Shown in pieces: positions 1 to 64,000 of a stretch of DNA of 64,000 bases. Each line of letters opens with the position of its first letter. The first letter of the stretch is position 1. Below the pieces are notes generated by a model. The model saw only the letters and a list, made by a program, of their open reading frames with translations, was not told the origin of the DNA and made no database searches. Made by a program: the position numbers and the translations under genes. The stretch comes from Meiothermus ruber DSM 1279. Lineage in GTDB: Bacteria; Deinococcota; Deinococci; Deinococcales; Thermaceae. The stretch covers positions 1,612,001 to 1,676,000 of the forward strand of contig NC_013946.1 of NCBI RefSeq assembly GCF_000024425.1, given 5' to 3'.

Positions 1-629
1 TTGACCTGGGGGTGGCCTTCGACGGCGACGGCGACCGGGCCATCCTGGTAGACCGGCAGGGGCGCGAGTTTCACGGCGACCACGTGCTCTACCTGAACGC
101 CCTGGTACGACGCGAGCCGGGGGTGGTGGGCACCCTGATGAGCAACATGGGCCTCGAGGTCAAACTGCGCGAGGCCGGCATCAACTTCTACCGCACCGCG
201 GTGGGCGACCGCTACGTCTATGAGAAACTCAAGGCCTCGGCCCTGACCCTGGGCGGGGAGCAGAGCGGCCACGTGCTCTTCCTCGACCACGCCCCCACCG
301 GCGACGGCATGCTCACGGCCATCCTGACCCTGAAGGCCATGCGCGAGTCCGGGCGCGACCTTTCCGAGTGGTACGAGGCCCTGCCCATGTACCCGCAGAT
401 TCTGAAGAATGTGCGGGTCTCGGATAAACAAAAGGTCATGCAGCAGCCCGAGCTGCACCAGGCCATCCAGGAGGCCGAGCAAAAGCTATCGGGCCAGGGG
501 CGGGTCAACGTGCGCCCCTCCGGCACCGAGCCGCTGGTGCGGGTGATGGTGGAAGGCCCCGCCGAACTGATCGAGCCGGTTTCCTCGGAACTGGTAGCGC
601 TGGTAGAGCGCCTGGGAAGCGCCAGCTAG
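1..629 (+). CDS. glmM: Phosphoglucosamine mutase, 3' part (cut by window edge)
   Basis: This is the C-terminal ~209 residues of an alpha-D-phosphohexomutase; the reading frame is open from base 3, so the start lies outside the window. The metal-binding loop DGDGDR is right at the edge, followed by the sugar-binding GGEQSGH motif and the C-terminal phosphate-binding RPSGTEP motif. GGEQSGH and overall similarity favour GlmM, which interconverts glucosamine-6-P and glucosamine-1-P for peptidoglycan precursor synthesis in the cytoplasm, over a phosphomannomutase. The stop codon is one base before the ATG of the next gene, so the two are probably co-transcribed. The catalytic Ser loop is not in the window. 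Confidence 0.9.
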   Translation, partial: DLGVAFDGDGDRAILVDRQGREFHGDHVLYLNALVRREPGVVGTLMSNMGLEVKLREAGINFYRTAVGDRYVYEKLKASALTLGGEQSGHVLFLDHAPTGDGMLTAILTLKAMRESGRDLSEWYEALPMYPQILKNVRVSDKQKVMQQPELHQAIQEAEQKLSGQGRVNVRPSGTEPLVRVMVEGPAELIEPVSSELVALVERLGSAS

Positions 630-630
630 T

Positions 631-1035
631 ATGAAGGTACGCCTGCCCATTACCGTCCGCTACGCCGAGACCGACGCCATGGGGGTGGTGCACCACAGCA
701 GCTATGTGATCTGGCTCGAGGCCGCGCGGGTGGAGTGGCTCAACCAGATTGGGCTTCCCTATACCCAGATTGAAGCCCAGGGCCTGGCCTTTGCCGTGGT
801 GGAAATTGGCCTAACCTACCGCAGCCCGGCCCGGTTCGGCGACACGGTCGAGGTCGAAACCTGGCTCAGCGAGGCCACCTCGCGCACGTTGCAGTACCGC
901 TACCGGGTCTGGAAGGGCCAAACCCTGCTGGCCGAAGGCTTTACCCGCCACCTTTGCCAGGACACCAGGGGCAAAGCGGTGCGGATTCCCGCTGCCGTTG
1001 CAGAACCCCTACATAGGCATCTGCTGTCAGACTGA
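631..1035 (+). CDS. Acyl-CoA thioesterase, 4HBT/YbgC-FadM type hotdog protein
   Basis: A 134-residue single hotdog-domain protein of normal length for the 4-hydroxybenzoyl-CoA thioesterase family. The N-terminal signature YAETDAMGVVHHSSY carries the catalytic Asp in a D-x-M-G-V-V-H context, followed by the usual W-x-E-x-x-R segment (WLEAARVEWL). Family members hydrolyse short- or medium-chain acyl-CoA esters in the cytoplasm; the substrate cannot be read from sequence. The ATG follows the glmM stop by one nucleotide, so translational coupling is likely. The next gene begins about 80 bp downstream with its own -10 element. Confidence 0.85.
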   Translation: MKVRLPITVRYAETDAMGVVHHSSYVIWLEAARVEWLNQIGLPYTQIEAQGLAFAVVEIGLTYRSPARFGDTVEVETWLSEATSRTLQYRYRVWKGQTLLAEGFTRHLCQDTRGKAVRIPAAVAEPLHRHLLSD

Positions 1036-1113
1036 ACCCAGCCCGGCCCCACCCCGGGAAGATTGGCCGGCGAGCTAGCAGCCCCCAGCGGCGTGATAAA
1101 CTTAGGGCCGACC

Positions 1114-2349
1114 ATGACCCTTTTTGAACAGTTTGAGCGTCACATCAACCCCGGTCTGGCCGGGCTGCTGCGCTTCACCGGACTGGACAAGGTGGAGTCC
1201 CACGCCGAAGGGGTGTACGTCTGGGACACCGAAGGCAAGCGCTACCTGGACTTTTTGGGCCTGTATGGAACCCTATCCCTGGGCCACCGACACCCCAAGG
1301 TGGTGGCTGCGGTCAAGGCCCAGCTTGACAAAATGCCCATGTCGGTGCGGGTGATGGTTTCCGAACCCACCACCAAGCTGGCCGCCCGCTTAGCCGAGAT
1401 CACCCCCGGCGAGCTTTCGATGGTCTATTTTGGCAACTCAGGCACCGAAGGGGTAGAGGCAGCGCTCAAATTTGCCCGCTTCTACACGGGCAAGCCTGGC
1501 TTTATCACCACCCAAGGGGGCTACCACGGCAAAACCCTGGGGGCTCTTTCGGTTACACCGCGCGAGCACTACCAGCTTCCGGCGCGGCCCCTGGTGCCGG
1601 GGGTGACGGTGGTGCCCTACGGCGATGCCCAGGCCATTGAAGCGGCCATTGGCCCCGACACCGCCGCGGTGATCGTGGAGCCCATCCAGGGTGAGGGGGG
1701 CATCCGGGTGCCGCCCGAGGGGTATCTGCGGGAGGTGCGGCGCATCACCCGTGAGAAGGGCGTGCTGATGATCGCCGACGAGGTTCAGACCGGCCTGGGC
1801 CGCACCGGCAGGCTCTGGGCGGTGGACTGGGAAGAGGTAGAACCCGACATCCTGGTGAGCGCCAAGGCCCTAGGGGGTGGGGTGATGCCCATCTCGGCCA
1901 CCATCTGCCGCCCGGAAATCCTGAGCATCTACAAAACCGAGCCTTTGATTCACTCCACCACCTTTGGGGGCAACCCACTGGCTGCGGCGGCGGCGCTGGC
2001 GGCCATCGAAGTCACGCTGGAAGAGGATATGCCCGCCCGGGCCCTCGAGATGGGCCAGTACCTGATGGCGCAGCTTGGCAGCCTGCAGCAGGCCTACCCC
2101 GAGTTCATCCAGGAGGTGCGGGGCCGGGGCCTGCTGGTGGGCCTCGAGTTCACGGACGCCGATATCGGGGCGGTGGTGGTGGCCGAGCTGGCGGCGCGGG
2201 GGGTGCTGACCGCCTTTGGCCTCAACAACCCCAAGGTGGTGCGGCTGGAGCCCCCCCTGATTGTGGAGAAGGCGCACATTGACGAGTGCCTCGAGGCCCT
2301 GGAGGGGGCTTTGAAAGCCACCCAGTTGGCTTTCGAGGGAGTGCTGTAG
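1114..2349 (+). CDS. Class III PLP-dependent aminotransferase (putrescine/ornithine aminotransferase-like)
   Basis: A 411-residue fold-type I aminotransferase. Visible features are the GNSGTEGVEAALKFAR cofactor-binding segment, the EPIQGEGGI and ADEVQTGLGRTG motifs with the PLP-contacting Asp, and SAKALGGG with the Schiff-base Lys. Class III enzymes move the terminal amino group of polyamines, ornithine or similar omega-amino compounds to 2-oxoglutarate; the similarity pattern suggests a PatA/ornithine aminotransferase-like enzyme, but substrate is inference. The reading frame is open from a TTG at 1063, but the ATG at 1114 starts the conserved N-terminus (MTLFEQFERHINPG). A TAAACT -10-like box at 1097-1102 lies 11 nt upstream, fitting a near-leaderless start. 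Confidence 0.85.
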   Translation: MTLFEQFERHINPGLAGLLRFTGLDKVESHAEGVYVWDTEGKRYLDFLGLYGTLSLGHRHPKVVAAVKAQLDKMPMSVRVMVSEPTTKLAARLAEITPGELSMVYFGNSGTEGVEAALKFARFYTGKPGFITTQGGYHGKTLGALSVTPREHYQLPARPLVPGVTVVPYGDAQAIEAAIGPDTAAVIVEPIQGEGGIRVPPEGYLREVRRITREKGVLMIADEVQTGLGRTGRLWAVDWEEVEPDILVSAKALGGGVMPISATICRPEILSIYKTEPLIHSTTFGGNPLAAAAALAAIEVTLEEDMPARALEMGQYLMAQLGSLQQAYPEFIQEVRGRGLLVGLEFTDADIGAVVVAELAARGVLTAFGLNNPKVVRLEPPLIVEKAHIDECLEALEGALKATQLAFEGVL

Positions 2350-2415
2350 CCTGGGGCGAGAATTCGGCGCCGGTGCTCTATGATGGTGCGAGTAGCGCCT
2401 CGTTCTGAAAACATC

Positions 2416-4857
2416 ATGCTAGAACAACGGATTTACGAGCACCTCAAACAGCACCCCAAAAAGCGCTTCAGTCTGCGCGAGCTGGTGCGGAGCCTGCGGC
2501 TCGACAAGGACGAGGCCAAGGAAGCCCTGGACCTGCTGGTAGCCGAGGGGAAGGTGGTCGAGCCGCGGCGCAAGCTCTACCAACTCCCCGAGGGACCGGG
2601 GAAAAAGGGCCTCGAGGGCCGCCTGCAAGCCCATGCAGCGGGTTTTGCTTTTGTGATTCCCACCAACCCCGACCTGCCCGACCTCTACATTCCCAAGGGC
2701 CACCTGGGCGGGGCCTGGCACGGCGACCTGGTACGGGCCGAGCCACGCCCACCGGGCCGCGGCCGCGACGGCAAGCCCTGGGGTGTGGTGGTGGAGGTGC
2801 TCGAGCGGGCCCATCATCAGGTGGTGGGGCGGCTGTACTTCAAGCAGGGGTTTGCCTGGCTCAAACCCGACGACCCAAGGCTGCCCGCGCTCAAGCTCAA
2901 GCCGGAGGGCCTCGAGGGCCTGGAAAGCGGGGCGCGGCTGGTGGTGCGGGTCACCTTCCCCAGCGGGCGCAAGCCGCAGGAGCCCTATGGGGAGTTCGCG
3001 GGCTACTTAGGCCAGGGGGATAGCCCCGAGGTCGAGACCGAGGCCATCATCGCCAAGTACGAGCTGAGAAGCGTCTTCCCGCCCGAAGCCCTGGCCGAAG
3101 CCGAGAAAGTGGCCCATCTGGACCCCAAAGAAGTTGCGCGCCGCGAGGACTTCCGGGCCTTGCGGGTTTTTACCATTGACGGGGCCGACGCCAAGGACTT
3201 CGACGACGCCATCCACCTCGAGCTGCTCCCCAACGGCAACTACCGCGTGGGCATTCACATCGCCGACGTCTCGCACTACGTAAAGGAGTTCTCGCCCCTC
3301 GACCACGAAGCCTATGCCCGCGCCACCAGCGTCTATCTGCCGGGGCGGGTGCTGCCCATGCTGCCCGAGCAGCTTTCCAACGGCATCTGTTCGCTCAAGC
3401 CCCACCAAGACCGGCTGGTGCTCTCGGTGCTGGTGGAGCTGACCCCCAAGGGCCGGGTCAAGGACTACCGCTTCGCCGAAGGGGTGATCCGCAGCGTGGC
3501 CCGGCTGACCTACACCGAGGTGGAGGCTTTCGCGGAGGCGCTCGAGGCCCCCGAAAAGGCCCTGGCCCCCGCCCCCTCCGACTGGAGCCTCGAGCTCCAG
3601 AACGATCTGAAGCTGCTGCTTGGGCTTACCCGCACCCTCAAGGAGCGCCGCCTGGAACAGGGCGCGCTGGATTTCCGCTTTACCGAGGTCAAGGTGGAGG
3701 TGGATGAGGAGGGCAACCTGCACCTGATCCCGCAGAAAGAGCCCAGGGCCCGCAGCCTGATCGAAGAGCTGATGCTGCTGGCCAACCGGGTGGTCGCCAA
3801 ACACCTGGCCGAACGAGAGATCCCCACCCTCTTCCGCGTGCACGAAGACCCCAGCGAGGAGGCCTACAACAAGCTGGTGGCGGCCCTGGGCCGGCTGGGT
3901 TATAGCCTGCCGGGCGGTGAACCAAGCCCCAAAGCCCTGCAAAGCATCCTGAAGCAGGCCGAGGGCCGCCCCGAGGAGGCCGTGGTCTCGACCCTGCTGT
4001 TGCGCTCCTTGCGCCTGGCCCGCTACGCTGCCGAAAACCTGGGGCACTTCGGCCTGGCCGCCGAGCACTACCTGCACTTCACCAGCCCCATCCGGCGCTA
4101 CCCCGACCTGGTGGTGCACCGGGTTCTGCGCGCGCTGCTCAAGCGTCGGGTGACCCAGGCCCGCAAGGAAGACTGGGCCCAGCGCTTCCCCAAAATTGCC
4201 GAGCACGCCTCGGAGCGGGAGCGGGCCGCCGAGAGTGCCGAGCGCGAGCTGACCAAGTACTACCAGTGCCTGTGGGCACAAAAGCACCAGGGCGAAACCT
4301 TCCGGGGCACGGTCTCGGGCGTAACCGGGTTTGGGGTGTTCGTGAGCCTGGACAACGGGGTGGAGGGCATGATCCGGCTGGGGGCCCTCGAGGACGACCA
4401 CTACGAGTACATTGAAGAGCTGCTGGCCTTGGAGGGCCTGCGCACCAAGCGCCGCATTCGCATAGGAGACGAGATGGAAGTAAAGATAGAAGGAGCCAAC
4501 CCTTCGGCGCGGCAGATTGATCTGGTGCCGACCGAAAAGTTTTACCAGACCGAAACCCAACCCGAACCCGAGCAGCCAAAGAGAAAAAAGCGCCGTAGGG
4601 GTAAGCGTGGGAAAGCCGCCGAAGCCCCCAGCAAAGCGGCGCGCAAGGTGGTGGCTACCGAACCCAAAAGCCCGGCCCCACACGCCCGGGCCCGCTCGAG
4701 GCGGGTGGTGGGCCCCCCCGAGGAACGCGGGGGCTTCCAGAAGCCGGTCAAGGTCAGGGCCCAGAAAATCTACTTTGGCTCGTGGGGGGGCGACCAGGAG
4801 CAGGCCCCACCTAGCAAAGCAGAGAAGTCCGGTAAGAAAAAGCGCCGCCGCCGCTAG
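2416..4857 (+). CDS. rnr: Ribonuclease R, 3'-5' exoribonuclease
   Basis: An 813-residue RNase II/R family exonuclease that degrades structured RNA processively from the 3' end. Domains in order: winged helix at about 1-60, cold-shock OB folds at about 65-200, the RNB catalytic domain from about 240 to 590 with acidic Mg2+-binding residues in DGADAKDFDDA (about 255-265) and the HFTSPIRRYPDL segment, an S1 domain at about 625-700, and a Lys/Arg-rich tail ending KKKRRRR. The tail and S1 domain fit RNase R rather than RNase II. A TATGAT box at 2379-2384 gives a likely promoter with a short leader; an upstream in-frame ATG at 2380 lies inside that box, so 2416 is preferred. Confidence 0.92.
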   Translation: MLEQRIYEHLKQHPKKRFSLRELVRSLRLDKDEAKEALDLLVAEGKVVEPRRKLYQLPEGPGKKGLEGRLQAHAAGFAFVIPTNPDLPDLYIPKGHLGGAWHGDLVRAEPRPPGRGRDGKPWGVVVEVLERAHHQVVGRLYFKQGFAWLKPDDPRLPALKLKPEGLEGLESGARLVVRVTFPSGRKPQEPYGEFAGYLGQGDSPEVETEAIIAKYELRSVFPPEALAEAEKVAHLDPKEVARREDFRALRVFTIDGADAKDFDDAIHLELLPNGNYRVGIHIADVSHYVKEFSPLDHEAYARATSVYLPGRVLPMLPEQLSNGICSLKPHQDRLVLSVLVELTPKGRVKDYRFAEGVIRSVARLTYTEVEAFAEALEAPEKALAPAPSDWSLELQNDLKLLLGLTRTLKERRLEQGALDFRFTEVKVEVDEEGNLHLIPQKEPRARSLIEELMLLANRVVAKHLAEREIPTLFRVHEDPSEEAYNKLVAALGRLGYSLPGGEPSPKALQSILKQAEGRPEEAVVSTLLLRSLRLARYAAENLGHFGLAAEHYLHFTSPIRRYPDLVVHRVLRALLKRRVTQARKEDWAQRFPKIAEHASERERAAESAERELTKYYQCLWAQKHQGETFRGTVSGVTGFGVFVSLDNGVEGMIRLGALEDDHYEYIEELLALEGLRTKRRIRIGDEMEVKIEGANPSARQIDLVPTEKFYQTETQPEPEQPKRKKRRRGKRGKAAEAPSKAARKVVATEPKSPAPHARARSRRVVGPPEERGGFQKPVKVRAQKIYFGSWGGDQEQAPPSKAEKSGKKKRRRR

Positions 4858-4886
4858 ATACCTCACCGGAAGCAGGGCCGGTTCGC

Positions 4887-5366
4887 CTATCGGGGCTGGG
4901 CCACCACCAGCACCCAGTAGTCCCCCCGCCTGACCATGCCCATCTCACGCAGGTGGGGGGCCATCAGGGTCTCGCAGTGGCCCTGGGGGCTCGCCAGCCA
5001 GGCTGCTACCGCCTCGGTCGCCTGTTCGTAGCCCTGGGCCAGGTTCTCGCGAATTTCCACGTAGTGGTAGCCGTTCTGAAGACTGCGGGTGGCAACCGCG
5101 GGGGTGGTGCTCGAGCCCTCGTAATGGCTCAACACACCGCTCTGCTGGAGGTACTCGGCCCGCTGGCGGGCCACTTCTCCTAGCAAACCGTTCCAGCTTA
5201 GCGCAGGGGCCGCAGCGTAAGGGGTGGCGTTGCAGGTGCGGGCCTGGGCGCGGGCCTGATTAACGGCATCCAGCACCAGTTGATAATCGTCCGGGGTGTA
5301 GGAAACCCCTGGGCTGGGGGTGCAGGCTGCTAAAACCATCAGGGCGGCGCTCAATAGCAGGCGCAT
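4887..5366 (-). CDS. CAP/SCP-domain secreted lipoprotein
   Basis: A 159-residue exported protein. The N-terminus is a lipoprotein signal (MRLLLSAALMVLAAC) with lipobox LAAC, so the mature protein should be lipid-anchored. The rest matches the bacterial CAP superfamily (PF00188): an early N-Q-A-R helix, LSWNGLLGEVARQRAEYL, an S-H-Y metal-type His, ENLAQGY, W-L-A-S-P-x-H and a final WVLVVAQP strand. Family function in bacteria is poorly defined. The frame could extend nine codons upstream, but the ATG at 5366 directly begins the signal peptide and has a CAGACT -10-like box six nucleotides upstream. It ends 29 bp from the convergent rnr gene. Confidence 0.82.
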   Translation of the reverse strand: MRLLLSAALMVLAACTPSPGVSYTPDDYQLVLDAVNQARAQARTCNATPYAAAPALSWNGLLGEVARQRAEYLQQSGVLSHYEGSSTTPAVATRSLQNGYHYVEIRENLAQGYEQATEAVAAWLASPQGHCETLMAPHLREMGMVRRGDYWVLVVAQPR

Positions 5367-5432
5367 GGCCTCAGTCTGCCAGGGTTTTAGCAATAGGCCG
5401 GTGAAGAAATCACCGTGGGGCGTTACAAACGG

Positions 5433-5438
5433 TATGCT
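5433..5438 (+). promoter_or_regulatory. Leaderless -10 box (TATGCT) of coaE
   Basis: TATGCT lies 8 nt upstream of the coaE ATG with no Shine-Dalgarno sequence between, the arrangement expected for leaderless transcription in Deinococcota. No convincing -35 box is visible. Confidence 0.55.
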
Positions 5439-5446
5439 ATGCCCTG

Positions 5447-6025
5447 ATGCGCCTGATTGGCCTCACCGGAAGCATTGGGAGCGGCAAGAGCACGGTGGCC
5501 CAGCGGTTGCGGGCCCTGGGCGTGACAGTTCTGGACGCCGACGAATATGCCCGCGAAGGAGCGTTGGTGCTAAAGTCGGAGATTTGCCAGGCCTTTCCCG
5601 AGGCCTGCGCGGGTGGAGAGGTCAACCGGGCTGCGCTGGGGCGGCTGGTTTTTAGCGACCCAGCGGCCCGCCGGCGGCTCGAGGCCCTCCTCCACCCCTA
5701 TGTGCGCCGGCGGATGCAGGAAGAAACCGAAAAAGCCCGGCAGGCCGGGCATCGCCTGGTGGTGCAGGATATCCCCCTGCTCTTCGAGGCCGGGCGCGAA
5801 GCGGATTTTGCCGGGGTGCTGGTGGTGGCCGCCCCCACCGCTTTGCGCAAGGCGCGTGTGATGGCCCGCAGCGGCTTAAGCGAGGCCGAGTTCGAGGCCC
5901 GCGACCGGAGCCAGCTACCCCAGGAAGAAAAGGTGCGCCGGGCCACCTGGGTGATCTGGAACGACGCCGACCTGGACACCCTGCACAAGCGGGTGGAGGC
6001 CTGGTACCGGGAGGTGGCTGGGTGA
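5447..6025 (+). CDS. coaE: Dephospho-CoA kinase
   Basis: A 192-residue P-loop kinase catalysing the last step of coenzyme A synthesis, ATP-dependent 3'-phosphorylation of dephospho-CoA. The Walker A motif GSIGSGKS occupies residues about 8-15, followed by the family LDADEYARE segment and VVVQDIPLLFEAG, which matches the conserved D-x-P-L-L-F-E motif. Length and order are normal. Its stop overlaps the GTG start of the following binding-protein-like gene by 4 nt (GTGA), so the two are translationally coupled. The divergent CAP lipoprotein starts 80 bp upstream. Confidence 0.95.
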   Translation: MRLIGLTGSIGSGKSTVAQRLRALGVTVLDADEYAREGALVLKSEICQAFPEACAGGEVNRAALGRLVFSDPAARRRLEALLHPYVRRRMQEETEKARQAGHRLVVQDIPLLFEAGREADFAGVLVVAAPTALRKARVMARSGLSEAEFEARDRSQLPQEEKVRRATWVIWNDADLDTLHKRVEAWYREVAG

Positions 6026-6816
6026 AGCTCACCCACGACTGGCTGGGGCCGCTCGAGCTGCCCGATAATGCCCGGCGCATCGTATCCCTGGCCCCCAACG
6101 TGACCGAGACCCTCTTTGCCCTGGGCCTGGGTGAGCGGGTGGTGGGGCGGAGCGCCTTCTGCTACCGGCCCGCCGCTACACTCTCCCTGCCGGTGGTCTC
6201 GAGCTACACCCGGGTGCGCTGGGAGCTGCTGGAAAGCCTCCAGCCCGACCTGGTGCTCATCAGCACCGGCGTGCAGCGGGAGCTGCTCTTTGAGCTGCAC
6301 CGGCGGGGGCTGCCCGTCTTTCCCGTACCCCTGCCCCAAAGCCCCTATGGCATTCTGGAGAACATCGCGGTCCTGGGGGCCTTGCTGGGCGTGAGCGAGG
6401 CGGCCACCGGGCTTTGCGCCCGGCTAAACGAGCGCTACCAGGCTTTGCACCGGGCGCTGCCGCCCCGGCGGGTCTACCTCGAGTTCGACCTGGGCGGCCC
6501 CATCACGGCAGGCCGGGGCAGCTACGTGGACGAGGCGCTGCGGCACCTGGGTTTGCAGAACATCTTCGCCGAGCATCCCCAGAGCTACTTCCAGCCCGAC
6601 CTGGCCGAGGTGGTGCGCCGGGAACCGGCGCTGGTCATCTACGAGCCCAAGCCCCACCGCTCGAGGCCCCTGGAGAAAGCCCAGCGCCTCCTGGCCGAGC
6701 GGGGCTGGAAGTACCCGCTGGTGGTCACGGGGGGCGACGAGCTGGCCCACTACGGCCCGCTGTTCTTTGAGTACCTGGAGGCCCTGGTCGGGCAGATACG
6801 GGGCTTGGCTTTCTAG
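6022..6816 (+). CDS. BtuF-like periplasmic-binding-fold protein without signal peptide
   Basis: A 264-residue protein of the helical-backbone metal-receptor fold (PF01497, as in cobalamin- and siderophore-binding proteins). It begins near the fold's typical first strand, ARRIVSLAPNVTETLFALGLGERVVGRS, and contains LQPDLVLIS and LGLQNIF segments. No signal peptide or lipobox is present, so it appears cytoplasmic or is exported by an undetected route. The GTG start overlaps the coaE stop by 4 nt. No ABC permease or ATPase is adjacent, so a transport role is not supported by context. Ligand unknown. Confidence 0.75.
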   Translation: MKLTHDWLGPLELPDNARRIVSLAPNVTETLFALGLGERVVGRSAFCYRPAATLSLPVVSSYTRVRWELLESLQPDLVLISTGVQRELLFELHRRGLPVFPVPLPQSPYGILENIAVLGALLGVSEAATGLCARLNERYQALHRALPPRRVYLEFDLGGPITAGRGSYVDEALRHLGLQNIFAEHPQSYFQPDLAEVVRREPALVIYEPKPHRSRPLEKAQRLLAERGWKYPLVVTGGDELAHYGPLFFEYLEALVGQIRGLAF

Positions 6817-6840
6817 CCTTCAACCCTCAGACTAAGGCCG

Positions 6841-7758
6841 ATGAATCTAGAGATCCTGCAAAACGAGCGCCTACGTCTTACGGTTGCCCCGGAACTGGGG
6901 GCCAGCGTGGTGGGCCTCGAGCTCTACCAGGCGGGCTTCTGGCTGCCCATCCTGCGCCCTACCCTGCCTGCGGCCCTGGCACAGAAGCACTCCCCCGATA
7001 CCTCGAGCTACGTCCTGGCCCCTTACTCCAACCGCATCCGGGACGGGCGCTTTCGCTTTGGCGGGAAAACCTACCAGCTTCGCCCCAACTGGCCCGATGG
7101 CCGGCAGACCATCCACGGCGAGGTACACGGGCGGCCCTGGAGCGCACAGCGCCTCGACGGGCACACCCTGCGCTGCGCTTTCGATGCTTCCAGCCTCCAA
7201 GACCTGAACTTCCCATTCCCCTTCAGGGTGGAAGTGGCCTACCGGCTGCAGGGGGATGACCTGGAAATCTCGACCATGCTGACGAATGTGGGAACTGAAC
7301 CCATGCCGGCGGGTTTCGGGCACCACCCATACTTTATGCGTCGCCTGGGCCTCTCGGACGAAGCCCGGATCTCCTTCGAGGCCCAGGGCGTCTACCTGAC
7401 CGATGCGAGCTGCCTTCCCACCCAGCCCGCCCAGGCCCTCCCACCGGAGTTTGACTTCTCGCGTCCAAGGCCGCTGGGGGCTACCCAGCTAGACCATGTT
7501 TTTGCTGGCTGGAAGGGGCGGCTACAACTGGACTGGCCCAGTTCGGGTTGGCAGATGGTGCTCGAGGCCGACCCCATCTTCTCACACCTGGTAGTCTTCA
7601 CCGCGCCCGATGGCAGCGTGGCCCTGGAGCCCGTCACCCACGCTACCGATGGTTTCAATCTGATGAGCCAGGGCTGGGACAGTACGGGGGTGCGGGTGCT
7701 GGAGCCGGGCGAAGAGATTTCCGGCCGCCTGCGCCTGCGCCTGCTGCCCGGCGGGTAG
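6841..7758 (+). CDS. Aldose 1-epimerase (mutarotase) family protein
   Basis: A 305-residue galactose-mutarotase-fold protein. Family motifs are YSNRIRDGRF (substrate-binding Asn/Arg), the early TIHGEVHG His, GFGHHPYF with the catalytic His and substrate-binding residues, and a late ALEPVTH Glu corresponding to the catalytic base. These enzymes interconvert alpha and beta anomers of aldoses; the exact sugar is not predictable. The ATG is preceded at 7 nt by CAGACT, similar to the box before the CAP lipoprotein, suggesting leaderless transcription. It sits 24 bp after the BtuF-like gene. Confidence 0.85.
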   Translation: MNLEILQNERLRLTVAPELGASVVGLELYQAGFWLPILRPTLPAALAQKHSPDTSSYVLAPYSNRIRDGRFRFGGKTYQLRPNWPDGRQTIHGEVHGRPWSAQRLDGHTLRCAFDASSLQDLNFPFPFRVEVAYRLQGDDLEISTMLTNVGTEPMPAGFGHHPYFMRRLGLSDEARISFEAQGVYLTDASCLPTQPAQALPPEFDFSRPRPLGATQLDHVFAGWKGRLQLDWPSSGWQMVLEADPIFSHLVVFTAPDGSVALEPVTHATDGFNLMSQGWDSTGVRVLEPGEEISGRLRLRLLPGG

Positions 7759-7782
7759 GCGCAAAGATTCGAAGAAAAGCGA

Positions 7783-7788
7783 TAAACT
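7783..7788 (+). promoter_or_regulatory. Leaderless -10 box (TAAACT) of prmA
   Basis: TAAACT followed by exactly 6 nt and the prmA ATG. There is no ribosome-binding site in the spacer. Confidence 0.6.
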
Positions 7789-7794
7789 ACGGTT

Positions 7795-8622
7795 ATGCAC
7801 GTTTTTCGCCTGCGCGGCAACTTCGAAACCCTCGATATCTACTCGGCGGCGCTGTTTGAGCTGGGCGCGCGGGGTCTGGAGGAAAAACCCGGCGAGGTCT
7901 GGGCCTACTTCCCCGAGCGCATCGAGCTGCCGTTTCCGGGGGAGTGGCAGGAGCTCCCCGATACCGACTGGCTCGAGGCCTACAAGCGCGACCTGCAGCC
8001 GGTGCGGGCCGGGCCCTTTGTGGTGCTGGCCCCCTGGCATACCTGGGAGGGCCCGGAAAAACCAATCGTCATTGAGCCGGGCATGGCCTTTGGCACCGGC
8101 CACCACGAGACCACCCGCATGGCTCTGGAAACCCTGGCTGAGCGGGTTGAACCGGGGATGCGGGTGCTGGATCTGGGCACCGGCTCGGGCATTCTGGCTA
8201 TCGGGGCCGCGCTGCTGGGGGCCGAGGCGCTGGGCATCGACATCGATCCCGCGGTGATCCCCCAGGCCATCGAGAACGCACGGCGCAACCAGGTTAAGGT
8301 GCAGTTCCAGGTGGGCAGCCTGGACGAGGCCTACGACCCCCTGGCCGAGACCGCACCACAAGCCCCCCCCGCCCAGCCGGCCCCAACGCCCCTGGTGCAG
8401 GGCCCGTTCGACCTGGTGGTGGCCAACCTCTACGCCGAGCTGCACACCTACTTCGCCCAAAAATACCGGGAGCTTTTCGGCATCTGCGGAACCCTGATTC
8501 TCACCGGTATCCTGGCCGAGCGGGAGGGAATTGTGAAGAGCGCCCTCGAGGCCGCCGGCTTCGGGCTGCTGGCCCGCCGGCAGGAAGGCGAGTGGGTCTG
8601 CCTGACCTACGCCGCCCGCTGA
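7795..8622 (+). CDS. prmA: Ribosomal protein L11 methyltransferase
   Basis: A 275-residue SAM-dependent methyltransferase that methylates ribosomal protein L11. The N-terminal L11-recognition domain (about 1-55) is followed by the catalytic domain with GMAFGTGHHETTRMALE, the SAM motif VLDLGTGSGILAIGA, GIDIDP and the family-specific DLVVANLYAEL. An unusual Ala/Pro/Gln-rich segment of roughly 25 residues (around positions 178-204) separates motif III from DLVVANLY, making the protein longer than Thermus PrmA. The rsmE gene starts 5 bp after its stop, a common prmA-rsmE pairing. Confidence 0.93.
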   Translation: MHVFRLRGNFETLDIYSAALFELGARGLEEKPGEVWAYFPERIELPFPGEWQELPDTDWLEAYKRDLQPVRAGPFVVLAPWHTWEGPEKPIVIEPGMAFGTGHHETTRMALETLAERVEPGMRVLDLGTGSGILAIGAALLGAEALGIDIDPAVIPQAIENARRNQVKVQFQVGSLDEAYDPLAETAPQAPPAQPAPTPLVQGPFDLVVANLYAELHTYFAQKYRELFGICGTLILTGILAEREGIVKSALEAAGFGLLARRQEGEWVCLTYAAR

Positions 8623-8627
8623 GTTGT

Positions 8628-9326
8628 ATGCGTCCCCATCGCGCCTTTGTGGAAAGCATCCAGCCCCAGGTCGAGCTTGTCGGGCGCGAGGCCCACCACC
8701 TGCTGGACGTGCTGCGGGCCCGCGAGGGCGACTGGCTTACAGTCTTCGATGGCAAAGGGCTGGAAGGCCGCGCCCGGGTGCTGCAAACCGAACCCGGCTG
8801 GGTTCGCCTGCAGGTCGAGGAGACCTGGCCGGCCAGCAAAGAGCCCCCCCAGCCCATCACCCTGTATGTGGCCCTGCTCAAGGGCGACCACCTGGCCGAG
8901 GTGGCGCGGGCCGCCACCGAGCTGGGAGCGAGCCAGATTGTGCCCATCCTCACCCAGCACTGTGTGGTGCGGGAGTTGAGCGAGGCCAAGCGCCAGCGCC
9001 TGGAGCGTATCGTGCTCGAGGCCGCCAAACAGTGCGAGCGCGCGGTGGTTCCAAAGGTGCAGCCGGTCTTACAGCTCAAACTGATCCCACCGGTGGAGCA
9101 GGGCTTCGTGGCCCAGCCCCGCACCCAGGCCCTGCTACACGAACATTTCGATCCCAGCAAGCCCACCGCGCTCCTCACAGGCCCCGAGGGTGGCCTGGGT
9201 GAGGCCGAGGTGCAGTTCTTGCAGGCCAGGGGCTTCACCCCGGTCACATTGGGGCCGCGTATCCTGCGGGCAGAAACCGCCCCAGTTGCGCTTTTGAGCC
9301 TGGTAACGGCGGCCTTTGGACTATGA
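8628..9326 (+). CDS. rsmE: 16S rRNA (uracil1498-N3)-methyltransferase
   Basis: A 232-residue SPOUT-class RNA methyltransferase. An N-terminal PUA-like domain with HHLLDVLRAREGD is followed by the trefoil-knot domain: SQIVPILTQHCV, LEAAKQCERAVVP, LLTGPEGGLGEAEV and VTLGPRILRAETA. The last two are the SAM-binding knot motifs typical of RsmE. The frame opens 12 codons earlier inside prmA, but the ATG at 8628 begins the family-typical MRPHRAFV. It follows prmA by 5 bp and overlaps the next lipoprotein gene by 4 nt (ATGA). Confidence 0.93.
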   Translation: MRPHRAFVESIQPQVELVGREAHHLLDVLRAREGDWLTVFDGKGLEGRARVLQTEPGWVRLQVEETWPASKEPPQPITLYVALLKGDHLAEVARAATELGASQIVPILTQHCVVRELSEAKRQRLERIVLEAAKQCERAVVPKVQPVLQLKLIPPVEQGFVAQPRTQALLHEHFDPSKPTALLTGPEGGLGEAEVQFLQARGFTPVTLGPRILRAETAPVALLSLVTAAFGL

Positions 9327-9706
9327 ACCCCTGGCGCTTGTTGTTGCTTGGCTGGCTGCTTCTGCTGCCGGCCTGCCGTTATACCTTTGTGCCGCTCGAC
9401 CCTGGTCGGGCCACCCTGCCCAATCGCTTCAGCGTGAGCGGAACCCTCGAGGCCACCGAGCGCGGAGCGCTGGCCAGGCTCACCGTCCGGCGCCTGGCCG
9501 AGCCCGCCTACCTCGAGCTGCGCTGGTACAAGGGCGATCAGCTCTTTCAGGAGCGCTCCATCTGGGTAGAGAAGCCCGGCACCTACCAGGCCCGGTTTGA
9601 GCGCCTCGACGACGGCTACTACCGGCTGGTGGTGCTGGTGCAGAATAGCCCTTTGTTGCAGCTCGAGCTGGGCTCACCCCTGCTGCCCCCACCCCCTGCG
9701 CCTTAG
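9323..9706 (+). CDS. Small hypothetical lipoprotein
   Basis: A 127-residue protein with an N-terminal lipoprotein signal (MNPWRLLLLGWLLLLPAC; lipobox LPAC), a beta-rich middle (alternating charged and hydrophobic strands such as AYLELRWYKGDQLF and YYRLVVLVQN) and a proline-rich end. I do not recognise the family. The ATG overlaps the rsmE stop by 4 nt, so it is translated from the prmA-rsmE transcript. It ends 4 bp before the convergent AEC transporter gene. Confidence 0.72.
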   Translation: MNPWRLLLLGWLLLLPACRYTFVPLDPGRATLPNRFSVSGTLEATERGALARLTVRRLAEPAYLELRWYKGDQLFQERSIWVEKPGTYQARFERLDDGYYRLVVLVQNSPLLQLELGSPLLPPPPAP

Positions 9707-9710
9707 GACT

Positions 9711-10604
9711 TTATCCCACCCCAATCAGCAAGAGCACCAGAGGAATCGTAACAAACGATAGCACCGAGGAAGCCACCACCGCCCGGGCCGCTCGAGGGCC
9801 GTCGCCGCCAAACTCCCCCGCCATCAAGAAGGCATTGACCGCGATCGGCATGGCACTCTGGAGCACCAAAACCTGAATATCCAGCCGCTCCAAGCCCAGC
9901 GCCCAGCCCGCCACCGCAGCCAGCAAGGGGGCGGCCAGGAGCCGTAAAGCGCTGGCTTGCAGCTCAAAACCACCCCACTCGGGCTTGGATCGAGCAATCT
10001 GGATGCCCAGCGTCAGCAGCATCACCGGAATACAGGCCTGGCCCAGCAGGTGCACCCCCTCGTCCAGCCCCAGCGGCAGGGGAATGCTCAGCCCCCGCAC
10101 CAGCAAGCCCCCCGCCAGGGCCCAGAACAGCGGCAGCCTCAGGGTGAAGGCCAGGCTTTGCAGAAAACCACCTCCGCGCAAAAAAGCCGGCCCCAGCCCA
10201 AACATCAACACGCTGCTGGCGATAAAAAAAACAATAGCCCGATCCAGGCCGGGCTGCCCCAGGGCAAAGAAGGTGAGCGATAGGCCCATGTTGCCTGAGT
10301 TGGGGAAGGTCGCCGAGGCAATCAGGGTTTTAGTTGCCCCCTTATCCAAGCGCAACCACCGGCTCAGCACCAGCGCAGCCCCATAGAGCCCTGCCGAAGC
10401 TATAAAAAAGGCCGCCGTAATGCCCAGCACGCTGGCCCCGGTGAGCTTGGCCCTGAGCATGGCGTCGAAGATCAGCACCGGCACCAGCACGTAAATCGAA
10501 AGTTTGGACAGGGTTTGCAGGTCGAAGTCGATGCGCTTGCCCACCAGGTAGCCCATGAGCACAATGAACGCCACGGGAACAACGGTGTTGAGCAGGGCTT
10601 CCAT
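9711..10604 (-). CDS. AEC-family (auxin efflux carrier-like) transporter
   Basis: A 297-residue integral membrane protein with about ten hydrophobic segments in the two-bundle pattern of the AEC family. Recognisable parts are the first helix MEALLNTVVPVAFIVLMGYL, a central FPNSGNMGLSL motif and VNAFLMAGEFG near the C-terminus. Family members export organic anions or amino acids; substrate unknown. The ATG at 10604 has a TAAGCT box 9 nt upstream (10614-10619 on the plus strand), consistent with a leaderless transcript. It is convergent with the rsmE operon and divergent from the next membrane protein gene. Confidence 0.82.
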   Translation of the reverse strand: MEALLNTVVPVAFIVLMGYLVGKRIDFDLQTLSKLSIYVLVPVLIFDAMLRAKLTGASVLGITAAFFIASAGLYGAALVLSRWLRLDKGATKTLIASATFPNSGNMGLSLTFFALGQPGLDRAIVFFIASSVLMFGLGPAFLRGGGFLQSLAFTLRLPLFWALAGGLLVRGLSIPLPLGLDEGVHLLGQACIPVMLLTLGIQIARSKPEWGGFELQASALRLLAAPLLAAVAGWALGLERLDIQVLVLQSAMPIAVNAFLMAGEFGGDGPRAARAVVASSVLSFVTIPLVLLLIGVG

Positions 10605-10724
10605 ACCTGGGGTAGCTTACCTGAATCCAGGAATCCGGGCTATGGCGCCCTCCTCCAAACATACCCTGGAGACACTTTTTCCTGGCAGGCCTCGGCAAGA
10701 CTACCAAATTAGGTGAGCGAGGGT

Positions 10725-11159
10725 ATGTACAAAGAGCTGCTGGTGGTGCAGGCGGCGGCCACCTGGTTTCTGGTGGGCCTGATCTGGATGGTGCAGGTGG
10801 TGCATTACCCCCTGTTTGCACGGGTGGGGCCGGCGGAGTTTCCGGCTTATCATGCGGCCCACTCGAGCCTCATTACCTGGGTGGTGGGGCCTTTGATGCT
10901 GCTCGAGCTGTGCACGGCCCTCCTTCTGCTCAGCCAGTGGCCGCCCGGCTTACCAGGCTGGATGGGATGGCTGGGCCTGGCGCTGCTGGGGGTGATCTGG
11001 CTTACCACCCTGCTGGTATCGGTGCCGCTGCACGCGCGGCTGGCCGGGGGTTTCGAGGCCCAGGCCCACGCCCTGCTGGTGGGTACCAACTGGATCCGCA
11101 CCCTGGCCTGGACGGCTCGAGGCCTTCTGAACCTGTGGGCCCTGCTGAGGCTCACGTAG
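10725..11159 (+). CDS. Uncharacterised four-helix membrane protein
   Basis: A 144-residue protein with four predicted membrane helices (about 5-25, 48-70, 80-103 and 120-142). Between the first two is a conserved-looking VHYPLFARVGPAEFPAYHAAHS loop containing two His and several Tyr/Pro residues, possibly a ligand or metal site. No family is recognised with confidence. The start could be GTG 10713, but the ATG at 10725 has an AGGTGAG ribosome-binding sequence 8 nt upstream. The gene ends just before a strong hairpin shared with the convergent M20 gene. Confidence 0.68.
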   Translation: MYKELLVVQAAATWFLVGLIWMVQVVHYPLFARVGPAEFPAYHAAHSSLITWVVGPLMLLELCTALLLLSQWPPGLPGWMGWLGLALLGVIWLTTLLVSVPLHARLAGGFEAQAHALLVGTNWIRTLAWTARGLLNLWALLRLT

Positions 11160-11186
11160 CGCATCCCACCTGCAAGCAAACCGAGC

Positions 11187-11213
11187 CGCTGGGTGCCCTC
11201 AAGACACCCAGCG
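11187..11213. terminator. Bidirectional hairpin between convergent genes
   Basis: A perfect 9-bp stem (CGCTGGGTG at 11187-11195 and CACCCAGCG at 11205-11213) with a 9-nt loop lies between the membrane protein gene and the convergent M20 gene. It is followed by a T-containing stretch (TTGTTCC) but no long U-tract, so termination strength is uncertain. Confidence 0.6.
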
Positions 11214-11229
11214 TTGTTCCTATCAGCCG

Positions 11230-12399
11230 CTAGGACAGGAAATCCAGCACTGTACGGGTGATCAGCTCAACACCCAGGGGCAGCGAGCGCTCGTCGTCAA
11301 TCCAGAAGCCCGGGTGGTGATGGGGTCGGTTCTTGCTGGGGTCGGGGTCGCCGGCCCCCAGCCAGAAGTACACCCCGGGGCGGCGGTTAAGAAACTCCGA
11401 CATATCGTCGCCCCCCATCACAGGGGGCACTTCCAGCACCGAGGCCTCCCCTACCACCTCTCGGGCCACCCGCCGGAAACGTTCGACCATCTGGGGGTCG
11501 TTGACCACCGCCGGCGATCCGGGTAGCCAGGTTACAGCGGCCCGCCCACCCATGGCCGCGGCAATTCCTTCCGAAAGCTCGCCAATGCGCCGCATGAGCT
11601 TTTCCCGCAGGCCTGCATCAAAGGTGCGCAGGGTGCCTTTGAGCGTAGCCGTCTCGGGGATGATGTTGTGGGCGCCCTCCCCTGCCGTAACCGTGGCAAT
11701 GGTGATCACAGCGGTCTGGATGGGGTCGGTCTCGCGGCTGACCAGGCTTTGCAGCGCCACCGTGAGCTGGGCCGCCATCAAAACCGTATCCACGCCCTCG
11801 TGGGGCATGGCTGCATGCGCCCCTTTGCCCTGTAGCTGAATGGTAAAAGCATCGGCGGCGGCCATGGAAGGGCCCGGTCGCACCCCCACCTTACCCGCTG
11901 GCATCAGGCTGTACAGGTGAAGCCCCACCACCGAGTCCACCCCGTCCAGCACCCCGGCCTCCACCATGGGCTTCGCGCCCGATACAATCTCTTCGGCGGG
12001 CTGGAAGGCAAAGCGCACCTCACCGGCTATCTGCTCCTTGAAGCGGGCCAGCACCGCTGCCACATGGGCTGCAATGGCCGCGTGGCCGTCGTGGCCGCAG
12101 GCGTGCATGACACCGGGGGTCTGGGAGCTGTAGGGCACCCCGGAGTTTTCCTGTATCGGCAGAGCGTCGATGTCCGCCCGCACCAGCACGGTTTTTCCGG
12201 GATTCGCCCCCCGCAGCCGGGCCACCACCCCGGTCTGGGCCACGCCCCGGGTCACCTCGAGGCCCAGCCCCTCCAGAAACTCGGCTAGCCTGGCGCTGGT
12301 GCGCACCTCCTGAAAACCAAGCTCTGGATGGCGGTGAAAGTCCCGGCGCATCTCAATCAGACTGGGGGTGATCTCGGCGATGGCTTCTTGTAGGTTCAT
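11230..12399 (-). CDS. M20D amidohydrolase (N-acyl amino acid / hippurate hydrolase-like)
   Basis: A 389-residue M20 metallopeptidase-family amidohydrolase. Metal-binding motifs are visible: RADIDALP, HACGHDGHAA (Cys/His ligands), FQPAEE with the catalytic Glu, a VGLHLYS His, and a late GGDDMSEFL segment. A lid/dimerisation insert lies between about 180 and 295. Family members remove acyl groups from amino acids (hippurate, IAA-amino acids, N-acyl-aminoacids, diaminopimelate derivatives); substrate not determinable. The ATG has a TTGACT box 8 nt upstream. It is divergent from the acyl-CoA ligase gene. Confidence 0.88.
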   Translation of the reverse strand: MNLQEAIAEITPSLIEMRRDFHRHPELGFQEVRTSARLAEFLEGLGLEVTRGVAQTGVVARLRGANPGKTVLVRADIDALPIQENSGVPYSSQTPGVMHACGHDGHAAIAAHVAAVLARFKEQIAGEVRFAFQPAEEIVSGAKPMVEAGVLDGVDSVVGLHLYSLMPAGKVGVRPGPSMAAADAFTIQLQGKGAHAAMPHEGVDTVLMAAQLTVALQSLVSRETDPIQTAVITIATVTAGEGAHNIIPETATLKGTLRTFDAGLREKLMRRIGELSEGIAAAMGGRAAVTWLPGSPAVVNDPQMVERFRRVAREVVGEASVLEVPPVMGGDDMSEFLNRRPGVYFWLGAGDPDPSKNRPHHHPGFWIDDERSLPLGVELITRTVLDFLS

Positions 12400-12578
12400 A
12401 CCGCTTTAGTCAAACATCCCAGCCAGGGCCCGTCAACTGTGCATGGATTGACATTGGGCGGAAGGGCGCGGGGCAGATGCTTGGTGGGAAAGCAATGGGG
12501 GTGGGGCCTTGGCTGGGGTGTGCCCCATTCAAGCCAGACTGCTAAAATCCTGTTCTCGACATACTTTACGAGCACAGC

Positions 12579-12606
12579 TTGAACTCGGTACAGCATTTGC
12601 TAGACT
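12579..12606 (+). promoter_or_regulatory. Sigma70-type promoter of the acyl-CoA ligase gene
   Basis: TTGAAC (12579-12584), a 16-nt spacer, and TAGACT (12601-12606). This is one of the few promoters here with a clear -35 box and a conventional leader: AGGAG at 12632-12636 precedes the ATG at 12644. Confidence 0.65.
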
Positions 12607-12643
12607 TGGTAAAAACCAAGCTGCACCTTTCAGGAGCAAGACC

Positions 12644-14329
12644 ATGAGCAAACCTTGGCTAAAACACTACGACAAAGGCGTCCCCGCGGATGTGCAGGTG
12701 CCCGAGGTGCCCCTCTGGCAACTGTTGGCCGACAGCGTCAAAAAGTATCCCGATCACGTGGCCCTCGAGTTCATGGGCAAGGTCATCGGCTACCGGCAAC
12801 TGTGGGAATCGGTGCTGAAGTTCGCCGGGGCGCTCAAGGCCCAGGGGGTGGGCCCGGGCGACCGGGTCGCCATCATGCTGCCCAACAGCCCCCAGTTTGT
12901 GATCGCCTTTTACGGCACCCTGGTTGCCGGCGGCGTGTGCGTCAATATCAACCCCCTCTACACACCGCGCGAGCTACGCCACCAGCTCGCCGATGCCGGG
13001 GCCGAAACCCTAGTGATCCTGGATATGCTCTGGCCCCGGTACGCCGAAATAGAGGCCGAAGTACCGGTCAAGCGCGTCTTTACCACCGGCATCCAGGACT
13101 ACCTGCCCTTCCCCAAAAACCTGCTTTTCCCGCTCAAGGCCCGGCGGGAAAAACGCTGGGTGAACCTGCCACAACACCCCAAACGGCTGGACTTTAGCAA
13201 AGCCCTGCGCAGTGCCACCCCACTTACTGAGCCTTACCCCGCCAAGCCCGACGATGTGGCCCTCCTGCAGTACACCGGGGGTACGACAGGACTGTCCAAA
13301 GGAGCCATGCTCACCCACCGCAACCTGGTGGCTAACACCTACCAGAGCCTGGCCTGGGGTGGCGACGAGGTGAAGGCGCTCGAGGGCAAGGGGGTTATGC
13401 TGGGCGCCATCCCTTTTTTCCACGTTTACGGCATGACCGTAGCCATGAACTACGGCCTGGCCGCTGGGTACAAACTGGTGCTGCTGCCGCGCCCCGAGGT
13501 CAAGCCCTGCATCGAGGCCATCGAAAAGCACGGGGTTACCCATTTCCCTGGCGTCCCCACACTCTACATCGGCTTCATCAACTTTCCCGGCATCGAGAAG
13601 CGCAAGGTGGGCACAGTCAAGGTCTGCATCTCTGGTTCGGCAGCGCTGCCGGTGGAGGTGGCTAAAAAGTTCGAGGCCCTCACCGGTGGCAAGCTGGTGG
13701 AAGGCTATGGCCTCACCGAAGCGGCCCCCTGCACCCACTGCAACCCCCTGTCCGGGCAGCGGAAAATGGGCAGCATCGGCATTCCCATGCCGGGCGTTGA
13801 TGCCAAGATTTTAGACGAGAACCTGCACGAACTACCCCCGGGCGAAGTGGGTGAGCTGGCCGTTCGAGGGCCCAATATCATGCTGGGCTACTGGCAACGC
13901 CCCGACGAGACCAGCAAGACCATCAAGATCGACTGGCTCCTGACCGGCGATATGGCCCGGATGGACGAGGATGGCTACTTCTACATCGTGGATCGCAAGA
14001 AGGACATGATTATCGCGGGGGGCTACAACATCTACCCACGCGAGGTAGAAGAGGTGCTGTTTGCCCACCCCGGTGTGGCCGAGGCCGCCGTGGTGGGGCT
14101 GCCCGACGAGTACCGCGGCGAGACCGTGGCGGCTTTCATTGTGCCCAAACCCGGCGTCAACCTTACCCAGGAAGAGCTGGACAAATACTGCCGCGAGAAC
14201 CTGGCGGCCTACAAGGTTCCGCGCATCTACGAGTTCCGCAGCGAACTGCCCAAGAGCGCAGTGGGTAAGGTGCTGCGCCGCGAGCTGCGCGAGGCCGCCC
14301 TCAAGGAGCGCCAGAAGGTGGGCAGCTAG
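12644..14329 (+). CDS. fadD: Long-chain fatty acid-CoA ligase
   Basis: A 561-residue ANL-superfamily adenylate-forming enzyme activating fatty acids to acyl-CoA via acyl-AMP. The P-loop YTGGTTGLSKG is at about 210-220, the adenine-binding motif is YGLTEAAP, the TGDMARMDEDGYF hinge region follows, then DRKKDMIIAGGYNIYP and a C-terminal catalytic Lys in SAVGKVLRREL. Length is normal for bacterial FadD. The frame is open 45 codons upstream, but the ATG at 12644 has a good ribosome-binding site and promoter and starts the conserved N-terminus. A strong hairpin follows. Confidence 0.92.
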   Translation: MSKPWLKHYDKGVPADVQVPEVPLWQLLADSVKKYPDHVALEFMGKVIGYRQLWESVLKFAGALKAQGVGPGDRVAIMLPNSPQFVIAFYGTLVAGGVCVNINPLYTPRELRHQLADAGAETLVILDMLWPRYAEIEAEVPVKRVFTTGIQDYLPFPKNLLFPLKARREKRWVNLPQHPKRLDFSKALRSATPLTEPYPAKPDDVALLQYTGGTTGLSKGAMLTHRNLVANTYQSLAWGGDEVKALEGKGVMLGAIPFFHVYGMTVAMNYGLAAGYKLVLLPRPEVKPCIEAIEKHGVTHFPGVPTLYIGFINFPGIEKRKVGTVKVCISGSAALPVEVAKKFEALTGGKLVEGYGLTEAAPCTHCNPLSGQRKMGSIGIPMPGVDAKILDENLHELPPGEVGELAVRGPNIMLGYWQRPDETSKTIKIDWLLTGDMARMDEDGYFYIVDRKKDMIIAGGYNIYPREVEEVLFAHPGVAEAAVVGLPDEYRGETVAAFIVPKPGVNLTQEELDKYCRENLAAYKVPRIYEFRSELPKSAVGKVLRRELREAALKERQKVGS

Positions 14330-14347
14330 TGCTTATCCCGGGATACG

Positions 14348-14377
14348 CCCCTTGCCGCCAGGGTTGGTGGCAAGGGG
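14348..14377. terminator. Hairpin between fadD and the convergent cysteine desulfurase gene
   Basis: A 13-bp stem (14348-14360 with 14365-14377, one G-T wobble) closed by a GGGT loop. It lies between convergent stops at 14329 and 14393 and is likely a shared terminator, although the following U-run is short. Confidence 0.65.
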
Positions 14378-14392
14378 TTGCACCCGGAACCG

Positions 14393-15517
14393 CTATGTGT
14401 AAACCCTCGAGCGCTCCACGGCCTCGGCAAAGGCCTGGACCGCCTGATCCACCTCGGCCTCGGTGGTATAGCGCCCCAGGCTGAAGCGCACCGAGGCCCT
14501 GGCCTCTTCCTTGCTGCGCCCAATCGCCAGCAGCACATGGGAGGGCTCGAGGCTCCCGCTGCTACAGGCCGAGCCCGAAGACACCGCCACCCCCAGCAGA
14601 TCGAGGTTGAGCAATAAGCCCTCCCCATCGGCCCCCCGCACCGTTACGTTGACGTGCTTGGGGCTGCGCAGGGTGGGATGTCCATTGAGCAGTACACCGG
14701 GTACGGCCAGAAGCCCGGCCTCGAGCCGCTCACGCAAAGCCAGAAGCCGCCGCGATTCTTCAGCCAGCCGTGCCGCTGCCTTTTCTGCAGCCAGCCCCTG
14801 GCCATACACCGCTGGCAGGTTCTCAGTGCCGCCCCGATACCCCTGCTCCTGCTTACCCGGGATAATCGGAAATAGCTCCACCCCTTTGCGCACATACAAG
14901 GCCCCCACCCCTTTGGGGCCGTAAAACTTGTGCGCGGCCAGGGAGATGAGATCGGCCCCCAGGGTCTCCACCTGGCAGGGCACGGTGCCCATGGCCTGCA
15001 CGGCGTCGGTGTGCAAGAGCACGCCCCGCGCATGGCAGACTTCGGCGATCTCCCGAACCGGGTAGAGGGTGCCCAGCTCGTTGTTGACGGCCATTACCGA
15101 AACCAGAATGGTCGCAGGCCGCAGAGCCTCGGCCACCTGCTCGGGGTAGATGAGGCCGTGTCGGTCGGGCTGAAGCAGGGTCACCTCGAAACCCAGGCGC
15201 TCGAGGTTCTTCAGGGCCTGCAAGACCGCCGAATGCTCCACCGCGGTGCTGACCAGGTGCCCCCGGCCCCGGGCCAGGGCCACCCCGTACAGGGCCAGGG
15301 CGTCGGCCTCACTGCCGCCAGCGGTAAGCACCACCTCCCGGGGTTTGGCACCCAGGGCCCGGGCCAGCCGTTCGCGACCCTCCTCCAGCAGGCTGCGGGC
15401 CCGCCGGCCAAGCTGGTGAATTGAGCTGGGGTTGCCGTACTCCTCCAGCACCCCCTCCATCGCCGCCCTGACCTCGGGATCCAGGGGGGTGGTGGCTGCG
15501 TAATCGAGGTAGATCAT
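14393..15517 (-). CDS. Cysteine desulfurase, NifS/IscS type
   Basis: A 374-residue class V PLP enzyme that removes sulfur from cysteine as an enzyme-bound persulfide for Fe-S clusters and thiolation. The N-terminus MIYLDYAATTP is typical. The PLP Lys is at about 197 in AAHKFYGPKG, and the persulfide Cys at about 318 in SSGSACSSGS, as in group I (NifS/IscS) desulfurases. It starts 9 bp downstream of an IscR-like regulator on the same strand, so the two form an operon; no scaffold (IscU/SufU) gene is adjacent. Confidence 0.92.
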   Translation of the reverse strand: MIYLDYAATTPLDPEVRAAMEGVLEEYGNPSSIHQLGRRARSLLEEGRERLARALGAKPREVVLTAGGSEADALALYGVALARGRGHLVSTAVEHSAVLQALKNLERLGFEVTLLQPDRHGLIYPEQVAEALRPATILVSVMAVNNELGTLYPVREIAEVCHARGVLLHTDAVQAMGTVPCQVETLGADLISLAAHKFYGPKGVGALYVRKGVELFPIIPGKQEQGYRGGTENLPAVYGQGLAAEKAAARLAEESRRLLALRERLEAGLLAVPGVLLNGHPTLRSPKHVNVTVRGADGEGLLLNLDLLGVAVSSGSACSSGSLEPSHVLLAIGRSKEEARASVRFSLGRYTTEAEVDQAVQAFAEAVERSRVYT

Positions 15518-15526
15518 GGCCTGGGG

Positions 15527-16006
15527 CTAGGCGGGGCGGGTGCCCTCTCCCGGTTCTGCGGGCATGGCGGGCTCGAGCTGCACCAGCTTGCGCGACTCAA
15601 TCAGCCGGCGCTCTTCAATCAGGTCTTTCAGGGTGGTGCTCCGCAAAACCCCCCGCATGGCTTCGTCTACTCTCTTCCAGAGGGTTTCGGTGGAGCAGTG
15701 CCCGGTCTGCCAGCACAGCTCGGGGTCGTCCAGGCAGATGACCGGGGCCAGGCTCCCCTCCAAAGCCTCCACCACTTCCAGGGCATCGATGTGTTCGCTG
15801 GGACGACCCAGCCTATAACCACCACGGGCCCCCCGAACACTGCGGATAAACCCCGCCCGGCGAAGCTGGGCCGCGATCTGCTCGAGGTAGTGCAGGCTAA
15901 TGCCCTGGGCTTCGGCCACATCCTTGAGGGGCACCGCCTGCGGCTGCCGCAAGCCAATCTCCACCAGGGCCCGCAGCCCATACTGCGCTTTGGTCGAGAC
16001 CCACAT
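15527..16006 (-). CDS. Rrf2-family regulator, IscR-like with three Cys
   Basis: A 159-residue Rrf2 transcription factor: winged-helix N-terminus (MWVSTKAQYGLRALVEI, then SLHYLEQIAAQLRRAGFIRSVRGARGGYRL), dimerisation helix, and C91, C98 and C104 in CLDDPELCWQTGHC. IscR uses three Cys at almost the same positions to bind an Fe-S cluster, so Fe-S sensing is likely but inferred. It precedes a cysteine desulfurase gene by 9 bp, the classic iscR-iscS arrangement. The ATG at 16006 is chosen over an upstream in-frame codon because a TATACT -10 box lies exactly 6 nt before it. Confidence 0.88.
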   Translation of the reverse strand: MWVSTKAQYGLRALVEIGLRQPQAVPLKDVAEAQGISLHYLEQIAAQLRRAGFIRSVRGARGGYRLGRPSEHIDALEVVEALEGSLAPVICLDDPELCWQTGHCSTETLWKRVDEAMRGVLRSTTLKDLIEERRLIESRKLVQLEPAMPAEPGEGTRPA

Positions 16007-16012
16007 AACCCT

Positions 16013-16018
16013 AGTATA
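16013..16018 (-). promoter_or_regulatory. Leaderless -10 box (TATACT) of the IscR-like/desulfurase operon
   Basis: TATACT on the minus strand followed by 6 nt and the ATG at 16006. The -35 region is T-rich but not close to consensus, which fits a promoter needing activation or one regulated by its own product. Confidence 0.65.
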
Positions 16019-16073
16019 AATCCCCAAAACCCGTAAGAAAAAGGAGGATTTTCACTCTTGGCGAAAAACCACG

Positions 16074-16865
16074 CTAGCGGCGCAAGGCCAGTGCCAGCCC
16101 AAACAGCAAGGCCTGCGCAAGCACAATGGCGCTGCCGGCTGGCACATCCAGCGCGTACGCCGCCACCAGGCCCGGCAGCACCGATAGCGTACCGATCAGG
16201 ATGGCCGATACGGTCATGGCAGCAAAGGTCTGGCTGAGGAGGCGGGCAGTGGCCGCCGGAATCACCACAAACGCGGCGATCAGGACAACGCCCACCACCT
16301 TGACCGAGACCACCACCACCAGGGCTATCAGGGCCGAGAGCAGGTAGTCGTGCCGGAGCACCGGCAGGCGGTCGGCCAGGGCCAGTTCGCGGTCGAAGGT
16401 GGCGTAGGCCCAGTAGCGCCACAACGGGGCCAGGAGCAGCATTAACAGGGCCAGCAGCCCCATCACCTGTAGGTCGGTCGGGGTGACGGTCAGGATAGAG
16501 CCGAAAAGGTAGGCCACGGCGTCCGGAGCGAAGCCCTGCCGCAGGGACATAAAAAGCACCCCCAGCGCCACCGAGACGGCAAAAAATATCCCGATAGCGG
16601 TATCGTCGCCCAGGCTGCTTTGCTCGCGAACCCAGGTGATGAGCAAGGCAATTCCCACCGCAAAGGGAATAGCCACCCAGAGGGGCTCCTGCTGGAGCAG
16701 CAGACCCAGCGCGACGCCGGCAAAAGCGGCGTGGGCCAGGCCATCCCCTAGAAAGGAGAGGCGGCGCTGTACCACCAAGACGCCCAGGTAGCTGGCCAGC
16801 CCGCCCACCAGGAGGCCGGCCAGCAGGGCCCGTTGCATAAAGGGAAGTTGAAGCGCCTCGAGCAT
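16074..16865 (-). CDS. Metal ABC transporter permease (ZnuB/MntB family)
   Basis: A 263-residue ABC-3 family membrane protein with about eight hydrophobic helices. Family features are RRLSFLGDGLAHAAFAGVALG near the N-terminus and the central cluster with VVSVKVVGVVLIAAFVVIPAATARLL. It is predicted to import Zn2+, Mn2+ or Fe2+. The frame is open further upstream, but the ATG at 16865 sits one base after the stop of the ATPase gene and starts the hydrophobic region. No substrate-binding protein gene is nearby. Metal identity is not determinable from this sequence. Confidence 0.88.
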   Translation of the reverse strand: MLEALQLPFMQRALLAGLLVGGLASYLGVLVVQRRLSFLGDGLAHAAFAGVALGLLLQQEPLWVAIPFAVGIALLITWVREQSSLGDDTAIGIFFAVSVALGVLFMSLRQGFAPDAVAYLFGSILTVTPTDLQVMGLLALLMLLLAPLWRYWAYATFDRELALADRLPVLRHDYLLSALIALVVVVSVKVVGVVLIAAFVVIPAATARLLSQTFAAMTVSAILIGTLSVLPGLVAAYALDVPAGSAIVLAQALLFGLALALRR

Positions 16866-16866
16866 C

Positions 16867-17637
16867 CTAGCGCCCCCCCAGAACCACCTGGTGGGCATGA
16901 CCCACGTGCCCAAAGGCCTGGCTGAGGCACTCGTGGCAGAGCACTTTCTCAGGGGGGCCGTAGCCCACCACCCGCCGGTTGAGCACCAGCACCGCCGAGG
17001 CGTGGTGCTGGGCGGCTTCCCAGTCGTGGGTGATCATCAGGATGGTGGCGCCGCGCTCGGCTTGGTAGGCCTCGAGGTGGCGGTACAGGTCGGCCTCCCC
17101 CACCACATCCACCCCGGTGGCGGGCTCATCCAGCAGCAGCAGCCGGGGCTGGCGGATCAGGCTCCGGGCCAGGTAGACCCGCTGCAGCTCGCCCCCCGAG
17201 AGCCCGCCCAGCCGGCGGCTGGCCAGGTGCAGGGCCCCCACTTTCTCCAGCACCTCGCTGGCCTGCCTACGTTCCTCGCGGCCAATCCGGAAGGGCCAGT
17301 GCCGCCGCAGGCCCGAGACCACCACCTCGATGGCCAGGGCCGGAAAGCTGCGGTCGAAGCCCTTGACCTGCGGCACATAGCCCACCCAACCGGGCGGCAC
17401 CTCGCGGGGGGGGTGGCCAAAGACCCGGATGCGGCCCGTGACCCGGGTGGGGCCGTCGCGCATGGAACCCCGCTCGAGGCCCAGCAGGGCCTTGAGCAGG
17501 GTGCTCTTGCCGGCCCCGTTGGGGCCCACCATGGCCACGAAGGCCCCTTCGGGCACCTCGAGGCTCACCTCTTGCAGCGCCTGGAACTCGCCAAAGCGCA
17601 CCGAATACTGCTCAATCTCCACCGCCGGCGCGGCCAT
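16867..17637 (-). CDS. Metal ABC transporter ATP-binding protein (ZnuC/MntA-like)
   Basis: A 256-residue ABC ATPase. The Walker A GPNGAGKST is at about 38-46, Q-loop in VGYVPQ, signature LSGGELQRVYLAR, Walker B LLLLDEPATGVD and switch His in MITHDW. Domain type and the partner permease one base downstream identify a metal-type ABC importer. It is first in the operon; a TATTAT -10 box lies 8 nt before the ATG and is covered by an inverted repeat (17642-17661), suggesting metal-dependent repression. Confidence 0.9.
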   Translation of the reverse strand: MAAPAVEIEQYSVRFGEFQALQEVSLEVPEGAFVAMVGPNGAGKSTLLKALLGLERGSMRDGPTRVTGRIRVFGHPPREVPPGWVGYVPQVKGFDRSFPALAIEVVVSGLRRHWPFRIGREERRQASEVLEKVGALHLASRRLGGLSGGELQRVYLARSLIRQPRLLLLDEPATGVDVVGEADLYRHLEAYQAERGATILMITHDWEAAQHHASAVLVLNRRVVGYGPPEKVLCHECLSQAFGHVGHAHQVVLGGR

Positions 17638-17641
17638 ATTT

Positions 17642-17661
17642 ACTGATAATACGCTATCAAT
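17642..17661 (-). promoter_or_regulatory. Inverted repeat over the -10 box of the metal ABC operon
   Basis: On the plus strand ACTGATA-N6-TATCAAT, a 7-bp near-perfect inverted repeat (one G-T type mismatch), spans 17642-17661. The minus-strand -10 hexamer TATTAT is at 17646-17651, inside the repeat. The position is ideal for an operator whose bound repressor would exclude RNA polymerase. The regulator is not in the window and the motif does not match a box I can name with certainty. Confidence 0.55.
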
Positions 17662-17681
17662 AGACCTTTTGGATAGGGGCC

Positions 17682-19082
17682 TTATTCCAGCGGCACTTCG
17701 ATTACGTTGCCCAGGCTCGAGAGCGGCTTGTCGAACTGGCGCTGGTCGCCCACCACCACAATCACGAACTGCTCCGGGCGCACATACTGCTGCATCACCC
17801 GCTGCAAATCGGCCGGGGTGGCGGCCTGAATCTGGCGCACGTACTGCTCGTAGTAGTCATCGGGCAGGCCCAGCAGTTGCGTGCGGGCGATGCGCTCAGC
17901 CACCGCCTGTTTGGAGGTAAAGCGGAAGACCTCGGCGTTGAGGATGTTGTTGCGGAAGAGCTCGAGCTCCTCCTGGCTCACCGGGCGCTGGCGCAGGTCG
18001 CGGAACTGGGCCAGCATCAGCTCGATGACCTCGGCGGTCTTTTCGACGCGGGAAATAGAGGCCCCGTAGAAAAAGCCCGGCCAGCCGAAGCCCTGGGTCT
18101 GGGCCCCGCCGGTGGCGTAGGCCAGGCCGCGCTTGGTGCGGACTTCCAGGAAGAGCCGGCTATTGAAGCCATCCCCCAGCACCCGGCTGGCCAGATCCAG
18201 CTCGCTGTAGCCGGGGGCAAAGGCCGTCACCGTGGGGTTGCCCATGTAAATGACGCTCTGGTTGGTCTCCTTCTGTACAAAGTAGATGCCGGGCTTGGGG
18301 CTGGGCGGCGCAAAGGTGGGCAGGCTGACCTCGCCCCGCGCCCAGCCCTGCAGGGTGCGCTCGAGCCTGGCTACCATCTCCTGGGTGTTGAAGTCGCCGG
18401 TAACGGCCAGCACCGCCCCGTTGGGCTTGAAGAAGCGCTGGTGGAAGGCCAGCAGATCGTCGCGGGTGATGGACTGGATCGAGGCCGTGCTGCTGATGCG
18501 CCCCGCGGGGTGGCCCTCGTTGATGCGGCGCACGAACTCCCGCACGGCAATCTGGGTGGGCTGGTCGTTGCGGCGGCGGATGGCCTCCAAAGCCCGGCCC
18601 TTCTCGAGGTCAACCCGATCCTGGGCGAAGCGCGGGCGCAGCAGCACATCGACCCAGATCTGCAAGACCTGATCGAGGTTCTCGGTCAGGGTGTTGAAGG
18701 CCACCGAGGTAAAGAGGTTGTCGGTGCTCACGCTCACCGAAGCGGCCAGGGTCTCCAGGGTTTCGTCCACCTGGTCGGGGGTGCGATCCCCGGCCCCGCC
18801 GGTGCGCATCACCGCGGAGAAAATCCCGCTCAGGCCCACTTTGTCCTCGGGTTCGTAAATCGAGCCGGCCCGCAGGTAGATGCGCCCGTTCACGAAGGGC
18901 AGGCTGCGGTCTTCAATCAGCAGAACCGTCAGGCCGTTGGAAAGCTGGACGCGGGTGGGCTGGATGGCGGTCGGCTGCAACCGCTGGAACTGCATCTTGA
19001 AGGGGTCGGGCCAGTCGGCCGGTACGCCCTGGGCCAGGCCCAGCGTCAGAAGCGCCAGCAACAAACTCCATATCGCTTTCAT
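17682..19082 (-). CDS. M16 family protein, non-catalytic subunit
   Basis: A 466-residue exported protein (signal peptide about 1-18, cleavage after GLAQG) with two M16 domains. The zinc-binding HxxEH motif is absent: the corresponding helix reads VGLSGIFSAVMRTGG. The second domain retains the R...Y-type segment RTKRGLAYATGG found in non-catalytic halves. In two-gene M16 proteases such a subunit pairs with a catalytic partner, here the gene immediately upstream, with which it overlaps by 4 nt (ATGA). The pair likely degrades peptides in the cell envelope. Confidence 0.88.
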   Translation of the reverse strand: MKAIWSLLLALLTLGLAQGVPADWPDPFKMQFQRLQPTAIQPTRVQLSNGLTVLLIEDRSLPFVNGRIYLRAGSIYEPEDKVGLSGIFSAVMRTGGAGDRTPDQVDETLETLAASVSVSTDNLFTSVAFNTLTENLDQVLQIWVDVLLRPRFAQDRVDLEKGRALEAIRRRNDQPTQIAVREFVRRINEGHPAGRISSTASIQSITRDDLLAFHQRFFKPNGAVLAVTGDFNTQEMVARLERTLQGWARGEVSLPTFAPPSPKPGIYFVQKETNQSVIYMGNPTVTAFAPGYSELDLASRVLGDGFNSRLFLEVRTKRGLAYATGGAQTQGFGWPGFFYGASISRVEKTAEVIELMLAQFRDLRQRPVSQEELELFRNNILNAEVFRFTSKQAVAERIARTQLLGLPDDYYEQYVRQIQAATPADLQRVMQQYVRPEQFVIVVVGDQRQFDKPLSSLGNVIEVPLE

Positions 19083-20563
19083 CGGCTACCTCCCCGGCTA
19101 ATCAGGGTGGCTACGGTGCGGTTTTCTGGGGTGAAGTATTTGCGGGCGACCTGCTGGATTTCCTCGGCGGTGATGGTGTTGTAGATGGCCTCCTCCTCGA
19201 AGATGCGCTGGTAGCCGCCAAAGAACAGCTCGTAGAAGGCCAGGGCCTGGGCCAGCCCCGGCCCACCTTGCAGCACCCGCAGGTAGGCCGCGCGGGTCTG
19301 GTTGCGCACTTTTTGCAGCTCCTGCGGGCTCACCGGCTCGTTCTTGAGCCGCTCGAGCTCCTCGTAAATCAGGCGCTCCAGGTCCTGGGTGGTGCGGGGG
19401 GCGCGCGGCTGGGCCGAGATGGTGAACAGGTTGGGGTAGCGGAAACCCGGCGAGGCCGAGCTCGAGCTCACGTTCAGGGCCGCCTGCTCCTGGATGACCA
19501 GGCGGCGGAAGAGCCGGCTGGTGCGGCCCTCGGTGAGGATGGAGTCAATCACGTCCATCACGTAGGCCTCGCGGTTGGGGTAGGTGGGCTTGTGGAAGCC
19601 AATCAGCAGGCTGGGCTGGGCGTTGTACTCGATGCTGGTGCGGCGCTCGGCGGTCTGAGGCGGCTCGGCGGGGATGCTCAGGTTGGGCCGCTCGGGGCCT
19701 CTGGGCACGGCCCCCATGTAGCGGCGCACCAACTGGATGTCGCGCTCCGGCTCCACATCCCCCACCAGCACCAGCACCGCCCGGTTGGGGTGGTAGTGGG
19801 TCTTCCAGAACTCCATGGCCTTGTCCACCCGGTAGCCCTGAATCTCCTCGCGGCTGCCAATCAGGGGGCGGCCATAGGGGTGCACCTGGAAGGCCGCGCG
19901 CAGGAAGGCCTCGCTCAAGGCCCCGTTGGGGTCGTTCTCGCTGCGCTGGCGACGCTCCTCCAGCACCACGTCGACCTCCTCGTAGAAGCTGCGGAAGACC
20001 GCGTTGAGCAGCACATCGGCATAGACCCGCAGGTAGAGCTCGAGGCGGTTGGAGGGCAGCGAGACCCGGTAATCGGTGCGGTCGTAGCCGGTGGAGGCGT
20101 TCAGGCCCTGCTCGCCGTTGTTGGTGAAGAGCTGGTCAATGGGGTTGGGCAGGGCCAGTTTCTTGGCCTCCTCGCGGGCCTGGTTGAACGCTGCCGTCAG
20201 CCGCTCTATCTCCCCCTGCGAAGCCCGGTTGGCAATGGCCCGATCCAGCTCGGCGCGGGCTTTGTCGATGGCCTCGAGGGCCGCTTTTTCCCTGGGCCAG
20301 TCCAGGCTCCCAATGCTGGGCGTACCCTTGAAGGCCATGTGCTCGACCATGTGGGCGATCCCCCCCAGGCCGGGGGCCTCGTCCACCCCGCCCACGTCGA
20401 ACATCAGGTTGAAGTGGATCACCGGGGCGGTCTTGTCGGGCACCATCAGCACGCGCAGGCCGTTCTCGAGGGTGTATTTGCGGATCTGCTCACGGAGCTG
20501 CTGGGCCAAAGCCCCTGGCAGCAGCAGCACCAGCAAGAGCAACCAGACCAGTCTTTTCACCAT
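19079..20563 (-). CDS. M16 zinc peptidase, catalytic subunit
   Basis: A 494-residue pitrilysin/insulinase-family metalloprotease with a signal peptide (about 1-20, MVKRLVWLLLLVLLLPGALA). The inverted zinc motif HMVEH is at about 71-75, and a distal Glu lies downstream in the first domain. The second domain has the expected RRLVIQEQAALNVSSSS segment. It forms an operon with the non-catalytic subunit downstream. An AGGAGG sequence precedes the ATG, so this operon is conventionally led rather than leaderless. Confidence 0.92.
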   Translation of the reverse strand: MVKRLVWLLLLVLLLPGALAQQLREQIRKYTLENGLRVLMVPDKTAPVIHFNLMFDVGGVDEAPGLGGIAHMVEHMAFKGTPSIGSLDWPREKAALEAIDKARAELDRAIANRASQGEIERLTAAFNQAREEAKKLALPNPIDQLFTNNGEQGLNASTGYDRTDYRVSLPSNRLELYLRVYADVLLNAVFRSFYEEVDVVLEERRQRSENDPNGALSEAFLRAAFQVHPYGRPLIGSREEIQGYRVDKAMEFWKTHYHPNRAVLVLVGDVEPERDIQLVRRYMGAVPRGPERPNLSIPAEPPQTAERRTSIEYNAQPSLLIGFHKPTYPNREAYVMDVIDSILTEGRTSRLFRRLVIQEQAALNVSSSSASPGFRYPNLFTISAQPRAPRTTQDLERLIYEELERLKNEPVSPQELQKVRNQTRAAYLRVLQGGPGLAQALAFYELFFGGYQRIFEEEAIYNTITAEEIQQVARKYFTPENRTVATLISRGGSR

Positions 20564-20784
20564 GACCTCCTGTGCGGTGTCGAGTTTTTACCATTACGCC
20601 GCAAATTCCGCGTCCAGACTGAAGGAAGGTCTACAGTTGCCAGATACTGTGGAATGACGGCGATCAGCCCAGGCAAAGTTATCCGCCCAACCACGCCCTT
20701 TCGGCAACTTGAGGCTTTGGGGTTGCCTTCGAGAGGCCCAGCCGAACCCTTCCGGGTACTGGCACTGGAGCCTCGAGGCCCCCT

Positions 20785-21219
20785 CTACCGCCCTGCCGGG
20801 GGCGGCAAGACCTGGATGATGCTCTGCATGATAAAAGGCGGAACCCGCTTGCCCGGCAGGGGCCGCCCCATGAGCACCAGAAAGTAGGGGCCGGGCTTGG
20901 GAAAGGTCACCACCCCTTCCACGCGCCCGGTGCGCGGGTTGGGCTGCAAGCGCACCTGGGCGTCGGGCTGGGCGGTGGCGCTGACCCGGCCCTGGTAAAA
21001 AAGCAGCATGCAGAAGCAGTCCTGTGGCTTGATGGGCAGACCGCCCACCTGGATGTACTCAATCCAGGCCACCGTGGCCTTACCGGCGATGGGCGGGGCG
21101 TCGTTGGGTTCAAAGTCCACCTGGCCCTGCACATAGCCCCCGCTGCCCTCAAACGGGTGGCCCCAGGCCCACCCCAGGCCAAGCAGCAGGACAAGCCATC
21201 CAATCCGGGCATACCTCAT
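20785..21219 (-). CDS. Secreted protein with CFC motif, last gene of the copper locus
   Basis: A 144-residue protein with signal peptide (MRYARIGWLVLLLGLGWAWG) and a beta-rich mature domain. A CFC pair (PQDCFCMLLFYQG) and the sequence beginning GHPFEGSGG at the mature N-terminus could bind metal. I do not recognise the family. Its ATG overlaps the stop of the di-heme peroxidase-like gene by 4 nt, so it is translated with the MbnP/MbnH-like pair and probably functions with them. The 221 bp between it and the M16 operon contain no gene I can support. Confidence 0.7.
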   Translation of the reverse strand: MRYARIGWLVLLLGLGWAWGHPFEGSGGYVQGQVDFEPNDAPPIAGKATVAWIEYIQVGGLPIKPQDCFCMLLFYQGRVSATAQPDAQVRLQPNPRTGRVEGVVTFPKPGPYFLVLMGRPLPGKRVPPFIMQSIIQVLPPPAGR

Positions 21220-22295
21220 GGGGTGCTCCCCTTTCCGCCGGGCGGCAGCAAGGCCGGGTTGGTGGTAAAACTCGTATCGGTGAGGGCCTCCAGGAAGGCC
21301 ACCAGGTCGTCTACTTCCTGGTCGGTGAGGCCCAGGGGCCGGATGAGGGCGTCGGCATTGAGGTTGGGTTCACCACCGCGGTTGTAGTGCTGGACAACCT
21401 CTCGCAGGGTTCGGATGGAGCCGTCGTGCATGTAGGGGGCGGTGAGCGCAACGTTGCGCAGGGTGGGGGTTTTAAACTTGCCCACGTCTTCGTCCTTGCC
21501 GGTGGCGCGGGCCAGCCCGATGTCCTTGTAGACCGTGTAGAGGGCGGTGTTGCGGGGCTCGTCGTCGGTGAAGTCGGGGCCCACATGGCAGTGGAAACAG
21601 TCCCCCTTCTCGCTAAAGAAGAGTTCCATCCCGCGCAGGGCTGCCGGGCTCAGGGCCTGGTCGTCGCCGGCCTGGTAACGATCGAAGGGGCTATTGTAGG
21701 AAACCAGGGTGCGCTCGAAAGCTGCAATGGCATAGGTGACGGCCCTCAGGCTGGGGGGCTCGCCAAAGACCTCCTGAAAAGCCTGGGCGTACTCGGGGAT
21801 GGCCTGGAGCCGCTGGGCGAGTTCCTCGGGCTCGAGGCCCATCTCGTCGTGGGCGGTGAGGGGGCCCACCGCCTGGAGCTCGAGCCGGGGAGAACGCCCT
21901 TCCCAAAACAGGTGCCGACGAAAGCCCACGTTGGTCAGGGTGGGAGCATTGCGGGTGCCTTTGCGGCCAAAGATGCCGGTGCTCACCGCCTTACCTCCAT
22001 CGCTAAAGGCGAACTCGGGCCTGTGGCAGCTTGCACAGGCAACGGTGTTGTCCTTGGAAAGGCGGGTGTCGTAGAACAGTTTCCGCCCAAGGGCCACCTT
22101 GGCCGGGGTCTGGGGGTTGTCCTCGGGGATGGGCACGCTCCGCTCGGCAAAAAGAATGCGGGGGCTGGAAGGGTGCAGGGGGGGCTGCTCAACCACGGAG
22201 GGCGGAGGGACGGAGCGGGGCCAGAAGTACCAGCCCAGCAGGCCCACCCCCAGCAGGAGCCCCACCCAGACCATTGGCCGCCGTCGCATACGCAT
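21216..22295 (-). CDS. Di-heme cytochrome c peroxidase-like protein (MauG/MbnH family)
   Basis: A 359-residue protein with an N-terminal membrane anchor (about 8-25) and two c-type heme sites, CASCH at about 87-91 and CFHCH at about 233-237, in the bacterial CcP/MauG layout. Members reduce peroxide or use high-valent heme to modify partner proteins; MbnH is known to oxidise a Trp of its partner MbnP to kynurenine. Here the ATG directly abuts the stop codon of an MbnP-like gene, so the MbnH role is favoured over a simple peroxidase. It acts outside the cytoplasmic membrane. Confidence 0.85.
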   Translation of the reverse strand: MRMRRRPMVWVGLLLGVGLLGWYFWPRSVPPPSVVEQPPLHPSSPRILFAERSVPIPEDNPQTPAKVALGRKLFYDTRLSKDNTVACASCHRPEFAFSDGGKAVSTGIFGRKGTRNAPTLTNVGFRRHLFWEGRSPRLELQAVGPLTAHDEMGLEPEELAQRLQAIPEYAQAFQEVFGEPPSLRAVTYAIAAFERTLVSYNSPFDRYQAGDDQALSPAALRGMELFFSEKGDCFHCHVGPDFTDDEPRNTALYTVYKDIGLARATGKDEDVGKFKTPTLRNVALTAPYMHDGSIRTLREVVQHYNRGGEPNLNADALIRPLGLTDQEVDDLVAFLEALTDTSFTTNPALLPPGGKGSTP

Positions 22296-23039
22296 CTACT
22301 GGGCCAGCGAAAAGGCCGTCTGCATGTTGAAGTAAACCACCGACATCAGCAGGCTGGTCTCGGGGCTCAGGCCGTGCAGTTGGCGCAGGGGCTGCTTGCG
22401 CCAGTCCACAAAAACCCCGCCCGGCCCCGGCTCAAAAGCCCGGGCCACATCCAGGTTGAGCACAATAACCCCCCCACCGGGCGGGATGTTGATCTGCACC
22501 CGCCGGGTCTGGAGGTCGTGCAGGCGCACCGGGATACGAAAGGTGTCGGTGCCCATGTGGATCACCCATTTTTGGTTGCCCTCAGGGAGTAAGGCGGTGC
22601 CCTCGAGCCTGTAGAAGATGTAGCCGGGATTCCAGGCCCAGTACATGCCGGAGTTTACCCCCAGGGGTAGCTGCTGGGTGCCCGCGTCAAGGTGGTTGAG
22701 TTCACGCGGCACGCCCACATTGAAGCGCAGGCCCCGGTACTGCCCCGCCGGCACGTCCAGTCTCATGACGCTCACCCCCTGGGTAGGGCCATCCCGCTTG
22801 AACTCGGCCAGGGCCAGGCCGTCGGCGCGCACCTCGCGGCCATCCGGGCGCACCAGGGCCACCTCGGAAATGTAAAACTTCAGCAGGTCAATCTGGTAGC
22901 GCTGGCCCTGAGGGGTCTGGTAGGTCTGCCCCCATTGCAAGGGCCTGTCCCCCACCCGCAAATTCACCTTTATCTCAACCGGCACAGCCAGCGCGTGGGC
23001 GCTCAACAGCAGCAAAAACACTAGCCAGCCCTTTTTCAT
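22296..23039 (-). CDS. MbnP-like copper-associated periplasmic protein
   Basis: A 247-residue exported protein (signal peptide MKKGWLVFLLLLSAHALA). The pattern LKFYISEVALVRPDG, LNHLDAGTQQLPLGV, GMYWAWNPGYIFYRLEG and WVIHMGTDTFR matches the MbnP family, in which a Trp-rich segment is modified by the di-heme partner and the protein binds copper. The gene stops exactly where the MbnH-like gene starts. It follows a CopD-like gene by 58 bp on the same strand. No methanobactin biosynthesis genes are present, so the role is probably general copper handling. Confidence 0.78.
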   Translation of the reverse strand: MKKGWLVFLLLLSAHALAVPVEIKVNLRVGDRPLQWGQTYQTPQGQRYQIDLLKFYISEVALVRPDGREVRADGLALAEFKRDGPTQGVSVMRLDVPAGQYRGLRFNVGVPRELNHLDAGTQQLPLGVNSGMYWAWNPGYIFYRLEGTALLPEGNQKWVIHMGTDTFRIPVRLHDLQTRRVQINIPPGGGVIVLNLDVARAFEPGPGGVFVDWRKQPLRQLHGLSPETSLLMSVVYFNMQTAFSLAQ

Positions 23040-23097
23040 ACCCGACCCCTTATTTTGAGGTTAGCAGAACCTGAACGGTTTTCGTGTGAAGCAGCCC

Positions 23098-24249
23098 TCA
23101 GGGGGCTACCTCGAGGGTGTACTCGAGGGTCTTGTGCGGCAGCTCCAGGGTAACCTGCCACGCACCAGGGGTTTGGGCCAACAGGGCAAAGTGATACTGC
23201 GCTTTGTACACCGGGCCTCCAGCATCCTCCAGGCGCATTGCTTCTCGCTCAGCACGAATACGCAGGCTGGGGCCACGCTCCAGCAGGTTGCCCTGGGCAT
23301 CGCGCAGATCCAGGTAGAGGTGAATCAGACCGCCCTGGCTGAACAACTGACCGACATAGCGCCGGTCGCCCTGGGCCTCGGCGATGTTGATGAGGCGGGG
23401 CACGGCCTGGCGGGCTGGGGGGGGCGGTTCGGTGGTGGCTAGAAAACCACTCACCAGCAGCACCCCCAGCAGCAGGGCGGCCTCGAGGCTCACCGTCTGC
23501 AAGCCCTTGATCCGCTTCTCCCGCAACCGGGGCAGCAGCCAGAGCCGGTTGACCGCCGCCAGCCCCACCACCAGCCCCACCAGCCCCAGCTTGAGGAGCA
23601 GGCGCTGGCCATAGGCGGTGCCCCACAGGTGGGTCACCTCGCCCAGGCGAACCCAGGACAGGTACAGGCCCATCAGCGACAGGAGCACCACCGCACCCAG
23701 GCCCAGGGTCGAAAGGCGCTGGATGGCCCGCAGAATGGCATCGTAGCGGCTGCCTGGCCAGGCCACGGCCAGCGCCAGCACGCTCCCGCCCCAGGCCGCC
23801 GCAAATGCCAGGTGCAAAAGCCCGGCAAACATCTGCACAAGCCCGCCCCCGGCGGCGTGCGAGGTGAGGGTGAGGGTAAAAAGAAGCCCCAGCGCCAGCG
23901 GGGGGTAGAGCCAGCGATCCAAGCGAAACCAGCCCATGGACAAAAACAGCAGGCCCACCAGCAGCCCCAGCCGCAACAGCAACCAGTTACCCTGGGAGGT
24001 CTCGAGCAGGTAGCTGAGCAAAAGCGAGGTATCGCCCAGCATCCAGGTCACATGGTACACGCCATAAAGGGTGGCACCTACGGCCAGTAGGAAACCACCC
24101 GAGATCAGGTACCACAGCCGCCAGCGCTGGGCCCTGGCCGCCTCCGGCCCCACATACCGGCTGAACACCCCACCCCCCAGCAGCATAAACACCCCCAGGT
24201 AGAGGATGGCCCGCAGAATCGAGAGGGTGTTGTCGTGTTCGTGGGGCAT
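23098..24249 (-). CDS. CopD-like copper transport membrane protein
   Basis: A 383-residue protein with about eight or nine membrane helices followed by an extracytoplasmic C-terminal domain of about 110 residues. The CopD-type core includes TSHAAGGGLVQMFAGLLHLAFAAAWGGSVLALA, with His residues in helices expected to carry copper. The C-terminal beta-rich domain resembles that of YcnJ/CopD fusions. It follows a copC gene by 67 bp, the usual CopC-CopD association in periplasmic copper uptake or resistance. Direction of transport cannot be decided. Confidence 0.82.
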   Translation of the reverse strand: MPHEHDNTLSILRAILYLGVFMLLGGGVFSRYVGPEAARAQRWRLWYLISGGFLLAVGATLYGVYHVTWMLGDTSLLLSYLLETSQGNWLLLRLGLLVGLLFLSMGWFRLDRWLYPPLALGLLFTLTLTSHAAGGGLVQMFAGLLHLAFAAAWGGSVLALAVAWPGSRYDAILRAIQRLSTLGLGAVVLLSLMGLYLSWVRLGEVTHLWGTAYGQRLLLKLGLVGLVVGLAAVNRLWLLPRLREKRIKGLQTVSLEAALLLGVLLVSGFLATTEPPPPARQAVPRLINIAEAQGDRRYVGQLFSQGGLIHLYLDLRDAQGNLLERGPSLRIRAEREAMRLEDAGGPVYKAQYHFALLAQTPGAWQVTLELPHKTLEYTLEVAP

Positions 24250-24316
24250 AGCGGCTCAGGGGTTGGGGTTCCTAGACCAGGCGCTACTCTCCGGTATTCG
24301 ATAGGTTATCAGAGCG

Positions 24317-24754
24317 CTAGGACGGCTTGTAGACAAACACGAAAAAATCGGTCTCGGTGTGCCCATCCACCCCCAGGTTTTTCCACATCACCACATAGGC
24401 CCCCGGCTGCAGGCCCGGCTTCAGCAGCACCGTGACACTCTTGCTGGTGCGAGCGGTGGTGCTCACCCCGGCGTCCACCCGGCGGGTGGTGTCGTTGCGC
24501 AAAGGCAGCACCTGCTGCACCAGGGAACGGGCCAGGCGCCTGAGCTGCGTAAAGTTACCCAGGGCCGCTGGAGGGGTCTCGAGGGGATAAACCTTGAAGC
24601 TCGAGAGCCGCACCTCCACGGCCTCACTAAAGTTTATGGTCACCGACCGGGGCATGGTTCGAAGGGTGGCGTTGGCCGGTGGGGTGGAGCTTCTGTACTC
24701 GGCGTGGGCAAAAACCGGAGCCACCAACAACAATAAACCGACATACCAGCGCAT
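24317..24754 (-). CDS. CopC-like periplasmic copper-binding protein
   Basis: A 145-residue CopC-domain protein. The signal peptide ends in FAHA, leaving a mature N-terminus near AEYRSSTPPANATL; the second family segment SVTINFSEAVEVRLSSFKVY and the C-terminal GAYVVMWKNLGVDGHTETDFFVFVY are clear. The D-G-H near the end matches the CopC copper His. A TTG one codon earlier is possible, but the ATG has GAGGAGG about 8 nt upstream, overlapping the end of the upstream copC relic, which suggests the two were translationally coupled. Confidence 0.85.
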   Translation of the reverse strand: MRWYVGLLLLVAPVFAHAEYRSSTPPANATLRTMPRSVTINFSEAVEVRLSSFKVYPLETPPAALGNFTQLRRLARSLVQQVLPLRNDTTRRVDAGVSTTARTSKSVTVLLKPGLQPGAYVVMWKNLGVDGHTETDFFVFVYKPS

Positions 24755-24767
24755 CAAGGTTTCCTCC

Positions 24768-25198
24768 TCAGGGCTCTACGACAAACACAAAAAACCCCTG
24801 GGTGGTGTGTGAGTCCACCGAAAGCACCCGCCACAGCACCACATACACCCCAGGGCCCAAACCCGGTCTGAGGGCTATGACCACATTTTCAGCGTCAGCC
24901 CGGCATCCACCCGCCCTGCTGGTTTAACCCCTCCAGCGGACAACGCCTTCTCTGCCAGGGCTTTGGCCTGTTCTTGCAACCAGCCCGCCTCCCGCCAGCG
25001 CTCATTGGGCACCTCGAGGGCGTACACCGCAAATTGCGAAAAGCGCAGTTCCACCGCCTCGGTAAAACTCAGCCGCACCTCACCCGGCGGCCTGCGAAGC
25101 AGCACGTTCTCGACGGGTGAACTGTTCACCAGATAGGCGTGCGCATGCGCGACCCCAGCCAAAGCCAGGGTCGCAGCAATCATCCAAAAGGCTCTCAT
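24768..25198 (-). pseudogene. Second copC-like gene, broken by a single-base frameshift
   Basis: The N-terminal part (signal peptide to VHAHAYLVNSSP, then GEVRLSFTEAVELRFSQFAVY) is a normal CopC start. The frame then stops early after AGLTLKMWS near 24875. In the -1 frame the lost C-terminus continues: ADAENVVIALRPG, then GVYVVLWRVLSVDSHTTQGF, ending at the TGA at 24768-24770. Adding one G to the GGG run (CCC at 24899-24901 on the plus strand) restores an intact ~143-residue CopC parallel to the downstream copy. Either a recent mutation or a sequencing error. The ATG overlaps the upstream gene's stop by 4 nt. Confidence 0.82.
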
Positions 25199-25650
25199 CT
25201 GACCTCGAACAGCGACTTATCGCGAATGTTGAAGGTACTGCCCCCAACCGTGAAGTCAAAGGCTGTCCCCTCAATCTCGCCAAATATCCGCACCTGGTAC
25301 TGCCCCGGAACGGCCAGGATCCACTTCGTCTGGTAGCGGCCTGCCCGATCCGCACCAGGCTGGGGTCGGAGCCGGTAAATATCTTTGGCGTCTTCCGACC
25401 ACTTGTAGACGCGGCGCTGACCCGAGGGGCCGATAATCTCTACAGTGATGTTCTTTTCCGCACCAACTACCGGTGAGTTGTCGGCCTTACGGCGGATGAT
25501 TAGGTCAAGACCGTTGATCTCCCCGGCCATCGAGGGCTCGTTAAGCTGGCCCACCGCAAAGACAAAAGGGCCTACCTCCACCCGCTCGTGCGCTAAAGCT
25601 GGAACCATCACAAAAGCCAGAAGTACAGCAAGGCAGGAAAAAGCACGCAT
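25195..25650 (-). CDS. Secreted beta-rich protein of the copper locus
   Basis: A 151-residue exported protein: signal peptide MRAFSCLAVLLAFVMVPALA followed by HERVEVGPFVFAVGQL, with a His at the mature N-terminus as in many copper proteins. The remainder alternates strands (ITVEIIGPSGQRRVYKW, YQTKWILAVPGQYQVRIFG, FDFTVGG) and looks like an Ig-like or YtkA-like fold; family assignment is uncertain. The stop overlaps the ATG of the broken copC gene. An AGAGG sequence lies about 7 nt before the ATG. An upstream TTG in frame is rejected because it precedes the signal peptide. Confidence 0.72.
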   Translation of the reverse strand: MRAFSCLAVLLAFVMVPALAHERVEVGPFVFAVGQLNEPSMAGEINGLDLIIRRKADNSPVVGAEKNITVEIIGPSGQRRVYKWSEDAKDIYRLRPQPGADRAGRYQTKWILAVPGQYQVRIFGEIEGTAFDFTVGGSTFNIRDKSLFEVR

Positions 25651-25716
25651 GTAACAACCTCTCAGCACCCCCTCTTCAAGGGGAGTCTGTAACAAAATTC
25701 CTTGGGGCCGAAAAAC

Positions 25717-26088
25717 CTAAAAAATGCCGTGTATAGCTAGGGGCGGCCCTCGAGCCGCCACGGCTTTCAGAAACTCATCCCGGGCCTGCTGCGCCCCAGA
25801 CCAGAGCCGCGCCACCAAAGAGGCCACAAGAACCCCATTCAGCACCGGGGTTAGGTCGGGCAGCAGCATATGCAAAACGCAAAGCGGGCAATGCTCGAGG
25901 TGGTGATGGGTTTTTTCGGTGCCGTGGTGGGTGGCTTCATGCGGTTGGGTGGCTGTGGGTTCTATGGAGAACATCACCACCCCACGCAGACCAAACAACA
26001 GCGAGGTCAGGCATACCAGGCCCACCAGCCCAAGTGCAGCCAGGGCTCGAGGGGTGCTGGACTTGCTGCCCCGCATCATCAATCGCAT
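25717..26088 (-). CDS. DUF2946-like His-rich membrane-anchored protein
   Basis: A 123-residue protein with one N-terminal membrane helix (about 17-38), a His-rich extracytoplasmic stretch (HEATHHGTEKTHHHLEHCPLC) and a second hydrophobic region. The H-C-P-L-C motif after a His cluster is the hallmark of DUF2946 proteins, which often accompany copper genes. It is first in the putative copper operon, 66 bp upstream of the next gene. TACAAT lies just upstream of the first ATG (4 nt); initiation at an internal ATG-ATG pair (codons 4-5) is also possible. Confidence 0.68.
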   Translation of the reverse strand: MRLMMRGSKSSTPRALAALGLVGLVCLTSLLFGLRGVVMFSIEPTATQPHEATHHGTEKTHHHLEHCPLCVLHMLLPDLTPVLNGVLVASLVARLWSGAQQARDEFLKAVAARGPPLAIHGIF

Positions 26089-26114
26089 CGATATTGTAAC
26101 CGATTTGGCCTTAC

Positions 26115-26813
26115 CTATATCGGGCGGATCAACCCCTCCCGAACCAGCTCTTGCAGCACCTCTGGCTTAGCATCCCGGGTTCGGCCCTCGGCAATGGCCC
26201 GCAGGGCTGCCAGGGCTTCGGGTTCTCCTCGCTTGAGCTGCAGGTGCAGGTCGCTGAAGGGGTTGAGGGCATCCTGTCCGCGCAGGGTGATGTGGTAGCG
26301 GCCAATGGGTGCAATCGGCGCCAGGTGGGCCAGGTAGTAGCGCGAAAGCTCCACATAGCGCTCGGCGTTCTGGGTTGGCTCCACCGGGCCGCGCACCTTG
26401 GCGGGAATGCCGATTGCCAGCATGCCTTCCGGAATTTCCATCCCGGGCGGCACCACCGCCCCGGCGCCCACCATCGCCCCTTTTCCCACCCGGGCTTTGT
26501 TGAGCACCACCGCACCAATCCCAATAAGGGCCCTATCTTCTATCAGCGCCCCGTGCACCACCGCCCGGTGGCCCACCGTTACGTTCTGTCCCAGGATACA
26601 GGGATCGCCCGGATCAGCATGTAGGATGGCACCGTCCTGCACGTTGCTTCCAGCGCCTATCACCACCCGCTCGGTATCGGAGCGCACCACCGCGCCAAAC
26701 CAGACCGAGGCATTCTCGCCTATTTCGGCCTGGCCCACAATTAGCGCGTTGGGGGCAATAAAGGCGCTGGGATGAATTTGGGGTACGTGTTCGCCCAGTC
26801 GGTAGACGGCCAT
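26115..26813 (-). CDS. Gamma-carbonic anhydrase-like hexapeptide-repeat protein
   Basis: A 232-residue left-handed beta-helix protein. Hexapeptide repeats run from about 12 to 160 (AFIAPNALIVGQAEIGENASVWFGAVVRSD onward). The metal-binding His pattern of gamma-class enzymes is present in AILHADPGDP and VGHRAVVHG. Unlike the usual ~175-residue YrdA-type proteins it has a C-terminal extension of about 60 residues. Activity is not assured, as many homologues are inactive. The ATG at 26813 is chosen because AGGAG lies 5 nt upstream; a GTG two codons earlier is possible. Confidence 0.82.
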   Translation of the reverse strand: MAVYRLGEHVPQIHPSAFIAPNALIVGQAEIGENASVWFGAVVRSDTERVVIGAGSNVQDGAILHADPGDPCILGQNVTVGHRAVVHGALIEDRALIGIGAVVLNKARVGKGAMVGAGAVVPPGMEIPEGMLAIGIPAKVRGPVEPTQNAERYVELSRYYLAHLAPIAPIGRYHITLRGQDALNPFSDLHLQLKRGEPEALAALRAIAEGRTRDAKPEVLQELVREGLIRPI

Positions 26814-26825
26814 ACTCACTCCTTT

Positions 26826-28105
<1,280 letters not shown>

Positions 28106-28156
28106 GAGCCCTATCCTACCGTTGTCGCCAGCCCCCTAAATACTCCAGGCCGGTAG

Positions 28157-28636
28157 CTAGAAGATGGCCTGAATGACCAAAATACCCATCAGCAGGTGTA
28201 TTAGAAACTTACCCGCCAACCCTCCCAACAGCCCTACCACCGCCCCCCAGGCCCCCCGCAGGGCCTCCTGGATCGAACGCCCTGCCACCAGCTCCCCCAC
28301 GTAAGCGCCCACAAAGGGCATCAGGAACAAGCCCAGGGGAGGCAGAACAAAAAGACCCAGAAGACCCCCAATAAAAGCGCCCCAGACCCCCTGTCGGCTG
28401 CCTCCATAACGCCGGGCCCCTATGGCCCCAGCAATATTGTCCACCAGCGAAGAAAGCACCGTTAGAAAGCCCAAAACAATCCAGACCGGTATGGTGATTT
28501 CTCTAAACCCCAGCAGCAATTCGTGCAGCAGCGCCACCCCAATAATGACAAACCCAGCCGGAACCACCGGAATAAAGGTCGCCACCAGGGCCACCAACCA
28601 CACCGCCACAAACAGCCAGTCGGCAAAAGCGTTCAC
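28157..28636 (-). CDS. DUF456 family membrane protein
   Basis: A 159-residue small membrane protein with about four hydrophobic segments and the glycine-rich DUF456 pattern IPVVPAGFVIIGVALLHELL and FVLPPLGLFLMPFVGAYVGEL. The frame is open 40 codons further upstream, but those codons are Arg-rich and unlike the family; the GTG at 28636 begins VNAFADWLF and has TACACT (28645-28650) 8 nt upstream, a typical leaderless arrangement. Function unknown. Confidence 0.8.
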   Translation of the reverse strand: MNAFADWLFVAVWLVALVATFIPVVPAGFVIIGVALLHELLLGFREITIPVWIVLGFLTVLSSLVDNIAGAIGARRYGGSRQGVWGAFIGGLLGLFVLPPLGLFLMPFVGAYVGELVAGRSIQEALRGAWGAVVGLLGGLAGKFLIHLLMGILVIQAIF

Positions 28637-28644
28637 GGCTTTAC

Positions 28645-28650
28645 AGTGTA
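28645..28650 (-). promoter_or_regulatory. Leaderless -10 box (TACACT) of the DUF456 gene
   Basis: TACACT on the minus strand, 8 nt before a GTG start. This supports the shorter protein. Confidence 0.5.
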
Positions 28651-28809
28651 GCAAGGGGCTATGAGAAGCCAACCGCTCGAGGCTGGGTTTGAGCCCCCGC
28701 CATCTCCTCGAGCAGCTCGCCAGACGGCGCCCCCTGGCCCATTTCGGTAGCCACACCGAGCAAAACCTTTTTCAATCCTGTTTATTTCATTACACTCTTG
28801 AGTATAGAT

Positions 28810-29469
28810 ATGGCCGCTCGACTTCGACGCTACTTCATTACCGGTCTGCTTTCTACCTTGCCCATCGCGGTCACGCTGTATTTCCTGTGGTGGGTGTACA
28901 ACTGGTCAAACAGCCTTATCGAGAGCATTCTGCGAATCATCGGTGCCGAGCCTGCCCGCTGGCTATCACCGTTTCTGCCCATTCTGGGCATTCTCGCCAC
29001 GCTGGGCCTGGTGATCCTGGTGGGCGCACTGGCCGGGAACTATGTGGGGCGGCTCGTTCTGGGGGCCATTGACCGCAGCATCAAAACCATTCCCCTGGTG
29101 CGCGAAGTCTACAACGCCGTGCAGCAGATCGCCCACACCCTGCTGGGCCAGCCCGAGGTGCAATTCCAGCGTGCAGCGCTCATCGAATACCCCCGCAAGG
29201 GCCTGTATACCTTGTGTTTTATCGCCAGCCCCCAGGTCGGCAAACGCCTGTCGCCCTTACCCGAAGGATACACGGTGGTGCTCGTACCTACCAGCCCGGT
29301 GCCTGCATCCGGAATGGCCATCATCGTGCCCACCGCGGACGTAATTCCCCTGGACATTAGCATTGAAGACGCCCTCAAGTACGTGGTATCGGCAGGCTTC
29401 ATCCTGCCCAATCAACGGGCCAAACAACTCCTCGAGACCGGCTCGCTCCCCCCCGAACCCAGCGCCTAG
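28810..29469 (+). CDS. DUF502 family membrane protein
   Basis: A 219-residue protein with two N-terminal membrane helices (about 8-28 and 50-75) and a cytoplasmic or periplasmic C-terminal domain. DUF502 signatures are FITGLLSTLPIAVTLYFLWW, IPLVREVYNAVQQI and VLVPTSPVPASGMAIIVP. The family is widespread and uncharacterised. A TTG start four codons earlier is possible; a TACACT box lies about 13 nt before the ATG at 28810. It ends 4 nt inside the stop region of the convergent small gene. Confidence 0.85.
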   Translation: MAARLRRYFITGLLSTLPIAVTLYFLWWVYNWSNSLIESILRIIGAEPARWLSPFLPILGILATLGLVILVGALAGNYVGRLVLGAIDRSIKTIPLVREVYNAVQQIAHTLLGQPEVQFQRAALIEYPRKGLYTLCFIASPQVGKRLSPLPEGYTVVLVPTSPVPASGMAIIVPTADVIPLDISIEDALKYVVSAGFILPNQRAKQLLETGSLPPEPSA

Positions 29470-29672
29470 CGCAAACCCTTTGTGGGGTCGGTGGCCGTTT
29501 CGATCTGTTCCTGGGCCTGCTCGAGGTAGTTTTTAAGAGCCTCCAGGTTAGGGAAGTATCGCGTCGGCCCCCCCTGGGAAGGGCGCACGGAAGCCTTAAC
29601 CACGCCATCGGGGCCCTGCCACATACGAATGATTAGGGCAATCGCTCTGGAGCGCATGAGATCACCCTTCAT
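29466..29672 (-). CDS. Small hypothetical protein (68 aa)
   Basis: A short protein with a patterned sequence (MKGDLMRSRAIALIIRMW, then a Gly/Pro turn, then LEALKNYLEQAQEQIETATD), i.e. a strand-turn-helix arrangement. I do not recognise it. Support for reality: a TACCCT -10 box (29679-29684) exactly 6 nt before the ATG, and no better frame. Its end overlaps the DUF502 gene end by 4 nt on the opposite strand. Confidence 0.6.
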   Translation of the reverse strand: MKGDLMRSRAIALIIRMWQGPDGVVKASVRPSQGGPTRYFPNLEALKNYLEQAQEQIETATDPTKGLR

Positions 29673-29678
29673 AAGGCT

Positions 29679-29684
29679 AGGGTA
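29679..29684 (-). promoter_or_regulatory. Leaderless -10 box (TACCCT) of the 68-aa gene
   Basis: TACCCT on the minus strand with a 6-nt spacer to the ATG. Confidence 0.45.
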
Positions 29685-29748
29685 GGGCCTCGAGCGTTAT
29701 ACCGGCGTTATGCGGCCCCCTCGGGCATCTGTCCCGCCTGAAGCAGGC

Positions 29749-29754
29749 TAGTAT
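29749..29754 (+). promoter_or_regulatory. Leaderless -10 box (TAGTAT) of the CoA-transferase gene
   Basis: TAGTAT, then GGGGCC (6 nt), then ATG. Confidence 0.6.
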
Positions 29755-29760
29755 GGGGCC

Positions 29761-31128
29761 ATGGAAGGGATTTCACGTACCGGAAAAGCCCTGGGGCGCA
29801 GCGAAGTAGAAAAGGTGTACCAAAGCAAGCTGGTCAGCCTGGATGCCGCGGCTGGCATGATTAAGAGCCACTCAAGGGTCTTTGTCTCGGGCAATGCGGC
29901 GACCCCCACCCCCCTGCTGGAGGCCCTGGCCCAGCGCAAAGACGAGCTGGAGCAGGTTGAGCTGGTGCATGTCTTGCAGCTTGGCCCCGACCCCTTCCTG
30001 GCCCCCGAGATGGAGGGGCATTTCCGCCGACGCTCGCTGTTTGTAGGCCCCGCCGATCGCGAGGCAGTCAACTCCGGCCGGGCCGATTACGTGCCCATCT
30101 CGCTGCATCAAGTACCCTGGCTGTTCAAGCGGGGTGTGCTGCCCCTGGATTACGCCCTGGTACAGGTTTCCCCCCCGGACGAATTCGGTTTTGTGAGCCT
30201 GGGTGTGGAGGTAATCGCCGCCAAGGCCGCGGTAGAACAGGCCCGGCGGGTTATTGCCCTGGTCAACCCGCGAATGCCCCGCACGCTGGGCGACACCTTT
30301 GTGCACGTGTCGAAGTTCGCCGCCTTTGTGGAAGTGGATTTTCCGCTTCCGGTACTACCGCGCGACACGTTTGGTGAAGTCGAGGCCAGGATTGGCAAGT
30401 ACGTGGCCGATCTAATTGACGACGGCTGTACCCTGCAGATGGGCATTGGGGCCATACCGGACGCCGTGCTGGCTAACCTTACCGGCCGCCAGGATCTGGG
30501 CATCCACACCGAGATGATCTCCGATGGCGTGATGGAGGCCTTAGAAAAGGGCCTCGTCACCGGGCAGCGCAAAACCTTGCTCCCCGGCAAAGTGGTGGGC
30601 ACCTTTGTGCTGGGTTCCGAGCGGCTGTACCGCTTCGTGCACAACAACCCCCTTTTCGAGATGCGGCCCGCCGACTGGGTCAACAACCCCATCAACATAG
30701 CCCGCAACGACCATATGATCGCCATCAACTCGGCCCTCGAGGTCGACCTCACCGGCCAGGTTTGCGCCGACTCCATCGGCACCCGGATTTACTCCGGCTT
30801 TGGTGGCCAGCTCGACTTTATCCGTGGGGCCGCGGCCAGCAACGGCGGCAAACCCATCATTGCCCTCCCCAGCAGCGGCAAGGATGGAAGCTTTAGTCGG
30901 ATTGTTTCTCTACTCAAAACCGGCGCCGGCGTTGTAACCACCCGGGCCGATGTGCACTATGTGGTCACCGAGTACGGCGTGGCCGAGCTGTTCGGCAAAA
31001 GCCTGCGCGAGCGGGCCCAGGCTCTTATCAGCATTGCACACCCCAACTTCCGTGAGGAGCTAAGCCGGGCCGCGTTTGAACGAGGCTTGCTGCCCAAAAG
31101 CTACCCCGGTTTTTCTGCTCCACAGTAA
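29761..31128 (+). CDS. Acetyl-CoA hydrolase/transferase family protein
   Basis: A 455-residue family I CoA-transferase/hydrolase (Cat1, 4-hydroxybutyrate CoA-transferase type). Visible features are the N-terminal VFVSGNAATPTPLLEAL, the CoA-binding LQMGIGAIPDAVL segment, HTEMISDGVMEAL, GFGGQLDFIRGAAAS and a VTEYGVAEL Glu motif. It moves CoA between carboxylic acids or hydrolyses acyl-CoA in the cytoplasm; the substrate is unknown. The leaderless promoter supports the ATG at 29761. Confidence 0.85.
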   Translation: MEGISRTGKALGRSEVEKVYQSKLVSLDAAAGMIKSHSRVFVSGNAATPTPLLEALAQRKDELEQVELVHVLQLGPDPFLAPEMEGHFRRRSLFVGPADREAVNSGRADYVPISLHQVPWLFKRGVLPLDYALVQVSPPDEFGFVSLGVEVIAAKAAVEQARRVIALVNPRMPRTLGDTFVHVSKFAAFVEVDFPLPVLPRDTFGEVEARIGKYVADLIDDGCTLQMGIGAIPDAVLANLTGRQDLGIHTEMISDGVMEALEKGLVTGQRKTLLPGKVVGTFVLGSERLYRFVHNNPLFEMRPADWVNNPINIARNDHMIAINSALEVDLTGQVCADSIGTRIYSGFGGQLDFIRGAAASNGGKPIIALPSSGKDGSFSRIVSLLKTGAGVVTTRADVHYVVTEYGVAELFGKSLRERAQALISIAHPNFREELSRAAFERGLLPKSYPGFSAPQ

Positions 31129-31142
31129 CCAAAAAACGCGGC

Positions 31143-31451
31143 TCAATTAGGGTTTTTTGCGCTCGAGGGCTGCTCAAAACCCAGGGCCCTGTACATCAGG
31201 TCGAGGCTCTGGGCCAGGTCGGTGGTGGCCTTCTCGATCAGCTCGATGTACTGGGGAATGAGGGGATCGTTGTGGCTGGCGTCATCGCAGAAAATTTTCC
31301 AAAACCTGCGCACGCTGGCCAGGCCCTCACTCAGCCTGGGTTCCTTGCTCAACCACAGCTTGAAGGCCGGGTGGGACTCAACCCTGCACAGACGAAAGCT
31401 TTCCGTTTCAATCTGTAGCAAAAGTTTTTGAATCCGGACTTCGATGGACAT
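31143..31451 (-). CDS. Hypothetical alpha-helical protein (102 aa)
   Basis: A 102-residue cytoplasmic protein with amphipathic helices (IEVRIQKLLLQIETESFRL and LIPQYIELIEKATTDLAQSL). No family recognised. A TATCTT box (31457-31462) lies 5 nt before the ATG, supporting a leaderless start. Convergent with the CoA-transferase gene 14 bp away and divergent from topA. The 222 bp to topA hold promoters and no further gene that I can support. Confidence 0.6.
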   Translation of the reverse strand: MSIEVRIQKLLLQIETESFRLCRVESHPAFKLWLSKEPRLSEGLASVRRFWKIFCDDASHNDPLIPQYIELIEKATTDLAQSLDLMYRALGFEQPSSAKNPN

Positions 31452-31634
31452 AGCTTAAGATAGCCGAAATTTTGGCTACAGAACGCGTAAACAGGTGCGT
31501 TATTAGCCGTAGCCTGCCCCGGTCTGAGGCTTTCCTCATTTTCTCCGGCGCATTAGTTCGGTCGGCCAGTCTAAAAGCCTGATCAGGACGGGTTTATTGC
31601 GCATCAGACCTAAAGTCTTGTGTCAGGTATGCCC

Positions 31635-31666
31635 TTGACAAACCGGCCGCGCCTCGTCCATATACT
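31635..31666 (+). promoter_or_regulatory. topA promoter
   Basis: A perfect TTGACA (31635-31640) and TATACT (31661-31666) are separated by 20 nt, longer than the usual 16-18, so the -35 may be fortuitous. The -10 lies 7 nt before the ATG at 31674, giving a leaderless mRNA. Confidence 0.55.
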
Positions 31667-31673
31667 GAACCGT

Positions 31674-34184
31674 ATGCCGGATTCAACCTTAATTGTTGTG
31701 GAATCACCCGCCAAAGCCAAAAGCATTCAAAAAATGCTGGGCGCTGGCTATGAGGTGCGGGCCAGCAAAGGTCACATAGCCGATCTGCCCGAGCACGAAC
31801 TGGGGGTGGATACCCAGGCCGATTTTGCACCGCAGTACACTGTCAAAAAAGACAAACAACCCATTGTGGAAGAGCTCAAGCGGGCGGCTCGAGGCAAACG
31901 GGTGCTCATCGCCACCGACCCCGACCGCGAGGGTGAGGCCATCGGTTGGCACGTGGCCCGGCTGCTGGGCCTCAACCCGCAAACCCCTCTACGGGTGGAG
32001 TTCCATGAGATTACCCCCAAGGTGGTGCGGGCCGCCGTGCAGAAGCCACGCCCAATAGACCAAAGCCTGGTCGATGCCCAGCAGGCCCGGAGGGTGCTGG
32101 ATCGGCTGGTGGGCTACCAGCTCTCGCCGGTGCTGAGCATGGAGTTTCGGCGCCGGGCCCTATCGGCGGGCCGGGTGCAATCGGTCGCATTGCGGCTGCT
32201 GGTTGAGCGGGAGCAGGAAATCGAGGCCTTTGTTCCTCAGGAACACTGGAGCCTCGAGGGTCGGTTCGAGTCGGAGGGCCAGCAGTTTAAAGCCATGCTG
32301 TACAGCCTGGGCTCGGAGCGGGTGCAGTCCGGCGATAAATTCCTGATCACCAGTGAAAAACAGGCCCAGGAGATCGCCCGGCTCGCAAAAGATGTCTCAG
32401 GTTACCGCATCGGCAGCATCGAGCGCCGTGAGCGGCGCCGCAATGCCCCTCCCCCTTTCATCACCTCGACCCTCCAGCAAGCGGCCAGCAGCAGGCTGGG
32501 CTGGACAGCCAGCCGCACCATGCGCGTGGCCCAGAAGCTTTACGAGGGGATTGATCTGCCCGAGGGCACCGTGGGCCTCATCACCTATATGCGCACCGAC
32601 TCAACTCGAGTCTCGCAGGAGGCCCTGGCCGAGGTGCGGGCCTTTATCCCGCGCCACTTTGGGCCGGCCTACCTGCCCGAGAAGCCCAATTTTTTTGCGG
32701 GCAAAAAAGCCGCCAACGCCCAGGACGCGCACGAGGCCATCCGTCCTACCTCGACCGAACGAACCCCAGACGCGCTGCGCAAGCACCTCAGCGACGAGGA
32801 GTACAGGTTATACCAGCTTATCTGGCAGCGCTTTGTGGCCTCACAGATGACCCCAGCGGTTTTTGATCAGACCACCGTGACGGTGGTTGGGGCCAGTGGA
32901 ACCCCCAGCGGCGACCTGATCTTCCGGGCGGTGGGTTCGGTGCTGAAGTTCGACGGTTACCTGCGGGTGTATGGGCGGGAAGAAGGCGACGAAGCCGAAA
33001 ACCGGCTACCGCCCCTACAGGAAAACGCCAGCGCCCGCCTGCTGGAGGTTACGCCTGAGCAGCATTTCACCGAGCCGCCCCCACGGTACACCGATGCCAG
33101 CCTGGTCAAAACCCTCGAGGAGATGGGCATCGGGCGGCCTTCGACCTACGCCCCCACCATCGACACCCTCGAGCGCCGGGGTTACCTCGAGCGCAGCGGC
33201 AAGTCGCTAAAGCCCACCCCGCTGGGCCGCGAGGTTACCGGCTACCTGATTAAGAGCTTCCCCGACGTGGTGGCCTACGATTTTACCGCCCAGCTCGAGT
33301 CCCGCCTCGACGAGATCGAGGAGGGCAAAGCCGCCTGGCCCAAGGTGGTGCGTGAGTTTTACGAACCTTTCCTCAAGGACTTTGCCAAGGTGCCGCAAAA
33401 ACTCTGCCCTAAATGCGGGCGGCCCCTGGAGCTCAAGGTCTCGAGGTTCGGGCAGTTTTTGGGCTGCACCGGCTACCCCGAGTGCAAACACACCGAACGC
33501 CTCGAGCTCAAAAAAGAACCCGAGCCCATCGGGGAAGCCTGCCCAGCCTGTGGGGAGGGTCAACTGGTGCGCCGGCACGGGCGCTACGGCAGTTTTATTA
33601 GCTGTAGCCGCTACCCCGAGTGCAAGTACACCCGCGACGAGGCCCCTTCCACCGGGATCGAGTGCCCCAAATGCCACGCGGGCGAGGTCGTGCAAAAAAC
33701 CAGCAAGCGGGGCAAGCCTTACTACCGCTGCAACAACCCGGCCTGCGACTTTTTATCCTTCGACCCGTTGCTGCCGGACAAGTGCCCCCTTTGCGGTTGG
33801 AACGAGGTGGCCAAGGGTCGCAGCGGCAAGCGGGCCTGTACCAATCCAGGCTGTGAACGCTACGGCGGGCCCAAGCTCGAGGCTCTGAACCAGCGGCGCA
33901 CAAAAAGCAGCAGTAAAACCTCCGGTACAGCCAAAAACAAGGTCAAGGACAGGGCCAAAGCCAGCGCCACCTGGGCCGACCTCGAGCCCTTCATCACCAA
34001 AGCCGGCCTCACCCCCGAGCAAGCCGAGGTGGCCCGCCGCACCCAGGGCCAGCAAAAGCAGGTAGCTGCCGTGGCCAAAGCCCTCAATCAGCCCGAAGAG
34101 GCCGTGTTGAAACTCTTCCGCCAGGCCATGTTCAAGCTGCGCATGGAGTACGGCAAGGCCCGCAAAGAAGCGGTAAGCGCCTAG
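31674..34184 (+). CDS. topA: DNA topoisomerase I
   Basis: An 836-residue type IA topoisomerase that relaxes negative supercoils. The Toprim domain is at about 1-115 with the acidic TDPDREGE triad at about 81-88, the catalytic Tyr is about 305 in GLITYMRTDSTR, and four C-terminal C4 zinc-ribbon repeats begin CPKCGRPLELK, CPACGEGQL, CPKCHAGE and CPLCGW. A basic linker and a ~70-residue helical tail (TWADLEPFITKAGL...) follow. The start at 31674 is chosen over an in-frame codon at 31620 because of the promoter and the conserved STLIVVESPAKA N-terminus. Confidence 0.95.
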   Translation: MPDSTLIVVESPAKAKSIQKMLGAGYEVRASKGHIADLPEHELGVDTQADFAPQYTVKKDKQPIVEELKRAARGKRVLIATDPDREGEAIGWHVARLLGLNPQTPLRVEFHEITPKVVRAAVQKPRPIDQSLVDAQQARRVLDRLVGYQLSPVLSMEFRRRALSAGRVQSVALRLLVEREQEIEAFVPQEHWSLEGRFESEGQQFKAMLYSLGSERVQSGDKFLITSEKQAQEIARLAKDVSGYRIGSIERRERRRNAPPPFITSTLQQAASSRLGWTASRTMRVAQKLYEGIDLPEGTVGLITYMRTDSTRVSQEALAEVRAFIPRHFGPAYLPEKPNFFAGKKAANAQDAHEAIRPTSTERTPDALRKHLSDEEYRLYQLIWQRFVASQMTPAVFDQTTVTVVGASGTPSGDLIFRAVGSVLKFDGYLRVYGREEGDEAENRLPPLQENASARLLEVTPEQHFTEPPPRYTDASLVKTLEEMGIGRPSTYAPTIDTLERRGYLERSGKSLKPTPLGREVTGYLIKSFPDVVAYDFTAQLESRLDEIEEGKAAWPKVVREFYEPFLKDFAKVPQKLCPKCGRPLELKVSRFGQFLGCTGYPECKHTERLELKKEPEPIGEACPACGEGQLVRRHGRYGSFISCSRYPECKYTRDEAPSTGIECPKCHAGEVVQKTSKRGKPYYRCNNPACDFLSFDPLLPDKCPLCGWNEVAKGRSGKRACTNPGCERYGGPKLEALNQRRTKSSSKTSGTAKNKVKDRAKASATWADLEPFITKAGLTPEQAEVARRTQGQQKQVAAVAKALNQPEEAVLKLFRQAMFKLRMEYGKARKEAVSA

Positions 34185-34199
34185 GCAGGGTGTGGTTGT

Positions 34200-34460
34200 A
34201 TGAAGCTTCACCTAGTGCGGCTGGCTAAGCGCCAGGGACAGGCGCGCTTTCCGGGCCTCGAGGGTTTTTGCACGCTCCTGATGGAAAAGCCCCAAGAAAT
34301 AGAGGGGCCGCGCCTGTACGTGCTGCTCGAGGGCGAGCTGGTGATAGACCTCCCCGACCACAGCTACCTGCACCTGCGCAAAGGCGAAGGGGCGCACCTA
34401 CAGGGCCCCCATAAAATAACCCCCATCGATCCCAGCGTGGTGGCTGTGTGGAACCCCTGA
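34200..34460 (+). CDS. Small cupin-like protein
   Basis: An 86-residue single-domain beta-rich protein. The pattern LYVLLEGELVIDLPDHSYLHLRKGEGAHL resembles the second half of a cupin barrel, with a His in HSYLHL and another in GPHKITP; the canonical four metal ligands are not all recognisable. It begins 15 bp after the topA stop and is likely co-transcribed. Function unknown. It is followed by the first MNT-HEPN module. Confidence 0.65.
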   Translation: MKLHLVRLAKRQGQARFPGLEGFCTLLMEKPQEIEGPRLYVLLEGELVIDLPDHSYLHLRKGEGAHLQGPHKITPIDPSVVAVWNP

Positions 34461-34466
34461 GGGTGC

Positions 34467-34472
34467 TAGCAT
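34467..34472 (+). promoter_or_regulatory. Leaderless -10 box (TAGCAT) of the first MNT gene
   Basis: GTGCTAGCAT followed by 6 nt and ATG; the same ten bases precede the second MNT gene, so the promoter was duplicated with the module. Confidence 0.55.
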
Positions 34473-34478
34473 AAAAGC

Positions 34479-34790
34479 ATGAACCACCCCGAGCTACAGC
34501 CGGTATTAGAGCGCATTCTGGAGGTGGTGCCGGCCCAGCAGATTATTCTCTTTGGCTCGAGGGCCAAAGGCCAGGCCCGCCCAGACAGCGATTACGATTT
34601 GCTGGTGGTGGTGCCGCCCGAACTGCCCAAACGCCCTACCGCCCAGTCCATCCACCGGGCTTTGCTGGGGCTGCTGGTGCCTGTTGATCTGGTGGTGGCG
34701 CATCCAGCCGACCTGGAGCGCTACCGCACCGCCTGGATGACCATTTATCCGGAAGCGCTGCAGGGCGGACAAGTGCTGTATGCGGCCTGA
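34479..34790 (+). CDS. MNT-type minimal nucleotidyltransferase, module 1
   Basis: A 103-residue protein with the nucleotidyltransferase core FGSRAKGQARPDSDYDLLV: the GSxxxG helix start and the D-x-D metal pair, plus a third Asp in VDLVVAHP. Such minimal transferases pair with HEPN proteins; in the MntA-HepT system the transferase neutralises the toxin by adding AMP. Here the HEPN gene overlaps by 11 nt. The 5' half is nearly identical in DNA to the second module's MNT gene, indicating a recent duplication. Confidence 0.85.
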   Translation: MNHPELQPVLERILEVVPAQQIILFGSRAKGQARPDSDYDLLVVVPPELPKRPTAQSIHRALLGLLVPVDLVVAHPADLERYRTAWMTIYPEALQGGQVLYAA

Positions 34791-35172
34791 TTCCACCGAC
34801 CCCCAAGCCTGGCTGGCTCGAGCCAAGAGTAATCTGGCCCTGGCAGCTGCCGGCCCTATCACTCCTGAGGTTTACCTCGAGGATCTCTGCTTTGAGGCCC
34901 AACAAGCTGCTGAAAAAGCCCTCAAAGCCTTGTTGATCGCACACAATGTCCCCTTTCCTCGCACCCATGCTATAGGGCTGCTGCTTTCCTTAGTGCAAAC
35001 CCATGTTCTAGAGCCACCTACCGGTGTGCTCGAGGCCGCCCAGCTCACTCCCTATGGCACCCTGGGCCGCTACCCCGGCGAGGACGACCCCGTGACCGAG
35101 GACGAGTACCATAAAGCCCTCGAGCTCGCCCAGCGGGTGGTGGCCTGGGTGGAGGCACAGATGGCGTGCTAG
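34780..35172 (+). CDS. HEPN-domain protein, module 1
   Basis: A 130-residue four-helix HEPN protein of the PF05168 type: WLARAKSNLALA, DLCFEAQQAAEKALKALLIAH, PFPRTHAIGLLL and a late RYPGEDDP segment before the final helix. The R-x(4-6)-H ribonuclease motif of HepT-type toxins is not evident, so nuclease activity is uncertain. It overlaps the MNT gene by 11 nt in another frame. Toxin or nucleotide-binding partner function is inferred from pairing only. Confidence 0.82.
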   Translation: MRPDSTDPQAWLARAKSNLALAAAGPITPEVYLEDLCFEAQQAAEKALKALLIAHNVPFPRTHAIGLLLSLVQTHVLEPPTGVLEAAQLTPYGTLGRYPGEDDPVTEDEYHKALELAQRVVAWVEAQMAC

Positions 35173-35175
35173 CAT
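35170..35175 (+). promoter_or_regulatory. Leaderless -10 box (TAGCAT) of the second MNT gene
   Basis: TAGCAT overlaps the stop codon of the first HEPN gene and lies 6 nt before the ATG at 35182, so the second module can be transcribed separately. Confidence 0.55.
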
Positions 35176-35181
35176 ACAGAC

Positions 35182-35499
35182 ATGGAATACCCCGAGCTAA
35201 AGCCGGTATTGGAGCGCATTCTGGAAGTCGTACCGGCCCAGCAGATTATTTTGTTCGGCTCGAGGGCCAAAGGCCAGGCCCGCCCGGACAGCGATTACGA
35301 TTTGCTGGTGGTGGTGCCAGAAGAGTACATCACCCTAGAAAACTATAAAGCGCTGTACCGCTGCCTCGGCCAGGTCAGGCGAAGCTTTGGGGTAGATTTG
35401 ATTCTGACTACACCCGAACAGCTCGAGCGCGCGCGCAAGGCTTGGATGCCCCTCTATTCCGAAGCGCAGCACAACGGTCAGATTGTGTATGCCGGGTAA
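35182..35499 (+). CDS. MNT-type minimal nucleotidyltransferase, module 2
   Basis: A 105-residue paralogue of the first MNT protein with the same core FGSRAKGQARPDSDYDLLV. After the core it differs (EEYITLENYKALYRCLGQVRRSFGVDLILTTPEQL), keeping the third Asp in VDLILT. Divergence in the part that would contact the HEPN partner suggests partner specificity. It overlaps the second HEPN gene by 11 nt. Confidence 0.85.
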   Translation: MEYPELKPVLERILEVVPAQQIILFGSRAKGQARPDSDYDLLVVVPEEYITLENYKALYRCLGQVRRSFGVDLILTTPEQLERARKAWMPLYSEAQHNGQIVYAG

Positions 35500-35875
35500 G
35501 GGCAACAACCCCAAAGCCTGGTTGCTGCGGGCTAAAGGCAGCCTGGCCCGCGCCAGCGCAGGCCGCCTCGCCCCAGAAATTCTTTACGAAGACCTCTGCT
35601 TCGACGCGCAGCAAGCTGCCGAAAAAGCCCTCAAGGCCCTGCTGCTGGCACACCACCAGCCCTTCCCCAAAACACACGACATCGGCCTCTTGTTGCAGCA
35701 GTTGGAAGCAGCGGGCATGGCCTTACCGGAGGAGATCAGAGCTGCCGAGGTGCTGTCTTTTTACGCCGTGGTAACCCGCTACCCAGGGGATTACCCCGAT
35801 CTGGATGAAGCCGCTTACCTGGAAGCCCTCGAGCTCGCCCAGCGGGTGGTGGCCTGGGTGGACAAGCAACTTTAG
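35489..35875 (+). CDS. HEPN-domain protein, module 2
   Basis: A 128-residue HEPN protein with DLCFDAQQAAEKALKALLLAH, FPKTHDIGLLLQQL and RYPGDYPDLDEAAY, matching the first copy in layout. As there, no R-x(4-6)-H motif is seen. The ATG at 35489 is preferred to a TTG two codons earlier and reproduces the 11-nt overlap of module 1. It ends 22 bp from the convergent mfd gene. Confidence 0.82.
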   Translation: MPGKGNNPKAWLLRAKGSLARASAGRLAPEILYEDLCFDAQQAAEKALKALLLAHHQPFPKTHDIGLLLQQLEAAGMALPEEIRAAEVLSFYAVVTRYPGDYPDLDEAAYLEALELAQRVVAWVDKQL

Positions 35876-35897
35876 ACCCAGACCCTCGCAGTGCACA

Positions 35898-38861
35898 TCA
35901 ACCCACCAGGTACAGCACCTCGCTCAGGGCCTGCACATACTCCTCGGGCCGCAGGCCTTTTTTGGGGATGCGGAAGCCGGGGGGGTACTGGGTGGGCTCG
36001 ACCCGGAAGGGCAGGGCCCGCAGGGCTTTGGCGTCGTAGTCGAGGGCGGAAGTCTGGAAGGCGATTTGCAGGTGCAGCATGTCCTCGGTGATGGAGACCA
36101 CCCCCCGGCCCTCGGCCAGCAGGCGCAGGCGGGTGAGGGCCAGGAAGTTCTCCACCTCCTGGGGGGCCGGGCCGTAGCGCTCCTTGAGTTCTTTGACCAG
36201 GCGGGCGAGCTGGGCCAGGTTTTTGCACTCGGCCAGGCGGCCATAGTAGCGGCTGCGGGCCGCGGGGCTCTGGATGTACTCCGGGGAGAGCCGGGCCGAG
36301 AGCTGAAGGTCGAGGGTCACGTGGCGCTCAGGTTCGGTTTGTTCGCCCTTTAGCTTGCGGATGGCCTCGGAGAGCAGCTCGGTGTAGATTTCCAGGCTCA
36401 CCGCGCGGATGTGGCCGTGCTGCTCGGGGCCCAGCAGGTTGCCCACCCCGCGGATTTCCATATCCTTTTCGGCCAGCAGGTGGCCGGAGCCCAGGTCGGA
36501 AAGGTCGGCGATGGCGGCCAGGCGGCGTTCGGCCCCTTCGGTGAGGCGCAGGGGGTGGAAGAGGTAGGCCCAGGCCTCCTGGTCGCGCCGCCCCACCCGG
36601 CCCCGGAGCTGGTACAGCGCGGCCAGGCCCAGCTTATCGGCCCGCTCGACCAGGATGGTGTTGGCCTCGGGGATGTCGAGGCCGGACTCGATGATGGTGG
36701 TGGCTAGAAGTACATCGAAAGCCCCCTCGGCGAAGGCCAGCATGGTCTCCTCCACCTCGGCCTCGGGCATCTGCCCGTGCACCACCCCAAAACGGGCCTC
36801 GGGCACCAGGGCTTCCAGGTAGCGGCGCCGGGCCAGGATGGTGGCGACCCGGTCGTGCACGTAGAAGGCTTTGCCGCCGCGCTCGAGCTCGTCCATGATG
36901 CCCTGCCGCACCAGGGCCGGATCGTAGGGGGCCAGCAGGGTGCGGATGGGCTTGCGGCCGGGGGGCGGGGTCTGGATGCTGCTGAGGTCGCGCAGGCCCA
37001 CCAGGGCGCTGTAGAGGCTGCGGGGGATGGGGGTGGCCGAGAGGTAGAGGGTGTCCACGGCCTCTTTGAGTTCGCGGATGCGCTCCTTCTGCCCCACCCC
37101 GAAGCGGTGCTCCTCGTCCACTACCAGTAGGCCCAGGTCCTTGAAGCGCACGTCGGGCGAGAGCAGGCGGTGGGTGCCGATCACGATGTCTACTGTGCCC
37201 TGCTCGAGGCCCCGCAGCACCTCGCGGGTCTCCCGCTCCGAGGTGAAGCGCGATAGCGCCGCCACCCGCACCGGCAGGCCCTCCAGACGCTTCTGAAAGG
37301 TCTCCTTGTGCTGCTCGGCCAAGAGGGTGGTGGGCACCAGCACCGCCACCTGGGCCCCATGCCCCACCACCCGGAAGGCCGCCCGCAAGGCCACCTCGGT
37401 CTTACCGAAGCCCACGTCGCCTGAGATCAGGCGTTCCATGGGCCGGGGGGCCTCTAGGTCGCGCAGGGTCTCCTCGAGGGCCTTCCGCTGGTCGGGGGTG
37501 AGCTCGAAGGGAAAGTTTTGCTCAATCAGAACGTCCCACTCAGGCAGCGGCCCAAAAGCCCGGCCCGGCGTGGCCTCGCGCTTGGCGTGCAGCACCAGCA
37601 GGCGCTGGGCCAGTTCTTCCGCATCTTTGGCAGCTTTCTCGCGGCTCCGCTTCCACTCGCCCTTGCCCAGCGAGGAAAGCGCCGGGGGGTCGTCGGTGGT
37701 GCCAGGGTGGCGCTTCAGGAGCGGGAGTTGCTCGACCGGCAGGTACATGCGGGCCTCACCGGCGTAGCGCAGCACCAGGTAGTCGCGCTGGGCCCCCAGC
37801 ACCTCGCGGGTCTCCAGGCCCAGGTACTGGCCGATGCCGTGCTCGGGGTGGATCAGGTAGTCGCCCACGGCCAGGGCGCCGGGGTCGGTCTCTTCGGCAG
37901 AGAGCAGCTTGCGGCTGCGCAGCACCTCGGCCCCACCGAAGGCGTACAGGTGGGCCTCGCTCAGGTAGACGGTGCGGCTTTGGGGCTCGAGGAAAGCCCC
38001 TTCGAAGGAGGCCGGTACCAGGTTGAGGCTGCCGGGCCGGGGGCCCAGGGTGGGGGTGGAGACCACGGCCAGGTCGGGGTACCGGGCCTGAAGCTTGGAG
38101 AGCAGGTAGTTTCGGCTCTTGACGTGGCGATAAAAGAACACCACCGACCAGCCCGCCCCCACCCAGTTATGCACATCCTCGACAAACTGGGAGATGCGGG
38201 CCCGGTAGGGGGGCAGGGGCTTGTAGTCCAGGGACAGGGTGGGCAGTTCGGGCCCTCCCAGGCCAAAGGCCACCCGATCCCGCCCGGCCAGCAAAGGCCA
38301 CAGCGCCTCCGGGGCCAGGGCCGGGGTGTCGAGGAAGACCGGGCCGGGGAAGTGCAGAATCTTGTGGGAGTCCCAGGCCTCGGCCTTGCCTGCGCGGGCC
38401 GTCAGGACGTGGCGCTGGCGGGGCTGGCCGTCCACCTTGAGCACCTCGAGCTCGTCGCCAAAGAACTCGAGGCGCACCTCGCCCAGCTCGAGGACGTCCC
38501 CCTGCACCCGATAGTCCTCTTCGCGCAGGTAGCCCATGCGCAAAAGCCGTTCCAATAGTTCGTCGCGCAGGTAGCGGCGGCCCACCTCGAGCACCAACCG
38601 CCAGTCTTCGGGCCGGGCCGGAAAGCCCTCGAGGGCCTCGCGGTAGCTCATCACCACCACCTCGGCCTCGCCGATGGCCTCCAGACCAGGGTTCACATAG
38701 GACGAGACCCCCAGCGCGCTCAGATCGGCGTACAACCCCAGCCGCTCCTCGGGGCAGAGCAGCACCCGGGGGCCATGATGCTGGGCAAAGATCAGCGCGC
38801 GGGCCACCTGGGGCAGGCCGGGCAGGTAGTGGTTCAGGACAGAGGGCTCGGTAAGGTTCAT
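35898..38861 (-). CDS. mfd: Transcription-repair coupling factor
   Basis: A 987-residue Mfd, which releases RNA polymerase stalled at DNA lesions and recruits UvrA. Order: UvrB-homology region (about 1-320), RNA polymerase-interacting domain (about 330-390, VGDYLIHPEHGIGQYLGLE), RecG-like translocase with Walker A GDVGFGKT at about 481-488, a DEEH box, SATPIPRSLY, the QLRGRVGR helicase motif VI, and the C-terminal D7 domain. Slightly shorter than E. coli Mfd, as in Thermus. The ATG at 38861 begins a plausible N-terminus; no ribosome-binding site is seen, fitting a leaderless start. Confidence 0.95.
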   Translation of the reverse strand: MNLTEPSVLNHYLPGLPQVARALIFAQHHGPRVLLCPEERLGLYADLSALGVSSYVNPGLEAIGEAEVVVMSYREALEGFPARPEDWRLVLEVGRRYLRDELLERLLRMGYLREEDYRVQGDVLELGEVRLEFFGDELEVLKVDGQPRQRHVLTARAGKAEAWDSHKILHFPGPVFLDTPALAPEALWPLLAGRDRVAFGLGGPELPTLSLDYKPLPPYRARISQFVEDVHNWVGAGWSVVFFYRHVKSRNYLLSKLQARYPDLAVVSTPTLGPRPGSLNLVPASFEGAFLEPQSRTVYLSEAHLYAFGGAEVLRSRKLLSAEETDPGALAVGDYLIHPEHGIGQYLGLETREVLGAQRDYLVLRYAGEARMYLPVEQLPLLKRHPGTTDDPPALSSLGKGEWKRSREKAAKDAEELAQRLLVLHAKREATPGRAFGPLPEWDVLIEQNFPFELTPDQRKALEETLRDLEAPRPMERLISGDVGFGKTEVALRAAFRVVGHGAQVAVLVPTTLLAEQHKETFQKRLEGLPVRVAALSRFTSERETREVLRGLEQGTVDIVIGTHRLLSPDVRFKDLGLLVVDEEHRFGVGQKERIRELKEAVDTLYLSATPIPRSLYSALVGLRDLSSIQTPPPGRKPIRTLLAPYDPALVRQGIMDELERGGKAFYVHDRVATILARRRYLEALVPEARFGVVHGQMPEAEVEETMLAFAEGAFDVLLATTIIESGLDIPEANTILVERADKLGLAALYQLRGRVGRRDQEAWAYLFHPLRLTEGAERRLAAIADLSDLGSGHLLAEKDMEIRGVGNLLGPEQHGHIRAVSLEIYTELLSEAIRKLKGEQTEPERHVTLDLQLSARLSPEYIQSPAARSRYYGRLAECKNLAQLARLVKELKERYGPAPQEVENFLALTRLRLLAEGRGVVSITEDMLHLQIAFQTSALDYDAKALRALPFRVEPTQYPPGFRIPKKGLRPEEYVQALSEVLYLVG

Positions 38862-38981
38862 AACAAATCATCAAAGCCCACCAGGAAAACCTGGGGGGAT
38901 CGGCTCCAGTCTACAGGGGCAGCACCGATTGCACTACCGGCGGCTCTAGCGGGCGAATGCCATCATTACAGCGTCTAATGT

Positions 38982-38987
38982 TATCAT
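38982..38987 (+). promoter_or_regulatory. Leaderless -10 box (TATCAT) of the VapBC operon
   Basis: TATCAT, 6 nt, then ATG of the antitoxin gene. The flanking TTATCATTTAA is AT-rich; an imperfect dyad could serve autoregulation but is not convincing by eye. Confidence 0.55.
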
Positions 38988-38993
38988 TTAAGC

Positions 38994-39242
38994 ATGGTGC
39001 GCACCCAGATTCAGCTCGAGGAAGCGCAATGGCAACAGCTACGGGAGATAGCCCACCGCGAGGGCATCTCCATAGCAGAGGCCGTGCGCAGGGCCGTAGA
39101 TAACATGCTGGAAGAAAAACAAAAAGCCTACCGCTGGCGCAAAGAACAGGCCCTGGGCGTGGTGGGGCGCTTTGCTTCGGGCCTGCAGGATGTGAGCGAA
39201 AACCACGACCGCTACCTGGAGAAAGCCTTTGACCCTCGTTGA
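38994..39242 (+). CDS. Ribbon-helix-helix antitoxin (VapB/CopG type)
   Basis: An 82-residue protein with an N-terminal RHH domain: strand VRTQIQLEEAQ, helix WQQLREIAHREG, turn, helix SIAEAVRRAVDNML, then a charged C-terminal tail expected to wrap the toxin. It binds DNA as a dimer and represses its own operon in known systems. The stop overlaps the toxin gene start by 14 nt. Confidence 0.82.
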   Translation: MVRTQIQLEEAQWQQLREIAHREGISIAEAVRRAVDNMLEEKQKAYRWRKEQALGVVGRFASGLQDVSENHDRYLEKAFDPR

Positions 39243-39633
39243 CACCTCGGCCCTGTATGCCCTCCTAGATCGAGATGACCAAAACCATCCAGAGGCCAAA
39301 GAACGCTGGGAGATGCTCCTGGAAGAAGGCGAGCCCCTTTGCACACACACCTATGTGGGGGTAGAAATCACTGCCCTGGTACAGCGTCGGCTGGGGATAG
39401 AGGCCGTGCGCGCGCTCGAGGCGCTGATGGGCGTGATAACCTTATACCCAGTGAGCCTGGCCCTGCATCAGCAGGCGTTGGCTGCCTTGCTTAGCGCCGG
39501 GCGCCGCGAGGTAAGCCTGGTAGACTGGGTGAGCTTTTTGTGGATGCGAGAGCAAAATATCCGCCAGGCTTTCGCTTTTGATCAACATTTCCTCGAGCAG
39601 GGGTTCACCAGCCCCCCTTCCAAAACACCATGA
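39229..39633 (+). CDS. PIN-domain toxin (VapC type)
   Basis: A 134-residue PIN endoribonuclease. Acidic active-site residues are D5 (TLVDTSAL), E46 (YVGVEITAL), D99 (VSLVDWVSF) and D118 (FAFDQHF). The only plausible start is a TTG at 39229, inside the antitoxin gene by 14 nt; no ATG occurs before conserved residues. The stop overlaps the ATG of the next, unrelated glycosyltransferase-like gene by 4 nt, so the toxin-antitoxin pair is translationally coupled to a biosynthetic gene. RNA target unknown. Confidence 0.85.
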   Translation: MTLVDTSALYALLDRDDQNHPEAKERWEMLLEEGEPLCTHTYVGVEITALVQRRLGIEAVRALEALMGVITLYPVSLALHQQALAALLSAGRREVSLVDWVSFLWMREQNIRQAFAFDQHFLEQGFTSPPSKTP

Positions 39634-40823
39634 CCGACGTACTTATCATATCGGGCGGCAACGCCGAAGACCTGATTGGGGCCACCCTCTGCCAGCACCT
39701 GGAGGGCCTGCGGCTGGCTGCGCTGCCCCTGGTAGGCCCCGGCAAGCGCTACGAAGGCCGTGTAGAACGTATCCTGGGGCCGCGCAAACAGATGCCCTCC
39801 GGGGGCTTTCCCTTCAACAGCCTGGAAAACCTGCTGGCCGACCTGCAGGCGGGCTTTTTGCAAGAAATTGTCCTGCAAATCCGCGCAGCCCAGCTTGCCC
39901 GCCGCGAGGTGCGGGCCGTTGCGGTGGTAGGCGATGCCTACGCGCTGGCCGTGGGGGTGCTGGCCTCGGATTGGGGCCGCAGACCCTTATTTCACATCCA
40001 ACCACTCATTTCTAGCTATTACCTACACGGAAGAAGCGTGTGGGAGAGGTTGCGCCAACCCAACCAGTTTTTTGCTGAGGACTTTTTATTCTACGAACGC
40101 TGGATGCACCAATTTGTGCGGGCGGTGTATGTGCGGGACAAGCTCAGCGAGCAGCGGGCCCATCAGCTTGGTATGCACAAAACCAAGTTTCTTGGCAGCT
40201 TAGCTATGGATATCCTGGGTACTCCCGAGCGCGACCTAAGCGGGCTACTGGACGGGCGCAAGGTACTGGTGCTCTTGCCCGGCACCCGGGCCGATGTGCG
40301 CTTCAGCCTGCCCCTCATGCTGCAAACCGCTGCGCTGCTACCCGAGTTACAACCCCTGGTGGCCTGGGCCGGCGACTTTACCAACGTACCTCTAGCCGAA
40401 GGCTGGGCGCTGGATATTCGGGACGAGCAAACCGCCATCGCCCACCACAACGGTCAGCAGGTCTGGCTCTTGCGGGGGGCCTTCTCGGCCATTCTGCACG
40501 TGGGCTATGTGGCTATTGGTACCGCCGGCACTGCCAACGAACAGGCGGCCGGGATGGGTATCCCGGTGGTGGCCTTCCCCACCCCAGGGCCGCAGTACAT
40601 TTACCCCAACGCCCTGCGGCAAAGCCGGCTGTTGGGCAAGGCCATGCAGTTGGTGGAGGCCCGCGCAGATCGCATTGCCGAAGCGGTCAGGGTATTTATA
40701 TCGGATGCGTTGACTCGAGAAAAAGCCCTGCAGGAAGGCCCTGAGCGAATTGGTAAGCCGGGAGCGATACCCCGCATAGCTGATGAACTTCGCCTCGCAA
40801 TTGGAGTCGGAAAGATTTTATGA
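39630..40823 (+). CDS. Lipid-A-disaccharide synthase-related glycosyltransferase-like protein
   Basis: A 397-residue protein of the GT-B-like family related to LpxB but found in lineages without lipid A. Segments supporting this: LIISGGNAEDLIGATLCQHL at the N-terminus, LLPGTRADVRFSLPLMLQTA in the middle, and AIGTAGTANEQAAGMGIPVVAFPTPGPQY near the C-terminus, the donor-binding region. Predicted to make a glycolipid of the cell envelope; substrate unknown. It overlaps vapC by 4 nt and the next GT2 gene by 4 nt. Confidence 0.75.
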   Translation: MTDVLIISGGNAEDLIGATLCQHLEGLRLAALPLVGPGKRYEGRVERILGPRKQMPSGGFPFNSLENLLADLQAGFLQEIVLQIRAAQLARREVRAVAVVGDAYALAVGVLASDWGRRPLFHIQPLISSYYLHGRSVWERLRQPNQFFAEDFLFYERWMHQFVRAVYVRDKLSEQRAHQLGMHKTKFLGSLAMDILGTPERDLSGLLDGRKVLVLLPGTRADVRFSLPLMLQTAALLPELQPLVAWAGDFTNVPLAEGWALDIRDEQTAIAHHNGQQVWLLRGAFSAILHVGYVAIGTAGTANEQAAGMGIPVVAFPTPGPQYIYPNALRQSRLLGKAMQLVEARADRIAEAVRVFISDALTREKALQEGPERIGKPGAIPRIADELRLAIGVGKIL

Positions 40824-41701
40824 GTGAGCGAATACTAGCTCTGATCGTCACCCACAATCGTCAACATATGCTGCGGGACTGTCTCGAATTGCTGGCAGCC
40901 CAAACCCGCAAACCAAATCACACACTGGTCATAGACAATGCCTCCACCGACGATACCCCCGCGCTTCTAGCCCAGCACCAGGTCGAACATATACGCCTGG
41001 AAAAGAACACGGGCGCGGCAGGAGGTTTCCACTTTGGGCTGGCCGAGGCCTGCCGAAGGGACTTCGACTGGGTCTGGCTCCTCGACGACGATGCCCACCC
41101 AAGGCCCGACAGCCTCCAGAAGCTATTGGAGGGCCTGGAGCGGGCTCGAGGTATCGGACCCGAGCCCAACCTGCTGCTAAGCCGCCTGCTCTGGGTAGAC
41201 GGGCGCGTCCATCCCATGGGTGTACCCTGGCCGGATCTGCGCAAACCGGGGCTCATGCTCAAAGCACGCTCCCACGGCCTGATGCCCGTTCGCTTTGGCA
41301 CCTATGCCTCCATGCTGGTCAATCTGCGGGCCGCCCAAAGCCATCCCCTTCCGACGGCGGCTTACTTTCTGTACAACGACGACCTCGAGTACAGCGGGCG
41401 CCTGCTGCGCCGGGGGGTGGGCTACCTCGTGCGAGACAGCCTGGTGGTGCACAAAACCCGCAACCCCTATAGCTCGGCAATCAACGCTTCGGACGAGGTG
41501 TTTTACCTCGAGGCCCGCAACCGGGCCTGGTTGGTGCGCTCGGACGCCTTTGGGCCTCTCGGCAAAACCTACTGGCTACTGAATAGCCTGGGGGTGTTCA
41601 CGGTTCGTCTCCTAAAAAAGGGCCCACAAGGTATCAAACCCATCTGGAAAGGCTGGCTCGAGGGTTTTCAAACCCTGCCCGATTCCAACAACCAAGCCTG
41701 A
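40820..41701 (+). CDS. Family 2 glycosyltransferase
   Basis: A 293-residue GT2 enzyme. Nucleotide-sugar binding features are ALIVTHNRQHMLRDCLELL, VIDNASTDDTPALL and the D-x-D region WVWLLDDDAHPRPDSL; LEYSGRLLRRG contains the likely catalytic acidic residue. Layout resembles galactofuranosyl- and rhamnosyltransferases (GlfT/WbbL-like) with TGAAGGFHFGL. It overlaps the preceding gene by 4 nt, so the two probably act in the same surface glycoconjugate pathway. Confidence 0.87.
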   Translation: MSERILALIVTHNRQHMLRDCLELLAAQTRKPNHTLVIDNASTDDTPALLAQHQVEHIRLEKNTGAAGGFHFGLAEACRRDFDWVWLLDDDAHPRPDSLQKLLEGLERARGIGPEPNLLLSRLLWVDGRVHPMGVPWPDLRKPGLMLKARSHGLMPVRFGTYASMLVNLRAAQSHPLPTAAYFLYNDDLEYSGRLLRRGVGYLVRDSLVVHKTRNPYSSAINASDEVFYLEARNRAWLVRSDAFGPLGKTYWLLNSLGVFTVRLLKKGPQGIKPIWKGWLEGFQTLPDSNNQA

Positions 41702-41892
41702 TTCCGCACGCTCAATCGACTAGCTTAATGTCGTTGACCAGGATGGGACTGCTAAAATCGCGGCATGCACCCTCGTCGCGAAATGCCCCCAGCGCCCAAT
41801 GGGTTGGATAATACAAAAGTGTCCACGCATCTTTTATATTGCCCTTGGCTCGGGGCCAGTCGGATGACGCCCAGCCCCGCAAGGAGGGCCCT

Positions 41893-43080
41893 ATGAACGC
41901 CCTGGACAAGCTCCCATGGCAGCGGCAGGATTTGCCCAAATTCATCGTGATGCTCTCCACGCTGGGCCTTTTAGAGTTCACCCGCTCAGCTTTTTTCTGG
42001 GTGTACATGCCCTTTTCATCCAAAGAACTGGGTCTTAGCCTGAGCCTGGTCGGGCTGGCCTGGGTTGTGCACTCCCTGACCGAAGCACTGAGCCGGGGTA
42101 TTGGGGGGTTTTTAGTTCAACGCATAGGCTTTGGCGCGGTGGGCGTTCTATCGGGCTTGGTGGGACTGCTGGCTTTGTCCGGCACCATCCTTAATCCCAA
42201 CGGGTGGTTCTTGCTGGTAAGTATGCTGCTTTGGGGCGTGAGCATCTCCGGGTTGCAGCCAGGTTACCTATCTTTTTCCAGTCGAATCGCCGTTCCTGGT
42301 AGAGAAGGCCGGGCCATCGCCTATGCGCAGTTCCTGGTGATACCCTGGATTGGTCTGGGCTGGGTCTTAGGAACCTTTTTTATAAGGAATCTGCCTGAAA
42401 GCACCTCGTTGCTGCTCTTTGCTGCCCTGGGCCTGGTCACCCTGCTCGGCCTCGCCAGCCTGGGCGTGCGGGAGCCTTTGCCAAAGCAAAGCCTTAACAT
42501 TCGGCAGCTCATGCAGGTGCTCATCATCGTTCCAACCGCCTTTGCCCAGCTTTTTTTGCAAAACCTGTTCAATCTGGTAATCCTCAAATTCACCCTCACA
42601 CACCTCAAGCTGACCGAGTGGCAGCTTTATCTAGCCATGGGTCTAGCCGCCGCAGTGGTCTTCCTGGGGGCTGGTATCCTGGGCCGCCTGCCCGACCGCA
42701 AAGGGGTCTGGCTACCCCTGATCTCCAGCCTGGGCGCTCTGGCCGCCATCTTCCTGCTAATCGCCCAGCAGCCCTCCTACCCCTACTTCTTGCTTTTGTG
42801 CTTGCTGGGGGGCATAGCTTTTGCAACCTTTGTGCCAAGCTGGAACGCCCTATTGGTGCGCCTGCTGCCCACGGAAAACCGAGCAGCCATCTGGGGCTCG
42901 TTGATGGTGGTTGAAGGCCTGGGAGCCGCCACCGGCCCGGCGGTAGGCGGGTTTTTATGGGACTGGCTGGGCCCCCGCGGTCCCTTCTGGGGCGGGGCCG
43001 CGGTATGTGGGCTGCTAATCGCCTTCTACGGTTTCGTTTACTGGAGACTGCGCCGCGGCCTCTCGGTCGAGGCCTCTTAA
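41893..43080 (+). CDS. MFS transporter
   Basis: A 395-residue protein with twelve predicted membrane helices in two six-helix halves. The inter-helix 2-3 region and LGRLPDRKGVW in the second half fit the major facilitator fold. No signature indicating substrate is visible. The frame opens 18 codons earlier, but the ATG at 41893 has AAGGAGG 5 nt upstream. No CTCGAG site occurs in the gene, unusual for this window. The 190 bp upstream contain no convincing gene. Confidence 0.82.
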   Translation: MNALDKLPWQRQDLPKFIVMLSTLGLLEFTRSAFFWVYMPFSSKELGLSLSLVGLAWVVHSLTEALSRGIGGFLVQRIGFGAVGVLSGLVGLLALSGTILNPNGWFLLVSMLLWGVSISGLQPGYLSFSSRIAVPGREGRAIAYAQFLVIPWIGLGWVLGTFFIRNLPESTSLLLFAALGLVTLLGLASLGVREPLPKQSLNIRQLMQVLIIVPTAFAQLFLQNLFNLVILKFTLTHLKLTEWQLYLAMGLAAAVVFLGAGILGRLPDRKGVWLPLISSLGALAAIFLLIAQQPSYPYFLLLCLLGGIAFATFVPSWNALLVRLLPTENRAAIWGSLMVVEGLGAATGPAVGGFLWDWLGPRGPFWGGAAVCGLLIAFYGFVYWRLRRGLSVEAS

Positions 43081-43133
43081 ATCAACCCTCGAGCGCCCCA
43101 ACCATACTTACACCTCAAACTGCCAAACCCCAA

Positions 43134-43139
43134 TAGAAT
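43134..43139 (+). promoter_or_regulatory. Leaderless -10 box (TAGAAT) of fumC
   Basis: TAGAAT 9 nt before the fumC ATG. Confidence 0.45.
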
Positions 43140-43148
43140 ATAGCCGCT

Positions 43149-44540
43149 ATGGGATACCGAATCGAAACCGACACCATGGGCGAAGTGCAGGTCGAAGAGA
43201 GCCGCTACTGGGGGGCGCAAACCCAGCGTTCGCTGCAGAACTTCCCGATTGGGCAGGAGCGTTTCAAGATGCCCCGCTCCATCATCCGGGCCATGGGCAT
43301 CCTAAAAAAAGGCGCGGCCCTAGCCAATGCCGACCTGGGCGAGCTACCTCGAGAGAAGGCCGATCTGATCGTACGGGCCGCCGATGAGGTGATTGCGGGT
43401 AAGCTGGACGACCACTTCCCGCTGGTGGTCTTCCAGACCGGCTCGGGCACCCAGACCAACATGAACGCCAACGAGGTCATTGCCAACCGGGCCATCGAGC
43501 TGGCCGGGGGCGTGCTGGGCTCCAAAAAGCCCATTCACCCCAACGACGACGTCAACCGGGGGCAGTCCTCCAACGACACCTTCCCCACCGCCATGCACAT
43601 TGCCGTGGTGGAGGAACTGCACCGGCAGCTTTACCCCAACGTACAAAAGCTGCGTGACACCCTGGCGGCCAAGGCCGAGGCTTTCAAGGACGTGGTGAAG
43701 GTCGGGCGCACCCACCTGCAGGACGCCACCCCCATCACCCTGGGGCAGGAAATAGGAAGCTGGGTGGCCCAGATCGACTACTGCCTGGGTGAGGTTCGCC
43801 ACGCCGAACAGGGCCTCTACGAGCTGGCCATCGGGGGAACGGCGGTGGGCACCGGCCTCAACGCCCACCCCAAGTTTGGCGATCTGGCCGCCTCGTATTT
43901 TGCCAAGGAAACTGGCTTCCCCTTTGTTTCGGCCAAAAACAAGTTTGCCGCGCTGGCTGCTCACGACGCCCTGGTCACCACCAGCGCCGCCCTGCGCACC
44001 CTGGCCGGGGCCCTGATGAAGATGGCCAACGATGTGCGCTGGCTGGCCTCCGGCCCGCGCAACGGGATTGGTGAGATTACCATCCCCGAGAACGAGCCCG
44101 GCAGCTCCATCATGCCCGGCAAGGTTAACCCCACCCAGAGCGAGGCCATGACCATGGTGTGCGTCCAGGTCTTCGGCAATGACGCAGCGGTAGCCTTTGC
44201 GGGTTCTCAGGGCAATTTCCAGCTCAACGTGTTCAAGCCGGTGATGGTGTACAACGTTCTGACCAGCATCCAACTGCTGGGCGACGCCTGCGCTGCTTTC
44301 AACGACAACTGTGCGGTGGGCATCGAACCCAACCTGCCGCGTATCCGGGAGAACCTCGAGAAAAACCTCATGCTGGTCACCGCCCTCAACCGCCACATCG
44401 GCTACGACAAAGCTGCCGCCATCGCCAAAAAGGCTCATAAAGAAGGCACCAGCCTCAAGGAAGCAGCCCTGGCACTGGGCTACCTGACCGAGGAAGAGTT
44501 CGATAAGTGGGTGGTGCCTTTAGAGATGACCCACAACTAG
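43149..44540 (+). CDS. fumC: Fumarate hydratase class II
   Basis: A 463-residue iron-independent fumarase catalysing reversible hydration of fumarate to malate in the TCA cycle. Family motifs: [25 protein letters not shown] at the N-terminus, [18 protein letters not shown], the [16 protein letters not shown] catalytic His region, and the superfamily signature [11 protein letters not shown] with the mobile-loop Ser. Length is normal. sodA follows after 71 bp. Confidence 0.96.
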
Positions 44541-44611
44541 CGGCCTTTTGAGACCTCAGTCACAGCCTGAACCGGACTTGCGGTAATAGAGTACACCTGG
44601 GAGGTTCAATT

Positions 44612-45217
44612 ATGAGTTACCCGTTCAAACTACCCGAGCTCGCCTACCCAAAGGACGCACTGGAACCCCACATTGACGCGCAAACCATGGAGATTCACCA
44701 TGGCAAGCACCACGCGGCCTATGTGAACAATCTGAATGCGGCTCTGGAAAAACACCCCGAGCTGCATAGCTGGAGCCTCGAGGATTTGCTAACCAAAATT
44801 AACCAGGTGCCCGAAGACATCCGCACCGCCGTGCGCAACAACGGCGGCGGCCACCACAACCACACCCTATTCTGGGACATCCTCACCCCCGGCGGCTCCA
44901 AAGAGCCTACCGGCAAGCTGGCCGAGGCCATCAATGCCACATTCGGCTCTTTCGAGGAACTGAAAGCCAAGCTAACCCAGGCTGGCGCGACCCGCTTTGG
45001 CTCCGGCTGGGCCTGGCTGGTAAAGGACAAAGACGGCAAGCTGCAGGTCTATAGCACCGCCAACCAGGACTCCCCCCTGATGGAAGGCCACACCCCGCTG
45101 CTGGGCATTGACGTGTGGGAGCACGCCTACTACCTCAAATACCAGAACCGCCGCCCCGACTACCTGGCGGCCATCTGGAACGTGATTAACTGGGACAAAG
45201 TGGCCGAGCGGTTCTAG
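44612..45217 (+). CDS. sodA: Superoxide dismutase (Mn/Fe type)
   Basis: A 201-residue dismutase. Metal ligands are recognisable in [13 protein letters not shown], in the [14 protein letters not shown] segment and in the C-terminal [19 protein letters not shown]. The residues around the ligands favour manganese, as in Thermus SOD, but this is inference. GGGAGGT lies about 7 nt before the ATG, so this highly expressed gene uses a conventional leader; TAGAGT about 30 nt upstream may be its -10. A strong hairpin follows 17 bp after the stop. Confidence 0.95.
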
Positions 45218-45230
45218 CGGAACTTTTAGC

Positions 45231-45258
45231 AAAAAAGGCCGGGGGGTTCCCCGGCCTT
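45231..45258. terminator. Bidirectional intrinsic terminator between sodA and the Ig-like lipoprotein gene
   Basis: A 10-bp stem (45235-45244 with 45249-45258, AAGGCCGGGG and complement) with loop GGTT. An A6 run on the plus strand (45231-45236) becomes a T6 tract after the hairpin on the minus strand, so it is a textbook terminator for the minus-strand lipoprotein gene and a weaker one for sodA. Confidence 0.85.
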
Positions 45259-45272
45259 GACGCTTGGACGTT

Positions 45273-46793
45273 CTAGGGTGCGGTTGTAAATGTGCGGCCT
45301 GTAGATGCAGTGAAACTGCCTTCGGCAGCGCCCAAGAACACAGCCAGCCAACCTCCAGGCCCCGCCGCAGCGTCTACCGAGGCGAAAGGCGCAGCTCCCA
45401 CAACATTCCATGAATAGACCGTAGATGCGGGTAATCCAAGCCCCACCGAGCTGAGGTTGGGAATGGTAGTGCTGGCCGCAGCAGTTACCACCACATAGTC
45501 GGGGTTTGCACCCGGGCCGTTAAATACCACAAAGTGCACACCGCCGGAGAAGGGGGTATACGAGAAGGTGGTGCTATTGTTGACGCCCGTAGCGGCATTG
45601 GGCGGCAGGCTAAGGTCTGAGCCTGCTGGCAGGGAAATCGAAACGCTAGTAGCATTGACCGCAAGACCTGGTTTGGTTGTAATCACAGTGGTTCCTGCAG
45701 CATTCCCTGCCGTAACCTGCATCCGTATAGTAGCTCCAGTGACATTGGGCGTGGTATAGGCAAAATTGGTGCTCGCACCAGTATCGGTTAGCACATCGAT
45801 GTGCGACCCGTCTGCAAAGCCAACGGCCATGCGCTTGTTTGTGAGGGTGTATCCAGCCGGAAGGGTGACCGAACCCGAGATAGTGGCTTCGCTTACCCCA
45901 TACATGGTTACATTCTGACTACCAAACGCTCCACCATCCGATAGCACCACACCCAGCTTCTCCCCGTACCCTTTGTAGTCGGTGGGAAGGTTCGTGCCGT
46001 CAAACAACCATTGAAGCGCATGAATATTTCCGGTGGTGGTGGTGGAACCAAACCAGCTAACCGTACCCATATTGTAGACACCGGTAGCGGTGTTGGCCGT
46101 TGCGCTATCCACCGCTTGGGGTGATCCAAAAGCGGTTCGGGTTACGTGGTTTGCGGGTTCGGGGAAGCCCGCACCACCCGAAACCGTGCCACTGAGAGTG
46201 GCTGACCGCGAAACGCCTGGAGAAAACCCGAGAAATACCAAAGTTGGATCGGTGCGGGTCAAACCCTTGTAAATGAGCGACCGGTTCCCAGCTACCACGG
46301 TTGCGTCATAGGGGGGGGTGACGCTGCTTACGCTAAAAACACCGCTTGCGTTGGTGGTTGTGCTGAAATTGGTGCCACCAGAGGTTATGACAACTGGCGC
46401 ACTGGCAACTGGCTGTAGGTTTTCACCGATTACCGTACCAGAAACAGTAATGGTGGCAGGCGGATTAACGGTAATGTTGGCGGTGGCCGTTAGCGAGCCC
46501 GAGGTTGCAGTGAGTTGCACTGTAGTTGAGCTGGCTATCGTAGCTGGGGGCGTATAGGTAACAGAGGTACCTGTGGTTGCCGAGAGCGTACCTACATTTG
46601 GGCTAAGCGCCCAGTTGATGGTACCGGACGCATTGCTGAGGGTCGCGTTGAAGACTTGGTTTCCCGTCCCGGCAGTGAGTGTTGCCGAGGTCGGGGAAAC
46701 CGTGAGGGTGGGTGCGGTTCCTCCGCCTCCACCGGGACAGGCCGTTAGCAACGGTATTAGACTCATGCTCAGGAGCCACAATAAACGTTTCAT
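45273..46793 (-). CDS. Ig-like (BIG) domain lipoprotein of atypical composition
   Basis: A 506-residue lipoprotein: signal MKRLLWLLSMSLIPLLTAC with lipobox LTAC, then a Gly run and Ser/Thr/Val/Ala-rich beta domains. The first ~100 residues (PTLTVSPTSATLTAG...TVNPPATI) look like a bacterial Ig-like domain; a carboxypeptidase-regulatory-like segment (ITVSGTVIGENLQPVASAPVVITSGG) follows. Function is probably surface adhesion or binding. Codon use and Thr/Asn content differ from neighbours, and no CTCGAG site occurs in about 1.7 kb, suggesting acquisition. The ATG at 46793 has GAGGT upstream; six extra codons upstream are rejected. Confidence 0.78.
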   Translation of the reverse strand: MKRLLWLLSMSLIPLLTACPGGGGGTAPTLTVSPTSATLTAGTGNQVFNATLSNASGTINWALSPNVGTLSATTGTSVTYTPPATIASSTTVQLTATSGSLTATANITVNPPATITVSGTVIGENLQPVASAPVVITSGGTNFSTTTNASGVFSVSSVTPPYDATVVAGNRSLIYKGLTRTDPTLVFLGFSPGVSRSATLSGTVSGGAGFPEPANHVTRTAFGSPQAVDSATANTATGVYNMGTVSWFGSTTTTGNIHALQWLFDGTNLPTDYKGYGEKLGVVLSDGGAFGSQNVTMYGVSEATISGSVTLPAGYTLTNKRMAVGFADGSHIDVLTDTGASTNFAYTTPNVTGATIRMQVTAGNAAGTTVITTKPGLAVNATSVSISLPAGSDLSLPPNAATGVNNSTTFSYTPFSGGVHFVVFNGPGANPDYVVVTAAASTTIPNLSSVGLGLPASTVYSWNVVGAAPFASVDAAAGPGGWLAVFLGAAEGSFTASTGRTFTTAP

Positions 46794-46862
46794 ACAAACC
46801 TCTGAGCTCAACCATGTTGATGAATTTCAGGTTGTAGCCAGCTAGAGGCTAACAAGACCAGC

Positions 46863-46890
46863 GTTATATCGCCGTTACTGTTCTGAGCAA
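46863..46890 (-). promoter_or_regulatory. Promoter of the Ig-like lipoprotein gene
   Basis: On the minus strand TTGCTC (46885-46890), a 16-nt spacer and TATAAC (46863-46868). It lies in the AT-rich gap after the BTAD regulator, giving a leader of about 60 nt. Confidence 0.5.
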
Positions 46891-46934
46891 AACGCACTGC
46901 AATCCATCGTTTGCTTTGCAGTTTTATGGCAAGG

Positions 46935-49900
46935 TCATCTTTCAGGCACTTTGCTCAAAGCCCAGGCCACATACCGGTTTTGCAAAAGCCGTTCGGCAAG
47001 GTGAGGGGGCAATTGCTGCGCCAAGTTGTGTAGCAAGCTTTGGGTTTCGGCCAGCAAGTCCGCCCCTTGCTTGTCTCCCAGGGCCCGTGCCCTGGCATAA
47101 AGCACCAGCGGGAGGTCGTAGATGCCCAGTGCCCACGGCGCGCGCAGCTCGTGGGCCTCAGCAGAGATTTGCCGTGCTTGCTTGCGGTTACCGGCCCGTA
47201 AATGGTTCAGGGCCAAAGCTGCCAGTGAGCGGGCAGTGTGGCGGTATTCCTTTCTGTCGCGCCAGATCTGCACCGATTCCTCGAGGGTCTGCCGGCTTTG
47301 TTCAAGGTACCCCTGCTCGAGCAGGGTAAAGCCTAGGTTGAAAAGCGCATGGCCCAGCCGGGCCCGCTCACCCATCTCGCGCAGGTCGCGCAGAGCGGCC
47401 TCGAGCTCGCGCCGGGCTTCCTCCAGGCGGCCCGCAACCATCAGGGCGTTGCCGTAGTCGGAGCGGAGCAGGGCCAGGTCGCGCCAGGCCCCGACTTCGG
47501 CGGCCTCGACCATGGCCCGCTGCACGGTGGCCTCGAGCGTGGGTTCCAGGCCCAGCACCGCCGCATTAAGCAGAAGGCCCTGCAAAGCATCCCACACCGC
47601 CCACCAGTCGCCGCGTTCGCGGGCTTCCTGGTACAGCAGGTCGGCCATCTGCGTGCTGGCGGCATAGTCGCCTTTGACCCAGTCCACCATCAGCTTGTCG
47701 GCCCTTAGGCGGCGGAGCAGCAGGTCGTCTTTGAGTTGGGCGGCCCGTTTGAGGGCCTGCTCATAGACCTGCTGATGCTGCTCCAAGTCCCCCACCCGGA
47801 ACCAGTAGCCCGAGAGGTTGCGCAAGGCCAGGGTTTCCATGGCCGGGTCGCCAATATCGTGGAAAGCCTGTATGGAGGCTAGCAGGGGCTCGAGCTGCTT
47901 ATCGGGGTCACCCCCACGGTACTCGAGCCAGGCCAGTTTGAACAGGGCATGGCCCTGCTGCCAGGGCGTTCGTGCTAGATGCTTGGCCTCCTGTATCGCT
48001 TCGATCCCCTCGGCCACCCGGCCCGAGGCCAGGGCCACATCCGCATTGAGCAAGTGCATACGAAAGCGCTCAGGGTCGCCCAGATTTTCGACCAAACGGG
48101 CCATCTCCTGGCGCTCGGGAATCTGCAGTTGCCCCAGCAAGACCCGGGTCTCGGCGGCTTCGATCAGCATACGAAAGCGCTCCGAATCCGGTTCCATGGA
48201 CGGACACAAAACCTGGGCGCGGGCATAGTGTTCCAAGGCCTGCCGGGCCAAGGGCCCCCGGCGCAGGCTACGACCGGCCATCAGATGGGCCACATAGGCT
48301 TCGGCGCGCTGCCCAGCCGCCTCCAGGTGCGCGGCCAGTTGGGGCAACGGCCCGCTCACCTCGCGCAAGGCATTGGCGATACGCCCGTGCAACCAGCAGC
48401 GACGCGACTCGCTCATCTCGGCCAGTACGGCCTGTCGTACCAGTTCGTGGCGCAGGGTATAGCCGGCCGGATCCAGGCGCAAGAAGCCGCTCTGGGTCAG
48501 GCGCTCCAGGGCTTCAATGGGGGCCTCGAGGTGGCGCAGCAAGCCGGCGGCCAGCTCGGGCGGCAGGGGAAAATCGGCCAGCGCCAGGGCTTGCGCAATG
48601 GGAACAACCCCCTCACCCAGTCGCTTAAGCCGCTCCAGCAGGGCATCGCGCACGCTGGGTGGGAGGGGCAGTTCGCGGTAATCGCTGGTAAAGCCATCGA
48701 AGGGGGTATGCCAGGCCCCCGCCTCAGCCCTGAGCAGGCCCTGGTCGAAGAGGTAGCGCAGCGTCTCCAGAACATAAAAGACATTTCCCTCCGTGGCCTT
48801 GAACAAGCGTTCGGCGAAGCGTTCACCACCCTCCTGCTGGCCCGAAAGCTGGCGCAGTAGATCGAGCAGGGCCGATTGGTCGATGGGCTCCAGGACTCGT
48901 TGCTGCATACTCCCTTCCTGGGCCAGCTCTTGCAGCACCCGCCTCACAGGCTCATTGTTTTGAAGTGCTTCGAATCGAGATGTGCCCAGCACTGCCAAGC
49001 CCAGCCTCCCCGCCCGGCGCACCAGGTAGGGCAGAAACTCCAGGCTGGCCCAGTCCAGCCATTGCAGATCATCCCAGAGCACCACCCCGCCGGGGCGAGC
49101 AATGGCTAGCAAACCCCTGCAAAGCGCCTCAAATAAGCGTGTCTTGTGTAAGCTGCCAGGTGGGCTTCCCAGCTCGGGCAGAAGCTGGGCCAGCTCCTCT
49201 CGCCAGGGTGAGGACAGATGGTGAAGCCTGCGATCCTCGTAGGCCTGGCGCAATACCTCCAACACCGCACTGAAACCAATTCCCTGGCCGCTTTCGCGCT
49301 GGCGAATCCGCAACACCTCGGCAGAACCGGCCCTCGTCCGCCGTCTGGCGTACTCCAGGGCCAGCCGGGTTTTACCCACCCCTGCTTCACCCAGCAGCAG
49401 CAGCAGGCCCTGCCCCCAGTGGGTCTCGAGCCAAAAGATATCCGCTTCACGGCCTACCAGAGGCGGCTCAGCCCAGGGGTTGGGGCTGTCGTTTGGAGGA
49501 GCGGTGAACCTGCCGGCCAGCATCTGCGCTCCAAAGGCCTTCATTTCCTGGCTCAGCTCGAGGCCTAGCTGTTCCATGAGCAGTGCCCGAAACTGTTCAA
49601 ACTGCCGCAACGCTGCCGCGCGATCCCCCATCTGCAGGTACAGGCGCATTACCGCCATCTGATCGGACTCCTGTAAGGGATCATCCCCCAGAAGTCGGAG
49701 GTACATCTTTAGGGCCTCATGGTAATTAGCACCAGCTTCGTAGCTGCGGGCCAGACCGAGCAGGGCTTCGCGGTAAAGGCCAGCCCAGCGTTCACGCTCG
49801 GGAATCAGCCAGTCCTGGAAATTTTCCGAGGTCTTCGCTTCCAGATTGGCCAAAAACCCACCCCGCCAGAGCGCTGCTGCTTCGGCCCAAGCCCCCTGGG

Positions 49901-50204
49901 CCATCCGGTGCAGAAAAACCTCGAGGTCGGTCTCAACCGCCCCCAGGCCGACCGAGGCTGTGGTTTGCGCGAACACCTGCTCCCATGGGGTACGTTTAAG
50001 GCGGAACAACTCCTGGCGCAGGTTTCTGCGTGAGGCCGCCTCGTCGCCTTCCCATAGCAGATCGGCCAGACGACCCCGCTCCACCGGGTGGCCCACCACC
50101 GCCAGGTAGGCTGCCATGGCCACCGCCTTGCGGGGCAGCAGCGGCACCAACGCGCCATCCGCCCAAAGCTGGGGCGGGCCAAGCAAGCTCAGGTAGAGGG
50201 CCAT
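46935..50204 (-). CDS. BTAD/AAA-ATPase/TPR transcriptional regulator (SARP-LAL-like)
   Basis: A 1089-residue signalling ATPase. Residues about 1-95 form an OmpR-type winged helix (GALVPLLPRKAVAMAAYLAVVG), about 95-225 the bacterial transcriptional activation domain, and about 250-620 a STAND-like ATPase with Walker A GEAGVGKT at about 272-279 and a Walker B near LWDDLQWLD. The C-terminal ~450 residues are TPR-like helical repeats. Such proteins act as ligand-gated transcription activators. No obvious target cluster is adjacent except the downstream Ig-like lipoprotein on the same strand, 141 bp away. Ligand and targets unknown. Confidence 0.85.
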   Translation of the reverse strand: MALYLSLLGPPQLWADGALVPLLPRKAVAMAAYLAVVGHPVERGRLADLLWEGDEAASRRNLRQELFRLKRTPWEQVFAQTTASVGLGAVETDLEVFLHRMAQGAWAEAAALWRGGFLANLEAKTSENFQDWLIPERERWAGLYREALLGLARSYEAGANYHEALKMYLRLLGDDPLQESDQMAVMRLYLQMGDRAAALRQFEQFRALLMEQLGLELSQEMKAFGAQMLAGRFTAPPNDSPNPWAEPPLVGREADIFWLETHWGQGLLLLLGEAGVGKTRLALEYARRRTRAGSAEVLRIRQRESGQGIGFSAVLEVLRQAYEDRRLHHLSSPWREELAQLLPELGSPPGSLHKTRLFEALCRGLLAIARPGGVVLWDDLQWLDWASLEFLPYLVRRAGRLGLAVLGTSRFEALQNNEPVRRVLQELAQEGSMQQRVLEPIDQSALLDLLRQLSGQQEGGERFAERLFKATEGNVFYVLETLRYLFDQGLLRAEAGAWHTPFDGFTSDYRELPLPPSVRDALLERLKRLGEGVVPIAQALALADFPLPPELAAGLLRHLEAPIEALERLTQSGFLRLDPAGYTLRHELVRQAVLAEMSESRRCWLHGRIANALREVSGPLPQLAAHLEAAGQRAEAYVAHLMAGRSLRRGPLARQALEHYARAQVLCPSMEPDSERFRMLIEAAETRVLLGQLQIPERQEMARLVENLGDPERFRMHLLNADVALASGRVAEGIEAIQEAKHLARTPWQQGHALFKLAWLEYRGGDPDKQLEPLLASIQAFHDIGDPAMETLALRNLSGYWFRVGDLEQHQQVYEQALKRAAQLKDDLLLRRLRADKLMVDWVKGDYAASTQMADLLYQEARERGDWWAVWDALQGLLLNAAVLGLEPTLEATVQRAMVEAAEVGAWRDLALLRSDYGNALMVAGRLEEARRELEAALRDLREMGERARLGHALFNLGFTLLEQGYLEQSRQTLEESVQIWRDRKEYRHTARSLAALALNHLRAGNRKQARQISAEAHELRAPWALGIYDLPLVLYARARALGDKQGADLLAETQSLLHNLAQQLPPHLAERLLQNRYVAWALSKVPER

Positions 50205-50272
50205 TTAATCCTCGCACCGGTTGGGCTACCTCAACTGCACAAAAACCCCATCGCCCTGGCCGCGCCCCTTTG

Positions 50273-51052
50273 CTAAACCCCGGTCATTTGTGAGGCTGCG
50301 GCCTGCCAGTTGTGGCTGCGGGCCAGGCTGGTGCCAATCAAAACCCCATCAAACAGCCCCTCCAGCTCCTGTAGTTGTGCTTTATCGTTGTAGCCTGACT
50401 CGGCCACCAGCAAGCCCCTAAACCCCGCTGCCCGGGCCATACGCCCCAGGCGCGGGGCCGTTCGGCGGTCGATGCTCAAATCAATCAGGTTGCGGTTATT
50501 CACCCCGATGATGCGGGCCCCAGCCGACAAGGCCAGCTCGAGCTCGGCTTCGTCGTGCACCTCCACCAAGGCCTCGAGCCCCGCCTGCTCGGCAAGTTGC
50601 AGGTAAGACGCCGTGAGCCGGCCCAGCACCGCCACAATCAGCAGCACCGCCGAGGCCCCCAGGGCCCTGGCCTCGGCCACCTGCACCGGATGCACTGTGA
50701 AGTCTTTGCGCAGCACCGGCACATCCACCGCAGCCCGCACCTCCCGCAGATCCTGGTCTGAACCGGCAAAGTAGTGCGGCTCGGTCAGTACGCTAATGGC
50801 TCGAGCGCCCCCGGCCACATAGGCACGGGCTACTTCGGCAGCCTCGAGGGCCACCGCTATCTCGCCTTGCGAGGGACTCTTGCGTTTGACTTCAGCAATT
50901 AGCGATAGACCTGGCAAACGCAAAGCCTGGCTCAACAGGGGCGGGCTGGGCAGCACCGGCTCTGCCGGGACTTGCAAACCTTCCACCTCGCGCAAGCGTC
51001 GGCGCGAGATCTCCCCCAGCACGCCCGGTACGCGGGATAGCTCTGGAATCAT
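50273..51052 (-). CDS. trpC: Indole-3-glycerol phosphate synthase
   Basis: A 259-residue TIM-barrel enzyme converting CdRP to indole-3-glycerol phosphate in tryptophan synthesis. Active-site motifs: [13 protein letters not shown] (catalytic Lys), [27 protein letters not shown] (catalytic Lys), GVNNRNL and [10 protein letters not shown]. It is a single-gene unit here, without other trp genes. A TAGCAT box at 51060-51065 lies 7 nt before the ATG; no leader peptide is visible. Confidence 0.94.
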
Positions 51053-51059
51053 GTGTTTT

Positions 51060-51065
51060 ATGCTA
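51060..51065 (-). promoter_or_regulatory. Leaderless -10 box (TAGCAT) of trpC
   Basis: Minus-strand TAGCAT with a 7-nt spacer to the trpC ATG. Confidence 0.55.
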
Positions 51066-51226
51066 CTGCTTTATGGCTTCGCGCGATATGACAAATTTCT
51101 AATACTTCAAACAAAGCCCCACGGGCGCGCCTGCCTGCACTGTATGAAGCCATTCTGGTCATTAGCTTAAATGCGGCCTTGGTCAATGCTTAATCAAGGT
51201 CAGTGCACCTGGTTCAATTATTTTGC

Positions 51227-51232
51227 TAGCAT
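51227..51232 (+). promoter_or_regulatory. Leaderless -10 box (TAGCAT) of the patatin-like gene
   Basis: TAGCAT with a 7-nt spacer to the ATG at 51240, mirroring the divergent trpC promoter in hexamer and spacing. Confidence 0.55.
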
Positions 51233-51239
51233 AACAACT

Positions 51240-52157
51240 ATGAAGGGTATTGTTCTGGCCCTGGGAGGCGGCGGCGTGCGGGGCAGCGCACATATGGCCC
51301 TGCTGGATGTATTGAGAGAGGCCAATATTCCAATTGCAGGGCTGGCTGGCAGCTCCGCTGGCGCGCTGGCAGCAGCTTTATATGCTTTCGGCATTCACGT
51401 ACACCACAACGAGCTCGGCGAGTGGCTCAAAGATCCCGAGCTCGAGCGCCTGCAAAAAAACGGCGCTATACACCAGGTAAGCCGTCTGGTCGATTTTGTG
51501 CGGCGGCCTTACCTGGCCGAAGGGGCCAAGATCCGCCAGGGCTACCGCGCGCTGTTCGGCGAGCGGCGTATCGAAGAAAGCCCCATACCGCTGGTCATCC
51601 AGGCCTGCGACCTGACCACCGGGGAGCCGGTTATGCTGCGGGCCGGTTCAGTGGCCGACGCTTTGGCCGCCAGCAGCGCCGTACCCAGCATTTTCCCTCC
51701 GGTGGCCTGGCATGGCCGGCTGCTGGTTGATGGCGATGTGGCCGAAAAGGTGCCAGTCACGGCCGCCAAAGCCCTGCAGGCCGGCCCAATTGTGGCCGTG
51801 GACGTGTCCAATCGGGTGATACCCAGTGAGCCCAGGAGCGCGCTGGAAGCAGCCCTGCAGGCTGGGGAGGCCTCGCGCCGCCGGCTGTTGAGCATCGCCC
51901 TGGCCCAGGCCGATCTGGTGATCGCCCTGGAGGCCGACCCCCCCATCGAAACCTTCGACTACACCAAAGCCCAGAGGGCCTACGAGCTGGGCCGCCAGAA
52001 GGCCGAGGCCGCCTTACCCAAAATCAAAGAGCTGCTGTTCAAACCCGTTCCAAGCCGCAAACCCTGGTGGTCACGTTTTGCCCAGCTCAAGCCACAGACG
52101 CCAAAAAGCGGCTCCATAGCCCACGCAACCCAGAATCAAAAACAGCGCCACCCCTAA
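51240..52157 (+). CDS. Patatin-like phospholipase (RssA/NTE family)
   Basis: A 305-residue patatin-fold acyl hydrolase. The oxyanion loop LGGGGVRGSAHMALL, nucleophile elbow GSSAG and catalytic Asp in LLVDGDVAEKVPV are intact, so activity is likely; substrates are probably phospholipids or lysophospholipids. The frame opens earlier (51171), but the ATG at 51240 is preceded by a leaderless promoter and begins MKGIVLALGGGG. The last ~29 codons overlap, on the opposite strand, the end of the small membrane protein gene of the TRAP locus. Confidence 0.85.
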   Translation: MKGIVLALGGGGVRGSAHMALLDVLREANIPIAGLAGSSAGALAAALYAFGIHVHHNELGEWLKDPELERLQKNGAIHQVSRLVDFVRRPYLAEGAKIRQGYRALFGERRIEESPIPLVIQACDLTTGEPVMLRAGSVADALAASSAVPSIFPPVAWHGRLLVDGDVAEKVPVTAAKALQAGPIVAVDVSNRVIPSEPRSALEAALQAGEASRRRLLSIALAQADLVIALEADPPIETFDYTKAQRAYELGRQKAEAALPKIKELLFKPVPSRKPWWSRFAQLKPQTPKSGSIAHATQNQKQRHP

Positions 52158-52487
52158 GTTAAGCCCCATCCGCAGAGCAAAAATCGCCGCAAGACCGGCC
52201 ACCCCAAGCCACAGCGCATTCAGAAAAACTTTGCGCACGGGCTCGAGGCGCTGCTTAGTAGATGGACGGAATTGCTGCACCCCAACAGCCACCCACAGCA
52301 GAGCAAAAAAACCATTAATGGCCCAGACCATCCAGGCGGGCAGCCCAGCCAATACCGGTAAGACCAGCCAGGCCAGGCTGAGATGAAAGAACTGAACCAG
52401 CAAGGTCAGCGCACTTAGCTGCAACAAACCACGTCGCCTCGAAGCTAGAGGCGCTTGGCAATTCAGCAATTCCACCCAAGACTTCAT
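52071..52487 (-). CDS. Small four-helix membrane protein downstream of the TRAP permease
   Basis: A 138-residue protein with four predicted membrane helices (about 25-50, 52-72, 88-105 and 108-130) separated by positively charged loops, a pattern unlikely by chance. No family recognised. The ATG is 10 bp after the TRAP permease stop, so it is probably the third gene of that operon and may be an accessory subunit. Its last 87 bp are antisense to the end of the patatin-like gene, which lowers confidence in one of the two 3' ends. Confidence 0.65.
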   Translation of the reverse strand: MKSWVELLNCQAPLASRRRGLLQLSALTLLVQFFHLSLAWLVLPVLAGLPAWMVWAINGFFALLWVAVGVQQFRPSTKQRLEPVRKVFLNALWLGVAGLAAIFALRMGLNLGVALFLILGCVGYGAAFWRLWLELGKT

Positions 52488-52497
52488 CAGCCCAGCG

Positions 52498-54543
52498 CTA
52501 GGAGGCTGCTCGGCGGGCCCACCACTGCCAGCCCAGGGCCAGGGCCATCACCCCAATTCCTACAATTTCTGTGCTGGGGTTGTTGGGCATCAGTGTGAGC
52601 GCTGCCACCAAGTACAGAAGCCGCTGGGGCCAGTTGGCCTTCCCCAATAGGTAGCCCAGGGTGGCTGCTGAGAAGGCTGTAAGCCCCAGCAGGGCGGTTG
52701 TAATGATGCGTCCACCCTCGAGCACACTCTCCACCCCAATCATCAGCAAACCCGGGTTGAAGAAGACCATATAGGCCAGGAGGGCGGTTCGCAGCTCGTA
52801 GACAAAGCCCTGCACACCGGTTCTAAAGGGGTCGCCTTTGGCGATGGCCGAGGCCGCATAGGCCGCCAGGGCCACGGGCGGGGTCGAGTCGGCCATGATG
52901 CCAAAATAAAAGGCAAACATGTGGGCCACAATTTTCAGGATGGGCACCTCTATGCCCGAAAAGGTCAGGGAGCCATAGTCAATACCGTTCTGCTCGGCAA
53001 TTTTGGTAATCACCGGAACCACTAGGCTGGCCATCACCACGTAGTTGGCGGTGGTGGGAAGGCCCATGCCCAGCACCAGGCTGATGAGCTGGGCCAGGAA
53101 CAGGGCCACCAGCAGGTTGCCCCCCGAAAGGGTTTGCAGCAGGTCGGTCAGGCCAAACCCGATGTTGGTGATGAGCACCACCGCGATGATGATGCCGGCC
53201 AGACCGGTGGCAATAGCAATGCCCACCATGTTGCGGGCCCCGTTGGCGAAGCCCTCGATGACAATCTGTGCAAATGAGCGCAAGCCACTAGCAATCCCCT
53301 GCCCGCTGCGCTGGGCGCGGTAGAGTTCCTGTAGCAGCGCCACCCCAATCATCAAGAAGATGGTGTTGAGCGCGGCCCGTTCGGGCGACATCTCGATGAC
53401 CAGCAGGGCGTAGAGCAGGTAGGCCAGGGGAAACACGTAGTGCAGCCCTGCCCGGAAGGTCGGCCAGAACCGGGGTAGCTCGGATCTGGGCAGCCCCTTA
53501 AGGCCCAGCTTGACCGCCTCTAAGTCCACCAGAATGAACAGGGTGGTGTAAGCCAGCAGGGCCGGCACCACAGCCATCAGCACCAGCGACGAGTACGGTA
53601 CGCCCAGGAAGTCGGCCATGATAAAAGCCGCCGCCCCCATCACGGGGGGCATGAGCTGCCCGTTGGAGCTGGCCGCCACCTCGACCGCCCCGGCTTTCTC
53701 GGCCGAGTAGCCCGCCCGCCGCATGGCCGGGATGGTAAAGGTGCCGCTGGTGACCACATTGGAGATGGAAGAGCCCGAGACCACCCCGGTGAGCGCGGAG
53801 GAGACAATCGAGGCCTTGGCCGGCCCGCCCCGCACCCCACCCAAAATGCTGAAAGCCAGGTCGGTAAACCATTTACCGGCCCCGGCCCGCTCGAGGATGG
53901 CCCCAAACAGCACAAACACAAACACGGTTCGGGCCGCCACCCCAATGGGCGTCCCCCAGATGCTATCCGAGGCGTTCATAAAGAGCTGGCTCACCAACGA
54001 GCGCCACTGCACCCCTGCGTGGAGCTGGCCCAAGGCGCCGGGCAACTGCCCCTGGAAGAGCCCCTGGGGCCCGGTGAGAGCAAACAGCATAAACACAACG
54101 GTGATGATGGGCATGGCCGGCCCCAGCGAGCGCCAGCCTGCCAGCAGCAGCATCAGGATGGTGACACTGCCCACCACCAGGTCGGTCTGGTTGGCCAGCC
54201 CACCCCGGATCTCAATCATCTCCTTGTACTGCCACATCACGTAGCCTGCCGAAAGGGTTGCGGTAATGCCCAGCACCCAATCGAACAGGGGTATCCGGTC
54301 GCGGCGGCTACGGCGGTTGAAGGGGTAGACCAAAAACACCAGGGCGAAGGCAAAGGCCAGGTGGGCCGCCCGGAAGAAGAGCTGATCCAGTGAGCCAACC
54401 CAAGTCGCCCAGACCTGGAATACGCTCCAGCCCACCGCCAGCCCTAGAATGACCCAGCGGCTCCAGTCGGTTGGTTTTCGCCCCCCCAGCTCGGTCTCCT
54501 CAACCAGGCGGGTGGCTTCAACCTCCGGATTATTGTTATGCAT
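52498..54543 (-). CDS. TRAP transporter fused 4TM/12TM permease (TAXI type)
   Basis: A 681-residue membrane protein in which the small DctQ-like part (first ~170 residues after a cytoplasmic N-terminus) is fused to the large DctM-like part. DctM features include GGVRGGPAKASIVSSALTGVVSGSSISNVVTSGTFTIPAMRRAGYS, QLMPPVMGAAAFIMADFLGVPY and LGMGLPTTANYVVMASLVVPV. Fused permeases pair with TAXI-type binding proteins, and one is encoded just upstream. Energy comes from a Na+ or H+ gradient; the substrate is probably a dicarboxylate or amino acid but not known. A GGAGGT site precedes the ATG. Confidence 0.92.
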   Translation of the reverse strand: MHNNNPEVEATRLVEETELGGRKPTDWSRWVILGLAVGWSVFQVWATWVGSLDQLFFRAAHLAFAFALVFLVYPFNRRSRRDRIPLFDWVLGITATLSAGYVMWQYKEMIEIRGGLANQTDLVVGSVTILMLLLAGWRSLGPAMPIITVVFMLFALTGPQGLFQGQLPGALGQLHAGVQWRSLVSQLFMNASDSIWGTPIGVAARTVFVFVLFGAILERAGAGKWFTDLAFSILGGVRGGPAKASIVSSALTGVVSGSSISNVVTSGTFTIPAMRRAGYSAEKAGAVEVAASSNGQLMPPVMGAAAFIMADFLGVPYSSLVLMAVVPALLAYTTLFILVDLEAVKLGLKGLPRSELPRFWPTFRAGLHYVFPLAYLLYALLVIEMSPERAALNTIFLMIGVALLQELYRAQRSGQGIASGLRSFAQIVIEGFANGARNMVGIAIATGLAGIIIAVVLITNIGFGLTDLLQTLSGGNLLVALFLAQLISLVLGMGLPTTANYVVMASLVVPVITKIAEQNGIDYGSLTFSGIEVPILKIVAHMFAFYFGIMADSTPPVALAAYAASAIAKGDPFRTGVQGFVYELRTALLAYMVFFNPGLLMIGVESVLEGGRIITTALLGLTAFSAATLGYLLGKANWPQRLLYLVAALTLMPNNPSTEIVGIGVMALALGWQWWARRAAS

Positions 54544-54669
54544 CCATAACCTCCATAGTCACGTCCCCTACGCTGTTGGACTCGAGCAGGGCGCACCTCC
54601 CTGGCTCATAAGCTGGCATAGTTTTACACCCAAAAGCCCACAACGTCCATTTTGACCCGCAAAAAGTAA

Positions 54670-54689
54670 GGCCGACTCGATGGTCGGCC
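54670..54689 (-). terminator. Hairpin between the TAXI and TRAP permease genes
   Basis: A perfect 7-bp stem (GGCCGAC at 54670-54676 and GTCGGCC at 54683-54689, 6-nt loop), starting 17 nt after the TAXI stop and followed on the minus strand by TTACTTTTTG. Likely a partial terminator or mRNA-stabilising element giving more binding protein than permease. Confidence 0.55.
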
Positions 54690-54706
54690 CGGACGGATTC
54701 AAGAAT

Positions 54707-55654
54707 TTAGCGGATGATGCGCTTTTCACGGTAGTAGCGCTCGGCGCCGGGGTGCAGGGGAATCGGCAGGTTACGAGCGGCCAGGTTCACGTTGAAAAAG
54801 CGCTGCAGGTTGGGATGAATGGACTTGAACTCGGGGCTATCGAAGGTGGCCTTGAGCATGTTGTACACCACGTCGGCGCTCAGGCTCTCGGCAGCAATCC
54901 ACATCGATAGCACCGCCACCGAAGGGGTGGTCACATCCACGCCGCGGTAGGTTTCACCCGGAATGTTGAAGGCGCGGTAGAAGGGGTACTTTTTAGCCAG
55001 TTCCTGCACACGGCTGGCCTCAACCTCCACAAGCTGGATGCGCAAGGTCTGGGCGGCCTGGCTGATCACCGAAGCGCCCAAGCCCCCCGTGAAGAAGAAG
55101 GCATCGGCGCGGCCGTCCTGCATCAGGGCCAGTGCGTTGTTGGGGTTCACCCGGATGGCTTCGCGCAGGTCGTTCAGGCCGAGCCCGTAGGCCTCGAGCA
55201 CCTGCCGGGCGTTCTGCTCCGTGCCAGAGCCCACATCGCCGATCACCACCCGCTTGCCCTTGAGGTCGGCAATGGTGTTGATGCCAGCCCCAGCGCGGGC
55301 CACCACATGCACCACCTCGGGGTAAAGGATGCCCACCGCACGGATGTTCTTCACCGGCTTACCCTCGAAAGCAGGGATGCCAGTACCGTTGTAGGCATAG
55401 TAGGCGATATCGTTCTGAGCCAGGCCCATCTGGAGTTCACCCGAGGCGATGGCGTTGATGTTGAACACCGAGCCGCCGGTAGAGCGAGCGTTGGCCCGCA
55501 CCCCAATGTTGGCATCGTTGACCAGTTTGGCGATGCCGGTAGCCACGGGAAAGTAAACCCCGGTGGTGCCACCAGAGCCGATGGTAACGAAGGTTTGCGC
55601 GAGAGCGGAGCCCAACAGCGCAAGTGAGGCGAATAGCAGAAACTTCTTTTTCAT
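54707..55654 (-). CDS. TAXI-family TRAP transporter solute-binding protein
   Basis: A 315-residue exported protein (signal peptide about 1-19, MKKKFLLFASLALLGSALA). The TAXI family N-terminus FVTIGSGGTTGVYFPVATGIAKLVND is diagnostic, followed by STGGSVFNINAI, DLKGKRVVIGDVGSGTEQNAR and DAFFFTGG. It delivers solute to the fused permease encoded downstream. GGAGGG precedes the ATG. Ligand unknown; glutamate/glutamine-type ligands have been described for Thermus TAXI proteins, which is only a hint. Confidence 0.93.
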   Translation of the reverse strand: MKKKFLLFASLALLGSALAQTFVTIGSGGTTGVYFPVATGIAKLVNDANIGVRANARSTGGSVFNINAIASGELQMGLAQNDIAYYAYNGTGIPAFEGKPVKNIRAVGILYPEVVHVVARAGAGINTIADLKGKRVVIGDVGSGTEQNARQVLEAYGLGLNDLREAIRVNPNNALALMQDGRADAFFFTGGLGASVISQAAQTLRIQLVEVEASRVQELAKKYPFYRAFNIPGETYRGVDVTTPSVAVLSMWIAAESLSADVVYNMLKATFDSPEFKSIHPNLQRFFNVNLAARNLPIPLHPGAERYYREKRIIR

Positions 55655-55752
55655 TTCAGTTCCCTCCTTGTGCTAACCGGGTTGATTATTCCCTAGTGTC
55701 AGGGCTGCGTCAACCTCTGTCCTTAGCTTCAGGCCATTGGGTAGAGTGAAGT

Positions 55753-56991
55753 GTGGTTAGGTTACATATTGAGAAGCTGGTTGCAGGCGGCCTGGGACTG
55801 GCCCGCACCCCCTCGGGAACCGCCCTGGTGCAGGGTGGTTTACCAGGTGAGACAGTAGAAGCAGAGCTTTGGCAGCGCAAAAACCACCTCGAGGGTCGGG
55901 TAATCCGTGTTCTGGAAGCACATCCAGCACGGTACCTCGAGGCATTGCCCCCTTCAGCCGACCTACCGCTGGAATACCCCTACCAGCTGCCCATAAAGCA
56001 GCTTTTGGTACAGGAGTCGCTCGAGCGCATTGGCAAGCTCCAATTCGAGCTGGCCCCAGTTCAGCCCTCCCCCAGCTATACCGCCCAGCCCGGCCTTTAC
56101 TACCGCACCGCCGCCCAGTACGCCCTGCACCCCCTGGGGGGGCTGGCCTACCGGCGGCCCCGCTCCAACGAGCTGGTGCCCATACCCCACGACCCCCTCA
56201 TCGCCGAACCCCTCCAACCCGCCTTCGAGCTGTTGAGCGGTTGGCCGCTCGCCAACCTCGAGGAGGTGGTCTTACGGGGCTCGATCTACGAGCAAAAGGT
56301 GCAGATCGGGTTTATTGGTGGACACGCGCGGCATTTCCAAAAAACCGCACAGGCCCTGGTGCAGGAAGGCATCGCCGGCGTGGTCTGGGGCGCCTCGAGC
56401 CCCAAGGGCCGTTTCCGCGGGCCGCTCCAGCACCTGGCTGGAACCCCGCACCTCCTCGAGGACTTTGGCGGGGTGCTTTCCAGCGTAAACGTGCAAAGTT
56501 TCGCCCAGGTCAACCCCAGGGCAGCCGGGCTGTTGTTTCAAGAAGCCGCCCAGGTGGTCGAACCGGGCCGCAAGGCTGTCGAGCTCTATGCGGGCAGCGG
56601 CGTCCTAAGCCTGCACCTGGCCCATCGCTTTACCGAGGTGGTGGCCATTGAGATTAACCCAAGCGCAGTTAAGCGGGGGGAGGCCGACCGCGACCGGCTG
56701 GGGGTGCAGAACCTGGTGTTTGTTCGGGATGACGCCAGGGTGCTGGGCCGGCACCTCCCCGCCGACCTGGTCATGGTTGATCCCCCTCGAGCCGGCCTGG
56801 CGCCCGAGGTGCTGGCCGGCCTGCTGGAGAAGAAGCCCCGGCAGATCCTCTACATCGCCTGCGACCCGGCCACCTGGGCCCGCGATATCGGAAGGCTTGT
56901 GCAGGGCGGTTATCGCCTGCGTTTTGCCCGTCCCTACGACTTCTACCCCTTTACCCACCATGTGGAGGTGCTGAGCCTGCTATCGCTCTGA
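55753..56991 (+). CDS. RNA uridine-C5-methyltransferase (RlmD/RlmCD-TrmA family) without Fe-S cysteines
   Basis: A 412-residue class I methyltransferase that should make 5-methyluridine in 23S rRNA (or tRNA). An N-terminal TRAM-type domain ([18 protein letters not shown]...) is followed by the catalytic part: [36 protein letters not shown] and [10 protein letters not shown] with the nucleophilic Cys at about 370. That Cys is the only cysteine in the protein; the usual four Fe-S ligands between the TRAM domain and the core are absent (region [16 protein letters not shown]). GTG start at 55753 with TAGAGT at 55742-55747, 5 nt before. Confidence 0.85.
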
Positions 56992-57044
56992 GGGTGCTGT
57001 ACGCCCCCACCGAGGCACCCCTTGCGCTTTGCGTCTGCTTCTCC

Positions 57045-57050
57045 GAGAAT
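57045..57050 (+). promoter_or_regulatory. Possible -10 box (GAGAAT) of hisF
   Basis: GAGAAT 7 nt before the GTG start at 57058. The hexamer is weak, so read-through from the methyltransferase gene is an alternative. Confidence 0.35.
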
Positions 57051-57057
57051 CGTCGTT

Positions 57058-57843
57058 GTGTTGGTCAAGCGCATCATCCCGTGCCTCGACGTCCACAATG
57101 GACGGGTGGTTAAAGGCATTAACTTTGTGAACCTGCGGGATGCCGGGGATCCAGTCGAGGCGGCCAAAGCCTACAACCTGGCCGGGGCCGACGAGCTGGT
57201 TTTCCTGGATATTACCGCCACCCACGAGGAGCGCGGCCTGATGCTCGAGATAGCCACCCAGGTGGCCGAGCAGGTGTTTATTCCCTTCACGGTGGGCGGG
57301 GGGGTGCGCAGCCTCGAGGATGCCCGGGCCCTGCTGCTGGCCGGCGCCGACAAGGTTTCGGTCAACTCGGCGGCCGTTCGACGGCCCGAGCTGATCCGGG
57401 AGCTGGCCGAGCACTTTGGCAACCAGGCCGTGGTGCTGGCCATTGATGCACGCAGAAGCGGCAGCTCCTGGGAGGTATACGTGGCTGGGGGCCGCACCCC
57501 CACCGGACTGGACGCGCTGGCCTGGGCCGAGCGGGGCGCCAGCCTGGGTGCGGGGGAGATTCTGCTGACCAGCATGGACGCCGACGGCACCAAGGCCGGT
57601 TTCGATGTGGCCCTGTGTCAGGCCGTGTCGCAGGTGGTGGATGTCCCGGTTATCGCCTCCGGCGGTGCGGGCAGCCCGAAGCACTTTGCCGAGGTGCTGC
57701 AAGACGGCATTGCCGACGCAGCCCTGGCCGCCAGCGTGTTTCATTTTGGCGAGATTCCCATCCCAGAGCTCAAAGCGTACCTGGCCCAACAGGGTATTCC
57801 GGTGCGGCTCGAGGCCCCCCGTGGGTTGCAATCCCCCACCTGA
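57058..57843 (+). CDS. hisF: Imidazole glycerol phosphate synthase, cyclase subunit
   Basis: A 261-residue TIM barrel that, with HisH, turns PRFAR and ammonia into imidazole glycerol phosphate and AICAR in histidine synthesis. Active-site Asp residues are in [15 protein letters not shown] (about D11) and LAIDARRSG (about D130); [18 protein letters not shown] and [12 protein letters not shown] bind phosphates. The GTG at 57058 gives the usual N-terminus M-L-V-K-R; 12 additional open codons upstream are not family-like. hisIE follows. Confidence 0.95.
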
Positions 57844-57870
57844 CTACCGAGAATGAGCCAAGGGAAGCCT

Positions 57871-58506
57871 ATGAATCTCAGCGAAGTTCGATTCGATGCC
57901 AACGGCCTGGTTCCGGTCATCGTGCAAGATGCGCAGACCGGTCAGGTGCTCACGCTGGCCTATGCCAACCTCGAGGCCCTCGAGCGAACCCTACAAACCC
58001 GGCAAAGCACCTTCTGGAGCCGCAGCCGGGGTGCGCTCTGGGTCAAGGGCCAGACCTCCGGGCATACCCAGCGGGTGGTGGAGGTTGTGCTCGACTGCGA
58101 CCAGGACGCGGTGGTGTACAAAGTTATCCCGGAGGGCCCGGCCTGCCATACCGGGGCCGAGAGCTGTTTCCATCATCCCCTGACCCCCACCGCCGACCCA
58201 CCCCTGGGTGAGGTTTTGGAGCGGGTGTACCGAACCATTCAGCAACGCATCCACACCCTGCCCGAGGGCTCGTACGTCGCCAAGCTGCACCAAGCGGGCC
58301 TCGACCGCCTGCTCAAAAAAATCGGCGAGGAGGCCGGTGAGGTGATCATCGCCGCTAAGAACCACCACCCCGAGGAGCTGGTCTGGGAAGCCTCGGATCT
58401 GCTGTTCCATCTGCTGTTCGTGCTCGCCGAGCAAGGCGTCACCCCCGCGGACCTCGCCCGCACGCTCTGGGGCCGGCACCAACCGAAGGACCAGGGCCAG
58501 GCATAG
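57871..58506 (+). CDS. hisIE: Bifunctional phosphoribosyl-AMP cyclohydrolase / phosphoribosyl-ATP pyrophosphatase
   Basis: A 211-residue fusion catalysing steps 2 and 3 of histidine synthesis. The HisI half (about 1-110) has VLTLAYANLEAL, TFWSRSRGALWVKG and Zn-binding VVLDCDQDAVVY and CHTGAESCFH; the HisE half (about 115-205) has GSYVAKLHQAGLDRLLKKIGEEAGEVIIAAK and the DLLFHLLFVL helix. ATG 57871 is favoured by AAGGGA upstream; ATG 57853 is an alternative adding six residues. It follows hisF by 27 bp. Confidence 0.94.
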   Translation: MNLSEVRFDANGLVPVIVQDAQTGQVLTLAYANLEALERTLQTRQSTFWSRSRGALWVKGQTSGHTQRVVEVVLDCDQDAVVYKVIPEGPACHTGAESCFHHPLTPTADPPLGEVLERVYRTIQQRIHTLPEGSYVAKLHQAGLDRLLKKIGEEAGEVIIAAKNHHPEELVWEASDLLFHLLFVLAEQGVTPADLARTLWGRHQPKDQGQA

Positions 58507-58555
58507 GGATTTCCTCTGGAAGGGCTACCAAGGCCTGTGCTTTAGCAAAGCTTGG

Positions 58556-58561
58556 TAAGCT
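58556..58561 (+). promoter_or_regulatory. Leaderless -10 box (TAAGCT) of glpX
   Basis: TAAGCT, 6 nt, then ATG. The region contains a short direct repeat (AAGCTTGG twice, 58548-58565), whose significance is unclear. Confidence 0.55.
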
Positions 58562-58567
58562 TGGGGT

Positions 58568-59560
58568 ATGGAAATGGAATTCGATACCGATATGGACATT
58601 GAGCGGCTCCTGGTGCTCGAGGTCGCCCGGGTAACCGAACAGGCCGCACTGGCCGCCAGCCGGCTGGCCGGAATGGGCAAAAAAGACGCCGTAGACGCGG
58701 CCGGTACCGAGGCCATGCGCACTGTGCTCTCCGAACTCCCCATCCATGGCCGGGTCGTGATCGGCGAAGGCGAGATGGATGAAGCCCCCATGCTTTACAT
58801 CGGCGAGCGCCTCGGACGGGGTGGGCCGGAGGTGGACATTGCGGTGGACCCGGTAGAGGGCACCACCATCACCGCCAAAGGTCTGCCCAACGCCATCACG
58901 GTCATTGCCATCAGCGAAAAAGGCGGCCTGGTGGGGGCCCCCGACATGTACATGCAAAAGCTGGTGGTGGGCCCACCAGCAGCCGGCAAGGTGAGCCTGG
59001 ATTTTCCGGTAGAGGCCAACCTGCGCATCGTCGCCGACTCCCTCCAGCGCAAGGTAGAAGACCTGGTGGTGGTCATCTTGGATCGGCCCCGGCACGAACA
59101 GCTTATCCGCGAGGTGCGGGAAGCCGGGGCCAGGGTCAAGCTGATTACCGATGGCGACGTGGTAGCAGCGGTCTCGGTGGCCGTTCGTGGAACCGGTGTT
59201 CACGTCATGATGGGCAGTGGGGGTGCCCCGGAAGGGGTGCTGGCGGCTGCTGCTTTGAAGTGCATGGGCGGGGAGATTCAAGGGCGCTTCCTGCCCAGCA
59301 ACCCCGCCGAGCTCGAGCGGCTCCATGCCATGGGGGTGGACGAAAAGAAAATCTATCGCACCAATGACCTGGCCCCAGGCCGGCAAATTGTCTTCTCGGC
59401 AACCGGCATTACCCACGGAGAGCTGCTCGAGGGGGTGCGCTACTTTGGCGGCGGCGCCCGCACCCACTCGATTGTGATGGGCTATCAGACCAAGGTGGTG
59501 CGGTTTATCGACTCCATTCACCTCTTTGAGAGCGGCGCACGGGTCAATATCCGCGTATAG
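58568..59560 (+). CDS. glpX: Fructose-1,6-bisphosphatase, class II
   Basis: A 330-residue GlpX-type phosphatase hydrolysing fructose-1,6-bisphosphate in gluconeogenesis. Metal and substrate motifs: [39 protein letters not shown] and [15 protein letters not shown] with [11 protein letters not shown]. Length is normal. It stands alone with its own leaderless promoter, and a strong terminator hairpin follows 19 bp after the stop. Confidence 0.95.
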
Positions 59561-59579
59561 CACCTGCTATCACAGCAAA

Positions 59580-59602
59580 AACCAGGGGCAGTGCCCCTGG
59601 TT
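59580..59602 (+). terminator. glpX terminator hairpin
   Basis: A 10-bp perfect stem (AACCAGGGGC at 59580-59589 and GCCCCTGGTT at 59593-59602) with a 3-nt loop, 19 nt after glpX. The U-tract is short (TTATAG). Confidence 0.7.
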
Positions 59603-59733
59603 ATAGCGGTTTGGCCCCGCTTGAATCCTTTGCCCCTGGGTGTAATCAAAAGCGCATTCCAGCAGTTTCGTTCGGGCTTTCGAAAGTAAACGATACGGCC
59701 GAAATGCGCGTTATTACAGCAAACCCAGCCGGA

Positions 59734-60183
59734 TCAGAAGCCGATGTTTACACCCACAGCACCCCCCAGGCCAAAAGCGCTCGAGCTGCCAAAAAACAGC
59801 ATGGGGTGCACCTCAACAAAAATGCCCACCAGCGGTAGACCCACGTTCAAATAGGTTCCGATCACCCCTCGAGCCCCCAGACCCCCGCTGCCAGCGCCTT
59901 GCGAAATCAGCGAGACGGTTGTCCCGGAGGCATAAAACAAGCCGGCCCCCGCGTACAGATCGGTCAGGGGTACCGAGACCAGTACGTCGGCGCCGCCACC
60001 GAGGGAGGCCGGCCCACCGGTAAAGAAGTTGGCACCGCCATACACCCGCCCATCCACCAGCAAGGGCACCAGGGAAAAGCGAACGCCAGCATTGACCCCA
60101 AAGGGACTGCCAGCAGTCACCTGCACACTCTGGGCCAGAGCCGAACCGAGCAGCAAAACCAACAGGATCAGCCATTTGCGCAT
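59734..60183 (-). CDS. Exported glycine-rich beta-barrel-like protein
   Basis: A 149-residue protein with signal peptide MRKWLILLVLLLGSALA and a mature part rich in Gly, Val and Leu in alternating pattern (AGVRFSLVPLLVDGRVYGGANFFTGG, VSVPLTDLYAGAGLFYAS, GTYLNVGLPLVGIFVEVHPMLFFG) ending in Phe (VGVNIGF), a typical outer-membrane beta-strand terminus. Likely a small outer-membrane protein; no specific family recognised. GGAGG precedes the ATG and TATACT (60200-60205) lies 11 nt beyond it. Confidence 0.75.
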   Translation of the reverse strand: MRKWLILLVLLLGSALAQSVQVTAGSPFGVNAGVRFSLVPLLVDGRVYGGANFFTGGPASLGGGADVLVSVPLTDLYAGAGLFYASGTTVSLISQGAGSGGLGARGVIGTYLNVGLPLVGIFVEVHPMLFFGSSSAFGLGGAVGVNIGF

Positions 60184-60218
60184 ACAAGCCTCCGCGCCAA
60201 GTATAAAGGGGTGCTAGC

Positions 60219-61217
60219 CTAGATGGCTACTGGCTTTTGCAGCAGCTCTGCAATCTGCACAGCATTCAAAGCCGCTCCCTTGAGCAGTTGGTCTCCCGCC
60301 ACAAAGAAATCCAGCCCGTTATCAAAGGCCAGGCTTTTGCGGATACGCCCCACCTCCACGTTGAACTTGCCGGTCGCGCTCAGGGGCATGGGATAGCGTT
60401 TGGCAGCGGGATCGTCCACCAAATCCACCCCTGGCGCTGCGCTTAGCACCGCTCGAGCCGCCTCCGGACTTACGGGTTTTTCAAACTCCACCGTAACCGC
60501 CTCGGAGTGCACCCGCAGGGTAGGAACCCGTACTGCCGTGCAGGAAACCCGGATCTGCGAGTCCTCCATGATTTTTTGGGTCTCCCACAGCACCTTCATC
60601 TCCTCTTTGGTGTAGCCGTTTTCCTGGAAAGCGTCTATCTGTGGAATTACATTGAAGGGCAGGGGGTGGGCAAAGGTTTTGTGTTCAACCGCACGCCCGG
60701 CCAGGAACTCTTTGGTGCCCTGCAGCAGCTCCTCCATCCCGCTTGCGCCTGCCCCCGAAGCGCTCTGGTAGGTGCTCACAATCACCCTTCGGGCCTTAAA
60801 GGCTTTGTGCAGGGGATGAAGGGCCATCAGCAGGATGGCTGTGGTGCAGTTGGGGTTCGCAATGATGTTCTTATGACCCCGGATGGCGTGCGGGTTAATC
60901 TCCGGCACAATCAGGGGTACGTCCGGCTCATAGCGAAAGGCCGAGGAGTTGTCGATCACCACCGATTGGGTGGCCCATATGGGGGCATACTGCTTGGAGA
61001 TGCTGCTACCTGCACTCGCCAGCACCACGTCCACCGGCAGTGGGGCCTCCGGCAGGGCCTCTACAGCGACTTCCTCTCCCCGAAAAACCATGCTTCGACC
61101 AGCAGAACGCGCCGAGGCGTACAGCCGCAGCTCCGAAACCGGAAAGTCTCGCCGCTCGAGCACGCTCAGCAACTCTTTACCAACCGCCCCGGTCGCCCCT
61201 ACAATCGCGATTTTCAT
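60219..61217 (-). CDS. asd: Aspartate-semialdehyde dehydrogenase
   Basis: A 332-residue enzyme reducing aspartyl phosphate to aspartate semialdehyde, the branch point to lysine/DAP, threonine and methionine. The NADP-binding [14 protein letters not shown] is at about 7-20, catalytic Cys at about 124 in [23 protein letters not shown] follows, and the substrate Arg region is [19 protein letters not shown]. The ATG at 61217 is used rather than a GTG three codons upstream. Upstream on the same strand lie a promoter, a Thr-rich leader ORF and an intrinsic terminator, suggesting attenuation by threonine. Confidence 0.95.
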
Positions 61218-61237
61218 AGCCTTCACCTCTCTTCAAC

Positions 61238-61261
61238 AAAAAACCTGCCAGAACTGGCAGG
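61238..61261 (-). terminator. Intrinsic terminator (attenuator) upstream of asd
   Basis: On the minus strand CCTGCCA-GTTC-TGGCAGG (stem 61255-61261 with 61244-61250; extendable by a G-C pair) followed by T6 at 61243-61238. It lies 20 nt before the asd ATG and after the leader ORF, so it would stop transcription before asd unless disrupted. A second hairpin (61263-61268 with 61283-61288, AGCGGC type, with an inner CTCG/CGAG stem) lies between the leader stop codon and the terminator. Confidence 0.75.
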
Positions 61262-61287
61262 TAGCGGCAACTCGAGCGAGCCGCCGC

Positions 61288-61317
61288 TTAGCTAGTGGTG
61301 GTGGTATACCAAACCAT
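61288..61317 (-). CDS. Threonine-rich leader peptide of asd
   Basis: A nine-codon ORF encoding M-V-W-Y-T-T-T-T-S with codons ACC ACC ACC ACT for the four consecutive Thr, ending in TAA. It starts 9 nt after the TATTGT -10 box, so it may be translated from a leaderless transcript. Four Thr codons in nine, directly before a terminator and asd, match the logic of known amino acid attenuators such as the thr operon leader. Ribosome stalling on scarce Thr-tRNA would be expected to favour read-through. Inference from sequence only. Confidence 0.7.
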   Translation of the reverse strand: MVWYTTTTS

Positions 61318-61326
61318 CTGCGAACA

Positions 61327-61355
61327 ACAATATAAGCAACTCAAGCAAAAGTCAA
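61327..61355 (-). promoter_or_regulatory. Promoter of the asd leader transcript
   Basis: Minus-strand TTGACT (61350-61355), a 17-nt spacer and TATTGT (61327-61332); an overlapping TATATT (61329-61334) gives a 15-nt spacer. This is one of the best -35/-10 pairs in the window. Confidence 0.7.
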
Positions 61356-61397
61356 ACCCAACCAGCCCGCTCCACAACCACAGAAAGGCCTGATTCC

Positions 61398-63644
61398 TCA
61401 GTTGCAGCGATAATCACCAATCCGCGCCTCGGGCACCTGTAGCCATGCCACCTGGGCCGTTGGGGTCTCCGGGGAAGCCAGGCAGCCGGTCACGCGGTTG
61501 ACCGCAATGGTAAGGTAGGCCCGACCGGAGGCCAGCGCTGGGCCGGGGCGGGCGATGTAGGTGGGCTGGGGTGGGACATCCAGCACAGCAGACTGGGCGC
61601 CAGCCACCTGGGTGCGCTGCACCTGGCGCGCAGGAAACAAAGCCGCAACACCACTGGAACTGATATTCCCGGTTAGCAGGTCGAAGGTGGCCGTAGCCAG
61701 CCCAGAGGGTTGTGGAAAATCGCCGGCGGGGCGGCCGCGCAGGGCCTGTTCCACAAAGTCGCGCCAGATGGGCGGGTTCACCACCGAGCTGCTGGGCTCC
61801 ACGCCGCCCATGCGCTGGGGTTTGTGATCATCCCGCCCGACCCAGAGCGTAGCCACCAGACCGCGGGTGGCCCCAGCAAACCATAGGTCGATGGCCTCGT
61901 CGCTGGTTCCAGTTTTGCCGCCCACAATACGCCCAGGGATGCGCGCCGCCGAGGCCAGGCTCGAGCTGAACCCAGGCGGCACGTCGTAGACGTAGCCTTT
62001 GAGCATATCCCAGATCTGATAGGCCACCTGGGGCGACCAGAGCAGAACTTTTTTGGTCTCAGGCTGGTAGATTATGCGGCCGTTGCTGTCCTCAACCCGA
62101 AGCACCAGCCGGGGCTCCACCCAGTAGCCCCCATTGACAAAGCTGGCGTAAGCAGCGGCCAGGCCCATGGGCGTGATCTCGGCGCCACCCCCAATCGCGT
62201 TGGCCAGCACGGCCATATTGCCGGTCAGGCGGAAGCCAGCGGTGCGCAGCTTATCGCCCAGGCGCTGCACCCCGATGGCCTCGGCGGTGCGAATGGCCGG
62301 CAGGTTCAGCGAGCGATCCAGGGCGTAGCGGATGCTGACCGGGCGGTCTAGGTAGCGGCCATCGAAATTTTTAGGCCGCCACACCCCCTGGGGCGTGCGG
62401 TACTCGATGGGTGAGTCGCGCACGGTGGTGGCCTGGGTCCAGCCAGCTTCCAGGGCGACCCCGTAAGTAAAGGGTTTGATGGCCGAGCCGGGACTACGCC
62501 AGGCCTGGGTGGCCCGGTTGAACTCACCCTCGGTGCCTGGCCGGGCCCCCACCATAGCCAGCACCTCGCCCGAGTTGGGCTCGAGGCCCACCAGCGCGAG
62601 CTGGGCCTGATCGGGTAGGCGGCGGCCCGTCACCGCCTTTTCAGCAGCGGTCTGCATCCGGAGATCCAGGGTTGTGATTATGCGCAGGCCACCCTGTTCA
62701 CGCAGCTTGTCTGCACCTATTTTTTCTTTTAGATAGCGCTGTACCTCATATACAAAGTATGGAGCCAGGCGCACATTGCGTTCGGGCACAATTCGCACGC
62801 TGGGGTCAACCAGCTTGGCATTCTTGAGGTTGCCGTTGTCGTCGTATTCCACTTCCCAGCCCTTGGGCACCAGCTTATAACGCCACGCCGCATCGGCCTC
62901 AGACTGGCTAATCCACCCCTCCGAGACCATGTTGTTCAGCAATACCCGCATGCGCCGTCGGGTCGAGCTGAAGTCCAGGTAGCGGGTGTTCGGCGCAGGA
63001 ATCAGCACGGCCAGGTAAGCCCCTTCGGCCAGGTTAAGCTCGGACGGCTCCTTACCAAAATAGGCCTGGGCCGCGGCCCAGATGCCCTGTGCGTTGCCGC
63101 CCCAGGGCACCACGTTCAGGTACATCTCTAAAATTTCCTCTTTGGAGTAGCGCCGCTCAACCTGAATAGCCAGCGGAAATTCCTTCAGTTTGCGCTCGAG
63201 GCCGCTGATACCCCGCCGCTCGAGGGCCAGATCCCTTAGCAGGGTGTTCTTGACCACCTGGGTGGTGATGGTGGAGCCCCCCTGTAGATCACCGCGCAAG
63301 GTGTAGTAAACCCCGCCCAGCAACCGGATGAAGTCGATGCCGTAGTGCCTGAAAAAGCGCTGATCCTCCGAAACCACCACCGCCACGGCCGCTGCGGGGG
63401 ATACCTCGGAAAGCCGCACCAACTGCCGGGCAATAGCCCGCCCATCCTCCACCGAGGCCAGATCGGCAATGGGAATACCATCGCGGGTGTAGAAGGTAGA
63501 GGTGGCCGTGAAGCGCAAATCTTCAAGGGTCTCGAGGCTAGGCAGGTCGCGCAGGAGCAGCCAGGTTACGTACCCTGCGGCTCCCAGTGCGCCCAGAAAC
63601 CCTGCAAGTAGCACCAGCCGCAAAACCTGAAGCAATCTTCGCAC
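61398..63644 (-). CDS. Class A penicillin-binding protein (PBP1A-like)
   Basis: A 748-residue bifunctional peptidoglycan synthase. One N-terminal membrane helix (about 8-30) is followed by the GT51 glycosyltransferase with EDQRFFRHYGIDFIRL, GGSTITTQVVKN and a KEFPLAIQVERRYSKEEILEMYLN segment, then a transpeptidase with the active Ser in SPGSAIKPF, an SxN-type triad and the KTGTSDEAIDLWF box. A short Pro-rich C-terminal region follows. GTG start at 63644 with TAAACT 7 nt upstream. Polymerises and crosslinks glycan at the outer face of the membrane. Confidence 0.93.
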   Translation of the reverse strand: MRRLLQVLRLVLLAGFLGALGAAGYVTWLLLRDLPSLETLEDLRFTATSTFYTRDGIPIADLASVEDGRAIARQLVRLSEVSPAAAVAVVVSEDQRFFRHYGIDFIRLLGGVYYTLRGDLQGGSTITTQVVKNTLLRDLALERRGISGLERKLKEFPLAIQVERRYSKEEILEMYLNVVPWGGNAQGIWAAAQAYFGKEPSELNLAEGAYLAVLIPAPNTRYLDFSSTRRRMRVLLNNMVSEGWISQSEADAAWRYKLVPKGWEVEYDDNGNLKNAKLVDPSVRIVPERNVRLAPYFVYEVQRYLKEKIGADKLREQGGLRIITTLDLRMQTAAEKAVTGRRLPDQAQLALVGLEPNSGEVLAMVGARPGTEGEFNRATQAWRSPGSAIKPFTYGVALEAGWTQATTVRDSPIEYRTPQGVWRPKNFDGRYLDRPVSIRYALDRSLNLPAIRTAEAIGVQRLGDKLRTAGFRLTGNMAVLANAIGGGAEITPMGLAAAYASFVNGGYWVEPRLVLRVEDSNGRIIYQPETKKVLLWSPQVAYQIWDMLKGYVYDVPPGFSSSLASAARIPGRIVGGKTGTSDEAIDLWFAGATRGLVATLWVGRDDHKPQRMGGVEPSSSVVNPPIWRDFVEQALRGRPAGDFPQPSGLATATFDLLTGNISSSGVAALFPARQVQRTQVAGAQSAVLDVPPQPTYIARPGPALASGRAYLTIAVNRVTGCLASPETPTAQVAWLQVPEARIGDYRCN

Positions 63645-63651
63645 GTGCCCC

Positions 63652-63657
63652 AGTTTA
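63652..63657 (-). promoter_or_regulatory. Leaderless -10 box (TAAACT) of the PBP1A-like gene
   Basis: TAAACT with a 7-nt spacer to the GTG start. Confidence 0.5.
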
Positions 63658-63705
63658 GCAGCATTGCATTAGAGGGTTTGTAATGCTTATTTTGAGCCCA
63701 AAGAC

Positions 63706-64000
63706 CTAAGGACTGGGCTGCGGCCTTGCCAGGTTGCGGAGAATATTGGAAAAGGCCTTGCGGTCTACCGGCTTGGAAAGCACGTGATCAACCCTGGCAA
63801 ACTCGGCGGTTAGCTTGGTTCGCTCGTCGCCATCGGTAAGGAACAGCACCACCGGTACTTCTCGCAAGCGACGGCTCATTTTGAGGCGGGAAGCAATTGA
63901 AAAGGGGTCTATTTCTATTGCATCGTCTAGCACGATGGCACGGGGGGTATGGGCTTTCAGGTAATCCAGGCCTTCCTTAGCACTCTCGAAAAATTGCGCC
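63706..64000 (-). CDS. Response-regulator receiver-like protein, C-terminal part (cut by window edge)
   Basis: The last ~97 residues of a CheY-like receiver domain; the frame is open to the window edge, so the start lies beyond 64000. Recognisable are the strand and phosphoacceptor region AIVLDDAIEIDPFSIASRL, VPVVLFLTDGDE (third strand with Thr/Asp switch) and LSKPVDRKAFSNIL with the conserved Lys-Pro. No output domain follows; it ends soon after the last helix (RPQPSP), so it is a stand-alone receiver or the C-terminal receiver of a larger protein. Confidence 0.75.
   Translation of the reverse strand, partial: AQFFESAKEGLDYLKAHTPRAIVLDDAIEIDPFSIASRLKMSRRLREVPVVLFLTDGDERTKLTAEFARVDHVLSKPVDRKAFSNILRNLARPQPSP

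Follow-up and report, generated by a model that had tools for sequence, protein, structure and literature searches.

The complete genome of Meiothermus ruber DSM 1279 (3,097,457-bp) carries, within the window analysed here (the whole stretch of 64,000 nucleotides from contig NC_013946.1), two tandem, head-to-tail modules of a minimal nucleotidyltransferase (MNT) gene and a HEPN gene. We put a probability of roughly 0.55 on the reading that these are two class II HEPN/MNT pairs, probably toxin-antitoxin systems, in which the toxin and the tail of the antitoxin form an exchangeable cassette. As judged from their sequences, modules A and B are old and divergent, and their promoter, antitoxin codons 1-46 and HEPN 3' end have been homogenised by homologous recombination. 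The genes as such are ordinary and of a known class, and it is their evolutionary state that is unusual; the mosaic described in the initial annotation is real and older than was assumed there. The order at the site is topA, an ORF of 86 amino acids (ORF86), module A (MNT1-HEPN1), module B (MNT2-HEPN2) and the convergent mfd gene, with the following features (window coordinates):

34200-34460, plus strand: 86-aa ORF, lying between topA and module A and bordering the insertion site on the left
34463-35172, plus strand: module A
34463-34472, plus strand: GTGCTAGCAT of module A, TG-n and -10 box TAGCAT (34467-34472), separated from the MNT1 ATG by 6 nt; promoter predicted to give a leaderless mRNA
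34463-34615, plus strand: constant arm of module A, promoter and MNT1 codons 1-46; 138/153 nt identical to 35166-35318; maximum likelihood (ML) breakpoint after MNT nt 137
34479-34790, plus strand: MNT1 (module A), minimal nucleotidyltransferase, 103 aa; PF01909, 42.8 bits; GSx10DxD intact
34616-35113, plus strand: variable cassette of module A, MNT1 C-half and most of HEPN1; 34-76% identity to B per 50-nt window; of another old class than B
34780-35172, plus strand: HEPN1 (module A), 130 aa; PF05168, 83.4 bits
35114-35153, plus strand: 40-bp HEPN 3' block, copy A, identical in HEPN1 and HEPN2
35166-35875, plus strand: module B
35166-35175, plus strand: GTGCTAGCAT of module B, TG-n and -10 box TAGCAT (35170-35175), separated from the MNT2 ATG by 6 nt; promoter predicted to be leaderless
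35166-35318, plus strand: constant arm of module B, promoter and MNT2 codons 1-46; 138/153 nt identical to 34463-34615
35182-35499, plus strand: MNT2 (module B), 105 aa; PF01909, 42.9 bits; GSx10DxD intact
35319-35822, plus strand: variable cassette of module B, MNT2 C-half and most of HEPN2; orthologous in genome G016 and in M. taiwanensis, the B orthologues being 72-100% identical per 50-nt window
35489-35875, plus strand: HEPN2 (module B), 128 aa, start ATG at 35489; PF05168, 84.1 bits; overlaps MNT2 by 11 nt
35823-35862, plus strand: 40-bp HEPN 3' block, copy B, identical in HEPN1 and HEPN2
35898-38861, minus strand: mfd, named from sequence reading, right flank of the insertion site

The shared ends and diverged middle reported in the initial annotation were borne out by the sliding-identity comparison it had suggested, which gave for A and B, per 50-nt window, 0.84, 0.88, 0.98, 0.34, 0.40, 0.68, 0.62, 0.62, 0.64, 0.76, 0.44, 0.40, 0.50 and 0.88. 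The MNT 5' halves are indeed nearly identical over the constant arms listed above, and the duplicated predicted promoters stand as described, with GTGCTAGCAT identical in A and B; the shared element of module A is present too but starts at 34463 rather than 34467, and the identical block near the HEPN 3' ends measures 40 bp instead of 38. A two-segment ML fit places the drop in A/B identity after MNT nt 137 (2-lnL range 134-138, dlnL 33.9), and among codons encoding the same residue 34/42 are identical in the MNT N-half compared to 8/19 in the C-half. The best further MNT match in M. ruber is remote (E 2.7e-4, 40%).

Each module has its own predicted leaderless promoter. The window contains two and only two copies of the element GTGCTAGCAT (34463 and 35166; 0.08 occurrences expected), and the longer pattern TGCTAGCATANNNNCATG is confined to the same two places within the 3.1-Mb genome. 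The HEPN1 stop codon TAG (35170-35172) falls inside the -10 box of module B, and in M. taiwanensis the HEPN-B stop codon likewise lies within the -10 box of the promoter behind it. A TANNNT motif was found beside the MNT start at 17 of 18 loci examined, the exception (G022) having an altered MNT start. This fits the part of PMC12340547 available to us, where leaderless promoters of Deinococcus-Thermus are described as having a TANNNT -10 motif that adjoins the ORF.

In a search of the family with MNT2, 22 of 50 genomes gave a match at E<=1e-8; at E<=1e-10, 19 of 111 Deinococcota genomes, with 21 modules, were positive, all of them Thermaceae, and a scan of genome contigs gave two loci, both from Thermaceae. 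Mobile copies of the module were considered and discarded, as HEPN2 had no match in plasmid and phage collections (tblastn, E<=1e-3). The site between topA and mfd differs among relatives. M. taiwanensis DSM 14542 (locus L034) has the order topA-ORF86-B-C-mfd, its MNT-C being 71% identical to MNT1 and its HEPN-C 47-50% identical to HEPN1 and HEPN2. In G016, module B adjoins mfd and has a stop inside HEPN-B, and just upstream of B lies sequence resembling the 3' end of HEPN-A, followed by unrelated sequence; judging by this remnant, G016 probably carried A-B in the past. In G005, ORF86 directly adjoins mfd and the module is absent. With the states A-B, B-C, remnant-B and empty, the topA-mfd site is thus polymorphic. 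As regards its left flank, ORF86 had no Pfam, NCBIfam or PADLOC match; it adjoins topA in M. ruber, and each of the six relatives searched has it in the same position (69-97%). We also note that a chromosome rearrangement in G016 (L096, about 7850-8400) ends inside the HEPN-A 3' block; topA and ORF86 lie 53 kb away in this genome, and its ORF86 is just 79% identical although Mfd is 97% identical.

Homogenisation is strongest in M. taiwanensis, where the N-halves of the B and C antitoxin genes have 136/138 nt in common, same-residue codons are identical at 43/44 positions in the N-half versus 9/18 in the C-half, and the ML breakpoint again falls at MNT nt 137 (range 135-137). A GENECONV-like shuffle test on these two copies found a run of 22 polymorphic sites (p=1e-4), whereas for the M. 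ruber pair the longest run comprises 6 sites and falls short of significance (p=0.22, or p=0.15 for third positions), which indicates that the homogenisation in M. ruber is older. It is about as old as the split between M. ruber and M. taiwanensis; in the three end blocks, 1, 0 and 2 sites unite A and B of M. ruber against both other B copies and 3, 0 and 1 sites follow orthology, counts which are small.

The same switch is seen at a different chromosomal site. Genus g4 (inferred to be Thermus) and genome G049 (genus g5) have modules between a hemW-like gene and a gene that, read from its sequence, resembles glycerate kinase (gck), and in Calidithermus roseus (G004), G007 and G012 a module lies between an alpha/beta hydrolase gene and the hemW-like gene; in M. 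ruber, hydrolase and hemW are neighbours with no module. The g4 site is occupied by either of two classes, C or D. Comparison of G025 (class D) with G045 (class C) revealed flanks that are mostly 97-100% identical (one upstream window at 0.73 and a few at 0.87-0.93) and 0-80% identity inside, with the switch at MNT nt 137 (ML range 133-137) and identical same-residue codons at 42/43 positions in the N-half versus 18/30 in the C-half. Beside hemW, G025 in addition retains 24 codons from the 5' end of a second MNT. This fixed switch point may merely mark the end of sequence homology. Two further observations concern the gck/hemW site: G031 has a DUF433/DUF5615 (PIN-like) pair there, a different toxin-antitoxin-like module at the same place (L129:804-1459, minus strand), and the gap in G023 (L118) holds a decayed MNT remnant with a readable GSRARGEA stretch and no HEPN left.

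What differs from locus to locus is, as far as alignments and trees tell, one linked unit of the MNT C-half and the HEPN. The trees, Mantel tests and residue counts are based on a HEPN alignment of 14 of the 15 intact modules (G029, locus L014, being unaligned and left out) with no broken modules, and an MNT alignment of 18 of the 21 modules (without G029, G036 and G027). Among 14 modules, identity in the MNT C-half correlates with HEPN identity (Mantel r 0.80; 0.76 in a partial test given the N-half), and identity in the N-half does so less (r 0.52, partial 0.39). The tandem mosaic is part of a family-wide pattern: the front half of the antitoxin stays constant, and its tail varies in concert with the toxin. 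Module A may be an exception: its MNT C-half is placed with class C in the tree (99/97) and its HEPN is not (AU p=0.065), a misfit indicating that C-half and HEPN perhaps do not always move together. A partner swap that joined a class C-like MNT-A C-half to a HEPN-A from outside class C would be suggestive at this p value, and we do not claim it. Module A also has a 2-residue gap in common with G012 and G007, and a grouping of MNT-A with these two was rejected at p=0.039.

Both window HEPNs belong to PF05168 (cut-off 22 bits) and both MNTs to PF01909/PF18765 (PF01909 cut-off 21 bits), the latter with GSx10DxD. This places them among the class II HEPN/MNT pairs, defined in the available part of PMC7641770 as PF05168/PF01909 pairs without RX4HXY, with GSx10DxD and with a conserved Tyr; such pairs are described there as common in archaea and hyperthermophiles, and the same text knew of no biochemical study of them as of 2020. 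GSx10DxD is found in 17 of 18 MNTs; in the exception, G045, the GS serine is lost and the HEPN is broken. Q42, E45, K46, H63 and Y98 are invariant in 14/14 HEPNs and R97 is present in 13/14, Y98 being taken as the candidate for the class II Tyr. The R-x(4-6)-H motif is absent from both window HEPNs, as first noted (a stray RPFPKTH occurs elsewhere in the two M. taiwanensis HEPNs), but the conclusion drawn from this, that they may not be RNases, does not follow. PF05168 HEPNs are known to lack the motif and to keep the Arg and another His, so RNase activity is not excluded; HEPN-T proteins such as AF0298, without the His of the motif, are described in the accessible part of PMC3710099 as keeping the Arg and a second conserved His and as possibly still cutting RNA.

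Gene decay was scored in all 21 modules, of which 15 are intact in both genes. Four have an open MNT frame and a broken HEPN (a stop in G016, a 3' deletion in G044, an internal in-frame deletion including the FPKTH segment in G045 and a deletion with frameshift in G022), in two both genes are affected (both broken in G036; MNT frameshifted and HEPN cut off in G027), and a broken MNT beside an intact HEPN was found in 0/21. The direction of this asymmetry, 4 to 0 (one-sided 0.06 at even odds, about 0.09 when weighted by gene length), weakly points to a HEPN toxin and an MNT antitoxin; among the four, G045 has lost the GS serine of its MNT as well.

The modules had also been placed in a small defence or stress island around mfd. 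VapBC-like RHH and PIN ORFs do exist (38994-39242 and 39229-39633, plus strand), but they lie divergent from mfd on its far side, about 3 kb from the modules, and the island finds no clear support, the neighbours of the modules being topA, mfd and further genes without a defence role (nearby ORFs include, by sequence reading, a fumarase-like and a superoxide dismutase-like gene). Among the window proteins scanned, PADLOC matched the MNTs only, to PDC-S09 and weaker models. A more modest reading, that this is a site prone to acquire toxin-antitoxin genes, has some support because a pair of the HepT/MntA class sits at the mfd 3' end in a relative. This class I pair, directly at the mfd 3' end of G015 (L101:4688-5510, minus strand), scores 114 and 84 bits with NCBIfam models and has an RNLLVHEY motif; MNT ORFs resembling that of G015 occupy the same place in G012, G018 and G009 (L100, L107 and L109) and in G007 (L099).

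How the mosaic arose can be read in several ways. Tandem, head-to-tail copies with common ends would be expected from a recent duplication of one module, followed by conversion and fast divergence of the middle, as the initial annotation had it. We regard this as highly improbable and reject it on the trees and relatives: outside the shared ends A and B belong to different old classes, with a clade of the A and B HEPNs rejected (AU p=0.006) and likewise one of the module A MNT C-half with class B (p=0.017); M. taiwanensis and G016 already carry B; and the C-half of A is nearest to modules of another genus (60%). The 11-nt overlap of MNT and HEPN had been listed among the traits shared by duplication; it is real in both modules and is found in 9/9 family modules checked, and is hence no sign of a recent event. 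Just as little is to be said for an absence of recombination, in which case function would strongly constrain the N-half and the C-half and HEPN would simply evolve quickly. The N-half does contain the catalytic motif conserved in all modules, but its same-residue codons are 81-98% identical within loci or between close relatives (A/B, B/C, G025/G045) and only about 41-53% between distant modules (14/34 for A and G047), so that protein constraint alone is rejected on the silent sites; the run in M. taiwanensis and the conflict between N-half and C-half trees also speak against it, the B orthologues as one clade being rejected for MNT codons 1-46 (AU p=0.009) and the two M. taiwanensis copies as one clade for the C-half (AU p=0.0026). 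The conversion and partner diversification proposed earlier find support in silent sites, conflicting trees and relatives, but not in the run test on the M. ruber pair alone. Homogenisation by recombination leaves the source of the DNA to be considered. Exchange with DNA of other strains through homologous ends (natural transformation), with the tandem copies as imports and intragenomic conversion in a minor role, is a real possibility with the odds somewhat against it: in the genus of G025 and G045, single-copy sites hold either class C or class D, switch at the same point and lack a further complete copy that could act as donor, and one site holds A-B in M. ruber and B-C in M. taiwanensis, but the N-half shared by the two M. 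taiwanensis copies is more simply explained by conversion within the genome. Import and our preferred reading are not mutually exclusive, and both intragenomic conversion and outside import may be at work.

With respect to function, the HEPN might instead be a non-toxic, substrate-binding subunit of a two-subunit nucleotidyltransferase, as proposed for HI0073/HI0074, the variable C-half and HEPN then reflecting changing substrates. The missing R-x(4-6)-H motif is in keeping with this, as HEPN domains fused to nucleotidyltransferases typically lack it according to the portion of PMC3710099 at hand, and the MNT profile matches HI0073 (1no5; E 3.2e-5, Foldseek rank 20). We nevertheless judge it rather unlikely, since in 4/4 half-broken modules the HEPN was lost before the MNT, H63, R97 and Y98 are conserved, and the closest folds of the HEPN2 model (AF2 monomer, as are all models here; pLDDT 91.7) are stand-alone PF05168 proteins (1ufb, Z 18.7, then 1wol, 2hsb and 1o3u) and not HI0074 (1jog, Z 6.7). 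HepT chains reach a Z of about 10, and the Z of 7.5 to AbiV, an RNase by its PDB title, is within the tool's unspecific range for helical folds. The MNT model (pLDDT 86.5) is closest to 8xeo (TM 0.74), an MNT antitoxin from L. pneumophila, a species assignment taken from the available text of PMC11586414.

Under the toxin-antitoxin reading, the HEPN would be a growth-inhibiting toxin and the upstream MNT its antitoxin. The catalytic half of the MNT with GSx10DxD, which forms the constant arm, would transfer AMP to the HEPN, with Tyr98 as candidate acceptor; the C-half would recognise the cognate HEPN, which would be why the two travel together; and the HEPN may act on RNA through the conserved His63/Arg97 (or Gln42/Glu45). 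Homogenisation would proceed by gene conversion in tandem arrays and by allele exchange between strains at single-copy sites, and a locus that stays in place would gain fresh toxin/antitoxin specificities by exchange, phage inhibitors or competing alleles being possible selective agents. We tentatively extend this, at a little under even odds, to Thermaceae class II loci as specificity-switching systems with a split antitoxin: promoter and catalytic half would serve as a constant recombination arm, recognition half and toxin would be replaced jointly as a cassette, with the switch at MNT codon 46, in two genera or more, and tandem arrays would keep several specificities and convert their arms. 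If true, this would show how a small enzyme acting as antitoxin can acquire new toxin partners without passing through an unprotected stage. The mosaic predicts which part of the MNT carries partner specificity, and the natural allele pairs A/B, B/C and class C/D are ready-made material for toxin-antitoxin tests.

Among known systems, class II modules as portrayed in the accessible part of PMC7641770 agree with ours in the Pfam pair, GSx10DxD, a HEPN with a conserved Tyr and without RX4HXY, and the MNT gene coming first; what sets ours apart is the tandem arrangement, in which the 5' halves of the antitoxin genes have been homogenised and the C-half and HEPN exchanged. In the literature searched, in so far as its text was available, we found no description of a tandem class II array with these features. 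The class I, type VII HepT/MntA systems (PF01934) share the HEPN fold (via Z 10.6 to 6m6u), the MNT fold and motif, and the gene order; however, the window HEPNs lack RX4HXY, which the control HepT in L101 has (RNLLVHEY), and they gave no match to the NCBIfam HepT/MntA models at E<=0.01, the MNTs scoring 39.4 and 39.1 bits against a cut-off of 60. The L. pneumophila HEPN-MNT pair resembles ours in a Gln-x2-Glu in HEPN helix 2 (Q44/E47 there, a metal site according to the available part of PMC11586414, and Q42/E45 here), a structural equivalence that is only a lead, and differs in that its HEPN has RX4HXY, as given in the same text. The PF05168 structures 1ufb (TT1696), 1wol, 1o3u and 2hsb have the same fold (Z 15.5-18.7) under entry titles without function. 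Finally, the partner-swapping networks of PanA, as far as PMC10440598 was accessible, likewise pair an unchanging part of the antitoxin with toxins that vary; in PanA this part is an entire domain and the toxins are unrelated, whereas here the boundary would run inside a small enzyme and the fold of the toxin is unchanged.

Follow-up and report, generated by a model that had tools for sequence, protein, structure and literature searches.

A putative threonine-codon transcription attenuator preceding asd in Meiothermus ruber and related Deinococcota

Results

Organization of the asd leader region

The window is a stretch of 64,000 nucleotides of the Meiothermus ruber DSM 1279 genome (NC_013946.1, positions 1,612,001 to 1,676,000), and all coordinates given without a locus label refer to it. 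On its minus strand, asd is preceded by a promoter, a nine-codon open reading frame (ORF) that contains four consecutive Thr codons, a hairpin that begins at the stop codon of this ORF (hairpin 2), and an intrinsic terminator (Table 1). The initial annotation had listed these elements (promoter, ORF, stop-codon hairpin, GC stem with T6, and asd), and all of them are present on the minus strand.

Table 1. Elements of the asd leader region in the window
Feature	Position	Strand	Remarks
Sigma-70-type promoter, TTGACT-17-TATTGT	61327..61355	-	Promoter scan; comparable -35/-10 pair and same distance to leader start in 27/27 leaders
-35 box, TTGACT	61355-61350	-	17-bp spacer to -10 box
-10 box, TATTGT	61332-61327	-	9 nt before leader start codon
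Leader ORF, nine codons, MVWYTTTTS*, probably leaderless	61288..61317	-	ATG GTT TGG TAT ACC ACC ACC ACT AGC TAA
Putative sensing codons, ACC ACC ACC ACT	61294..61305	-	Four Thr codons in a row
17-mer at leader start, ATGGTTTGGTATACCAC	61301..61317	-	Nucleotide-invariant in 20 genomes of two genera
Hairpin 2, proposed non-overlapping antiterminator	61263..61288	-	11-bp stem; 5' strand starts at last stop-codon base
Intrinsic terminator	61238..61262	-	Stem ACCTGCCA/TGGCAGGT (61262-61243) into T6 (61243-61238); 0 nt after hairpin 2
Likely asd ribosome-binding site	61223..61232	-	Sequence inspection; 3' of terminator and free of sequestration by it
asd, aspartate-semialdehyde dehydrogenase, 332 aa	60219..61217	-	TIGR01296 (405.6 bits) and NF011456 (437 bits), both above cut-off

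Upstream, on the same strand, lies a penicillin-binding protein gene (PBP1A) that ends at 61398; scanning found no terminator-like site between this end and the asd promoter. Likewise, no promoter-like site was found by the scan on the minus strand between the terminator and asd, so that, as far as such a scan can tell, transcription of asd must cross the terminator. The leader region, in which the attenuator element spans about 80 nt, folds better than 200 of 200 dinucleotide shuffles (z -3.2). An Rfam scan of 60900-61700 returned chance matches only, far below the gathering scores, with no T-box, amino-acid riboswitch or Thr leader family among them, and we found no description of the element in the open-licence literature.

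Distribution among relatives

Of 50 Thermaceae genomes in which asd was found, 30 were read upstream of the gene. The complete unit, consisting of the short ORF, the stop-codon hairpin and the terminator, precedes asd at 22 of the 22 loci outside Thermus (genera g1, g2 and g3) and at none of the eight loci of genus g4, which is Thermus by inference. Thus the Thr codons and the terminator, whose loss in close relatives the initial annotation had named as a result that would speak against its proposal, are kept throughout the non-Thermus Thermaceae. Sequence upstream of the promoter, in turn, varies among these relatives.

In g1 and g2 the leader peptides read MVWY followed by three to five Thr and at most one further residue. 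The g3 leader, MSLARTTTT, has wholly different first five codons and retains the Thr run and both hairpins. The unit also occurs in two more families, f2 and f3. In f3, the asd leaders are VSQRFNNTTTI, MQFWNTTTTTK and VNVWYTTTTTI, and every Thermaceae and f3 leader has three to five Thr codons. The exception is the asd leader of an f2 genome (G052, L119:1481-1587), MKLASHICNIMITP, which has the same hairpin pair as in Thermaceae and a single Thr codon. Ile, Asn, Met and Thr codons stand there in place of the Thr run, and this leader may sense several amino acids of the aspartate family.

A covariance model built from the unit scores the window's own genome, one of its training sequences, at E = 8.7e-22, and G052, which lies outside the training set, at E = 1.5e-6; these E-values are rough. 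Note that the class- and phylum-level searches extended to no more than the 111 genomes of the order-level search, with Deinococcaceae proper probably outside. Low-scoring matches in Thermus and in G069 were inspected and rejected as probably fortuitous (one, for instance, is a tRNA beside a terminator). A scanner for the layout alone (a short ORF with a hairpin at its stop codon and a terminator beside it), run on 1.3 Mb of fetched DNA with both strands counted and many loci overlapping, retrieved only asd leaders and one ilvA leader.

Two irregularities at other asd loci were seen in passing: in L118 (G055), at about 1600-1740, the beginning of asd is repeated in truncated form (MKLAIVGAST*) after the terminator and ahead of the true start, and the asd matches of L051 and L052 (G060 and G059) contain one in-frame TGA, possibly a natural stop near the C-terminus.

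The leader ORF

When changes in the first three Thr codons are placed by parsimony on the asd tree of the 22 Thermaceae, 12 are found, and all 12 fall at third positions and are synonymous, a pattern with a chance of roughly 2e-6 under uniform placement. That the Thr codons change only synonymously suggests that the leader ORF is translated. A -35/-10 pair was found before each of the 27 leaders, and in each the start codon lies 6-9 nt past the -10 box. Since this spacing leaves no room for a Shine-Dalgarno sequence, translation of the leader ORF is probably leaderless. A precedent is the ilvBNC operon of Corynebacterium glutamicum, whose leader peptide (ilvL) begins 1 nt from the point where transcription starts (PMC11857589). 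The initial annotation, which had suggested as much, therefore gains support on this point; its remark that such a leader would be mechanistically unusual is overstated in view of the same precedent.

The beginning of the leader is conserved beyond what its coding function would explain. The 17-mer ATGGTTTGGTATACCAC occurs once per genome, before asd only, and its invariant nucleotides include GTT (Val) and TAT (Tyr), whereas in asd of the same genomes a single codon is kept at none of the 21 invariant Val positions and none of the 6 invariant Tyr positions. Neither the attenuator model nor the peptide alone accounts for this invariance, which may reflect a 5' hairpin formed with the Thr codons, the needs of leaderless initiation, or an overlapping protein site. 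A palindrome, TGGTATACCA, lies within the 17-mer (61301-61317). A multi-site operator is ruled out, the 17-mer being unique in each genome.

Hairpin 2 and the terminator

In an alignment of 24 sequences, hairpin 2 has changes on both sides at 7 of its 11 pairs, with 99.2% of the cells paired, and is thus supported by compensatory changes; the terminator is kept as well (97.1% of cells paired). None of 500 shuffles was as good on any of the whole-structure measures. The geometry is constant: in 27 of 27 leaders, hairpin 2 starts between -2 and +1 nt from the end of the stop codon, and the spacer from hairpin 2 to the terminator is 0-3 nt, with no nucleotides in common. The fetched DNA contains 64 distinct terminator-like sites. 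An adjacent upstream hairpin accompanies 22 of them, all of which belong to these leaders, and none of the remaining 42 (0/42). With shuffled upstream sequence, 0.15 adjacent hairpins would be expected.

Ribosome position and the search for an antiterminator

The effect of a translating ribosome was modelled by assuming a 3' edge some 15-16 nt beyond the first base of the P site. Under this assumption, in each of the 27 leaders, hairpin 2 loses 0-1 pairs to a ribosome with the first sensing codon in its A site and 10 or more to one at the stop codon; if the stall is on the last Thr codon, 4-10 of the 10-13 pairs are already blocked. The median predicted probability of hairpin 2 is accordingly 0.98-0.99 in the stalled state versus 0.00 at the stop codon. 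The terminator, by contrast, is predicted by equilibrium folding to form in both states (0.97 versus 0.96), and therefore the switch would rest on a steric or kinetic effect that is beyond the reach of folding programs.

When truncated transcripts of the 27 leaders were folded with the ribosome-covered bases masked, at 37 and at 55 C, no conserved antiterminator overlapping the terminator emerged. In the asd and ilvA leaders the 5' arm of the terminator is occupied to only 0.00-0.45, mostly below 0.2, when the ribosome is stalled, whereas the positive controls from the same phylum, seven leaders of trpE and four of ilvB, reach 0.68-0.99 in the same test. The asd/ilvA class apparently works without the textbook antiterminator, hairpin 2 being the only ribosome-controlled element seen in the models. 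The claim of the initial annotation that the locus has exactly the logic of known leader peptides is not supported in this respect.

Other leaders in the phylum

In an f2 genome (G051, L120:1459-1554), a leader VKIQSSTPQIIIF with three Ile codons, a stop-codon hairpin and an adjacent terminator stands before a gene whose product is, on inspection, recognisably threonine dehydratase (ilvA). No ilvA leaders were found in G050, G052 and G053, in part because the position of the ilvA start there could not be established. The stretches fetched upstream of hom in 13 genomes (about 1.1 kb) contained no convincing Thr leader. The asd-type layout was not found before leuA, trpE and ilvB, some of which carry other leaders. 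In particular, Trp leaders before trpE in Thermus and relatives (L144, L146, L150, L154, L156, L159 and L160; for example, MSSFAARWWPG and MKRICANWWWQLV) have classical overlapping antiterminators, and overlapping antiterminators are also present in the branched-chain leaders before ilvB (L165, L177, L178 and L179; for example, MKNAPIIVVVVALSKGVAA).

Discussion

Proposed mechanism

The region contains a short ORF rich in Thr codons, a terminator before a structural gene and, by modelling, a structure that depends on ribosome position (hairpin 2). An antiterminator sharing bases with the terminator was not found, in a test for which the trp and ilv leaders served as positive controls. Conservation, covariation and the synonymous-only Thr changes bear out the central proposal of the initial annotation, and we are highly confident, as far as sequence comparison can tell, that asd is governed by a Thr-codon leader-peptide attenuator with this terminator.

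For the working of this attenuator we infer that translation is leaderless, that the ribosome stalls, that hairpin 2 acts as a steric block, and which way the response runs. The transcript would start at the leader ATG or a few nucleotides away, and the ribosome would load directly on its 5' end. When Thr-tRNA is plentiful, the ribosome would reach the stop codon and cover the entire 5' arm of hairpin 2, which could not form; the terminator would then fold freely and transcription would end before asd. When Thr-tRNA is short, the ribosome would stall on the first Thr codons and leave hairpin 2 intact. An increase of expression on starvation requires that hairpin 2 work against the terminator, and because the two share no bases, we propose a steric block: a stable hairpin that abuts the base of the terminator stem would need to enter the same RNA exit channel of RNA polymerase in which the terminator closes, and could thus hinder closure of the terminator base, which would permit readthrough into asd.

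As a full explanation, this ribosome-mediated attenuator, in which hairpin 2 blocks the adjacent terminator, seems to us reasonably probable; for the steric step taken by itself, namely the action of the stop-codon hairpin on the terminator by adjacency, we consider the chances even. Only tentatively, and with somewhat more doubt than belief, do we suggest that these leaders form a distinct attenuator class of the Deinococcota, characterized by leaderless mini-leaders, a stop-codon-anchored hairpin whose position next to the terminator, and not competition for base pairs, prevents termination, and a specificity that lies in the codons only (Thr for asd, Ile for ilvA).

Alternative explanations

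A Thr-codon attenuator might also operate with hairpin 2 promoting termination, as a pause hairpin or coaxial helper, so that a ribosome lingering over the Thr codons close to the stop would cause antitermination. Support for such a role comes from contiguous hairpin clusters, which are reported to terminate as effectively as one strong hairpin (PMC8355165), a role contrary to that proposed here for hairpin 2, and from the partial masking of hairpin 2 by a ribosome on the last Thr codon. However, a ribosome at the stop codon masks more of it than a Thr-stalled one, so that, barring very rapid release, the sign of the response would be wrong; moreover, in every leader hairpin 2 stays virtually whole when the stall is at the first Thr codon, and the other 42 terminator-like sites of the fetched DNA do without an adjacent upstream hairpin. 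We regard this arrangement as unlikely. A classical attenuator, with the 5' end GGUUUGGU pairing with the 5' arm of the terminator (ACCUGCC) as antiterminator, appears improbable. This pairing does occur when truncated transcripts of L011, L014, L015 and L017 are folded unmasked to minimum energy, and across two genera the 5' segment does not vary by a single nucleotide, but the segment lies within the Thr-stalled ribosome and so would pair when Thr is plentiful, again with the wrong sign. In addition, its ribosome-free occupancy is just 0.01-0.39 in most leaders, and both the third genus and G057 have another sequence in its place while keeping the remainder of the system.

The GntR-type-like palindrome over the transcription start could be the real control site, with the hairpins secondary, as the invariance of ATGGTTTGGTATACCAC and the visible symmetry would allow; against this, the 17-mer is confined to a single site, and the symmetry of the palindrome is lost in L059, while g3 and G057 lack the palindrome altogether and yet retain the Thr codons and both hairpins. 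We hold this to be very improbable, although a protein operator could coexist with attenuation. The hairpins might, finally, merely end the upstream PBP1A gene, with a Thr-rich ORF there by chance and asd expressed by leaky readthrough. The gene does run in the same direction and lacks another terminator-like site before the asd promoter. This reading is nevertheless extremely improbable and already contradicted by the conservation pattern: a promoter that all relatives share stands between the PBP1A gene and the leader, the sequence 5' of this promoter differs among them, the Thr codons are kept synonymously, and the layout recurs in an Ile-codon version before ilvA.

Physiological significance

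None of the leader-bearing genomes tested has dapB, save for one partial match below the cut-off in G003, whereas 11 of 14 control genomes have it. In these genomes, asd therefore probably serves homoserine, Thr, Met and Ile only, and with aspartate semialdehyde going to Thr, Met and Ile, asd is a sensible target for control by Thr. Lysine synthesis via alpha-aminoadipate (AAA) and ornithine in the wall have been described for T. thermophilus and D. radiodurans (PMC1963480). Genus g4 (Thermus) is dapB-negative as well, yet lacks the leader, so that the absence of dapB is a permissive rather than a sufficient condition.

According to a survey of 2010, leader-peptide systems were known only in Proteobacteria and Actinobacteria, to which that survey added Firmicutes (PMC2965389). 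A Thr-sensing asd attenuator would thus be an addition to a phylum in which leader-peptide attenuation has hardly been described, and would fit the physiology: where the diaminopimelate branch is missing, asd, an early gene of the Thr pathway, probably feeds Thr, Met and Ile only and so can carry the control. If the steric model is true, a stop-codon hairpin beside a terminator suffices, which is far simpler than the textbook switch of three or four segments.

Comparison with known systems

The asd leader resembles that of the E. coli thrABC operon (thrL) in having Thr codons in a leader peptide and a terminator before a gene of the Thr pathway. The E. coli leader, however, controls thrABC, is longer, contains both Thr and Ile codons, has a Shine-Dalgarno start and uses an overlapping antiterminator. 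Within its own phylum, the asd leader has counterparts in the trpE and ilvB leaders of Thermus and relatives, which are likewise leader-peptide attenuators; these differ in their base-paired antiterminator, which the asd and ilvA leaders lack. The closest described case is the ilvBNC attenuator of C. glutamicum (PMC11857589), with which the asd leader shares regulatory codons, a terminator hairpin adjoining an antiterminator hairpin (a proposed one in asd), and a short distance between codons and hairpins. The leader peptide of C. glutamicum lies at the very 5' end of its transcript, as is predicted for that of asd. In C. glutamicum, however, the hairpins compete for a common GCC trinucleotide and a third hairpin acts as an anti-antiterminator, whereas no conserved shared bases were found in the asd leader. 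Unlike that system, the asd leader has a hairpin 2 that starts at the stop codon, and it couples Thr codons to asd.
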